Below the pieces are notes generated by a model. It saw only the letters and a list, made by a program, of their open reading frames with translations. It was not told the DNA's origin and ran no database searches. From Rhodopila globiformis (GTDB taxonomy: Bacteria; Pseudomonadota; Alphaproteobacteria; Acetobacterales; Acetobacteraceae), in the NCBI RefSeq assembly GCF_002937115.1, contig NZ_NHRY01000232.1, positions 1-64,000 of the forward strand: 64,000 bases of DNA. The letters are read 5' to 3'. Shown here piece after piece: positions 1 to 64,000 of this stretch. The position numbers and the translations under genes are program-made. Numbering within the stretch: position 1 is the stretch's first letter; the number at the start of each line of letters is the position of its first letter.

Positions 1-380
1 CGCAGGAATTTCGGCCGGTTCGGCTTGGCGGTGTGGTTGTGATGCGTCAACGAGCCCGGCGCCTCGCTCGACACGCGCTCGACCACGCTATCATCGATCA
101 CCGCGTACCAGACCGGCGGCTGGAACAGCATCGTCAGCACCTCCAGCAGAGCAGCCCAGAGCCGCAGCCACGACCAGCGCCCCTGCTCGAGGAACCAGTA
201 GTATGTGCTCCAGCCGCGCGAGAGGCCGCCTGCCAGGATGGCGTCGGTGACGTGGCCCCCCTTGGTGACGGCCGCGCCCAGCAGCAGGTCGAGGAAGGTG
301 ACGCGCGCCCGCGCCGGCACGGCGGCGGTGATGCGCGCAATGATGCTGGCCAGGACGGGAGGGATGGGGGGATGGGACAT
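1..380 (-). CDS. IS4-like DDE transposase, N-terminal part (cut by window edge)
   Basis: The reading frame starts at the ATG complementary to 378-380 and runs off the left edge, so about 126 residues are visible. The segment WYAVIDDSVVERVS, followed by an HHNHTAKPN stretch, matches the first catalytic aspartate region of DDE transposases of the IS4/IS701 type. The remaining catalytic residues would lie outside the window. The leader is a typical helical N-terminus with no HTH that I can name. No terminal inverted repeat could be identified in the flank at 381-442, so the end of the element is not fixed. Codon use resembles the host. Family assignment within the IS4-like group is tentative; transposase identity is fairly sure. 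Confidence 0.75.
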   Translation of the reverse strand, partial: MSHPPIPPVLASIIARITAAVPARARVTFLDLLLGAAVTKGGHVTDAILAGGLSRGWSTYYWFLEQGRWSWLRLWAALLEVLTMLFQPPVWYAVIDDSVVERVSSEAPGSLTHHNHTAKPNRPKFL

Positions 381-442
381 CGGCTGAACCTTTCGCGATG
401 ACGCTCGTTGAGCCTCAACGCGACACCGGGGGAAGGTTCGTC

Positions 443-742
443 ATGGCCGCCGATCCCGCGATTCTCAAACGCATCCGCGGCTGCCCGTTCGCCCGCGGCG
501 GGCGCGTGCTGGTGCGCTTCCGCGCCAACGGCTACAGCCTGTTCGCCCGCCGCTCCGGCGAACCGCTGGCGCGGCTGCGGCTGACCGGCAATGGCGACGA
601 GGTCGTGCTGCTCTACCCCTCGCACCGCGGCGGCTGGGGCGCGCTCGGCGACTTCGGCGCCGACGTTATGCCGCTCGACGAAGCGCTCCAGTGCCTCAGC
701 GACAACCCATACTTTCTGGAATTGCGCCAGACATTCGGGTGA
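443..742 (+). CDS. small hypothetical protein
   Basis: A 99-residue protein of unknown function. The start at 443 is chosen because GGGGGAAGG at 429-437 gives a well-placed ribosome binding site; a longer version from 398 lacks one. The product is soluble, arginine-rich in its first half, and contains a GGWGALGDFG stretch with no signal peptide or membrane segment. It is divergent from the transposase, 62 bp away, and could be an IS-associated passenger or an unrelated host gene. I do not recognise the family. Confidence 0.55.
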   Translation: MAADPAILKRIRGCPFARGGRVLVRFRANGYSLFARRSGEPLARLRLTGNGDEVVLLYPSHRGGWGALGDFGADVMPLDEALQCLSDNPYFLELRQTFG

Positions 743-879
743 GCCGCGTCAGCGTATCGATACGAAAAGCGAAGGCCGTTCCCTGGAAACTACAGAACCG
801 AATCTAAACCATTTGCAGCGCATGAATGGGGTTCGGTTCATCAGTATTGTCTGCTCCCTTCAGTGTGTCGGAGGCAATC

Positions 880-1875
880 ATGCGTCGTAGAACTCTGCTC
901 ATGTCGGCCGGCGCGGCGGCGCTGGGTCTTGCCAACGCCGCGGTCCCTGCCGCGGCGCAGGACGTGCGCACGCTCCGGTTCGGCACTGCGCTGCCAGCGG
1001 ACTCGCCCCCGGGCGCCGGCGCCAGGGTGTTTGAATCCGAGATCCGGCGCCGCACCGGCGGCCGGTTCAGAACCGAGTATTTCCCCGACGGCATGCTCGG
1101 CAGCGAAAGCGCGATGCTGAAGGACCTCCAGCAGGGCAGGCTCGACATGGCCTTCATCACCGGCGCGGTGTTGCCCGAGGTGGTGGTGGAAACCGGCGCC
1201 TTCAGCCTCCCGTTCATCTTCGATGGCGTCGCTCACGCGCGCGACATGCTCGACGGGCCGATCGGCCAGGGGTGCCTGGCGCGGTTCCGCGACAGCAATC
1301 TCGTCGCCCTGGCCTGGGGCGAGAACGGGTTGCGGCATATGACGAGCGCGACGCGTCCGATCCGGACGCCGGACGACCTCAAGGGCGTGAAGTTCGGGGT
1401 GCCGCAGTCGGTGTCAGCCGTCATCGGCTTCGAGACACTCGGGGCGAATGTCAGCCCCGTTGCCCTGCCGGAGCTTTACGGCGCCCTGGAATCGGGCCGC
1501 CTCGATGGGCAGGAGAGCCCGATCGCCACCATCCAGGCGACGAAAATCTGGCGGGTGCAGAAATACCTGACGCTCAGCGGCCACATCTATGATCCGGCGG
1601 TCATCCTGATGTCGCCGAAGGTCTTCGATGCGCTGTCGCCGGAGGATCAGGCGGCGTTCGCCGAGGTTGCGACGCTCGCGGCCCTGGCCTCGCGCCGCCA
1701 TGCCGCCGGCAGCCAGACCGAGGGCATCGAGCTGCTGAGCCAGGCCGGCATGGAGGTGGTTCGCACGATCGACCGCGCGCGGTTCATCGCCGCCCTGCAG
1801 CCGGCGCAGCCGAGGTTCGAGGCCATGTTCGGCGCGGGGCTGGTCGGCTGGATACGCGACCAGAATATCGCCTGA
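880..1875 (+). CDS. TRAP transporter solute-binding protein, DctP type
   Basis: A 331-residue periplasmic binding protein of the DctP/TRAP family. The N-terminus MRRRTLLMSAGAAALG, ending near AAAQ, is a signal peptide with a Tat-like RRxxLL pattern. The family is visible from the LRFGTALPADSPPGAGA opening, the DLQQGRLDMAFI segment (the ligand-domain motif around residue 90) and PDDLKGVKFGVP. The start is set by GGAGG at 870-874, 5 bp before the ATG. Such proteins capture organic acids and deliver them to DctQ/DctM membrane subunits, but no such subunit gene is adjacent, so it is an orphan binding protein here. The substrate cannot be told from sequence. Confidence 0.85.
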   Translation: MRRRTLLMSAGAAALGLANAAVPAAAQDVRTLRFGTALPADSPPGAGARVFESEIRRRTGGRFRTEYFPDGMLGSESAMLKDLQQGRLDMAFITGAVLPEVVVETGAFSLPFIFDGVAHARDMLDGPIGQGCLARFRDSNLVALAWGENGLRHMTSATRPIRTPDDLKGVKFGVPQSVSAVIGFETLGANVSPVALPELYGALESGRLDGQESPIATIQATKIWRVQKYLTLSGHIYDPAVILMSPKVFDALSPEDQAAFAEVATLAALASRRHAAGSQTEGIELLSQAGMEVVRTIDRARFIAALQPAQPRFEAMFGAGLVGWIRDQNIA

Positions 1876-2373
1876 GAGCCCGAAATCAATCGACTTTTCA
1901 GGCGATTCAGAGCCTGTATGACTGGGTTCCGCTGTCACAGGCGGCCGATGATTTGCGCGCCCACGGCATGGACAGGCCATGCCTGCGGTTTGGCTGATTG
2001 AGGGTCGCCGGCGGCCGGCGTGCGGACGTGTAACCACAGAGTTGGCCAGTCGATGGCGCCGGCACCGCGATGGCGGAAAATGGGCGAGGGGTCCGTTGCC
2101 CCTCCGTCATGGCCGGGCGTGTCCCGGCCATGCCGGTGAGGGAGAAGCCCTTCCTCCGCCAATCCGCTTTTCCTGATACACATGGGGACCGGCCATGCGC
2201 AACGGCAACACCCGCACAGACCGGGCAATGTCCCCCTGATGCCCTGTGGCCCTCCACAGTCCTCAGCTTCTTCTCTGTGCGAACAGATGTGCGCCATCAA
2301 CCACGCTGTCCCCGCCGGGGACGCACCATCGGGAGCGCGGCCGTGCCGGAACGGGGACAGCCCGATTCCTCCT
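1876..2373. other. intergenic stretch with a REP-like palindrome
   Basis: No convincing gene. It separates the TRAP protein from a convergent potassium-channel gene. It contains a palindrome at 2108-2132 with perfect 10-bp arms (CATGGCCGGG / CCCGGCCATG). The 20-bp sequence GTCCGTTGCCCCTCCGTCAT at 2091-2110 recurs at 12883-12902, so this is one member of the dispersed repeat family seen throughout the window. Confidence 0.6.
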
Positions 2374-3486
2374 CTACGTCGCCGGCGTCGCCAGCCCAGG
2401 GGTCTCGAACAGCCCGCTCAAGGCCCGCTCCTGCGGACCCCGTCCGACCAGGACGAGGCCATCACCGTCCTCGATGACCGTGGACGGTTCAGGGCCGAGG
2501 ATGGAATCGCCGTCGTGGCGGTTGAGCTGCACGATGAAAAACGCGCCGTTCGCCGCCTGCTCCACCATCTCGATCGTCTTGCCGGCGACCGGGCTGTTCG
2601 GTTCGACGACCACGACGTCAAGGTCGAGCCCGAGGGCGACCAGCACCTTCTCGAAGTCCTTCATGCAGTCGGTTTCGCGGATGAACCGCGCGGCCTCGGG
2701 ATACAGGATCATCTCGGCGATGCGCTCGGCGCCGATATGCGCGGGCAGCACCACCCGGTTGGCGCCGGCCTGGATCAGCTTGCTCTCGGTGCTGGGCAAC
2801 TCACCACGGGCGATGATGTCGAGCTTCGGGTTCAGGCTGCGGGCGCTGAGCGTGATGAACACGTTTGCCGCGTCGCTCGACAGCACCGTCGCCAGCGTCC
2901 GCGCGTGGCGGATGCCGGCCGCCTCCAGCGTCGCCTCGTTGGTGGCGTCGGCATGCAGGCACAGGTAGCCCTGGTCGCGCGCCCGGGCCACCTCGGCCTC
3001 GCCCTGCTCGACGATCACGAACCGCGTGCGGGCGATGCGCAGTTCCCGCGCCAGCATGGCCCCGATGCGTCCGAACCCACAGATGATGACATGATCCCGC
3101 AACCGGTCGATCTGGGTGGTCATGCGTTTGAGCCCAAGTATCTGGTTGATCTGGTTGAGCGTGATAAACTGCACCAGCGCGCCGGTCAGGAAAATCATGC
3201 CGGTGCAGCCCAGCACGATGACCGCGATGGTAATCCCGCGCAGCACCGCCGTGTCGATCGGCATGGTCTCGCCGTAGCCGACAGTGTAGACGGTTATGAT
3301 GACCATGTACAGGGCGTCGCCGAACGACCAGCCGTCCAGCATGTAGCTGACGACGCCCAGCGTCATGACGACGATCATGTACAGCACACCGAACGTCAGG
3401 TTGCGCACCGGCGACCCGAACAGGGTATCGGACGCCATGCCAATGCGAAGCGGCTCGAACATGCTAGGCTGTGGGTTCTGGCGCAT
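2374..3486 (-). CDS. potassium channel with RCK (TrkA-N/TrkA-C) regulatory domain
   Basis: A 370-residue ion channel. Two membrane helices (about residues 32-50 and 86-108) flank a pore loop with the K+ selectivity filter TVGYGE at about 68-73. A cytoplasmic RCK domain follows, with the Rossmann motif GFGRIG at about 137-142, and then a C-terminal TrkA-C/RCK-C domain ending near VGRGPQ. The architecture is that of MthK/Kch-type channels gated by a cytosolic ligand. The start is uncertain: in-frame ATGs also exist at 3522 and 3462, and none has a strong ribosome binding site. The gene is divergent from recO. Confidence 0.88.
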   Translation of the reverse strand: MRQNPQPSMFEPLRIGMASDTLFGSPVRNLTFGVLYMIVVMTLGVVSYMLDGWSFGDALYMVIITVYTVGYGETMPIDTAVLRGITIAVIVLGCTGMIFLTGALVQFITLNQINQILGLKRMTTQIDRLRDHVIICGFGRIGAMLARELRIARTRFVIVEQGEAEVARARDQGYLCLHADATNEATLEAAGIRHARTLATVLSSDAANVFITLSARSLNPKLDIIARGELPSTESKLIQAGANRVVLPAHIGAERIAEMILYPEAARFIRETDCMKDFEKVLVALGLDLDVVVVEPNSPVAGKTIEMVEQAANGAFFIVQLNRHDGDSILGPEPSTVIEDGDGLVLVGRGPQERALSGLFETPGLATPAT

Positions 3487-3574
3487 GGCTTGATGTCCGT
3501 CGATTACCGCACGCCGGCGCATCGTTCACAAGCACGAATGGCGGCTGCCGCCCCGGGTTGTTGGAAACAGCGTG

Positions 3575-4348
3575 ATGGAATGGGACTCTCCCGCGATTGT
3601 GCTTGATGCCCGGTTATACGGCGAGGGCGATGCTGTCGCGACTGTAATGACCGAGGCGCATGGCCTGCACCGGGGACTCGCCCGCGGCGGCGCCTCACGC
3701 GGGAAGGCGGCGACCTGGCAGGCGGGCAATCTGGTGCATGTGCGCTGGACCGCGCGGCTCGCCGATCAGCTTGGCAGCTTCAGCGGCGAACTGATCCACC
3801 CGGGCGCGGCGCAGGCGATGCAGGAGGCGCTGCCGCTGTCGATGCTGACCTCGGCCTGCGCCGTCGCCGAGGGCGCGCTGCCCGAGCGGGTGCCGCAGCC
3901 GCGGATCTTCCACGGGCTGCTGGGCCTCATCCCGCGCCTGCCGCTGGGCGAGAGCGTGCTGGAGGACCTGATCCGGTGGGAGCTGGTCCTGCTGGCCGAA
4001 CTTGGCTACGGGCTGGACCTGTCGGTGTGCGCGGTGACCGGGCGGCGCGACGGTCTGGAACTGGTCTCGCCGCGCACCGGCCGGGCGGTGACGCGGGAAG
4101 GCGCCAGGGACTGGGCGCCAAAGCTGTTGCCTTTGCCTGAGTTCCTGGTATGTTCTGACCCGGCATCCCGTACGGGGGATCCGGTCGCCTGGCGGGACGG
4201 GCTGCGCCTGACCGGGCATTTCCTGGCACGCGATGCGTTCGGCCACCAGCATCGGCCTCTGCCGCAGGCGCGCCAGATGCTATACGACCGAGTCTCGGCG
4301 CTGGCCGAACAGTTTGAGAAGGGAATCGCACCAACCCATGCCGGATGA
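3575..4348 (+). CDS. recO: DNA repair protein RecO
   Basis: A 257-residue RecO, which loads RecA with RecR in the RecF recombination pathway. The N-terminal OB-fold signature is clear: [20 protein letters not shown], then a LARGG stretch and W.aRLADQLG. The C-terminal helical domain has CAVTG and VSPRTGRAV, as in alphaproteobacterial RecO. The ATG at 3575 fits the usual MEW start; a GTG lies directly before it. The 3' end overlaps the start of parC by 11 bp, so the two are translationally coupled. Confidence 0.93.
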
Positions 4349-6554
4349 CCTGATCGGCGCCATCCAGGAAACCCACCTGAAGGACGCGCTGTCCGAGCGG
4401 TACCTGGCCTACGCGCTGTCCACCATCATGTCGCGCTCGCTGCCGGATGTGCGCGACGGGCTGAAGCCGGTGCACCGGCGGCTGATCTACGCCATGCACC
4501 AGCTGAAGCTGGACCCGACCGCCGGGTTCAAGAAATGCGCCCGCGTCGTCGGCGACGTGATGGGTAAGTACCACCCGCATGGCGACGCCTCGATCTACGA
4601 CGCCATGGTGCGCATGGCGCAGGAATTCGCCGCGCGCTACCCGCAGGTGGAAGGGCAGGGCAACTTCGGCAACGTGGACGGCGATAACCCCGCCGCCATG
4701 CGCTACACCGAGGCGCGCCTGACCGAGGTCGCCCAGGCCATGCTGGTCGGCATCGACGAGGACGCCGTCGATTTCCGCCCCACCTACGATGGCGAGGAGC
4801 AGGAACCCGTCGTCCTGCCCGGCGCCTTCCCGAACCTGCTGGCCAACGGCGCGGCGGGCATCGCGGTCGGCATGGCGACCTCGATCCCGCCGCACAACGC
4901 CGGCGAGGTCTGCGCCGCGGCAATCCACCTGATCCGCAACCCGCAGGCGACCACGGCCGACCTGCTGAAGCACATGCCCGGCCCGGACTTCCCCACCGGC
5001 GGCGTGCTGGTCGAGGACGCGGCGGCAATCCAGGCGGCCTACGAGACCGGCCGCGGCGGCTTCCGCATCCGCGCCAGGTGGGAGGTGGAGAAGGGCAAGC
5101 ACGGCACCTGGCAGGTGATTGTCACGGAAATCCCCTACCAGGTGCAGAAGTCCAAGCTGATCGAGCAGGTCGCCCAGCTGATGGAGGAGAAGAAGCTGCC
5201 GCTGCTGGGCGACATCCGCGACGAAAGCAGCGACACCATCCGGTTAGTGCTGGAGCCGAAGACCCGCGGCGTCGAGCCGGACGTGCTGATGGAGACGGTG
5301 TTCCGCGCCACCGCGCTGGAAACCCGCTTCCCGCTGAACATGAACGTGCTGGACAAGACCCGCACGCCGCGGGTGATGGGCCTGCCGGAGGTGCTGCGCC
5401 ACTGGCTGGACCACCGGCACGAGGTGCTGGTCCGCCGCTCCAACCACCGGCTCGCCGCGATCGATCGGCGGATCGAGATTCTGGACGGCTACCTGCTGGT
5501 CTACCTGAACCTGGACGAGGTGATCCGCATCATCCGCGAGGAGGAGCAGCCCAAGCCGCGGCTGATGGAACGGTTCAGCCTGACCGACGTGCAGGCCGAG
5601 GCGATCCTCAACATGCGCCTGCGCAGCCTGCGCAAGCTGGAGGAGATGGAAATCCGCAAGGAGCACAAGTCTCTGACCAAGGAACGCAAGGACCTGCAGG
5701 CCCTGCTGAAGGACGAGTCGCTGCGCTGGACCCGGATCTCCGAGGAGATCGAAGGCATCGGCAAGAAGTTCGGCGCCGGCCCGCTGGGCACGCGCCGCAC
5801 CGAGCTTGGCGCTGCGCCGACGGCGGTGGAGGTGAACTTCGAGGCGCTGGTGGAGCGCGAGGCGATCACCGTCATCCTGTCGGAGAAAGGCTGGATCCGC
5901 GCCGTGAAAGGCAGCGTCGCGGACCCGGGCGAACTGAAGTTCAAGGAAGGCGACAAGCTGAAGCTGCTGCTGCCCTGCCAGACCACCGACCGCCTGACCC
6001 TGCTGGCGACCAACGGCAAGGCGTTCACCCTGAAGGCCGGTGAACTGCCGCGCGGCCGCGGCGACGGCCAGCCGGTGCGGCTTCTGGCGGAACTGTCGAA
6101 CGAGGACGACGTCACCGCCCTGTTCCTGGCGGCGGAGGGCGGCCGCTACCTGATCGCCTCCAACACCGGCCGCGGCTTCATCGTGCCGGGGGGCGAGCTG
6201 GGCGCGGAGCGGCGCACCGGGAAGCAGATCCTGAACCTGAAGCCGGGCGAGGAAACCGTGCTGTGCGTGCCGTGCGAGGGCGACCATGTCGCGGTCATCG
6301 GCGAGAACCGCAAGCTGCTGGTGTTCCCGCTGGACCAGGTACCCGAGATGGCGCGCGGCTCGGGGGTGATCCTGCAGCGGTACAAGGATGGTGGGCTGGC
6401 GGATGCGAAGGTGTTCAAGCTGGCTGACGGGCTGAGCTGGCGGCTGGGCGACCGGGTGCGGACGGAGACCGACCTGCGTCCCTGGCTGGCGGAACGCGGC
6501 ACGGCCGGGCGGATGCCGCCGAACGGGTTCCCGCGGACGCCGCGGTTCGGGTAA
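4338..6554 (+). CDS. parC: DNA topoisomerase IV subunit A
   Basis: A 738-residue type IIA topoisomerase A subunit that decatenates daughter chromosomes with ParE. The catalytic tyrosine is Y123 in [10 protein letters not shown]. The quinolone-determining segment is HGDASIYD (residues 81-88) with the usual serine at 85. A coiled-coil tower region follows (about 370-480), then a C-terminal beta-pinwheel. I call ParC rather than GyrA because of the length (about 740 rather than 880-900), because I see no canonical GyrA box, and because of the [35 protein letters not shown] opening typical of alphaproteobacterial ParC. The start at 4338 lies inside recO. Confidence 0.95.
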
Positions 6555-6945
6555 TGGTTCGAGCCAAAATAAACGATCCATTTCCGGCGGCGCGCATCGG
6601 CGGCTCAACGTCATGGCGGCCGCAGAGCCGCCATCCACGCCTGGCGGTGCCGATCAGCCAAAGGCATGGATGCCGGGCCTCCGCCCGGCATGACGATCGG
6701 GGCAGGCTGCGCCACTCCAAAACGGTACCCCAACCTAGCTGCGGCTTGCTGTAAGTTAGCGCCTATGGGGCGTATCTCGGTGCCTGAACACGCTGACCGG
6801 CTGATGGATACGGGCGGGCGAAACGGCGGCCTGTTCGACACATAGGGTAAATGAAGTCATTCAACCCTTTGGTTTTATAGCAAAGGTCCACAGATGCCGC
6901 CCCGATGCGCCGGGTCATTTCCCAGGGCCATGTCGGGAAACGCCG
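6555..6945. repeat. intergenic region with partial nested palindromic repeat (copy 3)
   Basis: No gene is supported. Positions 6609-6775 hold a partial, diverged copy of the element found in full at 27080-27297 and 56331-56536: an inner pair of TCATGG/CCATCCACGCC arms, then a right flank GTAAGTTAGCGCCTATGGGG at 6751-6770. The left outer flank seen in the full copies is missing. Confidence 0.7.
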
Positions 6946-7770
6946 CTAGCGGGTTCCGCTGGCACGCCCTTTTTCGGCAGCCTTCACGCGCTGCCAGCCT
7001 TCCTCCATCTGATCCAGCGCCAGTTCCGACAGACTCTTCGCCTCTGCGGCAAAATCCCGCTCCATCGCGTTGAAGCGGCGCACAAACTTCTCGTTCGCAT
7101 GCCGCAGGCATTCCTCCGGGTGCAGGTCCAGCTTGCGTGCCAGGTTCGCCAGCACGAACAGCAGGTCACCGACCTCGTCCTTCAGCCGCTCCGGTTCGGC
7201 ACCGGGCAATTCGGCGCGCAGTTCCTGGATCTCCTCGTCCAGCTTCGCCAGCACCTGCTCCGCATCCGGCCAGTCGAAGCCGACCCGCGCGGCGCGCCTG
7301 GTCAGTTTCTCGGCGCGGGTCAGGGCGGGCAGGGCGACCGACACCCCGGCCAGGGTCCCGCTCTGGCGGCGAGCGGCGCGTTCGGCGGATTTCTGCACCT
7401 CCCAGGCGGCGGTCTGCTCGGCGGCGCCGCGCGCGGCGGCTTCACTGAAGACGTGAGGATGGCGGCGTATCATCTTGTCGCTGATGCATTTCGCCACGTC
7501 GGCGAAGCCGAACAGCCCTTCCTCCTCTGCCATGCGGGCGTGATAGACCACCTGGAACAGCAGGTCGCCCAGCTCATCCGGCAGGGACGTGAAATCCCGC
7601 TGCGCGATGGCGTCGGCGACCTCGTAGGCTTCCTCGATCGTGTAGGGCGCGATGGTGTCGAAGCTCTGCTCCTTGTCCCATGGACAACCCGTGGCCGGGT
7701 CGCGCAGCGCGGCCATGATGTCGAGCAGGCGGCGGATTTCGGCTTCGGCCGAGGCATCGGGTTCGGACAT
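6946..7770 (-). CDS. mazG: nucleoside triphosphate pyrophosphohydrolase MazG
   Basis: A 274-residue MazG with two tandem all-alpha NTP-PPase domains. The first has CPWDKEQSFDTIAPYTIEE, EEAYEVADAI and DELGDLLFQVVYHARMAEE, providing the EExxE/ExxD magnesium site. The second repeats it with LDEEIQEL and DEVGDLLFVLANLARKL. It hydrolyses NTPs to NMP and pyrophosphate and is thought to clean non-canonical nucleotides or lower ppGpp in starvation. Length is near that of E. coli MazG (263). It is convergent with parC across a repeat-containing spacer and divergent from the exonuclease gene. Confidence 0.94.
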   Translation of the reverse strand: MSEPDASAEAEIRRLLDIMAALRDPATGCPWDKEQSFDTIAPYTIEEAYEVADAIAQRDFTSLPDELGDLLFQVVYHARMAEEEGLFGFADVAKCISDKMIRRHPHVFSEAAARGAAEQTAAWEVQKSAERAARRQSGTLAGVSVALPALTRAEKLTRRAARVGFDWPDAEQVLAKLDEEIQELRAELPGAEPERLKDEVGDLLFVLANLARKLDLHPEECLRHANEKFVRRFNAMERDFAAEAKSLSELALDQMEEGWQRVKAAEKGRASGTR

Positions 7771-7966
7771 AGACGGCGGATAGTGAAGCCGCCCCGCCGA
7801 TGCAAGGCGTCACGACGTCTTAGGGTGCCGGCGCAAGCCGGGTTGCCCGTTGCGGCGTGCCGCCAGGCCAGCGGTCGCTCGCCGCCGGCCGAGGCACGCC
7901 GGCCCGTCGGCGGAACAACCCTCCGTTGCTCTGGCCAAACCCTGTGGGTGCGCCAAGATACCGTTC

Positions 7967-9079
7967 ATGCCTCACCCCGAAACCTGGCTGAAGGTGCTGC
8001 CCAACGGCCTGTACTGCGAGCCCGGCGGGTTCTACGTCGACCCGCTGCGGCCGGTGGACCGTGCCGTCATCACGCATGGACATGCCGATCATGCCCGGCC
8101 CGGCCATCGTGCCGTGCTGGCGACCGCCGATACGCTGGCGGTGATGCGGGCACGGCTGGGCGAGGGGAACGCCGGCCACACCCAGCAGGCGCTGGGCTGG
8201 CACGAGCCGATCGGTCTGGGCGACGTCAAGGCCTGGCTCAGCCCGGCCGGCCATGTGCTGGGCAGCGCCCAGGTCGCGATGGAATACCGCGGATCGCGCG
8301 TCGTGGTCAGCGGCGACTACAAGCGCACGGCTGACCCCACCTGCGCCGGCTTCGAGCCGGTGCCCTGCGACGTTTTCGTCACCGAGGCGACCTTCGCCCT
8401 GCCGGTGTTCGTGCACCCGCCGCCCGCGCAAGAAATCCGCCGGCTGCTGGACAGCGTCGCCCTGTTCCCCAACCGGACGCATGTCGTCGGCTGCTATGCG
8501 CTGGGAAAGTGCCAACGCCTGATCGCGCTGCTGCGCCAGGCGGGATGGGACAGACCGATATGGCTGCACGGCGCCCTGTCCGCGATGTGCGCGCTCTACC
8601 AGCAGCGCGGCATCGACCTGGGCGACCTGCGCCCCGCCACCGTCGCGGCGAAAGCCTCCCTGATCGGCGCCATCGTGCTCGCGCCTCCGGGCGCGATCGC
8701 CGATCGCTGGGCGCGGCGGCTGGAGGATCCGGTGGTGGCGCTGGCCTCCGGCTGGATGCGGGTGCGGCAGCGGGCGAAGTCCCGCGGCGTGGAACTACCG
8801 CTGGTGATCTCCGACCACGCCGACTGGAATGAGCTGAACGCGACCCTCGACGACGTCGCCGCGCCCGAGGTCTGGGTGACGCATGGCCGCGAGGAAGCGC
8901 TGATCCACGCCGCCGCGCAGCGCGGCATCCGCGGCCGGGCGCTGCGCCTGCTGGGCTACGGCGACGAGGACGACGGGGAACCGGCCCATGGGGACACCAC
9001 TCAGGGGGACACCACTCAGGGGGACACCACTCAGGGAGAACGACATGACGAAGCCGCTGGCCTTCACCTTCCGGGATGA
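7967..9079 (+). CDS. ligase-associated-type DNA exonuclease (metallo-beta-lactamase fold)
   Basis: A 370-residue metallo-beta-lactamase/beta-CASP protein of the group annotated as ligase-associated DNA exonuclease or mRNA 3'-end-processing-factor-like. The metal motif HGHADH is at residues 37-42, with SPAGHVLGSAQ, SGDYKR, and beta-CASP motifs in the second half including a late VTHGREEALIH. It should be a nuclease acting in DNA repair. The usual partner, an ATP-dependent DNA ligase gene, is not next to it. The C-terminus is odd: after the normal YGDEDDGE end it carries three copies of a five-residue HGDTTQ-like repeat encoded by a 15-bp tandem repeat (8990-9034). It then runs 35 bp into the next gene. 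Confidence 0.88.
   Translation: MPHPETWLKVLPNGLYCEPGGFYVDPLRPVDRAVITHGHADHARPGHRAVLATADTLAVMRARLGEGNAGHTQQALGWHEPIGLGDVKAWLSPAGHVLGSAQVAMEYRGSRVVVSGDYKRTADPTCAGFEPVPCDVFVTEATFALPVFVHPPPAQEIRRLLDSVALFPNRTHVVGCYALGKCQRLIALLRQAGWDRPIWLHGALSAMCALYQQRGIDLGDLRPATVAAKASLIGAIVLAPPGAIADRWARRLEDPVVALASGWMRVRQRAKSRGVELPLVISDHADWNELNATLDDVAAPEVWVTHGREEALIHAAAQRGIRGRALRLLGYGDEDDGEPAHGDTTQGDTTQGDTTQGERHDEAAGLHLPG
8990..9034 (+). repeat. 15-bp tandem repeat, three perfect copies
   Basis: Three head-to-tail copies of GGGGACACCACTCAG occupy 8990-9004, 9005-9019 and 9020-9034. They are in frame with the 3' end of the exonuclease gene (coding GDTTQ) and lie just upstream of the cupin start. The last copy supplies the GGGAG part of that gene's ribosome binding site. 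Slippage would change the protein tail in steps of five residues without a frameshift. Confidence 0.95.
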
Positions 9080-9554
9080 CGGGGCGATCCCGAACTCCCG
9101 CCTGCCGCTGCTGGTGTACCGCAACGCCGTGCCGGCCGACGCGGCGGCGATCGAGCGGCTGTTCGCCGCCAACCACTGGCCGCCGGCCTGGCGCGACGGG
9201 GTGTATCCGTTCCACCACTTCCACAGCACGGCACACGAGGTCCTGGGCGTGGCGCGCGGCGAGGTGGCGGTACTGTTCGGCGGCCCGGGCGGCGAGGTGC
9301 TGCGGGCACAGGCCGGCGACGTCATCGTCGTGCCGGCCGGCGTCGCGCATTGCCGGCAAGGGCAGACGGACGACCTGCTGATCGTCGGCGCCTATCCCGC
9401 CAACGGCCCGGGGCCGGACCTGCGGCGCGGCGATCCGGCCGAGCATGACGCGGCGGTCCGGGCCATCACCGCGGTGCCCGCTCCGGCGGCGGACCCGGTG
9501 CAGGGGCCGGCGGGTGCGTTGGCCGAGCTCTGGTCGCCGGTCCGGTCGGTTTGA
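9045..9554 (+). CDS. cupin-domain protein
   Basis: A 169-residue single-domain cupin, resembling the YjlB-type group. Metal-site cupin motif 1 is visible as FHHFHSTAHEVLGVARGE, and motif 2 as GDVIVVPAGVAHCRQ. There is no signal peptide. The start at 9045 follows GGGAGAACGAC, and the gene overlaps the exonuclease end by 35 bp in another frame, so the two are probably cotranscribed. Its enzymatic role is unknown; the fold could serve as a small dioxygenase, isomerase or sensor. Confidence 0.82.
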   Translation: MTKPLAFTFRDDGAIPNSRLPLLVYRNAVPADAAAIERLFAANHWPPAWRDGVYPFHHFHSTAHEVLGVARGEVAVLFGGPGGEVLRAQAGDVIVVPAGVAHCRQGQTDDLLIVGAYPANGPGPDLRRGDPAEHDAAVRAITAVPAPAADPVQGPAGALAELWSPVRSV

Positions 9555-9709
9555 CATACGCGCGATATAGGATCATGGGAAACCAGCCATTCCGGCACGC
9601 GCCCGGAACAGGCCTCAACACTTTTCCCGGAGAGACCGTCCCGCGGACCGGGGGCCAGCGTATTTGGCCCTAGGATGCGGGCCGTGGCTGATTGAGCATA
9701 AGGAATCCG

Positions 9710-11038
9710 ATGGACGTTGGTCAACGCGTGCGCCCGATGCGTCTGCGGCGCATGGGCCGGATGCCGCTGGTTTCGCCGAGGCTGTGGTGGCGCCGCCTGG
9801 TGTTCTGGGTTGGCGCCATCCTTGTCTCCTGTATCGCGGTGACGTTCGCACAGGCGGCGAACTGGGCGACGGAGGTATTCCTGCATGCCATTGCCGGCCG
9901 TGCCTGGCTGGCGTTCATCATCGCGCCCGCCGGGCTGGCGATCTCCTTCCTGCTGACCCAATACGTCTTCCCCGGCGCCCAGGGCAGCGGCATCCCGCAG
10001 ACCATCGCCGCGCTGCACATGCACGACCAGGCCATGGTCGGCCGCGTCCTGTCGCTGCGCATCGCCGTGGGCAAGATCCTGCTGACGCTGCTCGGGCTGG
10101 CGTCCGGCGCGTCGATCGGGCGCGAGGGGCCGACGGTGCAGGTTGGCGCCTCGATCATGCACGCGCTGGGCAACCTGCTGCGGCTGCCGCGGCCGGAGTT
10201 GCAGCGGGCGCTGGTGCTGGCCGGCGGCGCCGCCGGCATCGCCGGTGCCTTCAACACGCCGCTGGCGGGGATTGTGTTTGCGATCGAGGAGCTTAGCCAC
10301 TCCTTTGAAGCCAGGACGTCAGGTACGGTCTTCACCGCCGTGATCATCGCCGGCGCGACGACACTGGGGCTGGTCGGGAACTATACCTATTTCGGCCAGA
10401 CCTCGGCAGAAATCAGCAACGGGCCCGCCACGCTCGCGGTGATCCTGTGCAGCGTCGTCGGCGGGCTGGCGGGCGGGATCTTCAGCCAGTCGCTGCTGAT
10501 CGCGGCGAAGGGCCTGCCTGGCGTGGCCGGTCGGCTGATCATGCGCTATCCCGTTGTTTTCGCGGCTTTGTGTGGTCTATCGCTGGCGGTCATCGGCTGG
10601 CTGTCCGGCGGCCAGACCTACGGCACCGGCTATGACCAGGCGCGGGCGATGGTGGAGGAGCACTCGGTCCTGCCGCCGGTCTATGCGGCGCTGAAGCTGG
10701 CGGCGACGGTGGTGTCCTATGTCAGCGGCATCCCGGGTGGGATTTTCGCGCCGTCGCTGTCGATCGGGGCAGCGATGGGATCGGTGCTGGCGCCGCTGGT
10801 GCCGAACGCTCCGGTGGGCGCGATGATACTGCTGGGCATGACCGCCTACTTCTCCGGCGTGGTGCAGGCGCCGATCACCGCCACGGTCATCGTCATGGAG
10901 ATGACGGCGAACCAGAGCCTGACGATCCCGCTGATGGCGACGGCGTTCCTGTCGTTCGCGATGTCGCGGCTGATATGCCGGCGGCCGCTCTACGGTGCCC
11001 TGGCCCGGCGGTTCCTGGAGGTGCAGCGGCGGCATTAG
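9710..11038 (+). CDS. ClC-family chloride channel or H+/Cl- antiporter
   Basis: A 442-residue ClC protein with about ten to twelve hydrophobic helices. The three chloride-selectivity motifs are present: GSGIPQ, GREGPTVQ, and GIPGGIFAPSL. There are no C-terminal CBS domains. The ATG at 9710 follows AAGGAA, so it is preferred to a TTG at 9692. Members act as channels or as chloride/proton exchangers used in acid tolerance; the two cannot be separated with certainty here. It is 155 bp from the cupin and convergent with the PLP enzyme at 11493. Confidence 0.92.
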   Translation: MDVGQRVRPMRLRRMGRMPLVSPRLWWRRLVFWVGAILVSCIAVTFAQAANWATEVFLHAIAGRAWLAFIIAPAGLAISFLLTQYVFPGAQGSGIPQTIAALHMHDQAMVGRVLSLRIAVGKILLTLLGLASGASIGREGPTVQVGASIMHALGNLLRLPRPELQRALVLAGGAAGIAGAFNTPLAGIVFAIEELSHSFEARTSGTVFTAVIIAGATTLGLVGNYTYFGQTSAEISNGPATLAVILCSVVGGLAGGIFSQSLLIAAKGLPGVAGRLIMRYPVVFAALCGLSLAVIGWLSGGQTYGTGYDQARAMVEEHSVLPPVYAALKLAATVVSYVSGIPGGIFAPSLSIGAAMGSVLAPLVPNAPVGAMILLGMTAYFSGVVQAPITATVIVMEMTANQSLTIPLMATAFLSFAMSRLICRRPLYGALARRFLEVQRRH

Positions 11039-11492
11039 GTCCGAAGCGTGTCACCGGACGCGGCAGCGCAGAGGGCAGGCGGCGGTGCCGATGGGGACAG
11101 GGCCGGGGCGGATTTGCCCTCGCATGTTTCAACACGGAAAAAGCGCGGAGAACCACGGAGCGCCACGGAGGGCTTTCGCGGCGCGGCGGCTGTGGAGTAC
11201 GATTGGCCAGCGGCAGGATAATCAGGCGCTTCGCGCGAAGCGCCATATCTGCTTTTCTCCGTGGCCCTTCATGGTCCTCCGCGCTTTCTCCGTGTTGAAA
11301 ATAAGTCGGTGAAGCCGCACCGCCCGTAGACGTTACGCACCGCCGACAGCCTGGCTGAGCGCCCCGCGAAATAGAGACAGTGGAACACCGGCTCGCCAGG
11401 TTCGTCTCCGGGGCCGTCCCGTCCTGATGCGCACCAGCCTCGCCCCACCCGCGGCGGAAAGCACCGCGTGGCACGGACTTGCGTGGCTGAGG
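11039..11492. repeat. intergenic region with TTCAACACGGA-ended inverted repeat element
   Basis: Positions 11127-11300 form an element whose two ends are imperfect inverted repeats: TTTCAACACGGAAAAAGCGC on the left and the complement of a CGCTTTCTCCGTGTTGAAA stretch on the right. Related elements lie at 27622-27855, 55861-56097 and, more diverged, 31420-31589. No gene is supported in the rest of the spacer. Confidence 0.75.
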
Positions 11493-12776
11493 CTACAGCG
11501 TCGAAAGCGCCTGACGCAGGTCCGCGATCAGGTCGTCCGGGTGTTCCATGCCGATGCTGAACCGGATCAGGCCGTCCGTTACGCCGATATGCGCCCGTGT
11601 CTCCGGCGGAATGCCGGAGTGGGTCGTCGAGGCCGGGTGGCTCGCCAGCGATTCGGTGCCGCCGAGGCTGACCGCCAGCTTGAAGATCCGCAGCGCATTG
11701 AGCAGGCGGAACGCCGCGTCCTGGCCACCCCGGATCTCGATGCTGAAGGTCGACCCGCCGCCGCTGCACTGCCGGTCGAACACCGTCTTCTGCGGCGAGC
11801 CGTCCGGCAGCCAGAACAGGGTATGGACCCGCTCCACCAGCGGGTGCTCGCGCAGGAACTCGGCGACGATGGTCGCGCTCTGCGTCGCGCGGGCCATGCG
11901 GAGAGACAGGGTTTCGAGCGAGCGGCCCAGCATCCAGCAGGAATGCGGATCAAGCTGGCTGCCGATGGCGCCGCGCAGGGCGCGGACCGGCTGCAGCGCC
12001 CGCCGCGACCCGATGGCGGCGCCGGCGATCAGGTCGCTGTGGCCGCCGACGTACTTGGTCAGCGAATACACCGCTATGTCGATGCCCTGTGCCAGCGGCT
12101 TCTGGAACACCGGGCCGAGGAAGGTGTTGTCGCAGACGATCAGCGGCCGGAGGCCCTGGGACCTGGCAAGACGGTCCGCGACTGCGCCGATCAGCTGGAA
12201 ATCAACGAGCGTGTTCAGGGGATTGGACGGCGTTTCGATCATGATGACCGAAATCCGTCCGCGCGCGCTCGCCCGTGCTGCCGCGGCCGCCATGTCGGCT
12301 TCGTCGAGACCGTTGACGAACCCCTCGGACGCAATACCGAATGGAGTCAATGTCTTGCCGAGCAAGGTTTCCGTGCCGCCGTAAAGCGGCTGGCTGTGCA
12401 GAATGCAGTCGCCCGGCCTGGCATAGGCGAGAAGAGTCGTCGTGATCGCCGCCATGCCGGAGGCGAAGACGAGTGCGGTTTCACCGCCTTCATAGACGGC
12501 GAGGCGATCCTCGACGATCTCGCTGTTGGGATGGTTGAAGCGGGAGTAGATCAGTCCGGCGGACCCGTCGGCCGGCGCCGTCCTGCGCCCCGCCATGTAA
12601 TCGAAGAAGTCGCGCCCATCCTCGGCGGTGCGGAACACGAAGGTGGAGGTCAGGAAAACCGGGGGCTTGACCGCGCCTTCCGACAGTTGCGGATCATAGC
12701 CGTAGCCCAGCATCAATGTCTCCGGATGGAGCTTGTGATTGCCAAGCCGATCGGCATGGGTTCGACCGCTGGTCAT
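11493..12776 (-). CDS. PLP-dependent trans-sulfuration enzyme (cystathionine gamma-synthase / methionine gamma-lyase family)
   Basis: A 427-residue Cys/Met-metabolism PLP enzyme. The PLP lysine lies in [11 protein letters not shown]; substrate and cofactor residues are in [24 protein letters not shown], and IETPSNP with VCDNTFLGP. The C-terminal domain has [17 protein letters not shown], typical of the family. The first residues include [13 protein letters not shown]. Sequence alone does not separate cystathionine gamma-synthase, homocysteine-forming or lyase activity, though the long insert near [10 protein letters not shown] is typical of a subgroup annotated simply as gamma-synthase family protein. 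The start at 12776 is chosen at the conserved N-terminus; an upstream ATG at 12902 lies in repeat DNA. Confidence 0.9.
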
Positions 12777-13072
12777 CCTCGTTGTCCGTTTGCTGCCTGG
12801 ATGGTGGCTATACAGCACCCGGGCGGCCTCCCGGTAGCGCAGACTGGATGCGTGGCGGCGGGCCAGGCGGGAGGGCGGGCCGGTCCGTTGCCCCTCCGTC
12901 ATAGCCTGGCCCGGCCATCCACGATTCGCGCTGCTGATCGCGGCGAAGTCGACGGCCAGACGAAGGCGGCCGAGATCGAGGCAATGGCCGAACGGCGTTT
13001 ATCACGCCACAATAAGGCTGCCGGCAAAGGCCCCGACGATCACGGGAGCTCCTGGCAAGGGGATATGTTCCG

Positions 13073-13531
13073 ATGAAAAAAGCCATTCTCTGGACGGTGC
13101 CTGCACTGAGCGCAGTGGCCCTCGGCGGTTGCGCCAACAATCCACTGCCATCCGCCAACTCCGTGCAGGCCCGGTTCGACCCGAGCGGCCGCACGGTGCA
13201 GCTCATGGTCAGCGAGCAGGACCCGACAACGCAGGCCGAACTGGTCGGTGCGAATGGCGCGCCGGTTCAGGCCGGCAGCGTGACCTTGGTCAGCGAGCCG
13301 CACAGCTATTACGATAACTCTGCCTGCACGTTTGGCTCCACTGGCGTGCAGGCCGCGCTCCCGCCGGGCGGCACGCCGACTTGTGTCAGCGATCAGAGCG
13401 ATCAGTATGTCGCGTCCGTCTCGATCCCGGCGCCGGCGGATTATACGCAACGCTGGACCGAGTATCGCGTCAGGCTGCAGGTCGGGGACCGCTGGATGGC
13501 AGTGGCCGCGCCGCCCCCTGCGCCGGGCTGA
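13073..13531 (+). CDS. hypothetical lipoprotein
   Basis: A 152-residue secreted protein. MKKAILWTVPALSAVALGGC ends in a lipobox (LGGC, lipidated Cys at 20), so it should be anchored to a membrane. The rest is a polar beta-rich domain with two further cysteines (SACTFG and PTCVSD) that could form a disulfide. It shows no family I recognise. The start is supported by the GATATGTTCCG leader and clear signal peptide. It is divergent from the PLP enzyme and stands alone. Confidence 0.75.
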   Translation: MKKAILWTVPALSAVALGGCANNPLPSANSVQARFDPSGRTVQLMVSEQDPTTQAELVGANGAPVQAGSVTLVSEPHSYYDNSACTFGSTGVQAALPPGGTPTCVSDQSDQYVASVSIPAPADYTQRWTEYRVRLQVGDRWMAVAAPPPAPG

Positions 13532-13648
13532 GGCGCGGGGGAGGAATGAACGCTTCGGGCAGAGGAAACGGCGCCGCCGCGCTTTCCTCCCTTCATCGCC
13601 CGCCCGCGGCACTCTAACGCACCGCGGCCCGGACCCGGCGCGAAATTC

Positions 13649-15442
13649 TCAGCCGCCCGCCTCCAGCTCATCGATGAACCCGGAAATCACATCCAGTCCC
13701 CGGTTCCAGAACGCCGGGTCGGAGGCATCCAGCCCGAACGGCGCCAGCAGGTCCTTGTGCCGCTTGGTCCCGCCGGCGCGCAGCATCTCCAGGTATTTCG
13801 CCTGGAAGCCCGGATGCCCCGACTGGAACACCGAGTACAGCGCGTTCACCAGGCAATCCCCGAATGCATACGCATACACGTAGAACGGCGAGTGGATGAA
13901 ATGCGGCACGTACGACCAGAACACCGAATACTCCGGCGTGAATTCGAATGCCGGCCCCAGGCTCTCGGTCTGCACCTTCAGCCACAGCGCGCCAATCCGC
14001 TCCGGCAGCAATTCGCCGCCGCGGCGTTCGTCATGCAGCAGGGTCTCGAACTGGTAGAACGCGATCTGGCGCACCACCGTGTTCAGCATGTCCTCGACCT
14101 TCGCCGCCAGCATGATGCGCCGCTGCGCCGGCGAGGCCGTATTCAGCAGCGCCTGGAAGGTCAGCATCTCGCCGAATACGCTCGCGGTTTCCGCCAGCGT
14201 CAGCGGCGTGTGCGACATCAGCGTGCCTTGCGGTCCTGCCAGCACCTGGTGCACGCCGTGTCCCAGCTCATGCGCCAGAGTCATCACGTCGCGGGTCTTG
14301 CCGTGGTAGTTCAGCAGCAGGTACGGGTGCACGCTGGGCACCGTCGCATGTGCGAACGCACCGCCGGACTTGCCCGGCCGCAGCTTCGCATCGATCCACG
14401 GCCGCTCGAAGAACCGCCGGCCGACAGCGGCCAGTTCCGGGCTGAACGCGGCGTAGGCGTCCAGCACCTGTTTCTCCGCCTCCGGCCACTCGATCAGCCG
14501 ATCGGCGTCGTTGGGAAGGGGGGCGTTGCGGTCCCAGTGCTGCAGCTTCGGCAGGCCCAGCCATTTCGCCTTCATTTGATAATAGCGATGCGACAGCCGC
14601 GGATACGAACCCCGCACTGCCGTCACCAGCGCATCGACAACCTCGTCCTCCACCATGTTGGAGCGGTTGCGGTAGCTCGTCGGCCGTTCGTACTTGCGCC
14701 AGGTGTCCTCGATCTCCTTGTCCTTCGCCAGGGTGTTGGTGATCAGCGAGAACAGCCGGATGTTGTCGCCGAACGCCTTGCCGATGGCCTTGCCGGCGGC
14801 CTCGCGCACGCCGCGGTCCTGGTCGGACAGCTTGTTCAGTGTGTCGCTGACCGTCAGCGTCTCGCCGGCCAGCTCGATCCGCATGGCCGCGACGGTCTCG
14901 TCAAACAGCCGGATCCAGGCCTGGCTCGCGGTCAGGTCGCGCTCGTGGTTCAACTTTTCCAGCTGGTCGTCCAGCTGGTGCGGCCGGAACACCCGCAGGT
15001 CGCGCAGCCAAGGCCGGTAGCGCGCCAGCGCCGCATCTTCCAGCTTCGCCTCCAGCACCGCATCGTCCAGGCGGTTCAGCTCCAGCGAGAAGAAGATCAG
15101 GTCGCTGGCGATGGCGGTGATCCGCTCGCTGACGGTCTGGTAGAACCTGCCGTGTTCCGGATTGGTGGAATCCTCGGCGAACAGAAGCTGCGCATAAGAC
15201 CCGACGCGCCCCAGGATTTCCTGGATCCGCTCATACTCGGCGATCACCGCCGCCAGCGCGGCGCCCGACAGGCTGGCCAGCGTGCCGGCATGCGCCTGTG
15301 CGAAGGATTTCGCCATCCGTTCGGCCCGCGCCAGGTCCTCGGTGACCAGCGGCGAGTCCGGGGACGGGTAGAGATCGGACAGGTCCCAGGCCGGCAGGGG
15401 GCTGGCCAAGGGGGTGGCAGGTGCTGCGGTCATATCATTCAT
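13649..15442 (-). CDS. pepF: oligoendopeptidase F, M3 family
   Basis: A 597-residue zinc metallopeptidase of family M3B that degrades small peptides in the cytoplasm. The zinc motif LAHELGHGVHQ is clear, followed by the distal glutamate region LTLAETASVFGEMLTF, and a C-terminal PEYSVFWSYVPHFIHSPFYVYAYAFG. The N-terminal helical lobe begins at WDLSDLYPSPDSP. The start is uncertain between ATGs at 15442, 15433 and 15472; 15442 has an AAGGA about 12 bp upstream. It is divergent from the acyl-CoA synthetase gene. Confidence 0.92.
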   Translation of the reverse strand: MNDMTAAPATPLASPLPAWDLSDLYPSPDSPLVTEDLARAERMAKSFAQAHAGTLASLSGAALAAVIAEYERIQEILGRVGSYAQLLFAEDSTNPEHGRFYQTVSERITAIASDLIFFSLELNRLDDAVLEAKLEDAALARYRPWLRDLRVFRPHQLDDQLEKLNHERDLTASQAWIRLFDETVAAMRIELAGETLTVSDTLNKLSDQDRGVREAAGKAIGKAFGDNIRLFSLITNTLAKDKEIEDTWRKYERPTSYRNRSNMVEDEVVDALVTAVRGSYPRLSHRYYQMKAKWLGLPKLQHWDRNAPLPNDADRLIEWPEAEKQVLDAYAAFSPELAAVGRRFFERPWIDAKLRPGKSGGAFAHATVPSVHPYLLLNYHGKTRDVMTLAHELGHGVHQVLAGPQGTLMSHTPLTLAETASVFGEMLTFQALLNTASPAQRRIMLAAKVEDMLNTVVRQIAFYQFETLLHDERRGGELLPERIGALWLKVQTESLGPAFEFTPEYSVFWSYVPHFIHSPFYVYAYAFGDCLVNALYSVFQSGHPGFQAKYLEMLRAGGTKRHKDLLAPFGLDASDPAFWNRGLDVISGFIDELEAGG

Positions 15443-15551
15443 CGCAAAAATCGTGTCCTTGGCCTGATGCATCAAACCGTCATGTAGGCTAGGAAACACT
15501 GTCGTCAAAGGGCGTGCCTGCCGGGGCCGCCCCGCACACCCTGGAGGCAGC

Positions 15552-17261
15552 GTGCGTACCTACCCGAACTGGCCGAATCTGGCGGCCATGATGTTCTCGA
15601 TGGCCAGGGCACGGTCATCGAAGCCGTTCCTGCGCTACTGGCGTTCAGGGGCGTGGCATTCCATTACCTGGGGCGAGTTCGGCCGCATGGCGGCCTCCTG
15701 CGCGCGGCACCTGCGCGCTGCCGGCGTCTCGGCCGGCGACCGGGTGCTGATCTGCATGGAGAACCGGCCGGAGTTCACCATCGCCGAGACCGCGCTGATG
15801 GCGATCCGTGCCATCCCCGTGCCGGCCTACACCACCAACACGGTGGACGACCAGGTCTATCTGCTGCGCGATTCCGGCGCCCGCGCCGCCATCGTCTCCT
15901 CGATTCCGCTGGCCAACCGGCTGGTGCAGGCGGCGGAAAAGGCCGGCGGGCTGGACCTGCTCGTGGTCGCCGACGGCGAGCCGGCCGCATCCGCCGGCGT
16001 CGCCCGGGTGATGGCATGGGCGGACCTGATGCAGGACCAGCAGTCGCCGGACGATATCGCGCAGGAGGCGGACCAGATTCCCCCCACCGCGCTGGCCTGC
16101 CTGATCTACACCTCCGGCACCGGCGGCACCCCGCGCGGCGCGATGCTGCCGCACCGCTGCATGCTGGCCAACTGCGCCGGCGCTTTCGAGGTGATCCGGC
16201 CGCTCAATCCCAGGAACGAGGTCTACCTGTCCTACCTGCCGATGGCGCACGCCTTCGAGCACACGGTCGGCCAGTACTTCCTGCCCAGCCTCGGCACCGA
16301 GGTGGTCTATTCCCGCGGCGTCGAGAACCTGGCGGCCGATTTGCTGGCTGCCCGGCCAACGCTGCTGACCGCGGTACCGCGCGTGCTGGAAGTGATCCGC
16401 GCCCGCGTCCTCGCCCAGGTGGGGCGCGAGAAGCCCTGGCGCCGGCGGCTGTTCCAGGACGCGCTGGCCATCGGCCTGAAGCGGATCGACGGCAAGCGCC
16501 TGACCCTGCGCGAGCACCTGCTCGAACCGCTGCTGGAGCGCACGGTGCGCGCCAAGGTGCGCGCCCGGTTCGGCGGCCGGCTCAAGATCGCCCTGTCCGG
16601 CGGCGCCCGGCTGGACCCGGAGGTCGGCCGCTTCTTCCTGGCGCTCGGCCTGCCGATCATGCAGGGGTATGGGCAGACCGAGGCGGGCCCGGTGATCAGC
16701 GTCAACAAGCTCGATGCCATCCGAATCGACACCGTCGGCGAGGTGCTGGCCGGCGTGGATCTGCGCCTGGCCGAGGACGGGGAAATCCTGGTACGCGGCG
16801 GCCTGGTCATGGACGGCTACTGGAACCGGCCGGAGGAGACCGCCCAGGCCATCAAGGACGGCTGGCTGCATACCGGCGACATCGGCGAACTCGACCGCGG
16901 CTACCTGCGTATTACCGATCGCAAGAAGGACATCATCGTCCTGTCGGGAGGTGAGAATGTCTCGCCGGCCAAGATCGAGAGCCTGCTGATGGCGGAAACC
17001 GAGATCGGCCAGGCGGTGATCTCCGGCGACGGGCGCAGCGGCCTGAGTGCCCTGGTGGTGCCCGCCGACGGCTTCGACGACGCCGCGGTCGCGCTCGCCG
17101 TCGATCGTGCCAACAAGCGGCTGTCGGCGACCGAGCGGGTCCGCAAGCACGCGGTGGTGTCTCCGTTCACCATTGAAAACGGCCTGCTGACGCCGTCGCA
17201 GAAGATCCGCCGGCTGCTGGTGATCCGGGCGAACGCTCATGTCCTGGCCAAACTGCATTGA
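15552..17261 (+). CDS. long-chain acyl-CoA synthetase (AMP-forming)
   Basis: A 569-residue ANL-superfamily enzyme resembling FadD15-type fatty acid-CoA ligases. The AMP-binding P-loop is YTSGTGGTPRGAMLPH, the A5 motif is GYGQTEAGPVIS, and the hinge and A8 region is GWLHTGDIGELD..GYLRITDRKKDIIVLSGGENVSP. It should activate fatty acids for degradation or lipid synthesis. Initiation is at a GTG (15552) just after a GGAGGCAGC ribosome binding site. It is followed 147 bp later by rpmF. Confidence 0.9.
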   Translation: MRTYPNWPNLAAMMFSMARARSSKPFLRYWRSGAWHSITWGEFGRMAASCARHLRAAGVSAGDRVLICMENRPEFTIAETALMAIRAIPVPAYTTNTVDDQVYLLRDSGARAAIVSSIPLANRLVQAAEKAGGLDLLVVADGEPAASAGVARVMAWADLMQDQQSPDDIAQEADQIPPTALACLIYTSGTGGTPRGAMLPHRCMLANCAGAFEVIRPLNPRNEVYLSYLPMAHAFEHTVGQYFLPSLGTEVVYSRGVENLAADLLAARPTLLTAVPRVLEVIRARVLAQVGREKPWRRRLFQDALAIGLKRIDGKRLTLREHLLEPLLERTVRAKVRARFGGRLKIALSGGARLDPEVGRFFLALGLPIMQGYGQTEAGPVISVNKLDAIRIDTVGEVLAGVDLRLAEDGEILVRGGLVMDGYWNRPEETAQAIKDGWLHTGDIGELDRGYLRITDRKKDIIVLSGGENVSPAKIESLLMAETEIGQAVISGDGRSGLSALVVPADGFDDAAVALAVDRANKRLSATERVRKHAVVSPFTIENGLLTPSQKIRRLLVIRANAHVLAKLH

Positions 17262-17408
17262 CGATGAACGAACTTAAGCGCATCAGCCATTGCGGGAGGG
17301 CGGTTGCTCTGCTAGACGGCGCCGCTCGCGTTTCGATCCAATCGTGGATACACGACATGCCCCGCCTGCCGCGCGGGGTTCATGCTGTTAGAGAAGGGGC
17401 ACAGGCCC

Positions 17409-17612
17409 ATGGCCGTTCCGAAGAGAAAAACCTCCCCGTCCCGCCGGGGCATGCGCCGCAGCCACCATGCGCTGCCGACCCAGGCGCATGCCGAGTGCCC
17501 GAACTGCGGCGAGCTGAAGCGGCCGCATCACGTGTGCAGCCATTGCGGCCACTACGACGGGCGCGAGGTCGTCGCGGCTGGCAACGGCCTGAAGAGCACG
17601 GTCCGGGTCTGA
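17409..17612 (+). CDS. rpmF: 50S ribosomal protein L32
   Basis: A 67-residue L32 of the large ribosomal subunit. [22 protein letters not shown] is the standard start, followed by a four-cysteine zinc ribbon, [18 protein letters not shown]. The ATG at 17409 is fixed by the conserved N-terminus. It begins the rpmF-plsX-fabH-ihfA-merR series, conserved in alphaproteobacteria, linking ribosome and lipid synthesis. Confidence 0.97.
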
Positions 17613-17643
17613 GGTCGGGCTCCGGCAAGCGTCAGACCAGCCG

Positions 17644-18804
17644 ATGACCGGCCCCTTCACACTCGCCGTGGATGCCATGGGTGGCGACAAGGCGCCCGAC
17701 ATGGTCATTCAAGGCCTGGAACACGCGGCGGAGCGTCATCCCGCCGCACGGTTCCTGCTCATTGGCGATGAGGCGGCGCTGAACCCGCTGCTGGCGCGTC
17801 ACAAGCGTGCCCGTGCCGCCTGCACCGTCCGGCATACTTCGGAGTACATCACCTCGGAGATGAAGCCGACCGCCGCGCTGCGGAGCCGGAAGTCGTCCAT
17901 GCGGATGGCGATCGACGCGGTGGCGACCGGCGAGGCCGCGGGGCTGGTCTCGGCCGGCAATACCGGCGCGCTGCTGGCGCTGTCGAAGATTGTCATCAAG
18001 ACCCTGCCGGGGATCGACCGTCCGGCCATGGCCGCCATCGCGCCCTCGGCGCGCGGCGACGTGGTGATGCTCGACCTCGGTGCGAACGTGCACTGCGATG
18101 TCCGCAATCTTGTGGAATTCGCCATCATGGGCGACGTGTTCGCCCGCACCGTGCTGGGCCTGACGGCGCCGACCATCGGCCTGCTGAACGTCGGGTCCGA
18201 GGAGCTGAAGGGCGACGACACGGTGCGCGACGCCGCCGAGATCCTGCGTGCGAGCCACATCGGCCCGCAGTTCCACGGCTTCGTCGAGGGCCACGACATC
18301 GCCGCCGGCACCACCGACGTGGTGGTGACCGACGGCTTCAGCGGCAACGTCGCGCTGAAGACGGGCGAGGGCGCGCTGAAACTGATCGGGGAGTTCCTCA
18401 AGCAGGTCTTCACCAGCGGCATTATCGCCAAGATCGCCTACCTTCTGGTCCGTCCGGGACTGGACCGGCTGCGCGAGTGGCTCGACCCGCGGCGCTACAA
18501 CGGCGCGGTCATGGTCGGCCTGAACGGCGTGGTGGTGAAGTCGCACGGCGGCACCGACGCGCTGGGCTTCGCGCACGCGGTGGACGTCGCCATGGACATG
18601 GTGGTGCACCGCTTCAACGACCGGATCCGTGAGGATCTGGTGCGTCTTGGACTGGATAAGCGCAGTCCCGCCCAGATGAACGGGCAGGACCGCAAAGTCA
18701 TTAGCTCAACAGCCGTTTTGGCGGGTGAGCCGGGCGAGGCCGCCGTTTCCGGCGGCGCGGCACGGCGGGGATCCAGCGACGGAACCCATCTCGCGACCGC
18801 CTGA
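17644..18804 (+). CDS. plsX: phosphate acyltransferase PlsX
   Basis: A 386-residue PlsX, which makes acyl-phosphate from acyl-ACP for glycerophospholipid synthesis. The N-terminus FTLAVDAMGGDKAPDMVIQG is diagnostic, and LVSAGNTGALLALSKIV, DLGANVHC and VVTDGFSGNVALKTGEG follow. The last 45 residues are a glycine/serine-rich tail beyond the usual domain. It starts 31 bp after rpmF and is 12 bp upstream of fabH. Confidence 0.96.
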   Translation: MTGPFTLAVDAMGGDKAPDMVIQGLEHAAERHPAARFLLIGDEAALNPLLARHKRARAACTVRHTSEYITSEMKPTAALRSRKSSMRMAIDAVATGEAAGLVSAGNTGALLALSKIVIKTLPGIDRPAMAAIAPSARGDVVMLDLGANVHCDVRNLVEFAIMGDVFARTVLGLTAPTIGLLNVGSEELKGDDTVRDAAEILRASHIGPQFHGFVEGHDIAAGTTDVVVTDGFSGNVALKTGEGALKLIGEFLKQVFTSGIIAKIAYLLVRPGLDRLREWLDPRRYNGAVMVGLNGVVVKSHGGTDALGFAHAVDVAMDMVVHRFNDRIREDLVRLGLDKRSPAQMNGQDRKVISSTAVLAGEPGEAAVSGGAARRGSSDGTHLATA

Positions 18805-18816
18805 CCAGGACCTATT

Positions 18817-19788
18817 ATGCCGATTCGTTCCATTCTTGCCGGCTGCGGAGGTTATCTCCCTGCCAGGATTGTCACCAACGACGAACTGGCCCGCACCGTT
18901 GACACCTCTGACGAATGGATCCGGGAACGGACCGGCATCCGCGAGCGGCATTTCGCCGCGCCGCACGAGACGGCGGCGTTCATGGGGACCGCCGCGGCCC
19001 GGGCGGCCCTGGCCGACGCCGGCGCCACGCCGGACGATGTCGATTGCATCATCCTGGCGACCACCACGCCGGACCAGGCATTTCCCGCCACCGCCCTGCG
19101 CGTGCAGGCGGCGTTGGGGGTGACGCGCGGCTTCGGCTTCGACCTGGCGGCCGCCTGCGCCGGCTTCATCTATGGCCTGTCAGTGGCCGACGGCATGATC
19201 CGCACCGGCCAGTGCAAAGGCGCCCTGGTCATCGGCAGCGAGGTCTACTCCCGCATCCTGAACTGGCAGGACCGCGGCACCTGCGTGCTGTTCGGCGACG
19301 GCGCCGGCGCGGTGTTCCTGCGCGGCAGCACCGACGCCGACGCGGAAACCCGCGGCGTGCTGTCCACCCACATCCACGCCCAGGGCACGCTGGGCGACAT
19401 CCTGTATGTCGATGGCGCCGTCGGCCAGCCCGACAAGCCCGGCCATCTGGTGATGAACGGCCGCGAGGTGTTCCGCCACGCCGTCACCCGCCTCGCCGAG
19501 GCGGTGGACGAAGCGCTGGCCGCCAACGGCATGACCCACCAGGACGTGGACTGGCTGGTGCCGCACCAGGCAAACAGCCGCATTATCACCGCGATGGGGC
19601 GCAAACTGCACCTGCCGCCCGAGCGTGTGGTGGTAACCGTCGATCGCCATGCCAACACATCCGCGGCCTCGGTGCCCCTGGCGCTGGCGGAGGCACGCGC
19701 GGATGGTCGCATCCGCAACGGCGACCTGGTGGTGCTGGAAGCGCTCGGCGGCGGGCTGACCTGGGGCTCGGCGCTCGTCCGGCTGTGA
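18817..19788 (+). CDS. fabH: 3-oxoacyl-ACP synthase III
   Basis: A 323-residue KAS III that condenses acetyl-CoA with malonyl-ACP to begin fatty acid synthesis. The catalytic triad is visible: Cys in AAACAGFIYGLS, His in WLVPHQANSRI and Asn in RHANTSAASVPLAL. The N-terminal TSDEWIRERTGIRERH and C-terminal LEALGGGLTWGSALVRL are typical. It is cotranscribed with plsX. Confidence 0.97.
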   Translation: MPIRSILAGCGGYLPARIVTNDELARTVDTSDEWIRERTGIRERHFAAPHETAAFMGTAAARAALADAGATPDDVDCIILATTTPDQAFPATALRVQAALGVTRGFGFDLAAACAGFIYGLSVADGMIRTGQCKGALVIGSEVYSRILNWQDRGTCVLFGDGAGAVFLRGSTDADAETRGVLSTHIHAQGTLGDILYVDGAVGQPDKPGHLVMNGREVFRHAVTRLAEAVDEALAANGMTHQDVDWLVPHQANSRIITAMGRKLHLPPERVVVTVDRHANTSAASVPLALAEARADGRIRNGDLVVLEALGGGLTWGSALVRL

Positions 19789-19798
19789 CGCCAGGCGC

Positions 19799-19837
19799 AG
19801 GATCGGCCGCAAATAGCTGATCCTCACCGATTTTTTT
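19799..19837 (+). terminator. possible intrinsic terminator after fabH
   Basis: A short stem AGGATC / GATCCT (19799-19804 with 19819-19824) is followed a few bases later by seven T residues (19831-19837). The stem is short and separated from the T-run by CACCGA, so efficiency is doubtful. Confidence 0.4.
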
Positions 19838-19847
19838 CATTGCAACC

Positions 19848-19876
19848 TTGACGTGTCGGCGTGTTACGCCTACCGT
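19848..19876 (+). promoter_or_regulatory. candidate sigma-70 promoter of ihfA
   Basis: TTGACG at 19848-19853 is separated by 17 bp from TACCGT at 19871-19876. If used, transcription would begin at or next to the ihfA ATG (19883), giving a leaderless or nearly leaderless mRNA; no ribosome binding site is visible before that ATG. The -10 box is poor. Confidence 0.35.
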
Positions 19877-19882
19877 TACTGC

Positions 19883-20194
19883 ATGCTGACCATCACGCGC
19901 GCCCACATTGCTGAGATGATCTACACGCAGGTCGGTCTGTCCCGGAACGAGTCCGCGGATTTGCTGGAATCGGTTCTGGACCGGATCGCCAGCCGGCTGG
20001 AAAACGGCGAATCGGTTAAGATCAGCGGGTTCGGCACGTTTTCTGTCCGCCAGAAGGGGCGCCGCATCGGCCGCAACCCCAAGACCGGGGAGGAAGTGCC
20101 GATCCTGCCGCGCCGCGTGCTGGTGTTCCGGCCGAGCCACGTGCTGAAGGCTCAGGTCAATGGACAGGTGCCCGGCCAGGACGATGATGAATGA
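19883..20194 (+). CDS. ihfA: integration host factor alpha subunit
   Basis: A 103-residue DNA-bending protein of the HU/IHF family, acting with IhfB. The family signature [23 protein letters not shown] and the beta-arm [12 protein letters not shown] are clear, as is the alpha-type start [23 protein letters not shown]. The ATG at 19883 fits the conserved N-terminus; an in-frame GTG upstream at 19853 would add ten unconserved residues. It sits between fabH and the MerR gene as usual. Confidence 0.94.
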
Positions 20195-20242
20195 TCCGTC
20201 CGACCTGGATGACGGATCGGATCGTGACCTCCGGACGGTCAC

Positions 20243-20791
20243 GTGAGCGCCGAGTCGCAAGCCCATAGCCTCGACGCGGGGACACGCTTACGTCCCAAGA
20301 AATCGCCCAATGCTTTCCGCACAATTAGCGAAGTCGCGGACGAACTTCACATCCCGCAGCATGTCCTGCGCTTCTGGGAGACGAAGTTTCCGCAGGTCCA
20401 TCCGCTCAAACGCGGCGGCGGGCGCCGGTACTACCGGCCGGATGACATCGTTCTGCTGCGGCGAATCGCCGATCTTCTGTATACTCAGGGCTACACCATC
20501 AAGGGCGTCCAGCGGCTGCTGCGCGAAGGCGGCGGCCAGTTGTCGGACGATATCCCGCCGCCCAATGCCGAGGAACGGGCGGCGGCCGAGCAGGAGAAGG
20601 CGAGCCTGAGCGTGCAAGAGCCGATGCCGATGCCGATTCCTGGACTGGAGCTGGTGCCGCTGCCGCCATCCATGGTCCAACTCGTCCGCACCACCCAGCG
20701 CTCGAAGCTGGAGATGGAGAACGAGCGCCTCCGGGCCCTGCTGAATGAGGTGCTGGAGGCGCTGGTGGAAATTCGGGCGAGGCTGGGATAG
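20243..20791 (+). CDS. MerR-family transcriptional regulator
   Basis: A 182-residue regulator with an N-terminal MerR winged helix ([38 protein letters not shown], about residues 27-70), then a short linker and a C-terminal coiled segment [26 protein letters not shown]. No cysteine metal-binding loop is present, so it is not a metal-responsive MerR. Start is GTG at 20243. This gene follows ihfA in many alphaproteobacteria; its targets are not known to me. Confidence 0.88.
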
Positions 20792-20799
20792 CGGCTGGA

Positions 20800-22413
20800 T
20801 CAGGCCCCGAGCCGGGCGAACAGCACGCCGAACGGCCCCAGGCAGCGTCCGGGATCGGCGAATCCGCCTTCCTCCAGCACCGTCAGCCGTCCGAACGCCG
20901 CCAGGTCGAGCGGGGTGGGCTGATCCGAGAGGTTGAACACCACCAGCAGGCTCTCCCCTTCATACGTTCGTATAAAGCCGACCAGCGGCTCGGGCAGGGC
21001 GACGGTGGAGAGCTTGCCGAGGCGCAGCACCGGCAGACCGCGCCGCCAGCGCAGGAAGCGGCGGAATGCGTGCAGCAGCGAGGCCGGGTCCGCCTCCTGC
21101 ACATCGACCGCCAGGGCCCGGTGCGCGGGCGGAACCGGCAGCCAGGGGATGCTGCCGGTGGTGAAGCCGGCATGCGGGGCGTCGGCGCACCAGGGTATCG
21201 GCGTGCGGCTGCCGTCGCGGCCGCGGAATTCCGGCCAGTAGGCGATGCCGAACGGGTCGCGTAGGTCGCTCTCCCGTAGGTCGGCTTCGGTCAGCCCGAG
21301 TTCCTCGCCCTGGTACAGGCAGACGCTGCCGCGCAGTGACAGCAACAGGGCCATCAGCAGGCGCGCGAAGGCCGGGTCGGGTGGTGCCTCGCCACGTTTC
21401 GGGTTCCAGCGGCTGACGGCACGCTCGACGTCGTGGTTGCTGAACGACCAGCAGATCCAGCCGCCGGTGCCGTTGGCGGCGATCTCCTGCAGCAGCCGCG
21501 TCACGGTCGGCCAGTCGAAGCCGCCGCGCAGAGGCTGCAGCGTATAGGCCATGTGCAGTTGCCGGACACCGTCGGTGCAGGCGACGACGCGGCTGAACGC
21601 GCCGGGCTGGCTGGAGATCTCGCCCAGGGTCACGGTGCCCGGATACTGGTCCATCAGCGTGCGGATGCGCGCCATCAGCGCCAGCGCCTCGGGCTGCAGC
21701 ATGTCGTGGACATGGCGCTGCATGCCGAACGGCTTGACCGGGATCGGGCCGAAGAGCGGCGCGGCGGGATTGCTGCGCAGCTCGGCATCGTGCAGCAGGA
21801 AATCGATCGCATCCAGGCGGAACCCGTCGATGCCGCGGTCCAGCCAGAAGCGGCCGATGGCCAGCAGTTCCTCCATCAAGGCCGGGTTGTGCAGGTTCAG
21901 CGCCGGCTGCTGGCCGAGGAAATGGTGCAGGTAGTACTGTCGCCGTCGCGGCTCCCAGGTCCAGGCGGCGCCACCGAACACCGACAGCCAGTTGTTGGGC
22001 GGCGTTCCGTCTGGGCTGGGATCGGCCCAGACATACCAGTCGGCCTGCGGGCCGCTGCGGCTGGCGCGGCTGGCGAGGAACCAGGGATGACGGTCGGAGG
22101 TGTGGCTCCAGACCTGGTCGACCAGCACCTTCAGGCCCAACGCATGCGCCCGGTCCAGCAGAGCGTCGAAATCCGCCATCGTCCCGAAAATCGGATCCAC
22201 GGCGCGGTGGTCCGCCACGTCGTAGCCGAAATCGCGCTGCGGCGAGACGAAGAACGGGCACAGCCAGATGGCATCCACGCCTAGCCTGGCGATGTGGTCG
22301 AGCCGGGCCGTGATACCCGCCAAGTCGCCAATCCCGTCACCGTTGCTGTCGAGAAGGCTGCGCGGATAGACCTGATAGATCACCGCGCCCCGCCACCAGT
22401 CCAACCCTGCCAT
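20800..22413 (-). CDS. alpha-glucosidase, GH13 family
   Basis: A 537-residue cytoplasmic glycoside hydrolase of family GH13 (oligo-1,6-glucosidase / alpha-glucosidase group). Conserved regions: WWRGAVIYQVYPRSLLDSNGDGIGDLAGI at the start, the nucleophile in GIDGFRLDAIDF, the acid/base glutamate in TLGEIS, and the SNHDVERA region. There is no signal peptide. GAGGAGAA, 5 bp before the ATG at 22413, fixes the start. It is convergent with the MerR gene with only 8 bp between stops. Confidence 0.93.
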   Translation of the reverse strand: MAGLDWWRGAVIYQVYPRSLLDSNGDGIGDLAGITARLDHIARLGVDAIWLCPFFVSPQRDFGYDVADHRAVDPIFGTMADFDALLDRAHALGLKVLVDQVWSHTSDRHPWFLASRASRSGPQADWYVWADPSPDGTPPNNWLSVFGGAAWTWEPRRRQYYLHHFLGQQPALNLHNPALMEELLAIGRFWLDRGIDGFRLDAIDFLLHDAELRSNPAAPLFGPIPVKPFGMQRHVHDMLQPEALALMARIRTLMDQYPGTVTLGEISSQPGAFSRVVACTDGVRQLHMAYTLQPLRGGFDWPTVTRLLQEIAANGTGGWICWSFSNHDVERAVSRWNPKRGEAPPDPAFARLLMALLLSLRGSVCLYQGEELGLTEADLRESDLRDPFGIAYWPEFRGRDGSRTPIPWCADAPHAGFTTGSIPWLPVPPAHRALAVDVQEADPASLLHAFRRFLRWRRGLPVLRLGKLSTVALPEPLVGFIRTYEGESLLVVFNLSDQPTPLDLAAFGRLTVLEEGGFADPGRCLGPFGVLFARLGA

Positions 22414-22879
22414 CGGAGTTCTCCTCACGACGGCGTGTACGAAGGGTGGTTGCGGTATTCAACTGAAATTCACGAAATCGCGAGCAGGCGGCGGTTAAGG
22501 CGTAGGGTGTCGCTTCCTTGTCGGGATTGGTGGGTGCGTCATGGCGCGGACAAGCCGCATCGGCGCCGACATGGAGCGACAGGGCCGCGGCCTTTCTCTC
22601 ACCGTCATGGCCGGGCGTGTCCCTACGGGATGCACACATCTCGGAAACGGTCCGCCGCTGCGTTTCCCTTTCGTCATGGCCCGGCTTGTCCGGGCCACCT
22701 ATTCCAGCACGTGTGCCGCGACAGGTGGCCCGGACAAGCCGGGCCATGACGATGGGGGAACGCTCTTGGCGCCCAGGCAAGCACTTGATTTGACGGTCAT
22801 TTCCGACTCGTTTCCAGGATGTGTGCATTGCGTAGGGACACGCCCGGCCATGACGGGGAGGCAATGGACGCGTCCTCGG
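22414..22879. repeat. REP-like cluster between glucosidase and kinase genes
   Basis: No gene is supported. A near-ideal hairpin lies at 22671-22752: two perfect 30-bp arms (22671-22700 and 22723-22752) around a 22-nt loop, built on CATGGCCCGGCTTGTCCGG. Single degenerate arms occur near 22536, 22605 and 22845. The same unit recurs at 55591-55672. As RNA the hairpin would fold very strongly, and may block 3'-5' decay or readthrough. Confidence 0.85.
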
Positions 22880-25294
22880 CTACCCCTCGATCAGGCCCGG
22901 CTCCAGGCATGACGCGCCCGTGCCGTTCGCCGCTGCGCGAAGCTGGGCCAACAGCGCGTGCAGTTCCCGGATGGTGAACGGCTTGCGCAACAGCCCGGCC
23001 AGTTGCCCGGCCGCGATGTCGGCATCCAGCAATTCGGCGTATCCGGTCACCAGCGCTATCGGGGCCGTGATGCCACGCTCCCGCAGCTCACGCGCCAGTT
23101 GCAGGCCGTTCATCCCGGGCATGGCATAGTCCAGCAGGATCAGCTTCGGCGGCGCGGGCAGCTGGTCAACCATCGCCATCGCCTGTTCGCCACCCGACGC
23201 CTGCGCCACGTCGCAGCCGAGGTCCCGCGCCATCTCCACCGTGACCTGCCGGACCGCACTGTCGTCATCCACCACCAGCACAAGCTCGCGCGGCGAGCCG
23301 GGTGTCGGCAACGCCAAGTCCGGCGGCGCCTCGGTCACGGCAGCTTCCGTGGCGTGCGCGCGCGGCAGGTACAGGGTGACGCAGGTGCCCTTGCCGGACT
23401 CGCTGTCGATCATCACGCCGCCGCCCGACTGGCGCGCCATGCCATAGACCTGGCTCAGCCCCAGGCCGGACCCCGCACCCGGGCCCTTGGTGGTGAAGAA
23501 CGGATCGAACGCCCGCGCCCTGACCTCGGGCGTCATGCCCACGCCGGTGTCGGAAATGGCGACCTGGACATAGTGTCCGGGGGTCAGGTCGCCGTGCGAA
23601 CCGGGCTGCGTGCCAAACGGCTCGATCGTCACGTTGCCAGTGTTGATCGTCAGGCGCCCGCCCTCGGGCATCGCGTCCCGCGCGTTGAGGCACAGGTTGA
23701 GGATCGCCGCCTCGACCTGGCTGGGATCGACCATGGCCGGCCAAAGCGCTTCATGCAGTTCGGCGGTTACCTGAACACGACGCCCCAGCGTGCTGGAGGC
23801 CAATGTGATCAGCTCCTGCAGCAAGGCATTGATGTCGGTGGGCCGCGCGGCGAGGCGCTGACGGCGCGAAAAGGCGAGCAGCCGGGAGGTCAGCGCGCCG
23901 CCGCGCTGCACGGCGCCGGTGGCCCGCTCGATCAGGCGCTGCAGCTTCTCCGCGTCGCTGTCGGTCCACGGCTTGCCCGGCTGCGGCACGCGGCGTTCCA
24001 TCAGTTCGAGGTTGCCCAGAACCGTCGCCAGCATGTTGTTGAAATCGTGGGCGATGCCGCCGGCGAGCTGGCCGACTGCCTGGAGCTTCTGCGCCTGGTG
24101 CAGCGCGGTCTCGGTCTTCTCCCGCCCGGCGATCTCGACCTGCAGCCGGTTGTTGGTTTCCGACAGTTCGCGGGTGCGCTCGGCCACCTGGGCTTCCAGG
24201 AAACTGGATTGCAGCCGCCGCTCCATCTCCCGCGCCTGCAGCCCGGCGGCCATGGCGTTGAAGGATTGCGACAGGGCGACGAACTCCGATCCCGCGTCGC
24301 TGATGCTGGCCCGCGCGCTCAGGTCGCCTTCGCGCCACTTGCGCGCTGCCTGCAGCAGCGCCTGCGTCGGCCGGTAGATGAAGCGGCGCCCGGCGACCCA
24401 GGCCAGGATCACCGCCACGATGGCGGCGCCGCCGATGACCAGCAGGTCCTGGAAGGCGGCCTGGTCGATATCGGTGGTCATCGCCGGCAACGGCAGCGAG
24501 TCGATGACGGCCACGCCGGCTGGCGCTGCGGCGGCGGGCACGAAGGCGGCCACCAGCGTGTGCCCGTCCGGATCGGTCAGGGTCTCGACACCTTGCCTGG
24601 CGCGCCCGACCAGCGGCTTCAGCCAGTCCGGCAACACTTTGGCGGCGGCCGGGTCAGGGTCCGGCACCTGGGCGATGACGGCGCCCTTGCGGTCCGTGAC
24701 CGTCAACGCGGTCCGGGCCATCGGCGAGGCATGGTCCACCATGCCGGATTCCAGATGTCTGGCCAGCCAGTCCGTGCTGAGGGCAGCCACCACCAGAAGC
24801 GGCCGGGCGTTCGGGCCGCTGCCGGTGACAGGCACGCCGATCGGCACGAATCCACCATCCTGGTCCGGCTCCGAGACCAGGGGGCCGATGGCGAGGTCGT
24901 GTGCCGCCAGCATGTCGTCCAGCCATTGACCATGACTCTCGGTCAGCCCGAGCGGGGCGCCGGCGGAGGCGCACACCACGGTCCCCGACGCCGGGGCCAC
25001 GACGGCGAGAAAGCGATACGGCGCGAGGCCGCGGCGCAAGGCCGTCAGCCGATCGGCGCATCCGGGGGTACCGCCCTGGATTTCGGGGAACTGCGCGGCC
25101 AGGATGCCTACCTCGCGGGTGGCGTCAAGGATGCTGGCCATGTCGGCATTCGCCAGTTCTGCCTGGCGTAGGACGAGGCCGCTGAGCAGTCCATGCCGTT
25201 CGGCATACAGATTGACCTGCGAATAAACCTGCGCCGTGAGGATCGGCAGCAGGCAGCCCAGGATCAGTAGTACCAACCTGGTGGAGAGTTTCAT
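22880..25294 (-). CDS. hybrid sensor histidine kinase with receiver domain
   Basis: An 804-residue two-component sensor. TM1 spans about 5-24, a periplasmic sensing region (probably Cache-like) about 25-283, TM2 about 284-302, HAMP about 303-357 and a coiled linker to about 400. The phosphoaccepting H416 is in AGGIAHDFNNML, followed by an HATPase domain with NLCLNARDAM, DTGVGM and GSGLGLSQVYG. The C-terminal 125 residues are a receiver with LVVDDDSAV and the phospho-aspartate in LILLDYAMPG. HDFNN is typical of the HisKA group that lacks a separate cognate regulator nearby, and none is adjacent. The start at 25294 is at the conserved membrane leader. The signal sensed is unknown. Confidence 0.93.
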   Translation of the reverse strand: MKLSTRLVLLILGCLLPILTAQVYSQVNLYAERHGLLSGLVLRQAELANADMASILDATREVGILAAQFPEIQGGTPGCADRLTALRRGLAPYRFLAVVAPASGTVVCASAGAPLGLTESHGQWLDDMLAAHDLAIGPLVSEPDQDGGFVPIGVPVTGSGPNARPLLVVAALSTDWLARHLESGMVDHASPMARTALTVTDRKGAVIAQVPDPDPAAAKVLPDWLKPLVGRARQGVETLTDPDGHTLVAAFVPAAAAPAGVAVIDSLPLPAMTTDIDQAAFQDLLVIGGAAIVAVILAWVAGRRFIYRPTQALLQAARKWREGDLSARASISDAGSEFVALSQSFNAMAAGLQAREMERRLQSSFLEAQVAERTRELSETNNRLQVEIAGREKTETALHQAQKLQAVGQLAGGIAHDFNNMLATVLGNLELMERRVPQPGKPWTDSDAEKLQRLIERATGAVQRGGALTSRLLAFSRRQRLAARPTDINALLQELITLASSTLGRRVQVTAELHEALWPAMVDPSQVEAAILNLCLNARDAMPEGGRLTINTGNVTIEPFGTQPGSHGDLTPGHYVQVAISDTGVGMTPEVRARAFDPFFTTKGPGAGSGLGLSQVYGMARQSGGGVMIDSESGKGTCVTLYLPRAHATEAAVTEAPPDLALPTPGSPRELVLVVDDDSAVRQVTVEMARDLGCDVAQASGGEQAMAMVDQLPAPPKLILLDYAMPGMNGLQLARELRERGITAPIALVTGYAELLDADIAAGQLAGLLRKPFTIRELHALLAQLRAAANGTGASCLEPGLIEG

Positions 25295-26049
25295 GACTTC
25301 AGGCCCCGCTTCACGGTTCGTGCGCGGAAGCACACTTGTAACGGAAAATTAATGGTCGCCAAGATCATGTTGCAGAAACCGCGACCTCCTGAACCATAGG
25401 ACCGTCCTTCCCCAAACGGTGCCCGGCTTGATGCGGCTACGGACACGTTACCTAGAACATGTTATCACAGAACACGGATAAGTCTTTGAAAGCGAGCACA
25501 TTCTGCGGAAATGATGGTTCACGATTTAGCGACCCCGATAACGTTGCGGCGACATCGGCGCGCGACCGGCCTCCGGCACCAACGATGACGCCTCTGGAAT
25601 GGCGGCAGGGCAGGTCGTTGTAAATACGATTTGGGTACCATCGGACAGCGCAACTTTTCCGCTATGCAACATAGCGGCCGCAGTTTCAGGTGCGGCCCCG
25701 CAGCCAGCGCCGGCGGTGCTCCGTCCGCCTGCCTTGTCGCCTGCCACGTCGGCGGATCGGACGGCGTCATCCTGGCAAGGGCCGTCGCCCGCATCGACCG
25801 CCGCGCCGGAGATGCGCAGCGGCCTCGGTTCCAGCACCGGCATGTCGACGCTGCCGCGCCCGGCTTCCCGGCCAGCGGTCGCGCAGGATTTCCTGATGGT
25901 CTGGATGGTCGCCTCCATGACGCTGCGGCGTACGCACTGCGCACGCACCGAACACGGTTCTAGTGCGCCATGGATGAACGAATGGTTAACGCCTGGGTTC
26001 CAAAGCGACGCAAATCCGGCCGGACGAATCCGGATGCCGCACGAAGACG
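25295..26049. other. long spacer, one weak reading frame
   Basis: The first 200 bp (25320-25520) are clearly less GC-rich than the surroundings and could hold the kinase promoter. No RNA gene was recognised. A minus-strand frame at 25526-25918 is listed separately with low confidence. Confidence 0.5.
25526..25918 (-). CDS. doubtful small hypothetical protein
   Basis: A 130-residue frame starting MEATIQTIRKSCATAG, with GC-rich third positions in its first two thirds, as expected for a real gene here. It lacks a ribosome binding site, signal peptide or known motif, and overlapping frames on the other strand are also open. It contains ALSDGTQIVFTT. I list it only as a possibility. Confidence 0.25.
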   Translation of the reverse strand: MEATIQTIRKSCATAGREAGRGSVDMPVLEPRPLRISGAAVDAGDGPCQDDAVRSADVAGDKAGGRSTAGAGCGAAPETAAAMLHSGKVALSDGTQIVFTTTCPAAIPEASSLVPEAGRAPMSPQRYRGR

Positions 26050-26352
26050 TTACTGCATCGGCACGCTAACCATGAAGCCGGGCGTCTGTATCGGCTTCCG
26101 ATCCTCGGGCAACTGGATCCGCGATCCCGGCGCGAAGCCCAGGCTGGAATCGGGCGTGTCGGCGTGATAAAATTTTACGTTAACCTTCACTTGTTCTTGA
26201 TTGGCAACGAACGGCGCCCGGGCGTCGAGGTTGGGGACCGGCGCATTCTGGTCCAGCGGCGGATTGTCCGGCGGCAGCGGCGGCACCGGAAGATCCTCGG
26301 CGAAGGCGGCCGAACCGGACATCAGGATCAAAACCAGCAAAGCTCGAATCAA
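26050..26352 (-). CDS. small secreted hypothetical protein
   Basis: A 100-residue protein with a signal peptide (MIRALLVLILMSGSAAFAE) followed by a proline-rich segment (DLPVPPLPPDNPPLDQNAPVPN) and a polar domain ending in PGFMVSVPMQ. Its ATG overlaps the stop of the upstream Nudix gene (ATGA at 26349-26352), so the two are coupled. Function unknown; it probably acts in the periplasm. Confidence 0.72.
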   Translation of the reverse strand: MIRALLVLILMSGSAAFAEDLPVPPLPPDNPPLDQNAPVPNLDARAPFVANQEQVKVNVKFYHADTPDSSLGFAPGSRIQLPEDRKPIQTPGFMVSVPMQ

Positions 26353-26942
26353 AGCGCCGTCTCCTCCTTACCATCAGCCATTGGACCATCAGCCATTGAC
26401 GGCGACATCCGGTGGACGCCGCGGGGATCATCCGCCGGGTTGCCGGCCGGGCGGCCCAGCCCCCCGGTTTCGGCCGAGCGCCAGGCGTCCAGGGCCCAGC
26501 GCACGGAAGGAAAGGCAATGTCACGCCAGGGAATCTCATCCCAGGCGAACAGTTGGACATCTTCGCTCTCCGGCCCCGGCGCGAAGGACGGCGGGCCGGC
26601 CGCGGCGAAGCGGGCGCGGAAGATCACCTGCACTTGGCCGATCCGGGCAATGCTGAACACGCCCAGGATGCCGTCGATCGCGATGGCCGCCTCGGCCTCT
26701 TCCATGGCCTCGCGCGCCGCGCCTTCTTCGAGGGTCTCGCCAAGCTCCAGGTAGCCGGCCGGCAAGGTCCAGAAGCCCTTGCGCGGCTCGATGGCCCGCC
26801 GGCACATCAGGATGCGCCCATCGGCGGCGACGACCGAACCGACGACCACTTTCGGATTCTCGTAAGCGACATAGCCGCACTCGGCACAGACCGAGCGTTC
26901 ACGGTTATCGCCTTCAGGAATGCGCCTTGTGAAAGAGGCCAT
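26349..26942 (-). CDS. Nudix hydrolase with zinc-ribbon start
   Basis: A 197-residue Nudix protein. A zinc-ribbon remnant (SVCAECGYVAYENPKVVVG) precedes the Nudix box GYLELGETLEEGAAREAMEEAEA, at about residues 62-84. This matches the GX5EX7REUXEEXGU pattern except near its end. It is similar to a group of ADP-ribose or NADH-type pyrophosphohydrolases. The last 15 residues contain MADGPMADG, encoded by a 15-bp duplication (26370-26399), and are probably a late extension. The gene overlaps the next by 4 bp. Confidence 0.88.
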   Translation of the reverse strand: MASFTRRIPEGDNRERSVCAECGYVAYENPKVVVGSVVAADGRILMCRRAIEPRKGFWTLPAGYLELGETLEEGAAREAMEEAEAAIAIDGILGVFSIARIGQVQVIFRARFAAAGPPSFAPGPESEDVQLFAWDEIPWRDIAFPSVRWALDAWRSAETGGLGRPAGNPADDPRGVHRMSPSMADGPMADGKEETAL

Positions 26943-27079
26943 GCCGGTAAACTGACGATTCGGGCGGCAGGGATCAAGTCAAAGGCCCGGGCTGCGACTC
27001 GATCACGCCACAGCGTGGCAAATCTGCCAGCCACAGCAGACCGCAGGCTGGTTGAGAAGGGGCGATAATGAGCCTACAC

Positions 27080-27297
27080 CGTCATGGCCGGGCGCGTCCG
27101 CATAGGCGCTAACTTAGTGGCTTGGTGGCACGGCCATTGCTACAACGTCATGGCGGGCGCAGGCCCACCATCCACGCCTTTTGCCGATAACAGCACCGTA
27201 AGGCGTGGATGGCGGCCCTGCGGCCGCCATGACAACGGGACGGTGCGCCGCGTCCGGCCGCCTAAGTTAGCGCCTGTGGGGCGCGTCCGGGCCATTG
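27080..27297. repeat. nested palindromic repeat element, copy 1
   Basis: A composite of nested arms. The outer pair is AGGCGCTAACTTAG at 27104-27117 with its perfect complement at 27262-27275, flanked by CATGGCCGGGCG and GGGGCGCGTCCGGGCCAT. The inner pair is CCATCCACGCCTT at 27168-27180 with AAGGCGTGGATGG at 27200-27212. A second full copy is at 56331-56536 and a partial one at 6609-6775. It has no coding capacity. Confidence 0.88.
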
Positions 27298-27348
27298 CCA
27301 TGAAGAGGCCGTGACCGGTGAAGACAAGCCGCCTCTGCCTCCCGACTT

Positions 27349-27450
27349 ATACCAGCCCGCATAAAGAATCACTCATCCACGGTCGCGAAGCGCCTTTCAT
27401 CCGGGTCTGGAGGCCAACATCGATGGGTGATTCTTTTCGCGGGTTGGTAT
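27349..27450. repeat. 102-bp MITE-like element with 29-bp inverted ends
   Basis: The ends 27349-27377 and 27422-27450 are inverted repeats matching at 25 of 29 positions, both starting ATACCA and ending near AGAATCAC..ATC. The 44-bp centre is unrelated. The form is that of a minimal non-autonomous transposable element, or of the fused ends of a lost insertion sequence. Confidence 0.7.
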
Positions 27451-27996
27451 TACCGGCGGTGCGCTCTAGTACCGCTCGCCGGAAGAATCGACCCTGTTGG
27501 ACGTGGCGGAGGGTGCTGCGCCGCCTGCCTTGGCCATGGGCCGCAACGACCGCGGGCTGGGTCCGTGGCGGATGGTGCCAGAGTCATCCGGAACTGTCCG
27601 TGCCTGTTCATCCTTCCGTAATTTTCAACACGGAGAAAGCGGAGGGCCACCAAGGGCCACGAAGACCGGACCTTGCTGGCGGATCGGGACCTGGCCAGGC
27701 GCAGGATCAGGCTGGCGCATCGCAGCACCGGCGCAGGCGTGCACAGATGCCCACATGCCGCGTGCCTGAAGGCGGGGCGACGCTGCTTCATGGCCTGACT
27801 CGTTCACACCCCTTCGTGGCCCTTGGTGATCCTCCGTCTTCCTCCGTGTTGAAAATCGGTCGGCGATCCAGGCTCCGCCGCCGCCTTCGACCCACCCGGG
27901 ACAGTCGCACCGCTGGCCGCAAACGCCCGTTGCCGTTCGGCCCGCCATGGTCCGCAAGGGCTGGAGGAACAGGCGCTGAATTTCCGACGGGCGGTA

Positions 27997-28290
27997 CTAG
28001 ACGGTGAGGTCCAGCAACGAGCCGCGCGGCATCGGCCGGGTCGGCGCCGGCGTCGTCGTAGGCGTCGACGCGGCGGCCTGTGGTGTCTTGGTCACAGGCG
28101 AGGGGACCGGAGCGGGTGGCGGCGTGGTCAGAATCCGCGCCGGCTGCACGTGCGCCGTTTGCCCTGGGGTAGCCTGCCCAGGGCTGGCCTGCACGCCCGC
28201 CGTCCGGCCCCGGGACGCCGGTGCCGCAGCGGTCTGGCCGGCGGACGAGACGGCTTTGGCAATCCCGGCAAGGGTGGCAGGCGACAGCAT
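27997..28290 (-). CDS. small Pro/Ala-rich hypothetical protein
   Basis: A 97-residue frame, MLSPATLAGIAKAVSSAG followed by a low-complexity Pro/Thr/Ala segment and a GSLLDLTV end. There is no clear ribosome binding site or signal peptide. It lies 39 bp downstream of the next membrane-protein gene on the same strand and could be cotranscribed. The opposite strand is also open, so the call is weak. Function unknown. Confidence 0.4.
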   Translation of the reverse strand: MLSPATLAGIAKAVSSAGQTAAAPASRGRTAGVQASPGQATPGQTAHVQPARILTTPPPAPVPSPVTKTPQAAASTPTTTPAPTRPMPRGSLLDLTV

Positions 28291-28329
28291 GGCGCCGATG
28301 ATAAGTGATGAAAGTAAACGAATGATTAA

Positions 28330-28749
28330 TCAGACAGCTTCCATCGAGACGGCATCCCGCAGCAGTCGCGTCGCCTCGGTGAGGTCCGCTTCGACCGCGG
28401 CCACGGACGCCGCTGTCAGCGCCATCATGTCGCCTGCATGGACGGCAGCCAGGATCATGCGAAGCCGGGTCTCCAGGGCCGCCATGCCGTATCCGGCGGG
28501 ATCCGCCTGCCAGGCTGCGGCGAACATGCCCGGGGTCTGGTCCAGCGCCAGAAGCTGGCGGTTGATCTGCTGGCTCAGGGTCAGCGTCTGGTTCGACAGG
28601 GTCGCGTTGACCCGGGCAGCGGTCTCCATCCGCTGCGCCTGGATCGACCTGAGCGTGCCGATCCAGGTCAGGGCGATCAGGGCCATTGTCGTCAGGATAA
28701 TCCCGAGGGCGCCAACGAGATGTTTGTCCGGCTTCATTGTTCCGCTCAT
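28330..28749 (-). CDS. membrane-anchored helical protein resembling an isolated sensor N-terminus
   Basis: A 139-residue protein with one membrane helix (about residues 12-32, GALGIILTTMALIALTWIG) followed by a long helical part with periodic hydrophobics (MET..RVNATLSNQTLTLSQQINRQLLALDQT). This looks like the start of a periplasmic sensing domain of a histidine kinase or diguanylate cyclase, but the frame ends without any catalytic domain. Either it is a small stand-alone membrane protein or the remains of a truncated sensor; I see no downstream catalytic remnant. Confidence 0.6.
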   Translation of the reverse strand: MSGTMKPDKHLVGALGIILTTMALIALTWIGTLRSIQAQRMETAARVNATLSNQTLTLSQQINRQLLALDQTPGMFAAAWQADPAGYGMAALETRLRMILAAVHAGDMMALTAASVAAVEADLTEATRLLRDAVSMEAV

Positions 28750-28953
28750 GACGAGACCCCGACGGCGCGATCGGTAGCCATCCTATGCCTGAAAGACACG
28801 GTCACGCAACTGTTCCACTTGTGAGGATACCGCTGAGCGGCATACGCGGACGCAAGGGGACGCGCTTGCCCTGGCATGCCCGCGGTGCAATTGTCCGGCC
28901 GCGTTGGGACGACCCGTTATGCGGTCGCGGTTGCGCTCGTGCATGAGGATATG

Positions 28954-30171
28954 ATGGCGAAAATCAAGGTCAGGACCCCGGTCGTCGAGCTGGACGGGGA
29001 CGAGATGACCCGCATTATCTGGGGCTTTATCAAGCAGAAACTCATTCTTCCTTACCTGGACATCGACCTTCAGTATTACGACCTCGGCATCGAGCACCGC
29101 GACCAGACCGACGACCAGGTGACGGTGGACGCCGCGCACGCCATCGCCCGGTACGGCGTCGGCGTGAAGTGCGCGACAATCACCCCGGATGAGGCGCGGG
29201 TGAAGGAATTCGGCCTGAAGCGCATGTACCGCAGCCCGAACGGGACGCTGCGCAATATCCTCGACGGCACGATCTTCCGCGAGCCGATCATCTGCCGCAA
29301 CGTGCCGCGGCTGGTGCCGCACTGGACCAAGCCCATCGTCATCGGTCGCCACGCCTATGGCGACGTGTACCGGGCGGTGGAGATGCGGGTTCCGGGCGTC
29401 GGCAAGGTCACCATGTCGTTCCAGCCCGCCGACGGCGGCCCGACGCGGACGCTGGAGGTGCATGAGTTCGGGGAAGGCGGCGGCGTCGCGCTATCGATGC
29501 ACAACACCCGCCGGTCGATCGAGGGTTTTGCTCGTGCAAGCTTCAATTATGCCCTGATGCGCAACTGGCCGTTATATTTCTCCACCAAGAATACCATCCT
29601 CAAGACCTATGATGGATTCTTCATGCAGACCTTCGCGCGCATCTACGAGGCCGAGTTCAAGGCGGAATTCGAGAAGCGCGGCCTGACTTATGAACACCGG
29701 CTGATCGACGACATGGTCGCCTGCGCGCTGAAATGGGAAGGCGCCTATGTCTGGGCATGCAAGAACTACGATGGCGACGTGCAGTCCGATACGGTGGCGC
29801 AGGGCTTCGGCTCGCTGGGGCTGATGACGTCGGTGCTGCTCAGCCCGGACGGCACGAAGGTGGAGGCCGAGGCGGCGCATGGCACCGTCACCCGGCATTA
29901 CCGCCAGCACCAGCAGGGCAAGGAGACCTCGACCAACCCGATCGCGTCGATCTTCGCCTGGACCCGCGGGCTGATCTATCGCGGCCGGTTCGACAACACG
30001 CCGGACGTCACCGCGTTCGGCGAGCTGTTGGAGAAGGTCTGCATCGAGACGGTCGAATCCGGTTCCATGACCCGCGACCTCGCGATGCTGATCGGCCCCG
30101 GCCAGCCCTGGCTGAACACGCAGGCTTTCCTCGGCAAGTTGGACGAGAACCTGCAAAAAGCGATGAAATGA
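28954..30171 (+). CDS. icd: NADP-dependent isocitrate dehydrogenase, eukaryote-like type
   Basis: A 405-residue IDH that converts isocitrate to 2-oxoglutarate and NADPH in the TCA cycle. [21 protein letters not shown], then [39 protein letters not shown] and [18 protein letters not shown] identify the dimeric eukaryotic/alphaproteobacterial clade rather than the E. coli type. The start at 28954 is preferred to 28951 because GAGG at 28945-28948 is then better spaced. It is the only TCA gene in the window. Confidence 0.96.
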
Positions 30172-30245
30172 TCGCGGCCCCCTCCGTTCCGGTGGAGTCC
30201 GTTCCGGCGGGGCGGACGGGGCGCTGACTTCGGGGAGGAAGCGAT

Positions 30246-31118
30246 ATGCCGGATTCGACGGGTCTCGGCGGGCTGCGGGCCTATCCGCTGGCGCGGCGCG
30301 GGATGATGATGACCGGGCTGGTCAGTGGCTTCACCCTGGCGACGCAACGGGTCGAGGCGCGGGCGATCCATACCGATACGCAGGGCCTCGATGCCGGCGA
30401 GGCGCGGATTCCGGTGCCGGACGGCGCTCTGCCGGCGTATTTTGCCCGGCCGGCGGGCAAGGGGCCGTTCCCGGTGGTGCTGGTGAACGAGGAGATCTTC
30501 GGCGTCCACGAGTACATCAGGGACGTCTGCCGGCGCCTGGCGAAGGCCGGTTATTTCGCTGTCGCGACAGAGTATTATGCGCGCGTCGGTGACCTGTCGA
30601 AGATGACGGACGTTCGGCAGATCATCCGCGACGTGATTGCGAAGGCGCCGGATAATCAGTACATGGCCGATATGGACGCGACCGCGGCGTGGGCGCTGCA
30701 GCATGGCGGCGATGCCGGGCGTGTCGGCGTGATCGGCTTCTGCCGTGGCGGGCGGCAGACCTGGCTGTACGCCGCGCACAGCCCGCATTTGAAGGCGGCG
30801 GTTGCCTTCTATGGTCCGCTTGGCGGCACGCCGTCCTCCATCCAGCCGCAGACAGCTCTGGATGTGGCGGACAGGATCCGGTGCCCGCTGCTGGGGCTGT
30901 ACGGCGGGCAGGACCCGGGCACTCCGGTGGCCATGACACGCGAGGCGGAGGCCAGGGCAAAGGCCGCGCACAGGACGGTGGAGATCGTCATCTATCCCGA
31001 CGCTCCGCACGGTTTCCACGCCGACTACCGGCCGAGCTACCGGCAGGCCGATGCCGCGGACGCCTGGGCGCGCATGCTGGCCTGGTTCAGGCGCTTCGGC
31101 ATGGCTCCGGCAGGCTGA
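30246..31118 (+). CDS. dienelactone hydrolase family protein
   Basis: A 290-residue alpha/beta hydrolase. The nucleophile cysteine is in GVIGFCRGGRQTW, the aspartate in LYGGQDPGTP, and the histidine in DAPHGFHADYR, forming the Cys-Asp-His triad of dienelactone hydrolases. The N-terminus LARRGMMMTGLVSGFTLATQ resembles a secretion signal, so it may be periplasmic. GGGGAGGAAGCGAT before the ATG fixes the start. It is 74 bp after icd. Substrate unknown; a role in aromatic degradation is not supported by neighbours. Confidence 0.88.
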   Translation: MPDSTGLGGLRAYPLARRGMMMTGLVSGFTLATQRVEARAIHTDTQGLDAGEARIPVPDGALPAYFARPAGKGPFPVVLVNEEIFGVHEYIRDVCRRLAKAGYFAVATEYYARVGDLSKMTDVRQIIRDVIAKAPDNQYMADMDATAAWALQHGGDAGRVGVIGFCRGGRQTWLYAAHSPHLKAAVAFYGPLGGTPSSIQPQTALDVADRIRCPLLGLYGGQDPGTPVAMTREAEARAKAAHRTVEIVIYPDAPHGFHADYRPSYRQADAADAWARMLAWFRRFGMAPAG

Positions 31119-31999
31119 GGCGAGCGGATCATCCGAGCCGGGGCAGGTGCGGGCTTCGGCCATGGACGCTGCGAAAGCGTTCCGGATCAGGATCGGGCGG
31201 AGCGTCCGGGTGTAGGGTGGCCTGGTGTTCGGGCCAGGCCCGGGACCGTGCAGCGCCGGTTCGGCAGCATCGTCGTTGCGGCATGCATGGGCGGGAAGGC
31301 TGATGTTCCTGATACAAAACAATATCTGTTCCATTGCGGCGTTGGCTTGATTTCATGGCAACCGCGGCGTGGTGTGGCGATTGATCCCAGCCTGCGCGAC
31401 CGCAGGTCGCAACAAATCTTCTCTGCGACCTCTGCGCCCCGCTCTGCGATCTCTGCGTTGAATCGCGGTGGTTGCGGCGCCACCGGCGTCTGGGGTTGGG
31501 TGACTCACCGGCAGCGCCGCTCTTTGTTGCGGCACCGCATTTTTTCAACGCAGAGTTCGCAGAGCGGAGCGCAGAGGGCGCAGAGAAGGGATTCCGGCGG
31601 CCTGCGGCCGCGGTGGACTCGCATCGGTCAACGCCAAACAGAACGATGTGGCATCCAGCTGATGCTGCGGATCTCCCCGGTCCATCGCACGTGCGGCCAG
31701 TCCCGGCAGATGGCACGCACCGTGCCGGCGCCTGGTTCGTTGCATATGCCATCAGGCCTGCGGGAATCCCGGCGTCCGCACGGCCATTCCGGCCTTGATG
31801 GCTGCTGCGGCAGGATGATCCGACCGAACGCAATCGATCCCTGCGCCCAGCATAACGGATAAGCAACAACACTCTCCAGCGCCGTTCGGACGGCGAGGCA
31901 CGTCGTCCCGCATCGCGACTTCAAGCGGCCTTGATCACCGGGCCGGTAGGCGGCAGGGCGCGGATCGGTCTAAGGGTCGCAGGGAGGGCGGAGACCAGG
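31119..31999. repeat. long spacer with CGCAGAG-type inverted repeat
   Basis: No gene is supported. Two arms, 31420-31462 and 31546-31589, are inverted copies built of CGCAGAG / CTCTGCG units and bounded by GTTGAA / TTCAACG. They are related to the CACGGAG family elsewhere in the window but with the arms in the opposite orientation. The rest shows nothing recognisable. Confidence 0.65.
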
Positions 32000-32395
32000 A
32001 TGATACTCAGGACGTTCGGACTGCTGTTTCTGATGATCATTGCCGGATGCGCGAACGTCTACGAACCACCCGGCGGAAATTTCAAGAAGGTAAGCCAGCT
32101 GGTGCATTTTCCCGACTTCTATCCCGGTCTGGGAACGCTCTACGTCCAGCCCAACACCCTGCCGGAAGGCCCTTTCTACGGCTACGACCGCCAGGGACGG
32201 CTGGTCGACACGATCTATATGCTGCCGCTGCGCCTGCTCAATGCGCACACCGTGATCGACGCCCTCCAGGTGACCCGGAAAAAGGTTGATCATGTCGACG
32301 TCCACTACACCGACGGTCACCCCGGCGTCCCCGAACCGCATTACCACATCATCCTCTGGCACGTGTCGCCAGAAGAGGCTGCCAAGGTGCAATAA
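32000..32395 (+). CDS. hypothetical lipoprotein with His-rich C-terminal half
   Basis: A 131-residue protein with a lipoprotein signal (MILRTFGLLFLMIIAGC, lipobox IAGC). The C-terminal half has many histidines (VDHVDVHYTDGHPG, then PHYHIILWH), which may bind a metal or cofactor. The start is chosen at the signal peptide; longer versions have no leader. It ends 2 bp before the TAXI binding-protein gene, so the two are made together. I do not recognise the family. Confidence 0.78.
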   Translation: MILRTFGLLFLMIIAGCANVYEPPGGNFKKVSQLVHFPDFYPGLGTLYVQPNTLPEGPFYGYDRQGRLVDTIYMLPLRLLNAHTVIDALQVTRKKVDHVDVHYTDGHPGVPEPHYHIILWHVSPEEAAKVQ

Positions 32396-32397
32396 GG

Positions 32398-33507
32398 ATG
32401 CTGTCACGTCGCCTGACGCTCGCCGGATCCGCTCTGGCGGCCTTGTCCGGCAAAGTTGCCGCGCAGGAGGATACACAGACCGACATGGTCCTGCTGCCGG
32501 CCGACGACCAGGCCGACGCCATGCAGACAGTCAACGACATCGTGGCGCGGCTCGCCGGCCCGGATGCGCGCCTGCGTGCCGCACCCAGCCGTGGCATCAT
32601 CGACAGCGCCACGCACCTGGCCGATCGGCCGGCGGCCGTGGCGGCGATATTGCCGTCCGTCAGCCTGGTGTATATGCGGCAGTCCGGGCTGCCCGAGCAC
32701 GTCGTCTATGCCAACCGCTTCATTGGCCGGATGGGCGTCAGTGACCTGCATATCCTGGCCTCCCGCCAGGTCAGCGACCTGCGCGACCTGGCGGGGCAGA
32801 AGGTCGCGGTGGGCCCGAAGGACGGTGCGACCCAGGCGACCGCCGCGGTATGGCTCAATCACGGCCCGCTGCGGATTGAGCCGGTGTACCTCGAGGATCA
32901 GCAGGCGCTGGCCGCGGTGCTGCAGGGGCAGATTCCAGCGATGATGCTGCTCGCCCGCAAGCCGGCACGGCTGTTCTTCGACGTGAACCTGTCCGACGGC
33001 GTCCACTTCCTGCCGATCGGCATGGCGGGCGGGGGGGCGGCGGGCCTGTTCCAGGCGCAGATCCAGCCGCAGGACTACCCGCTGCTGAGCGGGGGCGAGG
33101 CGGGACGGGGCCGCTCGGTCCCGACGCTTGGCGTGCCGCTCGTGCTTGCCTGCTACAACTGGCTGGCGACAACGCCGATGTTCCTCGGGCTGGCGCGGCT
33201 GTCCGATCTGCTGATCCAGCACGGCAGCGGCCTGCCCGGCTTCGACATGAGTGCGGACGTTCCCGGATGGCAGCGTTTCCCGCCGGTGGCGGCCTGGCTG
33301 GCGCGCGGCGGAACAGTCTGGGACGCTGCCCTGGCGGAACGCCGATCCCCGTCGGCGCAGGCGATCGACACGAGCCGGGCGGCGGCGAACACCACCCGCC
33401 CGGCGCCGGCACCGGTTCCGGACCAGGCTCCGCCCGTCACCCCACCGACACCGGCGCAGAAGGAGCGGCTGTTTCAGCAGTTCCTCGACTGGCGGCGCAC
33501 CCATTAG
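32398..33507 (+). CDS. TAXI-family TRAP-like solute-binding protein
   Basis: A 369-residue secreted protein with signal MLSRRLTLAGSALAALSGKVAAQ. The fold is that of TAXI-type binding proteins: MQTVNDIVARLAGPDARLRAAPSRG, SDLRDLAGQKVAVGPKDGATQ and a lipid-like SGLPGFD near the end. A long proline-rich linker precedes the last 20 residues. No TRAP membrane subunit is adjacent. Close coupling to the upstream lipoprotein suggests a joint envelope function. Ligand unknown. Confidence 0.72.
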   Translation: MLSRRLTLAGSALAALSGKVAAQEDTQTDMVLLPADDQADAMQTVNDIVARLAGPDARLRAAPSRGIIDSATHLADRPAAVAAILPSVSLVYMRQSGLPEHVVYANRFIGRMGVSDLHILASRQVSDLRDLAGQKVAVGPKDGATQATAAVWLNHGPLRIEPVYLEDQQALAAVLQGQIPAMMLLARKPARLFFDVNLSDGVHFLPIGMAGGGAAGLFQAQIQPQDYPLLSGGEAGRGRSVPTLGVPLVLACYNWLATTPMFLGLARLSDLLIQHGSGLPGFDMSADVPGWQRFPPVAAWLARGGTVWDAALAERRSPSAQAIDTSRAAANTTRPAPAPVPDQAPPVTPPTPAQKERLFQQFLDWRRTH

Positions 33508-33576
33508 CGCACGATCGGCCCGATGCGGTCGTGCAACGATCGCGGGTTGGTGACGTTGCTTACGAAACTTGAGACG

Positions 33577-33610
33577 CAGAAGCGGCGCCGATGCATCGGC
33601 GCCGCTTCTG
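33577..33610. terminator. bidirectional terminator, 34-nt perfect palindrome
   Basis: Two perfect 17-bp arms, CAGAAGCGGCGCCGATG and its complement, meet with no loop. It lies between the convergent ends of the TAXI gene (33507) and the oxygenase gene (33651), so it can terminate both. No long T-run follows. Confidence 0.75.
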
Positions 33611-33650
33611 TCAACGGAACGAATGGCCCGGCCGGCGGAACCGGCCCTGG

Positions 33651-34328
33651 TCAGGCCAGGGTGATCGGGCGATCCGGGAAGGAAAGCTGCTCGCGGCGGA
33701 TCCAGTTGGGACGGACGTAGTTGATTTCCATCAGCCGGCGGACGCCGACCAGCGGGCGCGGCTCGAAGCCATGCCACGAATGCGGGCCGGCGATGAAGAT
33801 CGTGCCGGAATCGAACTCGCCCGAGGCGCGGCCGATCCACTTCACGTCGTGGTCGTAGATGTCGGTGCCCCAGTTCACCGAGTCCGGGCCGTGAAACAGG
33901 TAGATCACCAGCGAGAAGATCTTCTCCGGGATATCCCGGTGCGGCTCCAGCCAGGCGCCGTCGATGTCCTGGATGTACTCGATCCGCAGGTAGCCGCCTT
34001 CAGGCTCGACGTCGCAGGTTTCGGCCAGGGCCCGCGCCACCGTCGGGCGCTGGAACGCCTGGGCCATGGCCTCGCAGCAGTCGAACTTGCCGCGCAACGT
34101 CGGATTCAGATACGTGCGCTGGTCGTTGTAGGTGCCGCGCGTGCCATCGGTCTTGCCGAGAAACGCCGGGCATATCGGCAAGGTCAGGATGCCGATGCAC
34201 AGGTTCAGCGGCAGGACCTCCTTCATCTTCCAGGTGCGGTACGGCTCTTCCGAGCGTTGGCACGCGCGCAGCGACTGCAGGAAGTGCCGCTCGATCTCGT
34301 CAGCCGAAACCTCGGGGGGGAACTTCAT
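33651..34328 (-). CDS. 2OG-Fe(II) oxygenase, second paralogue
   Basis: A 225-residue 2-oxoglutarate/Fe(II) dioxygenase. The facial triad is H130-R-D132 in LEPHRDIPEK and H186 in HSWHGF; R197/R198 should bind 2OG. The N-terminal 60 residues are unlike the first paralogue. Its ATG overlaps the stop of the upstream oxygenase (TAATG). The two share the distal HSWHGF motif and arose by duplication and divergence, or were recruited from one subfamily. The substrate is unknown; protein, peptide or small-molecule hydroxylation are all possible. Confidence 0.85.
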   Translation of the reverse strand: MKFPPEVSADEIERHFLQSLRACQRSEEPYRTWKMKEVLPLNLCIGILTLPICPAFLGKTDGTRGTYNDQRTYLNPTLRGKFDCCEAMAQAFQRPTVARALAETCDVEPEGGYLRIEYIQDIDGAWLEPHRDIPEKIFSLVIYLFHGPDSVNWGTDIYDHDVKWIGRASGEFDSGTIFIAGPHSWHGFEPRPLVGVRRLMEINYVRPNWIRREQLSFPDRPITLA

Positions 34329-35017
34329 TACTTTGCTCCCGGCAACCGCTTCGGTGCCAAATTGACAATCCGGCGCAGCATCGGCACGGACTTGACGTAC
34401 GCGCTGACCCGGTGCCGCACGTACTCGGCGCGGATATAGGACTCCGAGTCGACGTAGCACAGCTGCAGGCTCATGCGCTGGGCCTTCTGCGGCAGGAAGC
34501 CGTGCCAGGAGTGATCGCACACCCGGAACATCATCATCTTGCCGAACTCCGGCGGGTATTCGAAGGCGTAGTCCTCGCGGTCCTCACTGCGCAGAATGCG
34601 CAGCTTGCCGCGCTCATGCGGCCACTCGCGGGAGAAACCAAGAAGCACCGTAATGATCTTGTGCTTGCTGTCGGGATGGGCGTAGCCCTCGTTGTAGTGG
34701 CCGGTCGTGTTGCCCATCATGACGATGTAGGGCGGGCGCTTGCTCAGGTCGATGTCGAATTTTTCCTCGACCAGGTGGCGGAACCGGTCGCTCAGCAGAT
34801 CCTGGATCACCGCGTCGAACTTCGGGCCGCGCACCAGGTCGGGCAGGGCGTAGCTGCCGCGGTCCGGGATGGTTGGCGCGTCCGCCAGGACTTCTTCCTT
34901 CAGCCGCTCCGGCAGCGCGTGGTCGATATAGCAGTAGTCATAGGGATCGTGCCGAAGTACGCCGGCCGCGACGGCGGCCTCGTCGATCATCTTCAGCGGT
35001 GCGTTGCTGTCGCTCAT
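34328..35017 (-). CDS. 2OG-Fe(II) oxygenase, first paralogue
   Basis: A 229-residue 2OG/Fe(II) dioxygenase of the prolyl-hydroxylase-like fold. Iron ligands are H114-P-D116 in GYAHPDSKHK and H172 in HSWHGFLP, and R181 is the likely 2OG-binding arginine. The preceding MMGNTTGHYNEG is typical of the beta-strand leading to the HxD motif. It is in the middle of a three-gene operon (Rid protein, this gene, second oxygenase) and is 42 bp from the Rid gene. Such enzymes need O2, which contrasts with the FNR box upstream of the operon. Confidence 0.85.
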   Translation of the reverse strand: MSDSNAPLKMIDEAAVAAGVLRHDPYDYCYIDHALPERLKEEVLADAPTIPDRGSYALPDLVRGPKFDAVIQDLLSDRFRHLVEEKFDIDLSKRPPYIVMMGNTTGHYNEGYAHPDSKHKIITVLLGFSREWPHERGKLRILRSEDREDYAFEYPPEFGKMMMFRVCDHSWHGFLPQKAQRMSLQLCYVDSESYIRAEYVRHRVSAYVKSVPMLRRIVNLAPKRLPGAK

Positions 35018-35059
35018 GTCAGGCGTCCTGTGTTCGCATGGATGCGTTCGTCGGTTTGC

Positions 35060-36223
35060 TCAGTACTGCGGCAGGCCAGGCGCGTCGTGCGGCGCTATGG
35101 CGATGCCTTCGAGTTCGATCAGCCATTCCGGGCGGCAGACGGCGCCGCGCAGCATCAGCCGCGGGATCGCCGGAAAGCGCTCGGCCAGGCAGGCGTTTAT
35201 CAGCCCGTGGTCGCTCGGGTCGCGCAGATAGACCAGGAAGTGCGTCATGTCCTCGATGCGCGCGCCGCCGGAGCGCAGCAGCGCATCGATGTTGTCCAGC
35301 GCGCGGTCAAGCTGCCGCCGCACGTCGCCGACGTGCACAACCTTGCCCGTCGAGTCGATGCTGGCCGTCCCCGAGATGAAATGATGCGCCCGGTCGGCAT
35401 AGGCGATCCGCGTGCCGCGCTCAAACGTGACGTCATAGTCCTTGGTGGCGCACAGGTAGTCGAAGTCGTTCAGGTAGGATACCTGGGCGGGGCGCAGGCC
35501 GAGGATGGAATAGGCATCCATCAGTACTGTATCATACTGATGGGAACAGGCGCCCTCGATGCCGGTGCTGGCGATGTAGTGGGTGTCGCGCGTCAGGCCG
35601 TGCTGCTCGAACAGGACGGTGCGGGCGTCGACCAGTTCCTGATAGAAGAAGTCCACGTCCTTGACGTAGATCCAGGTGCGCACGCAGTTATCGGCCAGCG
35701 TCGCCCCGTTGTCGGCCAGCGTGCCGATCAGGCGGTTGAACACCTCCCGCGTCTGGTCCGCGGTGGAACCGGGCCGGGTGGGGTTGGTGGCGCACAACCG
35801 GGTGCTCCACAGATGGCCGAGACCGCCGGTTTCGACCAGCAGGTGCTCGGGCGAAAGCTGCCGTTTCACCACCGGTGCCGGGCTTTCCCGGTGATAGGCG
35901 ACCAGCGCGACCTTGCCGTCCGGCAGCGGTGGCTGCTGCACCATCGCGACGGCGACCGGCGAATCCAGCGGCTCCCGGAACAGGCTGCTCTGGCGCAGCA
36001 GGGCGCCCTGGTTGGCGATGTCGCTGAGATAGATACGGCGGAAAATAGCCGTATCCGGCGACAGCCGCAGGGATTGCAGCGCCTCGGCATAGCGCTGGGT
36101 CACGGCATCGATCTGCCGTTGCAGGCTCAGTTCCCCGGGCGCTTCGATGACAATGTAATGTTCGGCGCAGCCCGACGAACCATAGAAGCTGCGGACGGTC
36201 TGCTCATCAAGGAATCGTATCAT
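35060..36223 (-). CDS. multi-domain Rid (YjgF/YER057c/UK114) protein, chorismatase-like layout
   Basis: A 387-residue protein made of about three Rid-like segments. The first (about 1-120) contains RQIDAVTQRYAEALQSL; the middle (about 150-225) contains VRTWIYVKDVDFFYQEL; the last (about 255-375) is a full RidA domain with ISGTASID, ALDNIDALLRSGGARIEDMTHFLVYLRD and the RGAVCRPEWLIELEGIA end that carries the conserved arginine and glutamate. The size and layout resemble the FkbO/Hyg5/XanB2 chorismatases and other extended Rid proteins, so deaminase, chorismatase or a related hydrolase role is possible. The start at 36223 follows AAGGTG. It is first in the operon with two oxygenases. Confidence 0.75.
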   Translation of the reverse strand: MIRFLDEQTVRSFYGSSGCAEHYIVIEAPGELSLQRQIDAVTQRYAEALQSLRLSPDTAIFRRIYLSDIANQGALLRQSSLFREPLDSPVAVAMVQQPPLPDGKVALVAYHRESPAPVVKRQLSPEHLLVETGGLGHLWSTRLCATNPTRPGSTADQTREVFNRLIGTLADNGATLADNCVRTWIYVKDVDFFYQELVDARTVLFEQHGLTRDTHYIASTGIEGACSHQYDTVLMDAYSILGLRPAQVSYLNDFDYLCATKDYDVTFERGTRIAYADRAHHFISGTASIDSTGKVVHVGDVRRQLDRALDNIDALLRSGGARIEDMTHFLVYLRDPSDHGLINACLAERFPAIPRLMLRGAVCRPEWLIELEGIAIAPHDAPGLPQY

Positions 36224-36648
36224 AGTCGCTTTACACCTTAAAAGGGTGCGGCGAGGCAACCCCGGTTTTCCCGCAGGTGGATCGATTCTACTATTGAATC
36301 ATCTAGGTCGCCGCAATCACGGGCGTCTTTGATCTGGATCAAGGCAAGCCGCCCGGTGCCGGCCGGACCGCAGTTTGCCGCGACCCGTGCAATGGCGGCC
36401 ACGGTGCCCGAGCCGATGACGGCGCGGCTCCGGGGCCGTCGCGTTGCCCCAACCGGCCTGCCGTCGCGCCTGTTCGCCATGACACGGGGGAGCGGCCGCG
36501 CCGCCAGCCCACCCTGCCGGCGCTGACGCCGGCCGCCGGGTTTGCCCCTCGCGTTCGCAATTGAACCCGGACGCAGGCCGCGTCATCACGTCGGCTCCGG
36601 CGTGCCGCGAACGGCGCGGCGACTCCGGGATGATCCGAGGTGCGATCC
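36224..36648. other. divergent spacer with FNR box
   Basis: Between the divergent Rid operon and the NHL gene. It contains the FNR-type site at 36329-36342 and, near 36476-36490, a short CATGACACGGGG repeat arm. No gene is supported; the frames on either strand here are biased by GC. Confidence 0.6.
36329..36342. promoter_or_regulatory. FNR/Anr box upstream of the Rid-oxygenase operon
   Basis: TTGATCTGGATCAA is a perfect TTGAT-N4-ATCAA palindrome, identical to the box at 44318-44331. Its centre is about 112 bp upstream of the Rid start codon. With the usual -41.5 activator position, transcription would begin near 36294 and give a leader of about 70 nt. The NHL gene on the other strand starts 307 bp away and is a less likely target. 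Confidence 0.75.
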
Positions 36649-37695
36649 ATGAGACTGGCAGTCTTTCTCGCGATCTGGCTGATGGCCGGACCCGCGCTGG
36701 CGGCGGACCCGCCGCGCATGCAGGCCGATCCGTCCTGGCCGAAGCCGCTGCCGCACCACTGGGTGCTGGGCGAGGTGTCCGGCGTGGCGGTGGATGCGGC
36801 CGACAACGTCTGGATCATCCAGCGCCCGCGCACCGCCAAGGTCGATTCGCGGCACGTCGCGGCCCCGCCGGTGATCGAGTTCGATCCGGCGGGCGCCGTG
36901 GTGCAGGGCTGGGGCGGACCCGGCAAGGGCTATGACTGGGTGCAGAACGAGCACGGCATCACCGTCGACTCGAAGGGCTTTGTCTGGATCGGCGGCAACG
37001 GCCCGGACGACGGGCAGGTGCTGAAATTCACCCGCACCGGCCGATTCGTGCTGCAGATCGGCCACCCGGCGCACGGCGCCGCCAGCAACGACGTCACCCG
37101 ACTCGGCCGCCCGGCCGAGGTGGCGGTGGATGACGCGGCGAACGAGGTCTATGTCGCCGACGGCTACGCCAACCGCCGCATCATCGTGTTCGATGCCACG
37201 ACCGGCGCCTTCAAGTGGCTCTGGGGCGCCTATGGCGGGCGGCCGGCCGACGTCACGCAGCACTACGACCCGCACGCGCCGCTGCCGCGCCAGTTCGGCC
37301 GGCCGGTGCATTGCGTCAGGCTGGCGAAGGACGGGCTGGTCTATGTCTGCGACCGGCAGAACGACCGCATCCAGGTGTTCCGCAAGGACGGCACCTTCGT
37401 CACCGAGTGGCGGATCGCGCCGGACACGACCGGCCTGGGCAGCGTCTGGGACCTCGGGCTATGGCCGGATGCCGGGCAGACCCTGCTGTTCGTCGCCGAT
37501 GGGCGGAATGAGCGGGTGCACGTGGTTCGCCGCGGCGACGGCAGGGTGCTGGGCGGCTTTGGCGCGGCGGGACGCAAGCCTGGCGAGTTCCACTGGGTGC
37601 ACAGCCTGGCGACCGACAGCCACGGCGACGTCTTCACCGGCGAGGTTGACGGCGGCAACCGGGTGCAGCGCTTCGTCCCGGCAACCGCGCCGTGA
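36649..37695 (+). CDS. secreted NHL-repeat beta-propeller protein
   Basis: A 348-residue protein with signal peptide MRLAVFLAIWLMAGPALAA, followed by a six-bladed NHL propeller. Blades are marked by repeats such as SGVAVDAADNVWIIQRP, GITVDSKGFVWIGGNG, AEVAVDDAANEVYVADGYANRRI, LVYVCDRQNDRIQVF and LATDSHGDVFTGEVDGGNRVQRF. It is related to the peptidyl-alpha-hydroxyglycine amidating lyase-like group but lacks proof of that activity. GAGG at 36636-36639 supports the start. It is convergent with the cytochrome operon. Confidence 0.85.
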   Translation: MRLAVFLAIWLMAGPALAADPPRMQADPSWPKPLPHHWVLGEVSGVAVDAADNVWIIQRPRTAKVDSRHVAAPPVIEFDPAGAVVQGWGGPGKGYDWVQNEHGITVDSKGFVWIGGNGPDDGQVLKFTRTGRFVLQIGHPAHGAASNDVTRLGRPAEVAVDDAANEVYVADGYANRRIIVFDATTGAFKWLWGAYGGRPADVTQHYDPHAPLPRQFGRPVHCVRLAKDGLVYVCDRQNDRIQVFRKDGTFVTEWRIAPDTTGLGSVWDLGLWPDAGQTLLFVADGRNERVHVVRRGDGRVLGGFGAAGRKPGEFHWVHSLATDSHGDVFTGEVDGGNRVQRFVPATAP

Positions 37696-37715
37696 ACGGC
37701 CGGTAACGGACGCTT

Positions 37716-37820
37716 TGATCAACGGGAAACTGCGCCAGCCGCGTGCCCGGTTGTGTCGGCCCCTATGGCCGGCGCGGTTGGCCGGATCTCTTGCCCGTCC
37801 GCCCCAGTCCCCGTTGATCA
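37716..37820. other. inverted repeat in convergent spacer
   Basis: TGATCAACGGG at 37716-37726 has a perfect complement at 37810-37820, bracketing an inner GGCCGG-rich stretch. It lies between the convergent NHL gene and the membrane-protein operon, and may act as a loose bidirectional terminator. Confidence 0.35.
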
Positions 37821-38150
37821 GCGTCCCTGCAGCAGGTCCATGAACGGCGGAAAGGTCAGCAGCAGCCCCGCAATCAGCATCGTCACCGCCGCCAGGTTGA
37901 TCGGCACGAGGTTGACGTCGCGGCCTGACCAGCGCCGCGCCAGCATCAGCCAGGCCGCAAGCCACACCACGATCGTCGCCAGTACCACACCGGAGAGCGG
38001 TCCCGTCGGTGGCCAGACGGTGAGCGTGTGGCCCAGAACCGGCAGCGCATCGCCTGAGAAGGCAAACAGGCCGAGCGCCAGCGAGCCGATGCCGGCTGCC
38101 AGGATGGCGGCGCCGCCCGGACCGTTGGGAAGGGGCGGGGGATCGGACAT
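37818..38150 (-). CDS. small membrane protein, last gene of the cytochrome operon
   Basis: A 110-residue protein with three predicted membrane helices (GGAAILAAGIGSLALGLFAF, VLATIVVWLAAWLMLA, and a third containing AAVTMLIAGLLLTF). It begins one base after the stop of the upstream membrane-protein gene, which indicates coupling. I do not recognise the family; position suggests a membrane partner for the small cytochrome c. Confidence 0.78.
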   Translation of the reverse strand: MSDPPPLPNGPGGAAILAAGIGSLALGLFAFSGDALPVLGHTLTVWPPTGPLSGVVLATIVVWLAAWLMLARRWSGRDVNLVPINLAAVTMLIAGLLLTFPPFMDLLQGR

Positions 38151-38151
38151 G

Positions 38152-38718
38152 CTACGGCCCCCGGTACAGGACGAACTCCGCGCCGCCACGCACCGGCGCA
38201 ACCTTGTTCAGCATGGCGCCGAAGCCGCCGGCCACGGCGGTGGCGAGGAAGGCAATGGCGGTGAACGTCAGCACCGCCGACCGCATCCCCCGATGCAGGG
38301 CAAGCTGCGGGCCGTACTTGATGAACACGTAGGCGACCATCGTCATGGCGATGGGCGTGAACCAGGCGATGTGCTCCTTCCATTCCATGCCCAGGTCATG
38401 CCACCCGGCGGTGAGCGGGTTGGAAAGCAGCAGGGCGCGCGGATAGCCGGACAGGTTGGTCGCGCCCGGCGGCGGCACGGCGCGGTACCAGGGATAGATG
38501 ATGCAGGCCCCGGACAGCGTCGTCAGCCATGCCAGCGCCGCCATGCTGACCAGGTAGAAGCGGAACATCGCGGTTTCCCACCGCGGCCGCGGCTGCCGCG
38601 GCCCGATGGCCGCGGCAGCGTAGATCACCCCGATCGCGCCGGAGAACGCCAGCATGAACAGCGCGCCGAAGCCCATGCCATGGAGAACCGTCATCAGGTC
38701 GCGATACGAGATCTCCAT
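38152..38718 (-). CDS. multi-span membrane protein in cytochrome operon
   Basis: A 188-residue protein with four membrane helices (around 14-36, 52-72, 116-135 and 147-168). Conserved-looking histidines at the helix edges (LHGMGFG, GWHDLGMEWKEHIAW) could be heme or quinone ligands, but no family motif is known to me. The gene lies 9 bp after cytochrome c. It may be the membrane subunit through which electrons enter or leave the small cytochrome. Confidence 0.78.
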   Translation of the reverse strand: MEISYRDLMTVLHGMGFGALFMLAFSGAIGVIYAAAAIGPRQPRPRWETAMFRFYLVSMAALAWLTTLSGACIIYPWYRAVPPPGATNLSGYPRALLLSNPLTAGWHDLGMEWKEHIAWFTPIAMTMVAYVFIKYGPQLALHRGMRSAVLTFTAIAFLATAVAGGFGAMLNKVAPVRGGAEFVLYRGP

Positions 38719-38727
38719 GGCCGCGCC

Positions 38728-39120
38728 CTATTTCAGCGTGGCGAGATAGGCGATGATGTTGGCGCGCTTTTCCGGATCCCTCACGCCCATATAGGTCATC
38801 TTCGTCCCGGGTATCATCGCGCGCGGCCCCTGCAGGTACTTGTCCATCGTCTGCGGGGTCCAGGTGATGTGCGCGTTGCGATTGGCCGCCGAGTAGCTGT
38901 ATCCGGGCACCGATCCGGTCTGGCGTCCCATGATGCCGAACAGGGTCGGGCCGATCTTGTTCACCCCCGGCTCGGCCGAGTGGCAGATGCCGCACGCATT
39001 CCGGAACGCCGACTTGCCGGCACTGACGTCAGCGGCGTGCGCAACGGGGCCGGGCAGCAGCACCGCCAGCGAACCGCAGGCCGCGCCGAGGACAATGGTA
39101 TGGATAATACGCCTGGACAT
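38728..39120 (-). CDS. class I cytochrome c, periplasmic
   Basis: A 130-residue monoheme cytochrome c with a signal peptide (cleaved near AHA-AD). The heme motif is C43-G-I-C46-H47 and the distal methionine is probably M108 in PGTKMTYMG. The layout is that of mitochondrial-type or cytochrome c2-like proteins (NKIGPTLFGIMGRQTGSVPGYSYSAAN). AAGGAGAGAG before the ATG fixes the start. It is the third gene of the operon. Confidence 0.93.
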   Translation of the reverse strand: MSRRIIHTIVLGAACGSLAVLLPGPVAHAADVSAGKSAFRNACGICHSAEPGVNKIGPTLFGIMGRQTGSVPGYSYSAANRNAHITWTPQTMDKYLQGPRAMIPGTKMTYMGVRDPEKRANIIAYLATLK

Positions 39121-39145
39121 GATCTCTCTCCTTCGCAGCACGCGC

Positions 39146-39688
39146 TCAATGGGCGGCCGGCAGCTTGGCTTCCAGCGCGTTGCCGAGAAGCGTCAACGTG
39201 GGGATCAGGATCTCGAAGTCGGTCAGCGAGTCGGCAGCGGCGGATTCGGCGAACGCCTGGGCATTCTTGTCACCGGCCTTTTCCGCGGCGGTGGCGAGTT
39301 CGTTCAGCCCGTCGGTGATCTCGGTGTGCTCGATGAAGATCTGTTCATGCTCCGCCTGGGTGCGCTTGATCATCGGCAGCGCCCAGGCCATGTCCGGCGT
39401 CACCTTGCCGGCGGCCACCTCGGGCAGCAACGTCAGCGGCGGCTGGATGAATGCCTCCTCGCGCGCCATGTGCCGCTTCATCATGACCAGCAACCGGCTG
39501 GCGGCTTCCCCGACCTCGCCCGGGTGATGCGTCAGCGCGGTGAGCTGCTCCAGGGTTTCCTTGTGCTCGATGATCTGCGATTGCGGGATCAGGTGCTGCT
39601 CGGGCTGCTGCGCCATGATCGGCTGCGATGGCACGATCCAGGCGGCGGCTGCCGCCACCAGCCACATGCGCGACGATTTCGAAAGCAT
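39146..39688 (-). CDS. secreted hemerythrin-like helical protein
   Basis: A 180-residue protein with a signal sequence (MLSKSSRMWLVAAAAAWIVPSQPIMAQ). The mature part is all-helical with histidine and acidic positions like those of HHE/hemerythrin domains: IIEHKETLEQL, MKRHMAREEAFIQP and AEHEQIFIEHTE. Diiron binding is likely but not certain, because the last helix lacks the usual H-x4-D. It could sense or store oxygen or iron. It lies 41 bp after the porin-cytochrome gene and 25 bp before the cytochrome c. Confidence 0.75.
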   Translation of the reverse strand: MLSKSSRMWLVAAAAAWIVPSQPIMAQQPEQHLIPQSQIIEHKETLEQLTALTHHPGEVGEAASRLLVMMKRHMAREEAFIQPPLTLLPEVAAGKVTPDMAWALPMIKRTQAEHEQIFIEHTEITDGLNELATAAEKAGDKNAQAFAESAAADSLTDFEILIPTLTLLGNALEAKLPAAH

Positions 39689-39729
39689 CGTTTTCTCTCC
39701 TGGTTCAAAGTTGCCGTGCTGCCGGCCGC

Positions 39730-41103
39730 TCAGAAGATCAACCAGGCGAACAGCAGCAGGGTGTTGTTGTCGTTGGCCCTGGTCCCGAGGCCGTCGTAGT
39801 TCGACGTGCCGCCGTTGAACTGGGTATAGGCCGTGTACTGGACGCCAAGCTTGAGGTTCATGAACGGCGCCCACAACGAGCTGTCCTTACCGAACGGTAC
39901 CCAATCGGCTTCGATAATGACAGCATTATTGTCCGGCTTGTCGTTGGCACTGGGCACCCCCGCGACTGCGTACAGGGCGGCGTTTGCCGGGCCCCAGGTC
40001 TTCTGCCAGCCGACTGTGAAGCCGTAGGTGTTCTTATACCAGTAGGACACGTTCGCCCGGAACTGGTTGAGGTTGGCCCCCGTCGAAGCAACCCCGGTCA
40101 GGCCGGCCGTGCCTTTCAGGTTCTGGTTCTCATGGGTGAAAATGCCCTGCACGGTGACGCTGTGCGGCCCATGGTTCAGCAACTGGTAGCCGGCATCGAA
40201 GGCGTAATCGGTATAGTGGTCGGTGCCCAGGGCGCCCGTGGTCTGGTACGGGATGCCGGTCGGCGGATCGACATCCGCATGCATGAAGATCGTGCCGATC
40301 CACGCGGCGCTCTCGCCCCATTGCCATTCATACGCCGCGCGCAGATATGGCGCCGGGCTGGTGGTGCTGCCAATGCCGTAATCGTTGCCGAAGCGTGCGA
40401 GAAGCCAGGGGCTGAATGTACTGTAGGCACCGCCTTCCAGGTACAGTGCGTTATTCCACCAGGCATAGATGGTATAGCCGATGGCATTGCCGGTAAAGCC
40501 GCCGGCCAGGATCGGATTGCCGACCGGCGTCGGCGCGATGGCCGAGGCGATGAACGGAAATCCCCAGACGAAGGTCGAGTTGTACGGGTCCTGCACCGTC
40601 GGCGCGTTGTTCAGCGTCGTGCCGATGCGCAGTTCCTTGCCGCCGAGATTGAAGGTGGTGGTGTAGGGCCGCAGATCCATGTTATCGACGTGCGCCGTGT
40701 TGTCCACGTCGGTCCAGGTGAACTGCATCAACCCGCCGGTATGCTCGCCGATGCCGCCGCCGATGAAGCCGCTGATCTGGTCGAGCGAGAAGTTGTTGTT
40801 CGGCGCATAATGTTGCGGTGGCGGATTCTGGTCGCTGGCCGTGTTGGTGAACGAGGTCTGGATCATGAGCGACAGCGGCACGTACGAGGCCCAGCCTTCG
40901 CCGCCGCGCTGCGTGTAGCCGCCGATCTTGAAGGCGCGGCCGAGTGGCGTGAGCTCCGGTCCAAAGCCGCCGACGTGGCAGTCGGTGCAGGCCTGTCCGG
41001 TCTGCGCGGCAAAGGCTGGAATCGCCTCGGCCGGTCTGGTCGCCAGCGCCACGCCGGCAAGCGGCAGCAGCAGCCACAATACGAACCGAATCCGCCTGGC
41101 CAT
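39730..41103 (-). CDS. monoheme cytochrome-porin fusion, outer membrane (Cyc2-like layout)
   Basis: A 457-residue protein with signal peptide MARRIRFVLWLLLPLAGVALA. A short cytochrome region at the mature N-terminus has C39-T-D-C42-H43, followed by GPELTPLGRAFKIGGY. The remaining 390 residues are Gly/Asn/Thr/aromatic-rich and alternate as in a beta-barrel, ending in a terminal phenylalanine (LLLFAWLIF), the outer-membrane insertion signal. A heme domain plugging a porin is the layout of Cyc2 Fe(II) oxidases. Whether this member oxidises iron is not known. AAGGGGG before 41103 supports the start. It leads a five-gene electron-transfer operon. Confidence 0.85.
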   Translation of the reverse strand: MARRIRFVLWLLLPLAGVALATRPAEAIPAFAAQTGQACTDCHVGGFGPELTPLGRAFKIGGYTQRGGEGWASYVPLSLMIQTSFTNTASDQNPPPQHYAPNNNFSLDQISGFIGGGIGEHTGGLMQFTWTDVDNTAHVDNMDLRPYTTTFNLGGKELRIGTTLNNAPTVQDPYNSTFVWGFPFIASAIAPTPVGNPILAGGFTGNAIGYTIYAWWNNALYLEGGAYSTFSPWLLARFGNDYGIGSTTSPAPYLRAAYEWQWGESAAWIGTIFMHADVDPPTGIPYQTTGALGTDHYTDYAFDAGYQLLNHGPHSVTVQGIFTHENQNLKGTAGLTGVASTGANLNQFRANVSYWYKNTYGFTVGWQKTWGPANAALYAVAGVPSANDKPDNNAVIIEADWVPFGKDSSLWAPFMNLKLGVQYTAYTQFNGGTSNYDGLGTRANDNNTLLLFAWLIF

Positions 41104-41688
41104 GGACACGCCCCCTTTGTCTTCACGAACCTTCTTTGATTGATTCATGAGGCCGGACCCGGCAGATCGAATGTATCTGATCCATACTGGTCGTTGCTCT
41201 TGAAACAACAGTGTCGCAAAGGACTGTATCCATCAGGCCGTTTGCTTCGGATTAAATTATTACCTACGAAAGCTTGCTGGCGGCCAATGCATCCGTGCCG
41301 CTGAAAGGCAAATTTTTTGCGATATCAGTAAGATGGCGGCGCAGGCCCATGCCGGGCGCGTCACCAGGCCAGTCCGCCACGGCGTTTCCGTCACCCACTT
41401 GTGATTGATGCCAGTAGCCGGCAGAGCCGATTGGTACGGGCGCGGTGCTGGCGGGGCGATCGTGCGCGAAATCAATGCGATACCAGCAGCCGTGCGGAAC
41501 GAAAGCGGCCCAGCGGCAAGCAGGCTGGCATGAGCGGCCGGATGCAAACGCAGCGCTGAATACCGCCTGGTCCAGCCTGACTGTTCGCAACTTTCGATGA
41601 AACGATCACGCCATTTCCTGGTCACGCCATTTCCCGGTACGGTACGGGACCGTACCGGGACAGACTATACCGGAATCGTAACAAAAAG
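41104..41688. other. spacer between cytochrome operon and ubiV, with palindrome
   Basis: No gene is supported. It should hold the promoter of the porin-cytochrome operon; the low-GC part 41200-41270 is the best candidate, but no clear boxes are seen. It also contains a 16-bp imperfect direct duplication (CACGCCATTTCC.GGT) at 41606-41638 and the palindrome at 41632-41660. Confidence 0.5.
41632..41660. promoter_or_regulatory. perfect 12-bp inverted repeat downstream of ubiV
   Basis: TCCCGGTACGGT at 41632-41643 and ACCGTACCGGGA at 41649-41660 are perfect complements around a 5-nt loop ACGGG. It lies 29 bp after the ubiV stop. It may be a terminator for the ubi operon (a run of T appears on that strand near 41685, but upstream of the stem rather than after it) or a repressor operator. 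Confidence 0.5.
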
Positions 41689-42606
41689 TTACGCCGGCGT
41701 CAATTCGCGCTCCACCCAGGCGAGGCCTTCGCGCCCGTGCAGGAAACCATTCTGCCAGGGAACCTCGCCGGTCAGCCCGCGCAGTTCCTCGGCCGCTTCA
41801 TGCAGGCTGACGGTGCCGTCGAGCACGGCACGATAGGTCCGGGCCACGGCCACCATGTCCACGTCCTGCGGCGACAGGCGGAAATGCGTCACGCCCATCC
41901 GGCGCAGCGCCGCCAGTTCCTGCAGCAGCACCAGATAGCCGTTCGACAGGGTCTGCGTGCCGTTGATGGTCAGCACCCCGACGCCGTCGATCGTGTCCGC
42001 CGCCAGGCCGTCCGGGTCCTGGCCGCAGACGAACTGGCAGGTGTCCTTGGTCAGGTCGTGCGAGCGGGCGTGGTAGCAGCGCATCGCCACCGACAGAGGC
42101 TGGCGGCCGAACACCATCAGTTCGGTCTCCACCGTCGAGCGGCCGGCCAGCACGCGCACCGTGTCGGCGTTGGCTTCCACCGGCAGCACGATGCGGGTGG
42201 CGCCGTCGCGGATCACCACGTCCTGCGCGCCCTCGTTGAACACGTTGATGTACGGGCCGATGACGTGCGGCCGGCCGGCGACCTGCTGCAGGCAGGCGAC
42301 GTCGTTCGCCTCGACCAGCGCGCCGCTTTCGGCCAGCGCGCGGGCCTCGTCGACCTCGCGGTCCAGAGTCATCAGCGCCAGGGTGGAGCGCACCACCTGC
42401 TTGCCGGCGGCAACCAGGCGATGGACGACTTCCTGCATATGCGGCGCGAAGAACGACTCGCGCTTGGAGCACACGACCTCGCCCAGGTAGACGCAATCGA
42501 CCGCCGCCTCGTCGGCGATGCGGAAATAGAAGTCGCGGCGCTTCGCCGGCGTCCAGTGGAACAGCAGCGGGCCAAGCGTCAGCTTGGCCTGGGAAAGAGA
42601 CGTCAT
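41689..42606 (-). CDS. ubiV: O2-independent ubiquinone hydroxylation protein UbiV
   Basis: A 305-residue U32-family iron-sulfur protein that works with UbiU to hydroxylate the ubiquinone ring without oxygen. The four-cysteine cluster is seen in VVCSKRESF, MRCYHARSHDLTKDTCQFVC. The MTSLSQAKLTLGPLLFHW start is typical. Its ATG overlaps the ubiU stop by 4 bp (ATGA). It is the last gene of ubiT-ubiU-ubiV. Confidence 0.93.
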   Translation of the reverse strand: MTSLSQAKLTLGPLLFHWTPAKRRDFYFRIADEAAVDCVYLGEVVCSKRESFFAPHMQEVVHRLVAAGKQVVRSTLALMTLDREVDEARALAESGALVEANDVACLQQVAGRPHVIGPYINVFNEGAQDVVIRDGATRIVLPVEANADTVRVLAGRSTVETELMVFGRQPLSVAMRCYHARSHDLTKDTCQFVCGQDPDGLAADTIDGVGVLTINGTQTLSNGYLVLLQELAALRRMGVTHFRLSPQDVDMVAVARTYRAVLDGTVSLHEAAEELRGLTGEVPWQNGFLHGREGLAWVERELTPA

Positions 42607-43589
42607 CGCCAGCCCTTCCTGTAGGCGCCTGTGGTTTCGCGCTGGCCTTCGGCGACCGAGGCCAGCTTGTTGGCCACCGCCTCGTTGGAGCCACGCTCCA
42701 GCGCGTCGATCGCCTTGCGGAAGCTGCTGACGACCTCGGTGACATAGGCGCGGCTGCGCTGCCGGCCTTCGATCTTCAGCGCGGTCACGCCGGCCGCCTT
42801 CAGGTCGCCCAGGATGTCGATTGCGTTCAGCGCCACTGGCTCCTCGAACAGGTAGGTGGCACGGCCATGCGTGACGTAGCGGCCCTTGCACGGGGTCGGA
42901 TACGCCGCCGGCTCGCCCTGGCGGAAGCGGTTCAGCGTTACGTCGCCGAGGCGCGACAGCGTGGAGGCGCCGTCGTCGCGGTACGACACGTGGCTGGCCG
43001 GCGCGCAGGCGCCTTCCGTCGTCGGCGACAGGCCGGTGATGTAGGAGGACAGGAAGCAGCGGCCTTCCGACATCGGGCCGACGGAGCCGAACGCGAACAC
43101 CTCGGTCTCGATGCCGATGCGCCGGACCAGGGCGGCGACCTGCTCGACCGACAGCACGCGCGGCAGCACCACGCGCTTGATGTCGAAGCGGTCGCGGTAG
43201 AAGGCGATCGACAGCTCGTTCGACGCCGAGGCCTGCACCGACAGGTGTCGCCGCAGCTCGGGATGCCTGCGCTGGGCATAATCCAGCACGCCGAGATCGG
43301 CCAGGATCACCGCATCGATGCCGGCGGCAGCGGCATTGTCGATCGCGGCGTGCCAGGGGGCGGGATCACCGGCGCGCGGGAAGGTGTTGACCGCGGCCAG
43401 GACCTTGCGGCCATGGCGGTGGGCGTACTCGACGCCCTCGGCCATTTCCCGGACGTCGAAATTCAGGCCGGGATAGTTGCGGGCATTGGTGCAGTCGCGG
43501 AAGCCGCAGTACACCGTGTCGGCACCGGCATCGATCGCCGCGCGCAACGCCGCCGGGGTGCCGGCGGGGCAAACCAGTTCAAGACTCAT
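42603..43589 (-). CDS. ubiU: O2-independent ubiquinone hydroxylation protein UbiU
   Basis: A 328-residue U32 peptidase-like protein with a 4Fe-4S cluster. Start ELVCPAGTPAALRAAIDAGADTVYCGFRD and cysteines in GRCFLSSY, GACAPASH and TPCKGRYV fit UbiU. With UbiV and UbiT it forms ubiquinone in anaerobic conditions. It overlaps ubiT (43586-43589) and ubiV (42603-42606) by 4 bp each, so all three are coupled. Confidence 0.94.
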   Translation of the reverse strand: MSLELVCPAGTPAALRAAIDAGADTVYCGFRDCTNARNYPGLNFDVREMAEGVEYAHRHGRKVLAAVNTFPRAGDPAPWHAAIDNAAAAGIDAVILADLGVLDYAQRRHPELRRHLSVQASASNELSIAFYRDRFDIKRVVLPRVLSVEQVAALVRRIGIETEVFAFGSVGPMSEGRCFLSSYITGLSPTTEGACAPASHVSYRDDGASTLSRLGDVTLNRFRQGEPAAYPTPCKGRYVTHGRATYLFEEPVALNAIDILGDLKAAGVTALKIEGRQRSRAYVTEVVSSFRKAIDALERGSNEAVANKLASVAEGQRETTGAYRKGWR

Positions 43590-44257
43590 GGGGCTCCTGT
43601 CGCGGCGTTTCCTGCCGTCCGCATCTGCCTGACATCCATTTTGGCGAGGCGTGTCTTCAGCGCTTTCACCTCGGCGCGCAGTTCATCGCATTCGGCGGCG
43701 AGGTCGCGCGACGGCACGTTGGCCTCGTGCAGCTTGGCGTGCAGCGTGGCGACCTGCGTGCGCGCCAGGCCGATGACGCGGTCGAGCCGCCGGCCGATGC
43801 GCCGCGCCGGCCGCTCGAACGGGCCGAACAGGGCGGCGATCTCGTCACGCATGACGATTTCCTCGCGGTCGAGCGTGTTGCGCACGGCGACGCTGACCTC
43901 GGTGGAGCCGGTGATCTCGATGTCGCGGGTGAAGAACAGGGCGTCGCTGTCGATGCGGCCTTCCAGCAGGGCGATCAGCGCCGCCAGGCTGCCGCGGATC
44001 CGCGCGTCCGGGGGCGGCGGGTCGTCCTCGGTCAGGAGGCGGACGTCCATCTGTCCGGCGCCGTACTCGATTTCGAAGCGGTGCGGCAGGTCAGTCGGCT
44101 CAATGTGGATAATGCCATGGTCGAGGCGGCCGAAATTCTCGACGAGGTGCGGATGCCGCCGGCGCATGATGCGCGTCAGCAGCGCCACCATGCGCGCCAG
44201 CACCGGGCTGGGCACCATGGACAGGGCGGCGGACGCCAGTGGATGAGAGTCGTGCAT
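43586..44257 (-). CDS. ubiT: O2-independent ubiquinone protein UbiT (SCP2 domain)
   Basis: A 223-residue protein with an SCP2 sterol-carrier domain (about 40-150: RFEIEYGAGQMDVRLLT, DARIRGSLAALIALLEGRIDSDALFFTRDIEITGS), which binds lipid intermediates. A C-terminal coiled coil (AAECDELRAEVKALKTRLAKM) follows. The ATG at 44257 is chosen at the conserved MHDSHPLASAALSM; a longer frame would overlap the FNR box. It is first in the operon. Confidence 0.9.
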   Translation of the reverse strand: MHDSHPLASAALSMVPSPVLARMVALLTRIMRRRHPHLVENFGRLDHGIIHIEPTDLPHRFEIEYGAGQMDVRLLTEDDPPPPDARIRGSLAALIALLEGRIDSDALFFTRDIEITGSTEVSVAVRNTLDREEIVMRDEIAALFGPFERPARRIGRRLDRVIGLARTQVATLHAKLHEANVPSRDLAAECDELRAEVKALKTRLAKMDVRQMRTAGNAATGAP

Positions 44258-44317
44258 AAGGGTTCGGTCCAGATCGATCGAGCAGCCGCCATGGTGACGG
44301 GCGCGGCCGCTTGGACA

Positions 44318-44331
44318 TTGATCTGGATCAA
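44318..44331. promoter_or_regulatory. FNR/Anr box upstream of ubiTUV
   Basis: TTGATCTGGATCAA is a perfect match to TTGAT-N4-ATCAA. Its centre is 67 bp upstream of the ubiT ATG. Assuming the -41.5 activating position, transcription would begin near 44283 with a 26-nt leader. This fits known anaerobic activation of ubiUV by Fnr in E. coli. Confidence 0.85.
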
Positions 44332-44682
44332 CCGTCAATCGTAAGGTTTGGTAGCGGAACAGATCCGGGCGGCGCGACAGAGGCGGCGAGGCGAACGGGC
44401 TGCTGTGCCTGATGCGGCCGCTGCGGCGGGTTTCACGGCAGGCCGCGCCCCTCGTGTCATGACCAGGTTTGTCCCCAGCGAGGCGGAATTGGCAGGCGCA
44501 CGAGAAGGACAGAATCGCTGCACACCGGGTGGTCTCTTGCCAACCGACACATCCCTGCGCCCATCAAGGCCGGTCGCCCTGAAATCGTCCATGGCTGATC
44601 GAACGCCGGGTCTCTGACCATCCGGGCACGCCACGGCGGAAGGACGGCAGCGGCGCAGCCCCAGGCGAGACTTGATGAGGAA

Positions 44683-44711
44683 TTGCCGATGGTACCACTT
44701 GGTAGTATAAC
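44683..44711 (+). promoter_or_regulatory. parDE promoter with embedded operator
   Basis: TTGCCG (44683-44688) and TATAAC (44706-44711) are separated by 17 bp. Between and touching them lies the palindrome TACCACTTGGTA at 44693-44704. A repressor bound there would block RNA polymerase, as expected for autoregulation by ParD or the ParDE complex. Confidence 0.7.
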
Positions 44712-44728
44712 CGCGCCGGGAGGTGGCA

Positions 44729-44983
44729 ATGACTGTCAAGACCTCGATTTCGCTGACTGACGAGCAGGATGCTTACGCCCGCGCCTTGGTTGAGAGGGGC
44801 CGCTATCCGAGCGTCAGTGCGGTTCTACAACGCGGATTGGAGGTGCTGCGACGCGAAAATGAGACACATGAGGCCGAACTCCAGGCCTTGCAGACGCTGA
44901 TCGATCGGCGACGAGCCGGATCGATCGTGCCCTTGGAAGCGACTGTGGAAGAGTTTCTCGCGGCGGTGGACCGCGAAGGCTAG
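44729..44983 (+). CDS. parD: ParD-family antitoxin
   Basis: An 84-residue ribbon-helix-helix antitoxin. The DNA-binding part is TVKTSISLTDEQDAYARALVERGRYPSVSAVLQRGLEVL; the acidic C-terminal helix (LEATVEEFLAAVDREG) should wrap the toxin. GGGAGG at 44718-44723 fixes the ATG at 44729 over a GTG six bases upstream. Four bp separate it from the toxin gene. Confidence 0.92.
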   Translation: MTVKTSISLTDEQDAYARALVERGRYPSVSAVLQRGLEVLRRENETHEAELQALQTLIDRRRAGSIVPLEATVEEFLAAVDREG

Positions 44984-44987
44984 CGTC

Positions 44988-45374
44988 GTGCGCCGTTATG
45001 CCGTTTGTCGAGCGGCTTCCGTCGCTCGCGACGTCTCCATCATCCGGAAGCATTTGGTACAGGCCTATCAGGACTTCGGAGACCAACGCGCCGCCGCGAC
45101 GGAGCGGGCCGCCGCGCGCATCCGCGAGGCGTTTGACTACCTGCAGACGTTAGCCACCCATCCCCACCGGGGAACGGTGCATCCCGAGCTACGGGGAGGC
45201 ATCCGCCATGTGACGGACAAAAACTTTGTCTACTATTTCGAAATCGATGAGCGGCTCGCCCAGGTCACTGTTCTTGCCATCTTTTTCGGCGGCCAGGACC
45301 ACAGGCGTCAAATCGCGGAACGTCTCGTTGATGTCCCCGCTGCGCAACGCGCTGCAAACAGGTCACCGGACTGA
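44988..45374 (+). CDS. parE: ParE/RelE-family toxin
   Basis: A 128-residue type II toxin of the ParE/RelE fold: RDVSIIRKHLVQAYQDFGDQ, EAFDYLQTLATHPHRGTVHPEL, IRHVTDKNFVYYFEI and VTVLAIFFGGQDHRRQIAERL. Many relatives inhibit DNA gyrase. The start is GTG at 44988, just after parD. About 20 extra C-terminal residues (VPAAQRAANRSPD) follow the usual end. Not to be confused with topoisomerase ParE. Confidence 0.88.
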   Translation: MRRYAVCRAASVARDVSIIRKHLVQAYQDFGDQRAAATERAAARIREAFDYLQTLATHPHRGTVHPELRGGIRHVTDKNFVYYFEIDERLAQVTVLAIFFGGQDHRRQIAERLVDVPAAQRAANRSPD

Positions 45375-45548
45375 TCGTCGACAGGCTCCACTATCGGCTT
45401 GCGGCGCGCATCAGCGGCCATCGGGCCATATCAAGCCTGCCCTGGCAGCCTGCCGGTCGTGATTGGCACACTTGCCGCTGGCGAGGCCGCGCGTCGTGGA
45501 TGGCCGCGACAAGCACGGCCATGACACGGGGGAAGGGTATGCGCCGCC

Positions 45549-47521
<1,973 letters not shown>

Positions 47522-47956
47522 ATGACCAGGCACAGGCTGATGGCGCTGGGTTTCGCCGTGCTGCTGACGGCGCCGGCGGCGCCGCATGCCGCTTTTGCCG
47601 ACAATGCGATGGGCTACCGGCTGCTGTCCCCGCGGGAGGCGGCGGCGCTGCCGTCTCGCCGGGGCACTATCGGCCTGAACGTCCGGCGGCAGGAGCGGAT
47701 CGTTGACAGCGGCCTGACCTTCGACATCATCCAGGTGACCCACATACGGCGCAACTCGCCCGGCGCCCGGGCCGGCTTCAAGGTCGGCGACCAGATCGTC
47801 GCCGTCGACGGCCAGGTCTTCCCGAGCCTGGCCGTCTTCGCGGCCTATATCGGATCGCGCCCACCCGGCAGCCGGGTCGTCGTCGATATCATGCCGGCGG
47901 GACGCGGGCCGGAGCAGGCGCGGCGGATCACCGTGGCCGTCGAGCGCGCCGGGTAG
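47522..47956 (+). CDS. secreted PDZ-domain protein
   Basis: A 144-residue protein with signal peptide (MTRHRLMALGFAVLLTAPAAPHAAFA) and one PDZ domain (about 85-140: SPGARAGFKVGDQIVAVDGQVFPSLAVFAAYIGSRPPGS). There is no protease domain. It may bind C-terminal peptides of envelope proteins or regulate a protease. GGAAAGACG before the ATG at 47522 supports the start over longer frames. Confidence 0.82.
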   Translation: MTRHRLMALGFAVLLTAPAAPHAAFADNAMGYRLLSPREAAALPSRRGTIGLNVRRQERIVDSGLTFDIIQVTHIRRNSPGARAGFKVGDQIVAVDGQVFPSLAVFAAYIGSRPPGSRVVVDIMPAGRGPEQARRITVAVERAG

Positions 47957-48418
47957 CCAGCGAAGCGGCCGAGGCGCTGTCCGCGACCCTTCGACCGTGG
48001 CCCGGCCCATGCCTTGCCAGCACAAGGCGAGCCTGCAGCGCAGAATCTGGCGGCCGGCCCTCGTCCCGTGATGGGTGGCCGACGTTGGGGTGCATGACAG
48101 CGGCTGGCATCCGTCTCCGTCGCTTTCGGCTGTGAACCGGCGCATTGCCGTGGCCGGCCCTGAATGCGACTGCCGGGTGGGGCCGCCTCCGGGCAGCAGA
48201 AAATGCATCCCAATGGCTGGCCTTTCTTGCAATGAAACCATGACGGAGGCCACACAGCCTGTGGTTGTCGCGAATATGAAATCTCGTGCCTGTGTATGCA
48301 TGGCACGGTTTCCACAGGATCGGTACAAATGGCTAACTCTTTTCTTGCTTTGATGTTGCGCTGCACAATATGCTGTGCCGTGGCGCAGAACCTGCGCCGC
48401 GACTGAAGGCGCAGAGCG
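47957..48418. other. spacer without recognised gene
   Basis: 462 bp between the PDZ gene and the next membrane protein. The last 100 bp are lower in GC and probably contain the promoter of 48419. No repeat or RNA gene was found. Confidence 0.45.
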
Positions 48419-48910
48419 ATGAGACAAACGGATCAGCACGAACCGGGCCGCCACCCGTCCTCCCAAGGGACTTCCTTCGCGGCATGGATGCCGGTTCTGG
48501 CCGCGATGGCCATCATGGTGACTGGCTGCCTGAGCACGTTCCTGGTGCTGCAACTCGACGAGTTCCGCCCGAAAATCGGTGACATGGTGGTGTTCAAGCC
48601 CGGCTCGCAGGACACCGACCTGTGGCAGACGAGCATCCGGGCGACGGTGGTGTCGCCGGCGGGCGCGCCGGTGGGCGACTGCACGCTTGACCCGAATATC
48701 ATGGCGACCGACGGCGGCAGCCTGGTGGTCGAAGCCCGGCAGACCGAGCCGGTGCTGCAATACCGCATCCACTGGGCCGGCGCCGAGACATCGAAGCTGA
48801 CCAGTGCCTGCGGCACCCATGCCAACCTGGTGGTATCCCGCACCGACCTGCAGCGTCTGGCCAATGCCGCCGGTGGGTTTGGCGTCGGCGACAAGGGCAT
48901 GGTCCCCTAG
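48419..48910 (+). CDS. single-span membrane protein of unknown function
   Basis: A 163-residue protein with an N-terminal cytoplasmic tail, one membrane helix (about 22-45, WMPVLAAMAIMVTGCLSTFLVL) and a periplasmic beta-rich domain with two cysteines (GDCTLD and SACGTH). A lipobox-like MVTGC lies inside the helix, but the orientation suggests a membrane anchor. I do not know the family. Upstream, GCGCAGAGCG gives a modest ribosome binding site. Confidence 0.68.
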   Translation: MRQTDQHEPGRHPSSQGTSFAAWMPVLAAMAIMVTGCLSTFLVLQLDEFRPKIGDMVVFKPGSQDTDLWQTSIRATVVSPAGAPVGDCTLDPNIMATDGGSLVVEARQTEPVLQYRIHWAGAETSKLTSACGTHANLVVSRTDLQRLANAAGGFGVGDKGMVP

Positions 48911-49140
48911 AGCCACGGCCGGCCGGAGACCACCGAGCGGCCCCAGGCCGGCGTGACGGGGCGTGGAGCATCAGCTGAAGCCGGTATGCTCACAGCGGGC
49001 CTGCTTCAGGATGATGTTTCCAGTGCATGCCGGGAACAGGCGGGCCACGGCCTTGACGCCGCCAACCGGCCTCAGAACCAGGCGATTGGCGCAACCCGCG
49101 GGGCTCTGGCTGCCTCAGGCCGGTGTGATAGGGTGACATC

Positions 49141-49668
49141 ATGCCGTCTCGCCAGATATCGTCCCATGCACCTTTCTCCACCTCGCCGGTGTTCGAGGCG
49201 CTGATTGTTCCCTATCGCAGCACGACTCGCCGTGGTGTCATCTGGATGGCCGTGGCGATCGTCGTTCTCAGCCTGGGGGTCGGAATGCGGTTCCTGCTTC
49301 TGGGGGCTTGGCCGGTGATGCTGTTCAGTCTGCTGGAGCTTCCGCTGCTCGGCGTTCTGCTGGCGATCAATCTGCGTCAAACCAGAGCAAGCGAACTGAT
49401 CCTGCTCGACCCGCGGCAGATCACCGTCACCCGGACCGACCCGGCCGGGCGCCAGACAGGCTTCTCGCTGCCGACCGCGTGGCTGCAGATCAATCTGGAG
49501 GAGAACCGGGGCGCCTCACGCGTCGTTCTGACCACGCACGGACAAGGCCGCGAAATCGGCGGATTCCTGCACGAGCCGGAAAAGGCGTCGCTGTGCAAGG
49601 CCTTGCAACGCGCCGTGCATGATATCCGGCATCCCGTTTTCGACAATCCGCAACTGCGGGGCTTGTGA
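49141..49668 (+). CDS. DUF2244 integral membrane protein
   Basis: A 175-residue DUF2244 protein with two membrane helices (about 33-52 and 56-76: VIWMAVAIVVLSLGVGM, AWPVMLFSLLELPLLGVLLAI), followed by a cytoplasmic beta domain (ITVTRTDPAGRQTGFSLPTAWLQINLEE). The family is conserved in alphaproteobacteria but uncharacterised. It is convergent with the XRE gene through a terminator at 49683. Confidence 0.85.
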   Translation: MPSRQISSHAPFSTSPVFEALIVPYRSTTRRGVIWMAVAIVVLSLGVGMRFLLLGAWPVMLFSLLELPLLGVLLAINLRQTRASELILLDPRQITVTRTDPAGRQTGFSLPTAWLQINLEENRGASRVVLTTHGQGREIGGFLHEPEKASLCKALQRAVHDIRHPVFDNPQLRGL

Positions 49669-49682
49669 CCGGCATATTTGTT

Positions 49683-49709
49683 CGCCGTGCCTGATAGTCC
49701 GGCACGGCG
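49683..49709. terminator. intrinsic terminator between convergent genes
   Basis: CGCCGTGCC (49683-49691) pairs with GGCACGGCG (49701-49709) around a 9-nt loop; TTGTCTGCCTTGTCT follows on the plus strand. It lies between the ends of the DUF2244 and XRE genes. Confidence 0.75.
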
Positions 49710-49738
49710 TTGTCTGCCTTGTCTCAGGGTTCAGCGTC

Positions 49739-50197
49739 TCAGGGATCGGCCGGGCCCATCGACTTGATGAGATCGAACACGCGCTTGCGGACCGACGGGT
49801 CGGTGATGCGGTAATAGGCCCGCACCAGCTCCAGCGTCTCCCGCCGGCTCAGCGTGTCGTCGGCGAATGAATCGGACTGATCCGCCCCGCCAGCCGATCG
49901 GCGGCTGGGCAGGCCGCCGAAATTGGCCGCCAGACTGTCCGGCATGTCATCGAAGAAAAAGCTGATCGGCACATCCAGCACGCGCGACAGGTCGAACAGG
50001 CGGGAAGCGCCGACGCGATTCACCCCACGCTCATATTTCTGGACCTGCTGGAAGGTCAGGCCGAGAGACTCGCCCAGTCGCTCCTGGGACATACCCAACA
50101 AAGTACGGCGCAGACGAATACGCGATCCGACATGCACGTCGATGGGGCTTGGGCGACCTTCCCTGTCATTGCCCATGACCTGTTCGGCCCCTGCCAT
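49739..50197 (-). CDS. XRE-family helix-turn-helix regulator
   Basis: A 152-residue regulator with an HTH_3 domain (about 20-80: VGSRIRLRRTLLGMSQERLGESLGLTFQQVQKYERGVNRVGASRLFDLSRVLDVPISFFF). A C-terminal helix (ETLELVRAYYRITDPSVRKRVFDLIKSM) is typical of the alphaproteobacterial regulators found next to lnt. It probably controls envelope or cell-cycle genes; targets unknown. A second ATG at 50176 is possible. Confidence 0.88.
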   Translation of the reverse strand: MAGAEQVMGNDREGRPSPIDVHVGSRIRLRRTLLGMSQERLGESLGLTFQQVQKYERGVNRVGASRLFDLSRVLDVPISFFFDDMPDSLAANFGGLPSRRSAGGADQSDSFADDTLSRRETLELVRAYYRITDPSVRKRVFDLIKSMGPADP

Positions 50198-50370
50198 GCT
50201 ATTCGTCCTCTTTCTAAACAGACAGTGTCACAGTCATACCGTTGAAACGCCAGGTTCGCCATACACCCTTTGCATGAAGAACCGGCGACGAAACTATGGA
50301 TAACTCTCTATCCTTGCAACCCAAAATTGTCAAGTCGCAGAAAATTCGACGTGATGAGGCTGGCTACGTC

Positions 50371-51909
50371 TCATTTCCTGCGAATGCTTCCGGATTTGAT
50401 GTGCCGCCGGGTTTTGCCTGCCAGAAAGCCGGCAATCACAGCCAGTATACCGGCTCCAAACGGCAACCACAAACCGGCCCTGGCATAAAGCGGCGGCGGC
50501 AGTGCCCCCGGCAGGCGCACCGGGAGTATTCCCATCTGCTGCATCCCCAGCCGCGCCAGTTCATGGCCTCTGGAGTCGAATGCCGCGGATATGCCGGTGT
50601 TGGCCGCCCTTAGCAACGGCAATCCTTCCTCGACCGCACGCAGCCGCGCCGCCGCCAGGTGCTGCCGCGGACCGGTGGAATTGCCGAACCACGCGTCATT
50701 CGTCACGTTGACCATCCAGTCCGGCCGATCGGCCGGGTCGATCACCTGGCTGGGGAAGATCGCCTCGTAGCAGATCAGCACCCCCACCGGCGGCAACCCC
50801 GGAATGTGCAACGTCCGTGGCCCGGGCCCGCGCGCGAATCCGCCCCCGGGCACCACCTGAATGCCGATCGGCAGCCAGTCCGGCTGGTATTCGCCGAACG
50901 GCACCAGGTGCCACTTGTCGTAGATGCCCTCGATCACACCGCCGGCGCCGATGGCGAACAGGCTGTTGCGCGGGCGGTCGTCCTGGTCGAAGCGGACCGA
51001 GCCGGCCAGCACCGGCGCGCCGTCGGCGGCCTCGGAAATCAGTTGCCGCGCCCGGTCGTCGGTCTGCAGCTGCGCCGGGCTGGCGGTCTCCGGCCAGACG
51101 ACCACGACGGGATGGCCGTCCGCCCGCGCCACCGCCTGGTGCGTCAGGTCGAGGTAGCGGCGGAAGATCGACACCATCAGGGCGCTGTCCCACTTCTGCC
51201 CCTGCGGGACGTCGCCCTGGATCAGCATCACCGTCAGGTCCGGCGCTTTGGGCAGAGGCTGTTGCAGCCGCGCGACTCCGAAGCCACACCACAGCAGCAG
51301 CGCCAGCAGCGCGCCAGCCCGGCCGATCCAGCCGTACAGCGGCGCCGCGGCCAGCAGGATGGTCGCCAGGGTCAGCCCGTGCACACCCACCAGCGAGGCG
51401 GCCTGGATCATGACGTCACCGGGATAGCCGGGCAGTTCCCAGACACTGCCCAGCGGATTCCAGGGGAAGCCGGTCGCGACGAACTGCCGGGCGAGGTCGG
51501 CCAGCACCCAGCCGCCGGCCAGCACCACGGCGGCGGGCCAGCCGGGCCGGGCATAGCGGGCCAGCGCCGCGGGGACGACGATGAACGCCGCCAGGACGGC
51601 GGCAAGGCCGGGCACCGCGATCGGCACCAGCCACCAAAAGCGCGCGGCCTCGAACAGGATCGCCTCGGTGATCCAGTACAGGCCAATGAGATACAGGCCG
51701 AAGCCGAACCACCAGCCGCGCCGCGCCGCCACCAGCGGACCGCGGGCGCCGCGGATCAGGCACAGCAGCGTCGGCACCGTGGCCAGCAGCACCGGCACCA
51801 CATGGATCGGCGGCAGCGCCAGGGCCGACAGCGCGCCGGCCAGGCAAGCGGCCCCATCGGCTCGCCAGCCGCGCAGGCTGGCCAGCCGGTCAGTCAGGGA
51901 ACCCGGCAT
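50371..51909 (-). CDS. lnt: apolipoprotein N-acyltransferase
   Basis: A 512-residue inner-membrane enzyme that adds the third acyl chain to lipoproteins. Six or more helices in the first 200 residues precede a CN-hydrolase domain with the catalytic triad E in VVWPETASPAQ, K in YDKWHLVPFGEY and C in VLICYEAIFPSQ. It lies 11 bp after olsB's stop. Lipoproteins that could be substrates include those at 13073 and 32000. Confidence 0.95.
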   Translation of the reverse strand: MPGSLTDRLASLRGWRADGAACLAGALSALALPPIHVVPVLLATVPTLLCLIRGARGPLVAARRGWWFGFGLYLIGLYWITEAILFEAARFWWLVPIAVPGLAAVLAAFIVVPAALARYARPGWPAAVVLAGGWVLADLARQFVATGFPWNPLGSVWELPGYPGDVMIQAASLVGVHGLTLATILLAAAPLYGWIGRAGALLALLLWCGFGVARLQQPLPKAPDLTVMLIQGDVPQGQKWDSALMVSIFRRYLDLTHQAVARADGHPVVVVWPETASPAQLQTDDRARQLISEAADGAPVLAGSVRFDQDDRPRNSLFAIGAGGVIEGIYDKWHLVPFGEYQPDWLPIGIQVVPGGGFARGPGPRTLHIPGLPPVGVLICYEAIFPSQVIDPADRPDWMVNVTNDAWFGNSTGPRQHLAAARLRAVEEGLPLLRAANTGISAAFDSRGHELARLGMQQMGILPVRLPGALPPPLYARAGLWLPFGAGILAVIAGFLAGKTRRHIKSGSIRRK

Positions 51910-51920
51910 GACCGCGTGGA

Positions 51921-52745
51921 TCAGCGGGCTTCGCGTTCGTAGTGCTTGTAGTATTTGTCGGTCACCAGGTCGGTCTGCACCACCACCGCGACGTCGGTGG
52001 TGTTGAAATCGGAGTCGATCACCGCGCCGTCGCCGATGAAGCCGCCCAGCCGCAGATAGCCCTTGATCAGGGGCGGCAGCTTGTTCAGCGCGGCGCGCGA
52101 ATCGATGTCATCCTGCGCCAGCCGGCGCATCTCGACATAGCGGTGCGGCAACGCCCGCGGCCGGATCGCCGGCGGCGCGAGGTGGTTGCAGTGCAGGTAG
52201 GTCAGCTCCATCGCCAGCGCATCCGGGTCGGTGCCGGGCAGGCTGGCGCAGCCGAACATCAGGTCGATGCCATGCTGGAAGACATAGGCGGCGATCCCGC
52301 GCCACAGCAACTGCATCACCGCGCGGCTGCGGTAGTCGAGATCCACGCAGGACCGGCCCAGTTCCAGGATGCGCCCGGGAGTGGCTTCGATCACCGAGAT
52401 GTCGTACTCGCCCGCCGAGTAGAACCGCCCGATCTGCCGCGCGCCATCCCGCTGGATCAGCCGGTAGGTGCCGACGACACCGTCCGGTCCCTCGCCGAGC
52501 GTGTGGTCGATCACCAGCAAATGGTCCGCCACCGTGTCGTAAATATCACAGTCACGCTCTGTGGCGATGGTCGTTTCGTCCGCGTGGGCGCCCATCTCCT
52601 GGTAGAAGACGCGGTAGCGCAACGCCTGGATGGCCTCGATCTCGGCGGCGTCGGCCGCCAGGCGCACGCCCAGATTTCCGCTTCTCAGCTCCGGGAACGG
52701 CCTTGCCGCCTCGGCCAGAAGGTCACACCCGTCATGCGATATCAT
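51921..52745 (-). CDS. OlsB-like GNAT acyltransferase (ornithine lipid or hemolysin-type)
   Basis: A 274-residue acyltransferase of the Acetyltransf_5/OlsB family: LAADAAEIEAIQALRYRVFYQEMG, VVGTYRLIQ, ELGRSCVDLDYRSRAVMQLLWRGIAAYV and CASLPGTDPDALA. Members transfer a 3-hydroxyacyl chain from ACP to ornithine, making lyso-ornithine lipid. No OlsA gene is adjacent, so the product is inferred. Its ATG overlaps the fur stop by 4 bp. Confidence 0.85.
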   Translation of the reverse strand: MISHDGCDLLAEAARPFPELRSGNLGVRLAADAAEIEAIQALRYRVFYQEMGAHADETTIATERDCDIYDTVADHLLVIDHTLGEGPDGVVGTYRLIQRDGARQIGRFYSAGEYDISVIEATPGRILELGRSCVDLDYRSRAVMQLLWRGIAAYVFQHGIDLMFGCASLPGTDPDALAMELTYLHCNHLAPPAIRPRALPHRYVEMRRLAQDDIDSRAALNKLPPLIKGYLRLGGFIGDGAVIDSDFNTTDVAVVVQTDLVTDKYYKHYEREAR

Positions 52746-53257
52746 CGGCTGGCTCCTTTGGTCGGATCGCGCAGCCGCAGGTCGCGGCCAGCTTCGGGCG
52801 AATCGGAGAGCGGCTCGGGCGGCGGGTCGCGATCCGGCGGCGGCGCGGATCCGTCGCGACGCCGGCCAAACAGTTCAAGCCGGAGGGAAACAAGGTCGAA
52901 CCCGAGGCGCGCGGCGACGGCGTGCATCAGCTGCTCATGCGCCGGGTCCTGGAATTCGATGACCTTGCCGGTGGCGATGTCGATCAGGTGGTAGTGCGGC
53001 CCGGGTTCCGTCGGCTCATAGCGGGCGCGGCCGCCGCCGAAATCCCGGCGCTCCAGGATGCCGTGCTCCTCGAACAGCCGCACGGTGCGGTAGACCGTGG
53101 CGATCGAGATGTGCTGGTCGAGCGCCGAGGCGCGGCGATAGAGTTCCTCGACATCGGGATGGTCCTCGGCCTCGGACAGGACACGTGCGACAACCCGGCG
53201 CTGGCCGGTCATCTTCAGGCCCCGTTCGACGCACAGGCGCTCGATGCGCGATTCCAT
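52742..53257 (-). CDS. Fur-family transcriptional regulator
   Basis: A 171-residue Fur/Irr-type repressor. The winged helix is MTGQRRVVARVLSEAEDHPDVEELYRRAS..HISIATVYRTVRLFEEHGILERRDF, with metal site histidines in GPHYHLIDIATGKVIEF. The usual CxxC is missing and the C-terminal 45 residues are proline-rich and disordered. In alphaproteobacteria this position next to rimI is usually Fur/Irr. It probably senses iron or heme; which one is not clear. Confidence 0.88.
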   Translation of the reverse strand: MESRIERLCVERGLKMTGQRRVVARVLSEAEDHPDVEELYRRASALDQHISIATVYRTVRLFEEHGILERRDFGGGRARYEPTEPGPHYHLIDIATGKVIEFQDPAHEQLMHAVAARLGFDLVSLRLELFGRRRDGSAPPPDRDPPPEPLSDSPEAGRDLRLRDPTKGASR

Positions 53258-53513
53258 ACGGCTCCTTGCCCACCCGCACCGCCGTCGCCGACGGCGCCCG
53301 AGGCGTTCGCATACAATGTCCGGGTAGGGGCAGGGAAGCCCGGCGTTCGCGGGATACTGCCATGTCCAAGGCGAAACAGCCAGGTTTCGCCTTGTGACAC
53401 AAATAGTTCACGGACCGCGGCTGCCCCGGGAGCGGTGCCATTGGTTGCTGCCATTGGCCGCTGCCCGGACCGGGGTCGCGGGCAGGCGAGGCCAGCGGTC
53501 AGCCGGACGGGGA

Positions 53514-53924
53514 TCAGTCCTCCGACCTGCGCGTGCCAAGGCCGATTTCCTTGGCGAGGGAGGAGCGCTTCTCGGCGTAGCTGGGGGCTACCATCGGGTA
53601 GTTGGCGTCGAGGCCCCACTTCTGCCGGTACTGGTCAGGCGTCATGCCGTAGGCCGACGCCAGGTGGCGCTTCAGCATCTTCAGCTTCTGTCCGTCTTCC
53701 AGGCAGATAATATAATCGGGAAATACCGACTTGCGGATCGGCACGGCCGGCTGCGGCTTCTCGGCCGGTTCCGCCGGCGATTCGCCGATATGGGACAATG
53801 TCGTATAAATATCGCGGATCAGAACCGGCAGGGCGCGGTACTCGACCGGGTTGTTGGCCACGTGCGCCGCGACGATGCGGGCGGTCAGCCCGAGCAAATT
53901 GGAGTCGTTTGGCTCTTCAGCCAT
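53514..53924 (-). CDS. MucR/Ros-family transcriptional regulator
   Basis: A 136-residue zinc-finger regulator. The signature is FPDYIICLEDGQKLKMLKRHLASAYGMTPDQYRQKWGL, with a CxxD..HxxxxxxH-type metal site. Members bind T-A rich DNA through many contacts and silence promoters, including their own. The promoter region (53925-54026) is unusually AT-rich for this window, which fits autoregulation. Confidence 0.9.
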   Translation of the reverse strand: MAEEPNDSNLLGLTARIVAAHVANNPVEYRALPVLIRDIYTTLSHIGESPAEPAEKPQPAVPIRKSVFPDYIICLEDGQKLKMLKRHLASAYGMTPDQYRQKWGLDANYPMVAPSYAEKRSSLAKEIGLGTRRSED

Positions 53925-54026
53925 CGTGTAACCTTTCTAGCCGCTATGCTGGATGCATATAAGTAGCCGGTCTGCCGTTTCGCAACAGCGACTGGACAAA
54001 TAGAATAAAATGGAATCGTGACGCCT

Positions 54027-54263
54027 ATGCAAGATGTAACCCGCGAGATCGACATCACCGGCGACGTCTGCCCTATGACTTTTGTCAGAACGCGCCTGGC
54101 GCTGGACCGGATGGCGCCGGGCGAGATCCTGCTGGTCAGGCTGAAGGGCGAGGAACCAATGCGCAACGTGCCGCGCACCGCCGCCGAGCAGGGGCACGAG
54201 GTGCTTTCACAGGAAACCGATCCGGCCGGCCTCTGCACGCTGCTGATACGCCGCGGCAAGTAG
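54027..54263 (+). CDS. TusA-family sulfurtransferase
   Basis: A 78-residue TusA/SirA-like protein. The sulfur-carrying cysteine is in DITGDVCPMTFVRTRLALDRM (the family CPxP-type motif, here CPMT), and the rest forms a two-layer fold, with GEILLVRLKGEEPMRNVPRTAAEQGHEV. It moves sulfur for tRNA thiolation or molybdenum cofactor. The start at 54027 is preferred over a GTG at 54018 by spacing to GGAA. It is divergent from mucR. Confidence 0.88.
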   Translation: MQDVTREIDITGDVCPMTFVRTRLALDRMAPGEILLVRLKGEEPMRNVPRTAAEQGHEVLSQETDPAGLCTLLIRRGK

Positions 54264-54280
54264 GGCGGCTGCCGGCAGCC

Positions 54281-54730
54281 TCAGCCTGGCTCTCCGGTGT
54301 CCAACCGCAACACCAGCGCATCGGAACGGTCGGAATAATAATCCCGGCGGCGTCCGACCGTGGCAAAGCCGATCCGGGTATAGAGCGCCAGGGCGACACT
54401 ATTGGCGACCGATACCTCAAGAAAAACCGCCGTGGCGCCCATGCCGGCGGCAATCATTGCCGATTTCCGCAGTAACGCCGTGGCAACGCCGCCGCGCCGT
54501 GCCTCGGGAGTCACCCCGAGGGTGAGAATTTCGCCTTCGTCGGCGGCAACACGTACAAGAATCAGGCCGCCCGAGGCATGCAGAAGGCCAAACACGCCCG
54601 GCAGTTCCAGTTGCTGCCCGAAGACAGCCTGGCTCCAGGCGTCATGCGCCGGAAAGGCCGCCGCATGGATCGCCGCCATGATTTCGGCGTGGGCCGGCGT
54701 CGCGCGATACAATTTGGTTTCGTCTGTCAC
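54281..54730 (-). CDS. rimI: ribosomal-protein-alanine N-acetyltransferase (RimI-like GNAT)
   Basis: A 149-residue GNAT. Acetyl-CoA binding is in ILTLGVTPEARRGGVATALL (the R/QxxGxG/A loop) and ending ANSVALALYTRIGFATVGRRRDYY. It should acetylate the N-terminus of ribosomal protein S18. Initiation is at a GTG (54730), 7 bp after the tsaB stop, giving VTDETKLYRATPAH. It is cotranscribed with tsaB. Confidence 0.88.
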   Translation of the reverse strand: MTDETKLYRATPAHAEIMAAIHAAAFPAHDAWSQAVFGQQLELPGVFGLLHASGGLILVRVAADEGEILTLGVTPEARRGGVATALLRKSAMIAAGMGATAVFLEVSVANSVALALYTRIGFATVGRRRDYYSDRSDALVLRLDTGEPG

Positions 54731-54737
54731 CGTGGCG

Positions 54738-55394
54738 TTACAATCTGGTGGCGGGTGGGCGCTCGCCCGGCAGCCTGGCTTCGGGCGCGTCGACATACAG
54801 CGGTTCCGCTGCCAGGGGCGGCAATGCGCCGCGGAACCGGCGCTCGGCCACGGAAGCGACGTGCCGGCCGGTGGGCAGGGCCGCATCGGTCAGCATCACG
54901 TCGGCGCCACGGGCGGCGAGGCGCGCGGCGACCTCGGCCGCCGCCGGGCCGGCGACGGCAATCGGCCCGGGCGGGTCCGGCAGGCCGGTGACCGCAAGCG
55001 ACAGGATCGCGTCCCCGGTATCCAGGAAGACCCGGCCGCGCCGGCTGGGAATCGCGCACCACAGGGTCCGGCCGCTGATGATGGGCAGCGAATCGGCCAA
55101 TGCCTCCCTGACCGTCACGCCGATCACCGGGCAGCCGGCGGCGAGGCCGATGCCTTGCGCCAGGGCGATGCCGCCGCGGATGCCGGTGAAGCTGCCGGGC
55201 CCGACGGTCACCCCGACCAGGTCCAGCCCGGCCGCGGTGATGCCGGCGTCGCGCAGGCAGGCCTGCGTCATCGCCGCCAGCACCGTGGCATGGCCGCGGT
55301 CGAGGTCCTGCTGCCGGCCGGCAACGACCTGGCCGTCGGCAACGACGGTCGCCGAACAGCGGGAAACGGCTGAATCAAGGGCGAGAACAGGCAT
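54738..55394 (-). CDS. tsaB: tRNA threonylcarbamoyladenosine biosynthesis protein TsaB
   Basis: A 218-residue inactive Kae1-like homologue that scaffolds TsaD for t6A37 formation on ANN-decoding tRNAs. MPVLALDSAVSRCSATVV, HATVLAAMTQACL and VGPGSFTGIRGGIALAQGIGLA are the signature. It starts the tsaB-rimI operon and follows a 1.3 kb repeat-rich spacer. Confidence 0.93.
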   Translation of the reverse strand: MPVLALDSAVSRCSATVVADGQVVAGRQQDLDRGHATVLAAMTQACLRDAGITAAGLDLVGVTVGPGSFTGIRGGIALAQGIGLAAGCPVIGVTVREALADSLPIISGRTLWCAIPSRRGRVFLDTGDAILSLAVTGLPDPPGPIAVAGPAAAEVAARLAARGADVMLTDAALPTGRHVASVAERRFRGALPPLAAEPLYVDAPEARLPGERPPATRL

Positions 55395-55544
55395 GGAGGG
55401 GACGGATACCCACTGGGGTTAAAGGAGCGGCGGTTGTTGCCGTTTCGTCATACCGGGCGAAGGCCCGTGACGATCAGGACAAGGTGTCCGGCGGGGCAAG
55501 GCCGTCTCCCGCTCGTCATGGTCGGGACAAGCCGCACGGGCGCT

Positions 55545-55718
55545 ACAGCAGACCGCAGGTCGGTTGGGACAGGGCGACGGCGCACCCGCATCGTCATGGC
55601 CCGACTCGTCCGGGCCACCTGTCGCGGCAGACGTGCTGGAATAGGTGGCCCGGACAAGCCGGGCCATGACGATGAGGACAGGCCACCTGTGCGTCCCAAC
55701 CGACCTGCGGTCTGCTGT
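55545..55718. repeat. nested inverted repeat of two REP families
   Basis: The outer arms 55545-55570 and 55693-55718 are perfect 26-bp complements beginning ACAGCAGACCGCAGGT. Inside, 55591-55620 and 55643-55672 form the same 30-bp-arm unit seen at 22671-22752, with two mismatches. The outer-arm sequence also occurs alone near 27033. Confidence 0.9.
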
Positions 55719-55860
55719 AACCTGGTACAGCGCGCCGGAAATGCCGACGGCGCTGGATGTGGCAGAAGGCCCTCCGCGCCAGCCGTCGCGGCATAAGTGC
55801 TTGAATAGGTGGCCCGGACAAGCCAGGCCATGACCCTCGCGAACAAGCGTCCCGAAGCGT

Positions 55861-56097
55861 ATTTTCATGGTAGAAAGCGGAGAACCACGAAGTGCCACGG
55901 AGACCGGACCTTGCTGGCTTCCCGGGATTGGAGGAACAGCATCGCTGGGGTGGCGATCAAAGCGCAGCGCAGCGTCGGCGGGACTGCTTGAAGCGGTTTA
56001 TGTCTTGAACCTGGTGGACGATCTGCGTTGCATCGCTGGCTGACTCGTTCACACCCTTCGTGGCGCTTGGTGATCCTTCGCGTTCTCCGTGTTGAAA
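55861..56097. repeat. inverted-end element, CACGGAG family, copy 4
   Basis: Left end AGAAAGCGGAGAACCACGAAG and right end complementary to CTTCGTGGCGCTT..CTCCGTGTTGAAA. It shares GACCGGACCTTGCTGGC (near the left end) and CTGACTCGTTCACACCC (near the right end) with the element at 27622-27855. Confidence 0.75.
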
Positions 56098-56330
56098 GCG
56101 GTCGCCAATCCAGGCTCCGCCGCTGCCATGACCCGCCCGGGACGACACTGTCCCCGTCGCAAGAGCGCAGGGAATGGGGGCGGGCTCTTCGGCGGCCGCT
56201 ACCAGGCGACCGGGCGCGGCAAACCGCCCTGTCGTCATGGCGGCTACCCGCGACAAGACCCCGGGCACAGGCTCCGGGTAGCCATATAGGGGCAAGCTTA
56301 AAGGGACAGGACCGGGTCCATTGCGTCACC

Positions 56331-56536
56331 GTCATGGCCTGGCGTGTCCCCATAGGCGCTAACTTAGGCGGCGGTTGCCACCACGTCATGGTGGGCGAAG
56401 GCCCACCATCCACGCCATCCGCGGATATCGGCACCGCAAGGCGTGGATGGCGGCCCTGCGTCCGCCATGACGGCGGAACGGTTCGCCGCACCCGGCCGCT
56501 AAAGTTAGCGCCTATGGGGACACGCCAGGCCATGAC
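56331..56536. repeat. nested palindromic repeat element, copy 2
   Basis: Same layout as 27080-27297: outer AGGCGCTAACTTAG / complementary GTTAGCGCCT arms (56354 onward and ending about 56513), inner CCATCCACGCC (56406-56416) and GGCGTGGATGG arms, and CATGGCC ends. The two copies are very alike in the arms and differ in the loops. Confidence 0.88.
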
Positions 56537-56697
56537 GATAGGGTGACGACCATGCCCTGTTCCCCCTGAAGTTACCGCCCATGCGGACAAGCCAAGCCAT
56601 GATGGACGTGCAACGGATCGCTCCGCCAGATCCTTCTCCGCCCACCGTCTTGTCCTGACATCCATGGCTTCCACTGGCCCCGCGCCCCACGGCAGGG

Positions 56698-57285
56698 TCA
56701 TGCCAGGATGGCAGCCTCTTCAAAGGCCAGCCGCGGCGAGCGGTTGAACACACCCGACGGATCACCATAGCCGAGATTGACCAGGAAGTTCGAGCGCCAG
56801 CCGTTGCTGTGGAAGAACGCCGCGTCGACCGTGGCGTTGTCGAAGCCCGACATCGCGCCAACATCCAGCCCCAACGCCCGCGCCGCGACGATCAGGTAGG
56901 CGCCCTGCAGGGTGCCGTTGCGGAACGCCGTGGTCGCGGCCAGCGAATCATTGCTGGTGAACCACCCGACCGCGTCCGCGTTATGCGGAAAAAGCTTCGG
57001 CAGCTTCTCGTAGAACTTCGGATCATAGGCAACGATCACGGTCACCGGCGCCGCCATGGTCTTCTCGGTGTTGCCCGACGACAGCGCCGGGCGCAGCTTT
57101 TCCTTGCCTTCCTTCGTGCGGATGAAGACGAACCGCGCCGGCGAGCTGTTGGCCGAGGTTGGCCCGAATTTCATCAAATCGTATAGTTCATGTAATGTCT
57201 CGTCCGAGATCGGCCTGTCCTGCCACTTGTTGTGCGTGCGCGCCTCGCGGAACAGCAGGTCGAGGCCTGGGGCATCGATCGTCAT
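56698..57285 (-). CDS. rutE: malonic semialdehyde reductase / nitroreductase family (RutE-like)
   Basis: A 195-residue FMN-dependent nitroreductase-family protein. [44 protein letters not shown] is the RutE/HadB-type start, followed by [20 protein letters not shown] and [16 protein letters not shown]. In E. coli RutE reduces malonic semialdehyde in uracil degradation. Other rut genes are not nearby, so the role may be more general. AGGAG before the ATG fixes the start. Confidence 0.87.
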
Positions 57286-57450
57286 TGGCAACTCCTGAGC
57301 AATGTTGCGATGCAGCGTGAAAGATGCGCTGCTGTCCGTCAACCTGACGGCCCACGACAGGCGCGGCGGACCTGGCCCGCGCAGCGTTCCCAGGCTGTGA
57401 AACGGCGTGCGGAACATGACCCGGAGCGCTTCCGCCCCGGGTGGAGCGCC

Positions 57451-58011
57451 CTAGAACTCGACCTGTTCGACCGCCACGACTTCCGGAACATAGTGGCGCA
57501 GCATGTTCTCGATGCCGTGCTTCAGCGTCGCGGTCGAGGACGGGCAGCCGGAGCAGGCGCCCTGCATGTGCAGCCGTACGATGCCGTCGCGGAAGCCGCG
57601 GAAGACGATGTCGCCGCCGTCGCCGGCCACCGCCGGGCGCACGCGGGTGTCGATCAGTTCCTTGATCTGCTCGACGACCTCACGATCCGCCGGATCGATC
57701 TCCTCCTCGTTGAAGCCATCCTCGTCGCCCTCGATCACCGGCCGGCCGGCGACGAAATGGTCCATGATGACGCCGAGCACCTGCGGCTTCAGCGCGTGCC
57801 AGCTGAATTCGTCGGTCTTGGTGACGGTGACGAAATCGCCGCCGAGGAACACCCGCGCCACGCCCGGCAGGCCGAACAAAGCGGTTGCCAGCGGGCTGCG
57901 CGCGGCGGTGCCGGCGGAGGCGAAATCGGCGGTGGACAGGCCCATGACCTCACGACCAGGCAGGAACTTCAGGGTCGCGGGGTTCGGGGTGCCTTCGGTT
58001 TCGATAAACAT
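57451..58011 (-). CDS. nfuA: NifU-like Fe-S scaffold/carrier protein
   Basis: A 186-residue two-domain Nfu protein. The N-terminal Nfu_N domain is MFIETEGTPNPATLKFLPGREVM; the C-terminal NifU domain (about 105-180) has the cluster-binding CxxC in GACSGCPSSTATLKHGIE. It delivers 4Fe-4S clusters to apoproteins such as lipoyl synthase or, here, possibly UbiU/V. Eukaryotic NFU1-like layout is common in alphaproteobacteria. Confidence 0.93.
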   Translation of the reverse strand: MFIETEGTPNPATLKFLPGREVMGLSTADFASAGTAARSPLATALFGLPGVARVFLGGDFVTVTKTDEFSWHALKPQVLGVIMDHFVAGRPVIEGDEDGFNEEEIDPADREVVEQIKELIDTRVRPAVAGDGGDIVFRGFRDGIVRLHMQGACSGCPSSTATLKHGIENMLRHYVPEVVAVEQVEF

Positions 58012-58126
58012 GGGGAAGCGCGGTCCTCGCTATAAATACGGTTTAATCCGGACCTCGGTGGTCCACTCTGCGGCGATACATCGGTCAAGTCGCAACATAT
58101 GACAAGAGGCAGCCGGCGCGGAAAAC

Positions 58127-58957
58127 TCAGTCGGCCGCGATGGAAACGCCGCCCAGCCGCGCAGCCTCGGCATAGGCTCTGACGGCGGCGCCGAAGTGCT
58201 CGAAGATGGTGCGCGAGACGGGGTCGGTGCGCCAGTCATACTCCGGGTGCCATTGCACGCCGACGGCGAACCCGGTCGCCGAACCGGCCTGGCTGGCGGT
58301 GGCGCGCACGGCCTCGATCGTCCCGTCCGGCGCGATGGCCTCGGTGACCAGGGCCGGCGCCAGCATGTTGACCCCCTGGTTGTGCAGCGAGTTCACCGCC
58401 AGCGTCGCCGTGCCGGCCAGGCGGTGCAGCCAGCCGCCGGGCGTCAGCCGCACCGCATGCGCCTTGCCCTGGCGCACGCCGGCCGCGGGCTGCATCGGCG
58501 TCGAGTGGTCGATGCGGTCGGGCAGGTCCTGCAGCCGCTGGTGCAGCGAGCCGCCCAGGGCGACGTTCAGCTCCTGGAAGCCGCGGCAGATCGCCAGCAG
58601 CGGCACGCCGCGGGCAACGGCGGCGCGGATCAGCGGCATGGTGAAGCCGTCGCGCGCCGGGTCCTCCGGCGTGCCCTCGGCGTGCGGCGGGCCGTCGTAC
58701 AGCGTGGGCTGCACGTTGGAGCGGCTGCCGGTCAGGATGATGCCGTCCAGGCGATCGAGCAGGGTCTCGATGTCGGCGGTGGGGCCGCAGGCGGGCAGCA
58801 GGATCGGGACGGCGCGGATAACCTCGTCGGTGACGCGTACGTAGGTGTCGGAGGCCGCATGGTTCGGCATGCCGAAGACGCCGAACTGCTTGGTGCAGCA
58901 ACTGATGCCGATCAATGGCTTGACGACGCGCGGGGACCTCATGTCAGCAAGGATCAT
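58127..58957 (-). CDS. puuD: gamma-glutamyl-gamma-aminobutyrate hydrolase, class I glutamine amidotransferase-like
   Basis: A 276-residue peptidase C26 protein. Catalytic cysteine is in LLAICRGFQELNVALGG, histidine in GVQWHPEYDW; a substrate loop holds ILTGSRSNVQPTLY. In the putrescine pathway it frees GABA from gamma-Glu-GABA, but no other puu gene is present. The start is uncertain between 58957 and 58942. Confidence 0.85.
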   Translation of the reverse strand: MILADMRSPRVVKPLIGISCCTKQFGVFGMPNHAASDTYVRVTDEVIRAVPILLPACGPTADIETLLDRLDGIILTGSRSNVQPTLYDGPPHAEGTPEDPARDGFTMPLIRAAVARGVPLLAICRGFQELNVALGGSLHQRLQDLPDRIDHSTPMQPAAGVRQGKAHAVRLTPGGWLHRLAGTATLAVNSLHNQGVNMLAPALVTEAIAPDGTIEAVRATASQAGSATGFAVGVQWHPEYDWRTDPVSRTIFEHFGAAVRAYAEAARLGGVSIAAD

Positions 58958-59040
58958 CTCCCAGATTCACGGCGAAAAGAAGACAATTCGACGCTCCCGC
59001 CACATGTTTGTCATGCGCGCGGGAAGGCAAGGCCCCCGGG

Positions 59041-59085
59041 CGGACGCGTCAGGGGCGGACGCGTCAGGGGCGGACGCGTCAGGGG
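59041..59085. repeat. 15-bp tandem repeat, three perfect copies
   Basis: CGGACGCGTCAGGGG occurs at 59041-59055, 59056-59070 and 59071-59085. The lolA stop codon (59079-59081, minus strand) lies inside the third copy, so the repeat overlaps the gene end and extends downstream. It shares a TCAGGGG core with the repeat at 8990-9034. Confidence 0.95.
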
Positions 59086-59690
59086 CGGTTGGCGGCTGGG
59101 GTGGTGACCTGCTCGAACAACTGCGGGTCGAAACTGCCGCCAAGCTGGACGTCGGAGAGCGTGACGTGAGTGACCCGACGCTGCGCGTCCACCACGGTCC
59201 ATTGCTTCAGCGCCAGCGGGGTGTCGGCGAAGATCAGCGTCAGCGACCCGTCGCCGGGGCTCTCCGTGCGCACCATCGTCATCTGCAACTGGCCCGGCAA
59301 GCGCTGGATGTCGGTGACGGTGACGGCGCCGGTCAGGCTGACGTGGTCCGCCAGCAGGATGCCGAGCGGCGTGCGGTTCAGGGGGATCTTGCTGGTCTGG
59401 TCCAGCGACGAGTCATGGAACGTCAGCACCCCGTGCGAGGCGACCAGCAGGAACGGCGCCGGCGGCTTGTACTGGAACCGCATCTTGCCCGGGCGCTGCA
59501 GCCAGGCGGTACCTTCGGAGATCTGGCCGTCCTCGGTGGTCTGGATGAAGTGTGCCTTCAGCGTCCTCAGCCCGTTCAGATAATTCTCGACCCGCGCGAT
59601 GTCGTAGCGATCGGCGGCGGAAGACTTCGCGGCCCGGGCGGCGGACGGCAGCAGGGCGGCGGCGAGCAGCAGGAATCGACGGGAAATCAT
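59079..59690 (-). CDS. lolA: outer-membrane lipoprotein carrier protein LolA
   Basis: A 203-residue periplasmic chaperone that carries lipoproteins to the outer membrane. Signal peptide MISRRFLLLAAALLPSAARA; the mature domain has YLNGLRTLKAHFIQTTEDGQISEGTAWLQRPGKMRFQY and GILLADHVSLTGAVTVTD, typical of LolA. An ATG at 59699 is an alternative start. It is a single gene, downstream of the MFS transporter. Confidence 0.88.
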   Translation of the reverse strand: MISRRFLLLAAALLPSAARAAKSSAADRYDIARVENYLNGLRTLKAHFIQTTEDGQISEGTAWLQRPGKMRFQYKPPAPFLLVASHGVLTFHDSSLDQTSKIPLNRTPLGILLADHVSLTGAVTVTDIQRLPGQLQMTMVRTESPGDGSLTLIFADTPLALKQWTVVDAQRRVTHVTLSDVQLGGSFDPQLFEQVTTPAANRP

Positions 59691-59803
59691 GCCGGACATT
59701 TGCCGCCCCGGCCGCCGGTTTGCAAATGATATCCGGCTCATCGGCGATCCGCCTTCGTCGTCATGGCGGTCGCCGCCATCCCGAGGTCAATGCGACATTC
59801 CGC

Positions 59804-61021
59804 CTATTCCGCCGGCGCCGGTACGGCCGCGGCCCACAGCGCCGGCTCCAGCTCTTCGGGGCGGTTGGGGAAGAACAGCGCGCAGCCCAGGGTGACGACC
59901 GAGAACGCCGCCAGCACCAGGGTGGCCGTGGCGACGCTGCCGGTGCGTTCATGCAGGATCGACACCAACGGCGCCGCGGCGGCCGCGCCCAGGAAGCCGA
60001 CGAAGAAGCGGACGGAATAGATCCGCGCCCGCAGCGCCGGGGAGATGTAGCGCGCCGCCATCGTCTCGTTCACCGTCACCTGGCCGAAGATCGAGGCCGC
60101 CACCACGCCGGCCAGCGGCAGCGCCAGCCAGCCCTGGGCGAACGACAGCGCCGCCATCGCCGGCGCCAGCACCAGGCTGACCGGCAGGAACACCCGCTTC
60201 AGCGTATTGCGGTCGATCATCCGCCCGACCGAGAACTGCGTCAGCGCGCCGCACAGCGTCACCAGGAACGCCGCGGCGCCGACCAGCGGCAGCAGCGCGG
60301 CGTTGCCGGCCAGGCGCTCCTGCAACAGTTTCGGCAGCAGGATCGTATAGGCGTTGAACACCAGCCCCGACGACATGGCGATCAGCATCAGGACCAGCAC
60401 CGCGCGCCGCACCAGGTGGCGCGGGATGGGCGGGAAGGGACGGGCGCCGACATGCGCGCTGGCGTGGGCGAGCGGCGTGCGCATCCAGGCCAGGCCGGCC
60501 AGGGCGCAGAACAGCCCGGGCGCGACGAACGCGGCCCGCCAGCCCAGCGCGTTGGCCAGGAACGCGGTGATCACCGGCGCCAGAGCGACGCCCAGGTTGC
60601 CGAACACGCCGTTGACGCCGATGGAGCGGCCCGGCCGGTCGCCGGCGGCCTCGACCAGCATGGTGGTGCCGATGGGGTGGTAGATCGCGGTGAAGCCACC
60701 GGCGGCGGCGAGCGCCACCGCCAGCATCAGCGGCGAACGCGCCAGGCCGGCGGCGGCCAGGCTGGCCCCGGTGCCCAGGAAGAACGCCGTCATCAGCGCC
60801 TTGCGCCCGTAATGCTGCACCAGCCAGCCCTGCGGCAGCGACAGCAGCCCGTACAGCACGAACATCCCCGTCGCCAGCGCCAGGATCGGCCCGTAGTCCG
60901 CACCGAACGGCCCGCCCGGCACCGCCATCGCCAGCACGGCGGTGGGCAGGATCAGCAGGCTGTAGTGGGTGATGCTGTGGGCGGTGTTGATGAACACGAT
61001 CTGCCGGGCGGCGGGAGTCAT
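59804..61021 (-). CDS. MFS transporter
   Basis: A 405-residue major facilitator protein with twelve hydrophobic segments. The loop 2-3 motif is GWLVQHYGRKALM (compare GxxxDRxGRR), and GVFGNLGVALAPVITAFLANALGWRAAFV lies in helices 5-6. The group includes fosmidomycin-resistance-like and similar exporters; the substrate cannot be told. It is 62 bp upstream of lolA. Confidence 0.9.
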   Translation of the reverse strand: MTPAARQIVFINTAHSITHYSLLILPTAVLAMAVPGGPFGADYGPILALATGMFVLYGLLSLPQGWLVQHYGRKALMTAFFLGTGASLAAAGLARSPLMLAVALAAAGGFTAIYHPIGTTMLVEAAGDRPGRSIGVNGVFGNLGVALAPVITAFLANALGWRAAFVAPGLFCALAGLAWMRTPLAHASAHVGARPFPPIPRHLVRRAVLVLMLIAMSSGLVFNAYTILLPKLLQERLAGNAALLPLVGAAAFLVTLCGALTQFSVGRMIDRNTLKRVFLPVSLVLAPAMAALSFAQGWLALPLAGVVAASIFGQVTVNETMAARYISPALRARIYSVRFFVGFLGAAAAAPLVSILHERTGSVATATLVLAAFSVVTLGCALFFPNRPEELEPALWAAAVPAPAE

Positions 61022-61842
61022 GGACGGTTCCTCCTCAGGGCGCGGCTTCGGCTGGTGCCCCGGGTAGCCGCCATGACGGTTGAAACGTCCGTGCCACGCC
61101 AGGAGCGGTTGTTCTGCGTCAAGCCCTTTGCTGGATCCGGCATCGGCTTTCTTCCCTCACTCCCACCTGGCTGATGCGCCGGAAATGCCGGCTCCCGGTA
61201 TGACAATTGCGATCGCTGGCGCCTCGACATCACCTTCACCGATGTTATCGTTCTTGTCCATGTTGCGGGTCCGGCGGGATGCGACGCCGTTCTGACAGGT
61301 GTAAGCACCACCGCATCGGCCAGGCCGCGTGCGCTCCGGCGTGCCCGGATCGTCGTGCCCGTCATCGGTTCGCATTCGACATCCGCAGTGGCGGCACGTG
61401 CCCCCGGCTCGCCAGCCGGCTGCGCCCGAGATGGCCGCTGCTCGGGCCATGTCTTTTCCAACCGCTGCATTTTCCGGAGTCCGCTTGCTGCCCGCGATAC
61501 GACGCGTCCTGTGCCGGAGGGCGAGTGCCGCAAGTAATTTGCGCCGGTCCATCCGGAACTCGGTGTTCTGAACGAAGGAATATTTGACCATTCGAAAAAA
61601 CCAAATTCAGGACAACCGCTTTATTGACATATCTCAACACCTCGCTTCGTGAATCAATTTAACCATTGGCGTAAGGCCCTGCATCTGACGTTCGCCGGCG
61701 CCTGACGATGCCATGGACGGCCGGGGCGTGATGCCTCCGTGCGGAACAGATGGTTTCCATGATGCCGTTACGGGGCCAGGGATCTCAATTCCTGCAGCGT
61801 ATGCGGGTCATGGAACGCAGTCCTGCATTCTCCGGAGGAACA
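61022..61842. other. 821-bp spacer with FixK/FNR-like half site
   Basis: No gene is supported; the open frames on both strands lack start signals. The region 61560-61690 is AT-rich for this genome. It contains TTGACATATCTCAA (61624-61637), a TTGA-N6-TCAA site, about 206 bp before the surface-protein start. Confidence 0.5.
61624..61637. promoter_or_regulatory. weak FNR/FixK-like site
   Basis: TTGACATATCTCAA matches TTGA-N6-TCAA but differs from the strict TTGAT-N4-ATCAA in both inner bases. Its distance from the next start (61843) leaves room for a promoter and a long leader. It could equally be chance in AT-rich DNA. Confidence 0.35.
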
Positions 61843-63387
61843 ATGCCGAGCACGCCATCAGCCAACGGCACGGTCGTTACCGCAAACGGCGGTACGATTA
61901 CGGATACGCACTATAACAATTGGACTCTTTCCAACGGGCAGGTCGCGGTCAACGGCGTCGTTGATCCCACCACCGCCAATGTCATCGAACTGGCCTATGT
62001 CAATGGGTCCGTCTGGCAGGAGAACGCCGGTGATCTGTGGTGGGCCAAGTCCAGTCCCGGCGGCACGTGGCTGCCCGCCAACGGCACACCGGTCAGCCCG
62101 CTGTTCGTTTCGATCGGTCCGATATCGGCAAATGACACGGTGGCGACGGCGCCGGGTCAGACGATCACCGACGCCAGCCACAACGTGTGGTCGCTCAGCG
62201 CCGGCGGACAGGTGGTGACGGATGGCGTCGTCGATCCCGCCACCGCCAAAGTCATCGAACTGGCCTATGTCAACGGACAGCTCTGGCAGGAGAATGCCAG
62301 TCATCTGTGGTGGGCAAAATCCAGTCCCGGCGCCCCGTGGCTGCCTGCCCCGGGCACCTCCACCAGCCCGCTGCCGGCGTCGGGGATTGTCTCGGCGAAC
62401 AACACGGTTGTTATGCTCAGCGGCCAGATCACCGATGCCAACCACAATACCTGGTCGATCAGTGCCCATGGGCAGGTCGTCGTGAACGGCGTGGCCGATC
62501 CGACCACCGCCAACGTGATCGCGCTGGCTTACGAGAACGGCCAGCTCTGGCAGGAAAACAGCAGCGACCTGTGGTGGACCAAGTCGAAGCCCAGCGATAT
62601 CTGGCAGCCTGCCCATGGCACGTCCGCCAGCCCGATTCCCACCCGGCTCTGGGTCGGCGGCGGCGGCAATGCGGCGGGCAATCCGGCCAACTGGTCGCCG
62701 GCCGGCGTGCCGCAGCCGGGCGATACGCTGCAGATCGCCGGCGGCAAGACGATCAACGTGATGGGCAATGATCTGGCGGGCGACACGCTGACTGTCACCG
62801 GAACCGGTTCCGCGGGACCCCGTGTCACGATCAACGCCAGCCACAAGGCCCAGCTCAATCTGCAGGATTATAATGCGCCCGTCACCCTGAACGTGTCGGA
62901 CACGGTTTCGCTCAATGCGATATCGCAATACGGCCTGGATGCCTCCGGCGGCACAATCCAGTTCATCGGCAACAACGCGCTCGGACACAGCTCGGTGCTC
63001 AACGCCACCCTGAGCGGCAGCGCGACCGTCCTGCTGGCCGGCTCGCCGGGTGAGGGCGCCTCGGCCGAGATCAACGGCGCGGCCGGGCCGAATCTGACGT
63101 TCAGCCTGCAAGGCCTGGCGAGCATGCAGATCGACCATCCCGGTCAGTTCGCCGGCGCATTGAACCTCTCCGGCAATACCCCGCCGTTCGGGACGGTGCT
63201 GCTGGCCGGGCTGACCGCCACCAGGGGCACGCTGATGAGCGGCGTCCTGAGCCTGTTCAATGGCAACCAACTGGTCGAGCACGTCCGGGTAGGCGGCTAT
63301 ACGGCCAATCTGGGGCTGGACCAGACGAGCGCGGGTGTCATTCTCAACCAGACTCACTCGGGCTCCATTCCGTTGACGATCGCATAG
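61843..63387 (+). CDS. repeat-containing surface or secreted protein
   Basis: A 514-residue protein. The N-terminal half has three repeats (about 8-79, 95-169 and 183-259) with a shared core: NGQV..NGV.DP.TA.VI.LAY.NG..WQEN...LWW.KS.P. The C-terminal half (about 268-514) begins with RLWVGGGGNAAGNPANWSPAG, an autotransporter-passenger-like motif, and continues as a beta-helix-like repeat. There is no signal peptide and no translocator domain, so export by a type I system is possible. GGAGGAACA before 61843 fixes the start. It may bind sugars or act as an adhesin; this is inference. Confidence 0.75.
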   Translation: MPSTPSANGTVVTANGGTITDTHYNNWTLSNGQVAVNGVVDPTTANVIELAYVNGSVWQENAGDLWWAKSSPGGTWLPANGTPVSPLFVSIGPISANDTVATAPGQTITDASHNVWSLSAGGQVVTDGVVDPATAKVIELAYVNGQLWQENASHLWWAKSSPGAPWLPAPGTSTSPLPASGIVSANNTVVMLSGQITDANHNTWSISAHGQVVVNGVADPTTANVIALAYENGQLWQENSSDLWWTKSKPSDIWQPAHGTSASPIPTRLWVGGGGNAAGNPANWSPAGVPQPGDTLQIAGGKTINVMGNDLAGDTLTVTGTGSAGPRVTINASHKAQLNLQDYNAPVTLNVSDTVSLNAISQYGLDASGGTIQFIGNNALGHSSVLNATLSGSATVLLAGSPGEGASAEINGAAGPNLTFSLQGLASMQIDHPGQFAGALNLSGNTPPFGTVLLAGLTATRGTLMSGVLSLFNGNQLVEHVRVGGYTANLGLDQTSAGVILNQTHSGSIPLTIA

Positions 63388-63402
63388 GCCCGCCGACGCG
63401 GC

Positions 63403-63441
63403 GCGGCGCGCCAACACTGGTCCCGGTGAATGGCGCGCCGC
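63403..63441. terminator. terminator between convergent genes
   Basis: GCGGCGCGCCA (63403-63413) pairs perfectly with 63431-63441 around a 17-nt loop, 16 bp after the surface-protein stop. CGTTT follows on the plus strand. It may also terminate upp. Confidence 0.65.
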
Positions 63442-63501
63442 CGTTTCGCATCCCTGGTAAGGCGCCCGGCGTGCAACGATCCAGGCGTCGCCGCGGCTGC
63501 T

Positions 63502-64000
63502 TCACCGCGTGCCGTAGAACCGGTCGCCGGCGTCCCCCAGCCCGGGCCGGATGTAGCCGTGGCTGTCCAGTTCGCGGTCGATCGCGCCGGTGAAAACGGG
63601 CACGTCGGGATGTGCCCCGGTGAATGCCGCGATCCCCTCCGGCGCGGCCAGCAGGCAGACGAATTTCATCGCCGTCACCCCCGCTTGTCTCAGCCGGCTC
63701 GCCGCCGCGGCTGCCGAGTGCCCGGTCGCCAGCATCGGATCCACCAGAATCACCAGCCGATCGGCGATGTCGCTGGGGAGCTTCAGGTAGTATTGCACCG
63801 GCTGCAGCGTCGCCGGGTCACGGTACAACCCGATATGGCCGACGCGGGCCGAGGGCACCAGGTCGAGCATGCCCTCCAGGATGCCGTTGCCCGCGCGCAG
63901 GATCGAGACGATGCACAGCTTCTTGCCGAGCAGGTAGTCGGCGCGCATCGGCTCAAGCGGCGTTTCGATGTCGATCTCTTGCAATGGCAGGTCGCGGGTG
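63502..64000 (-). CDS. upp: uracil phosphoribosyltransferase (5' end outside window)
   Basis: The C-terminal 165 residues or so of UPRT, which makes UMP from uracil and PRPP. The PRPP loop [49 protein letters not shown] and the uracil-binding [18 protein letters not shown] end are typical. The frame continues past base 64000, so the true start is not seen. Confidence 0.94.

Follow-up and report, generated by a model that had tools for sequence, protein, structure and literature searches.

What do three adjacent genes, one for a multidomain Rid protein and two for Fe(II)/2-oxoglutarate (2OG) oxygenases (here called OxA and OxB), do together in a bacterium that carries the ubiTUV genes of O2-independent ubiquinone synthesis on the same window, i.e. 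the whole 64-kb stretch of DNA that we analysed? Our best reading, to which we give a probability of about 40% as a whole, is that they act as a single functional module, controlled by Fnr and belonging with ubiTUV; a link of this module to low-oxygen biosynthesis is highly probable. The three genes may represent an undescribed part of bacterial respiration at low oxygen. A literature search whose scope left out most subscription journals and preprints retrieved no description of a Rid-OxA-OxB module, in agreement with a previous sequence-only reading of this DNA that knew of no described pathway with this set. That reading proposed an unknown metabolite or modification system, which is still possible, but the genomic context now points to low-oxygen respiratory biosynthesis. 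It did not include the Fnr-type boxes, the linkage to ubiTUV, both physical and phylogenetic, or the second OxA-OxB pair described below.

Gene arrangement and co-conservation

The coordinates, strand and lengths of the three genes were confirmed (Table 1), as was their arrangement, with the stop codon of OxA overlapping the start codon of OxB in a TAATG sequence at 34330-34326. The mechanical ORF list gives a longer frame for OxB, starting from an upstream GTG.

Table 1. Positions of the module genes, the ubiTUV genes and the two Fnr-type boxes in the window.
Feature	Position	Strand	Description
Rid	35060..36223	minus	387 aa from ATG; three-domain protein, chorismatase fold, predicted chorismate-converting enzyme
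OxA	34328..35017	minus	229 aa; Fe(II)/2-oxoglutarate oxygenase, prolyl-hydroxylase type
OxB	33651..34328	minus	225 aa, counted from the ATG of the TAATG overlap; another Fe(II)/2-oxoglutarate oxygenase
Perfect Fnr/FixK-type box TTGATCTGGATCAA	36329..36342	no strand	~105 bp upstream of the Rid start
Second perfect Fnr-type box	44318..44331	no strand	~60 bp upstream of ubiT
UbiT	43586..44257	minus	SCP2 accessory factor of O2-independent ubiquinone synthesis; NF047962 77.7 bits, cut-off 46.9
UbiU	42603..43589	minus	O2-independent ubiquinone hydroxylase subunit; NF047963 502 bits, cut-off 440
UbiV	41689..42606	minus	O2-independent ubiquinone hydroxylase subunit; NF047965 344 bits, cut-off 275

A search for this neighbourhood across genomes, suggested in the sequence-only reading, showed that the three genes are indeed co-conserved. 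Rid, OxA (at least 72% identity) and OxB (at least 56%) have an identical distribution over 59 genomes, namely the window's own and 58 relatives: all three are present in 11 and absent from the rest. In the 73 named loci where Rid is at least 51% identical (measured on the best segment), both oxygenases lie beside Rid in 59, one in four and none in 10, OxA matches below 45% and OxB matches below 42% identity having been set aside as paralogs. For nine of the 13 loci without an adjacent OxA, a different contig of the respective genome carries an OxA ortholog (61-74%), and at least two of these nine (L095 and L122) look like one locus cut by a contig end. The full module occurs in all four Omnitrophota-labelled loci with a close Rid (L128, L130, L131 and L133), and Rid occurs alone, without OxA, in the Bacteroidales-type loci L142-L148. 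Since the trio is found together in further lineages as well, its arrangement is more than chance. In loci L115 and L141, Rid is broken into segments.

Rid and the two oxygenases

The C-terminal domain of Rid matches PF01042 (6.7e-18, 65.3 bits, cut-off 27.3), which it has in common with the RidA (YjgF/UK114) deaminases, and the same Pfam profile search (E up to 1) found no match in Rid to the UbiC family PF04345. The FkbO/Hyg5 chorismatase model TIGR04444 is matched weakly, with 45.5 bits for the window's Rid and 45.6-60.8 bits across the 11 Rid-containing genomes, all far under the curated cut-off of 325, which sets Rid apart from FkbO, Hyg5 and XanB2. Comparison of the AlphaFold model (pLDDT 93.4; residues 16-376) using VIA-align nevertheless ranked the chorismatase structures 5a3k, 5ag3 and 4bps at the top (Z 31.3, 30.7 and 30.6, respectively), with 298-303 residues aligned, rmsd of 2.7-3.0 Å and 18-20% identity. 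The chorismatase-like layout noticed earlier is thus borne out, with Z ~31 to Hyg5 and FkbO over ~300 residues. The comparison with the FkbO/Hyg5/XanB2 active sites that had also been suggested revealed, beyond the full-length fold, shared ISGTAS and CR motifs and the catalytic glutamate, present as E370 in all 59 Rid sequences and aligned with Glu334 of Hyg5, which the accessible part of PMC7170507 names as essential. C363 and G285, likewise invariant in the 59 sequences, align with Hyg5-class residues. E223, conserved in 50 of the 59 sequences and replaced in nine, aligns with a glutamate of the protein encoded at locus L151, XanB2-like in our reading; by contrast, the YGP motif that precedes the F-x-R motif in the L151 protein, Hyg5 and FkbO is absent from Rid. 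The gene, moreover, occurs together with 2OG oxygenases and ubiTUV rather than in a polyketide or pigment cluster, unlike those of FkbO, Hyg5 and XanB2. As stated in the part of PMC3949708 available to us, the product of a chorismatase cannot be accurately predicted from alignment alone. We predict that Rid acts on chorismate, which seems somewhat more probable than the opposite.

Its PF01042 domain, together with the location of pdxS/pdxT directly downstream of rid in Acidiphilium multivorum, would also agree with a RidA-type imine deaminase protecting PLP enzymes during anoxia. This is very improbable, because the whole of Rid, with its three domains, matches chorismatases (Z 31), whereas single-domain Rid proteins fit only one domain of the model (VIA-align, Z ≤17.8). 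Likewise, at the position of Arg105, the residue of RidA that binds the substrate carboxylate, as located on the 2dyy alignment, Rid has Met357 and none of the 59 sequences has an arginine among the residues listed (I/V/F/L/M/Y), for which reason we rejected a RidA-type deaminase.

Regarding the oxygenases, Pfam profile searches matched OxA to PF13640 (30.2 bits, cut-off 27) and OxB to no family at E up to 1. Their sequence profiles are homologous (probability 98.3%, identity 21%), and SWHGF surrounds the distal histidine in both. The intact iron sites previously recognized in the two proteins are supported by their alignments: in 56 OxA sequences, H114 and H172 never vary and at least 90% retain D116, and H130, D132, H186 and R197 are invariant in 59 OxB sequences. 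A prolyl-hydroxylase-type fold is indicated for OxA by its sequence profile only, which matches PDB 9blq (PolD), 9ei6 (PasI) and EGLN1, and for OxB by comparison of its model (pLDDT 90.9), with VIA-align Z scores of 18.4 to PolD (192 residues, rmsd 2.7) and 18.0 to PasI. Both thus share the fold and iron triad of PolD, PasI and the prolyl-4-hydroxylase-type 2OG oxygenases, but they differ from these in being two homologous, tandem-encoded enzymes, and OxB is only 12-14% identical to PolD and PasI. A related oxygenase pair, paralogous to OxA-OxB, is encoded elsewhere in the window's genome, next to hemN, from which it is separated by an Fnr-type box.

This second pair, the match of OxA to EGLN1, those of OxB to Tpa1/OGFOD1 and the Pseudomonas putida P4H, and the occasional location of OxA/OxB on other contigs than Rid would all be compatible with oxygen-sensing or repair hydroxylases acting on protein or RNA, like EGLN/PHD2 or the bacterial P4H on EF-Tu, Rid having a separate, metabolic role. 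We consider this unlikely: the strict match in presence and absence of Rid, OxA and OxB in the 59 genomes suggests one pathway, and OxB is closer to PolD/PasI (Z 17.9-18.4) than to protein hydroxylases (Z ≤16.3).

Fnr-type boxes and association with ubiTUV

Using the consensus palindrome of Fnr-type regulators, only two perfect boxes were detected in the window, upstream of Rid and of ubiTUV; shuffled versions contained 0.02 perfect matches on average, and none of 100 reached two. Over the whole set of loci, 35 of 84 transcription units have an exact TTGAY-N4-RTCAA in the 400 bp that precede them, as compared to 111 of 4740 random windows from the same loci, and allowing up to one mismatch yields 46/84 versus 428/4740 (upstream regions shorter than 150 bp were skipped). 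The exact box is absent from the 400 bp searched in the other 49 upstream regions. Judging from these motifs, the rid operon is predicted to be under Fnr control and to be induced at low oxygen. That a regulator of anoxia should govern enzymes which need oxygen is a paradox that counts against our best reading; hydroxylases that use oxygen and are induced by such a regulator would be, if true, an unusual design.

The module has in common with the UbiTUV pathway not only Fnr-type boxes, which the accessible part of PMC11707229 reports as predicted ahead of the majority of ubiT and ubiU genes, but also physical linkage and co-occurrence. Genes for UbiU/V were found inside 19 of the 73 Rid loci versus ~0.4 expected under random placement in genomes of 3.5 Mb, and ubiV is present in eight of 11 Rid-containing but none of 24 Rid-lacking genomes of the window's family, the significance of both results being overstated because related genomes were counted as independent. 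In Acidiphilium multivorum, plasmid pACMV3 shows the order ubiT-ubiU-ubiV-rid-pdxS-pdxT, with OxA-OxB nearby, behind a second, fragmented rid, and an exact Fnr-type box upstream of each operon. The most frequent biosynthetic neighbour clusters are UbiU and UbiV (14 loci each), followed by UbiT (8), an LplA-type ligase (7) and ketosynthase-like genes (5); no other biosynthetic neighbour family is as frequent as UbiU/UbiV and, apart from UbiT, none exceeds seven loci, in a data set where a simple script missed or mis-started genes and many names are our own reading, except where a family search is cited. Nitrate respiration as the only explanation of the link was rejected, as narG does not follow Rid (3/11 Rid-containing versus 4/24 Rid-lacking genomes). 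Phototrophy as the only explanation was also rejected, yet reaction-centre genes (6/11 versus 3/24, a weaker association than that of ubiV) make it a partial confounder.

The accessible portions of the UbiTUV papers (PMC11707229, PMC6747719) do not name Rid, OxA or OxB, and some genomes in which UbiV was not detected carry the module as well. Our UbiV search took 50 of the 61 loci without visible UbiU/V (all but L070, L071, L073, L075, L079, L095, L102, L112, L115, L130 and L145). UbiV was not found in seven of the 44 searched genomes with Rid at ≥51%, three of them Omnitrophota; it was found in none of the three searched genomes of the four Omnitrophota module loci and none of the six searched genomes of the seven Rid-alone loci L142-L148. 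Three Rid-containing relatives also lack UbiV, although the genome of one is 98% complete. These cases, and the occurrence of Rid without OxA, count against our best reading. Of the 50 searched genomes, at least four (L069, L076, L080 and L089) are also among the relatives counted for co-occurrence, so that both counts are not independent.

The Omnitrophota, carrying the module without UbiV, favour another explanation, in which the module converts chorismate to a small molecule, such as a metal ligand, signal or cofactor, for low-oxygen life generally, Rid producing a (dihydro)benzoate that OxA/OxB would tailor and the ubiTUV link reflecting shared Fnr control and lifestyle instead of a shared pathway. 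Consistent with this, neighbours elsewhere include nrdD, an MnmL-type radical SAM gene, pdxS and pdxS-pdxT; the Bacteroidales-type Rid has imelysin, di-haem and cytochrome c assembly genes as neighbours; and, among solved structures, OxA/OxB are most closely related to PolD and PasI, the title of 9ei7 describing PasI with a small-molecule ligand. However, no second biosynthetic family recurs as often as UbiU/UbiV and, within the family, ubiV tracks Rid and narG does not. We therefore hold this explanation to be rather unlikely.

A putative hydroxybenzoate supply at low oxygen

If the module belongs with ubiTUV, as in our best reading, Fnr would turn on the rid and ubiTUV operons as oxygen falls. 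Rid would then split chorismate into pyruvate and hydroxybenzoate (4- and/or 3-hydroxybenzoate, in a XanB2-like manner), the latter entering the UbiTUV route as ring precursor in bacteria devoid of UbiC, and OxA and OxB, as an obligate pair, would hydroxylate the Rid product or a derivative at trace oxygen. Use of the Rid product for ubiquinone is a tentative proposal, and so is the action of OxA/OxB on that product. In the accessible parts of the respective papers, 4-hydroxybenzoate is described as the precursor of anoxic ubiquinone in Escherichia coli (PMC6747719), and the authors of a recent study cannot account for its formation in Hyphomicrobium denitrificans, where both UbiC and XanB2 are missing (PMC12423496). 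A protein with a chorismatase fold whose gene immediately follows ubiTUV, under an Fnr-type box, becomes a candidate anoxic source of 4-hydroxybenzoate. More speculative, and distinctly unlikely, would be an undescribed micro-oxic branch of ubiquinone synthesis, intermediate between the aerobic flavin monooxygenases and the anoxic UbiUV, in which bacteria without UbiC obtain the ring precursor from an Fnr-induced chorismatase and the paired 2OG oxygenase adds a hydroxyl group to the ring, or to its precursor, when only traces of oxygen are left.

UbiC (PF04345) was matched in none of the 59 genomes, the E. coli positive control being detected. As Rid is present in only 11 of them, its role as a clade-wide UbiC replacement was rejected; the 24 Rid-lacking genomes of the family are also devoid of UbiC, implying that Rid is not a general 4-hydroxybenzoate source if these bacteria make ubiquinone. 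One other chorismatase was found among the 59 genomes (G048; 222 bits, below the cut-off), which we read as XanB2-like from its sequence and its halogenase-like flavoprotein and glycosyltransferase neighbours, compared with the gene list in the accessible part of PMC3949708.

Conservation of the three genes

Our analyses give good support to the view that Rid, a chorismatase-like protein of 387 aa, and the paired 2OG-Fe(II) oxygenases OxA (229 aa) and OxB (225 aa) form a real low-oxygen module tied to oxygen-independent biosynthesis. The sequence-only reading had described a three-gene layout with overlapping oxygenase genes and intact iron residues; all three frames were indeed found on the minus strand, the TAATG is common to both oxygenase genes, and OxA and OxB each carry the iron triad. 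In profile comparison the two oxygenases are homologous (21% identity). In profile searches Rid matched the FkbO/Hyg5 chorismatases below the family threshold, and the family search matched no Pfam family in OxB.

Coordinates of the features discussed (L, locus; G, genome, G000 being that of the window; C, contig)
Feature	Position	Strand	Remarks
Rid	window 35060-36223	minus	PF01042 at C-terminus
OxA	window 34328-35017	minus	above PF13640 cut-off
OxB	window 33651-34328	minus	iron triad
NHL-repeat protein, upstream	window 36640-37695	opposite	PF01436, weak match to ScyF
Second OxA-OxB pair	L005:7563-8866 (G000:C267)		without Rid
Third, single OxA homolog	G000:C251:18433-19047 (L060)		34% identity
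Additional close OxA-OxB pair	L059:9763-11202 (G008:C30)		without Rid
Two Photo_RC reaction-centre gene pairs	G000:C156:30141-31811; G000:C226:40238-41915		
Rid genes of Acidiphilium-type plasmids	L186:14157-15175; L187:2-160, 8001-9039		two Rid each

We compared the genome of the window with 58 relatives: of these 59 genomes, 11 encode a full-length Rid, and the identical 11 encode OxA (at least 72% identity) and OxB (at least 56%). A scan of named genomes yielded 229 Rid relatives, the best 80 of which were taken as loci; the three nearest of these 80 are MAGs labelled Rhodopila. Seventy-three of the 80 are close (Rid identity at least 51% in the best segment). The neighbourhood search across genomes that the earlier reading had proposed places the three genes together in 59 of these 73, in the order Rid-OxA-OxB (32), OxA-OxB-Rid (23) or divergently (4), while the fetched flank holds one oxygenase in four loci and none in ten. 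When all 13 close loci without adjacent OxA were searched genome-wide, an ortholog was found on another contig in nine. The cluster of the NHL-repeat neighbour comprises the window and four close loci.

Fold and residues of Rid and the oxygenases

The AlphaFold model of Rid, built from a 59-row alignment (mean pLDDT 93.4), bears out the claimed chorismatase-like layout: Foldseek and VIA-align gave their top ranks to entries for chorismatases, with Z of 31.3, 30.7 and 30.6 across 298-303 residues, versus Z of at most 17.8 for single-domain Rid proteins, with one domain covered. Glu370, Cys363 and Gly285, each present in 59/59 sequences, align with Glu334, Cys327 and Gly240 of Hyg5; Glu334 is named in PMC7170507, and the other two numbers were transferred from its Nat-hyg5 numbering. 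Nine further residues (R182, W184, Y194, R201, R269, Q304, N311, R334 and R364) are likewise invariant (59/59) and also occur in L151, a comparison locus read as XanB2-like. The counterpart of Glu223 is a Glu in L151 but a Gly in Hyg5 and FkbO. Glu223 is present in 50/59 sequences; the remaining nine, which include two Omnitrophota and four Rid-only sequences, have Gln, Gly, Asn or Ala at this position, and this variation makes Glu223 a weaker piece of evidence. The predicted fold and aligned residues give grounds to expect chorismate as the substrate, short of proof; as to the product, PMC3949708 warns that alignment should not be used to predict it.

The OxA profile matches PolD (9blq), PasI (9ei6) and human EGLN1, and the OxB model (pLDDT 90.9) has PolD (Z 18.4) and PasI (Z 18.0) as its nearest structures, followed by OGFOD1, Tpa1 and bacterial P4H. 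The substrates of EGLN1 and P4H are proteins, whereas PasI, by the title of structure 9ei7, was solved with a small-molecule ligand, so that the fold leaves the target of OxA and OxB undecided.

The second pair in the window's genome (OxB 41%, OxA 31% identity) is divergent from a gene above the hemN cut-off, with an Fnr-type box in between. Related pairs are widespread in the genus; some of them have cco-like, nar or ubiTUV genes nearby. An exact box lies immediately upstream of this paralogous pair in L005, L061, L062, L063 and L068, and none does in L020, L021, L024, L026 and L028, so that the putative Fnr control is less regular there. The third OxA homolog has no adjoining OxB match; most genomes in this genus encode OxA homologs of ~30-38% identity, paired and single pooled. 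The additional close pair (72% and 59%) neighbours genes that we read as sulfur-related regulators, peroxiredoxin and CcoG. The two separate Photo_RC pairs of the window's genome may reflect duplication, transfer or contamination.

Fnr-type boxes and the link to ubiTUV

The motif TTGAT-N4-ATCAA, which we take as the Fnr consensus, occurs twice in the 64 kb: one copy precedes Rid by ~105 bp and the other precedes ubiT by ~60 bp; none of 100 shuffles gave two. Exact TTGAY-N4-RTCAA boxes lie within 400 bp upstream of 35/84 module transcription units versus 111/4740 random same-locus windows (46/84 versus 428/4740 with up to one mismatch; Fisher test counting related loci as independent). Where OxA-OxB is on a contig other than Rid's, an exact box lies within 230 bp upstream of OxA in 8/12 pairs. 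PMC11707229 reports predicted FNR sites upstream of 1001/1566 ubiT and 1180/1566 ubiU genes.

UbiT, UbiU and UbiV of the window all score above their own NCBIfam cut-offs, and UbiU/V lie inside 19/73 close loci (~0.4 expected at random placement). In L104, L110, L120 and L124, OxA-OxB is oriented opposite to ubiTUV and Rid, which share one direction. On Acidiphilium multivorum plasmid pACMV3, ubiTUV, an intact Rid gene, pdxS and pdxT stand in this order; the other strand carries OxA-OxB behind a second Rid that is broken up into several frames. UbiT and the fragmented Rid each have an exact box upstream. A plasmid record labelled Acidithiobacillus ferrooxidans carries ubiTUV with the start of a Rid gene behind it, as well as OxA and OxB preceded by a Rid that is split over two frames, with a box upstream of each set. 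In the Acidiphilium-type plasmid records L186 and L187, one Rid stands behind ubiTUV and the other, broken into several frames in both, ahead of OxA-OxB.

In the 35 genomes of the family to which the window belongs, ubiV occurs in 8/11 Rid-positive versus 0/24 Rid-negative genomes, narG in 3/11 versus 4/24 and reaction-centre genes in 6/11 versus 3/24; among the 13 genomes with narG or reaction-centre genes, ubiV occurs in 5/8 versus 0/5. Outside the family, 2/24 relatives (G035, G050) have ubiV without Rid. UbiV was found in 37/44 searched genomes with a close Rid, a count partly overlapping that of the family, and in 0/6 searched Rid-only genomes. In L119, L121 and L129 the module clusters with nrdD, ubiUV, an MnmL-type radical SAM gene and an activase-like one (so named from its sequence), a set of oxygen-independent biosynthesis genes; pdxS joins the cluster in L129 and L119.

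Possible roles and Rid-only loci

It is plausible that Rid supplies ubiquinone synthesis, since 4-hydroxybenzoate is the precursor of anoxic ubiquinone in E. coli (PMC6747719), the chorismate lyase UbiC was found in 0/59 genomes, and Rid is encoded with ubiTUV. However, UbiV was not found in the three searched Omnitrophota-labelled genomes with the full module, which argues for another or wider use of the Rid product, unless the contigs concerned were binned wrongly or acquired recently. UbiV is present in L126, from a Terriglobia-labelled MAG, which suggests that taxon labels may be wrong. That oxygen-dependent OxA and OxB should stand under an anoxia regulator, as the boxes predict, is a paradox.

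Seven loci (L142-L148, labelled Geobacteraceae, Lachnospiraceae, Alloprevotella, Prevotellaceae, Bacteroidales, Prevotella and Omnitrophica) encode Rid at 37-44% identity and no oxygenase, and genome-wide searches gave an OxA match in 0/7. These are mostly groups known as anaerobes, and their lack of OxA fits an oxygen requirement of the oxygenases. The Rid-only loci L143, L147 and L188 have in common a set of porin, imelysin, di-haem oxidoreductase and ResB/CcsA-type or hemerythrin genes; L143 is labelled Lachnospiraceae, yet its neighbour genes look Bacteroidales.
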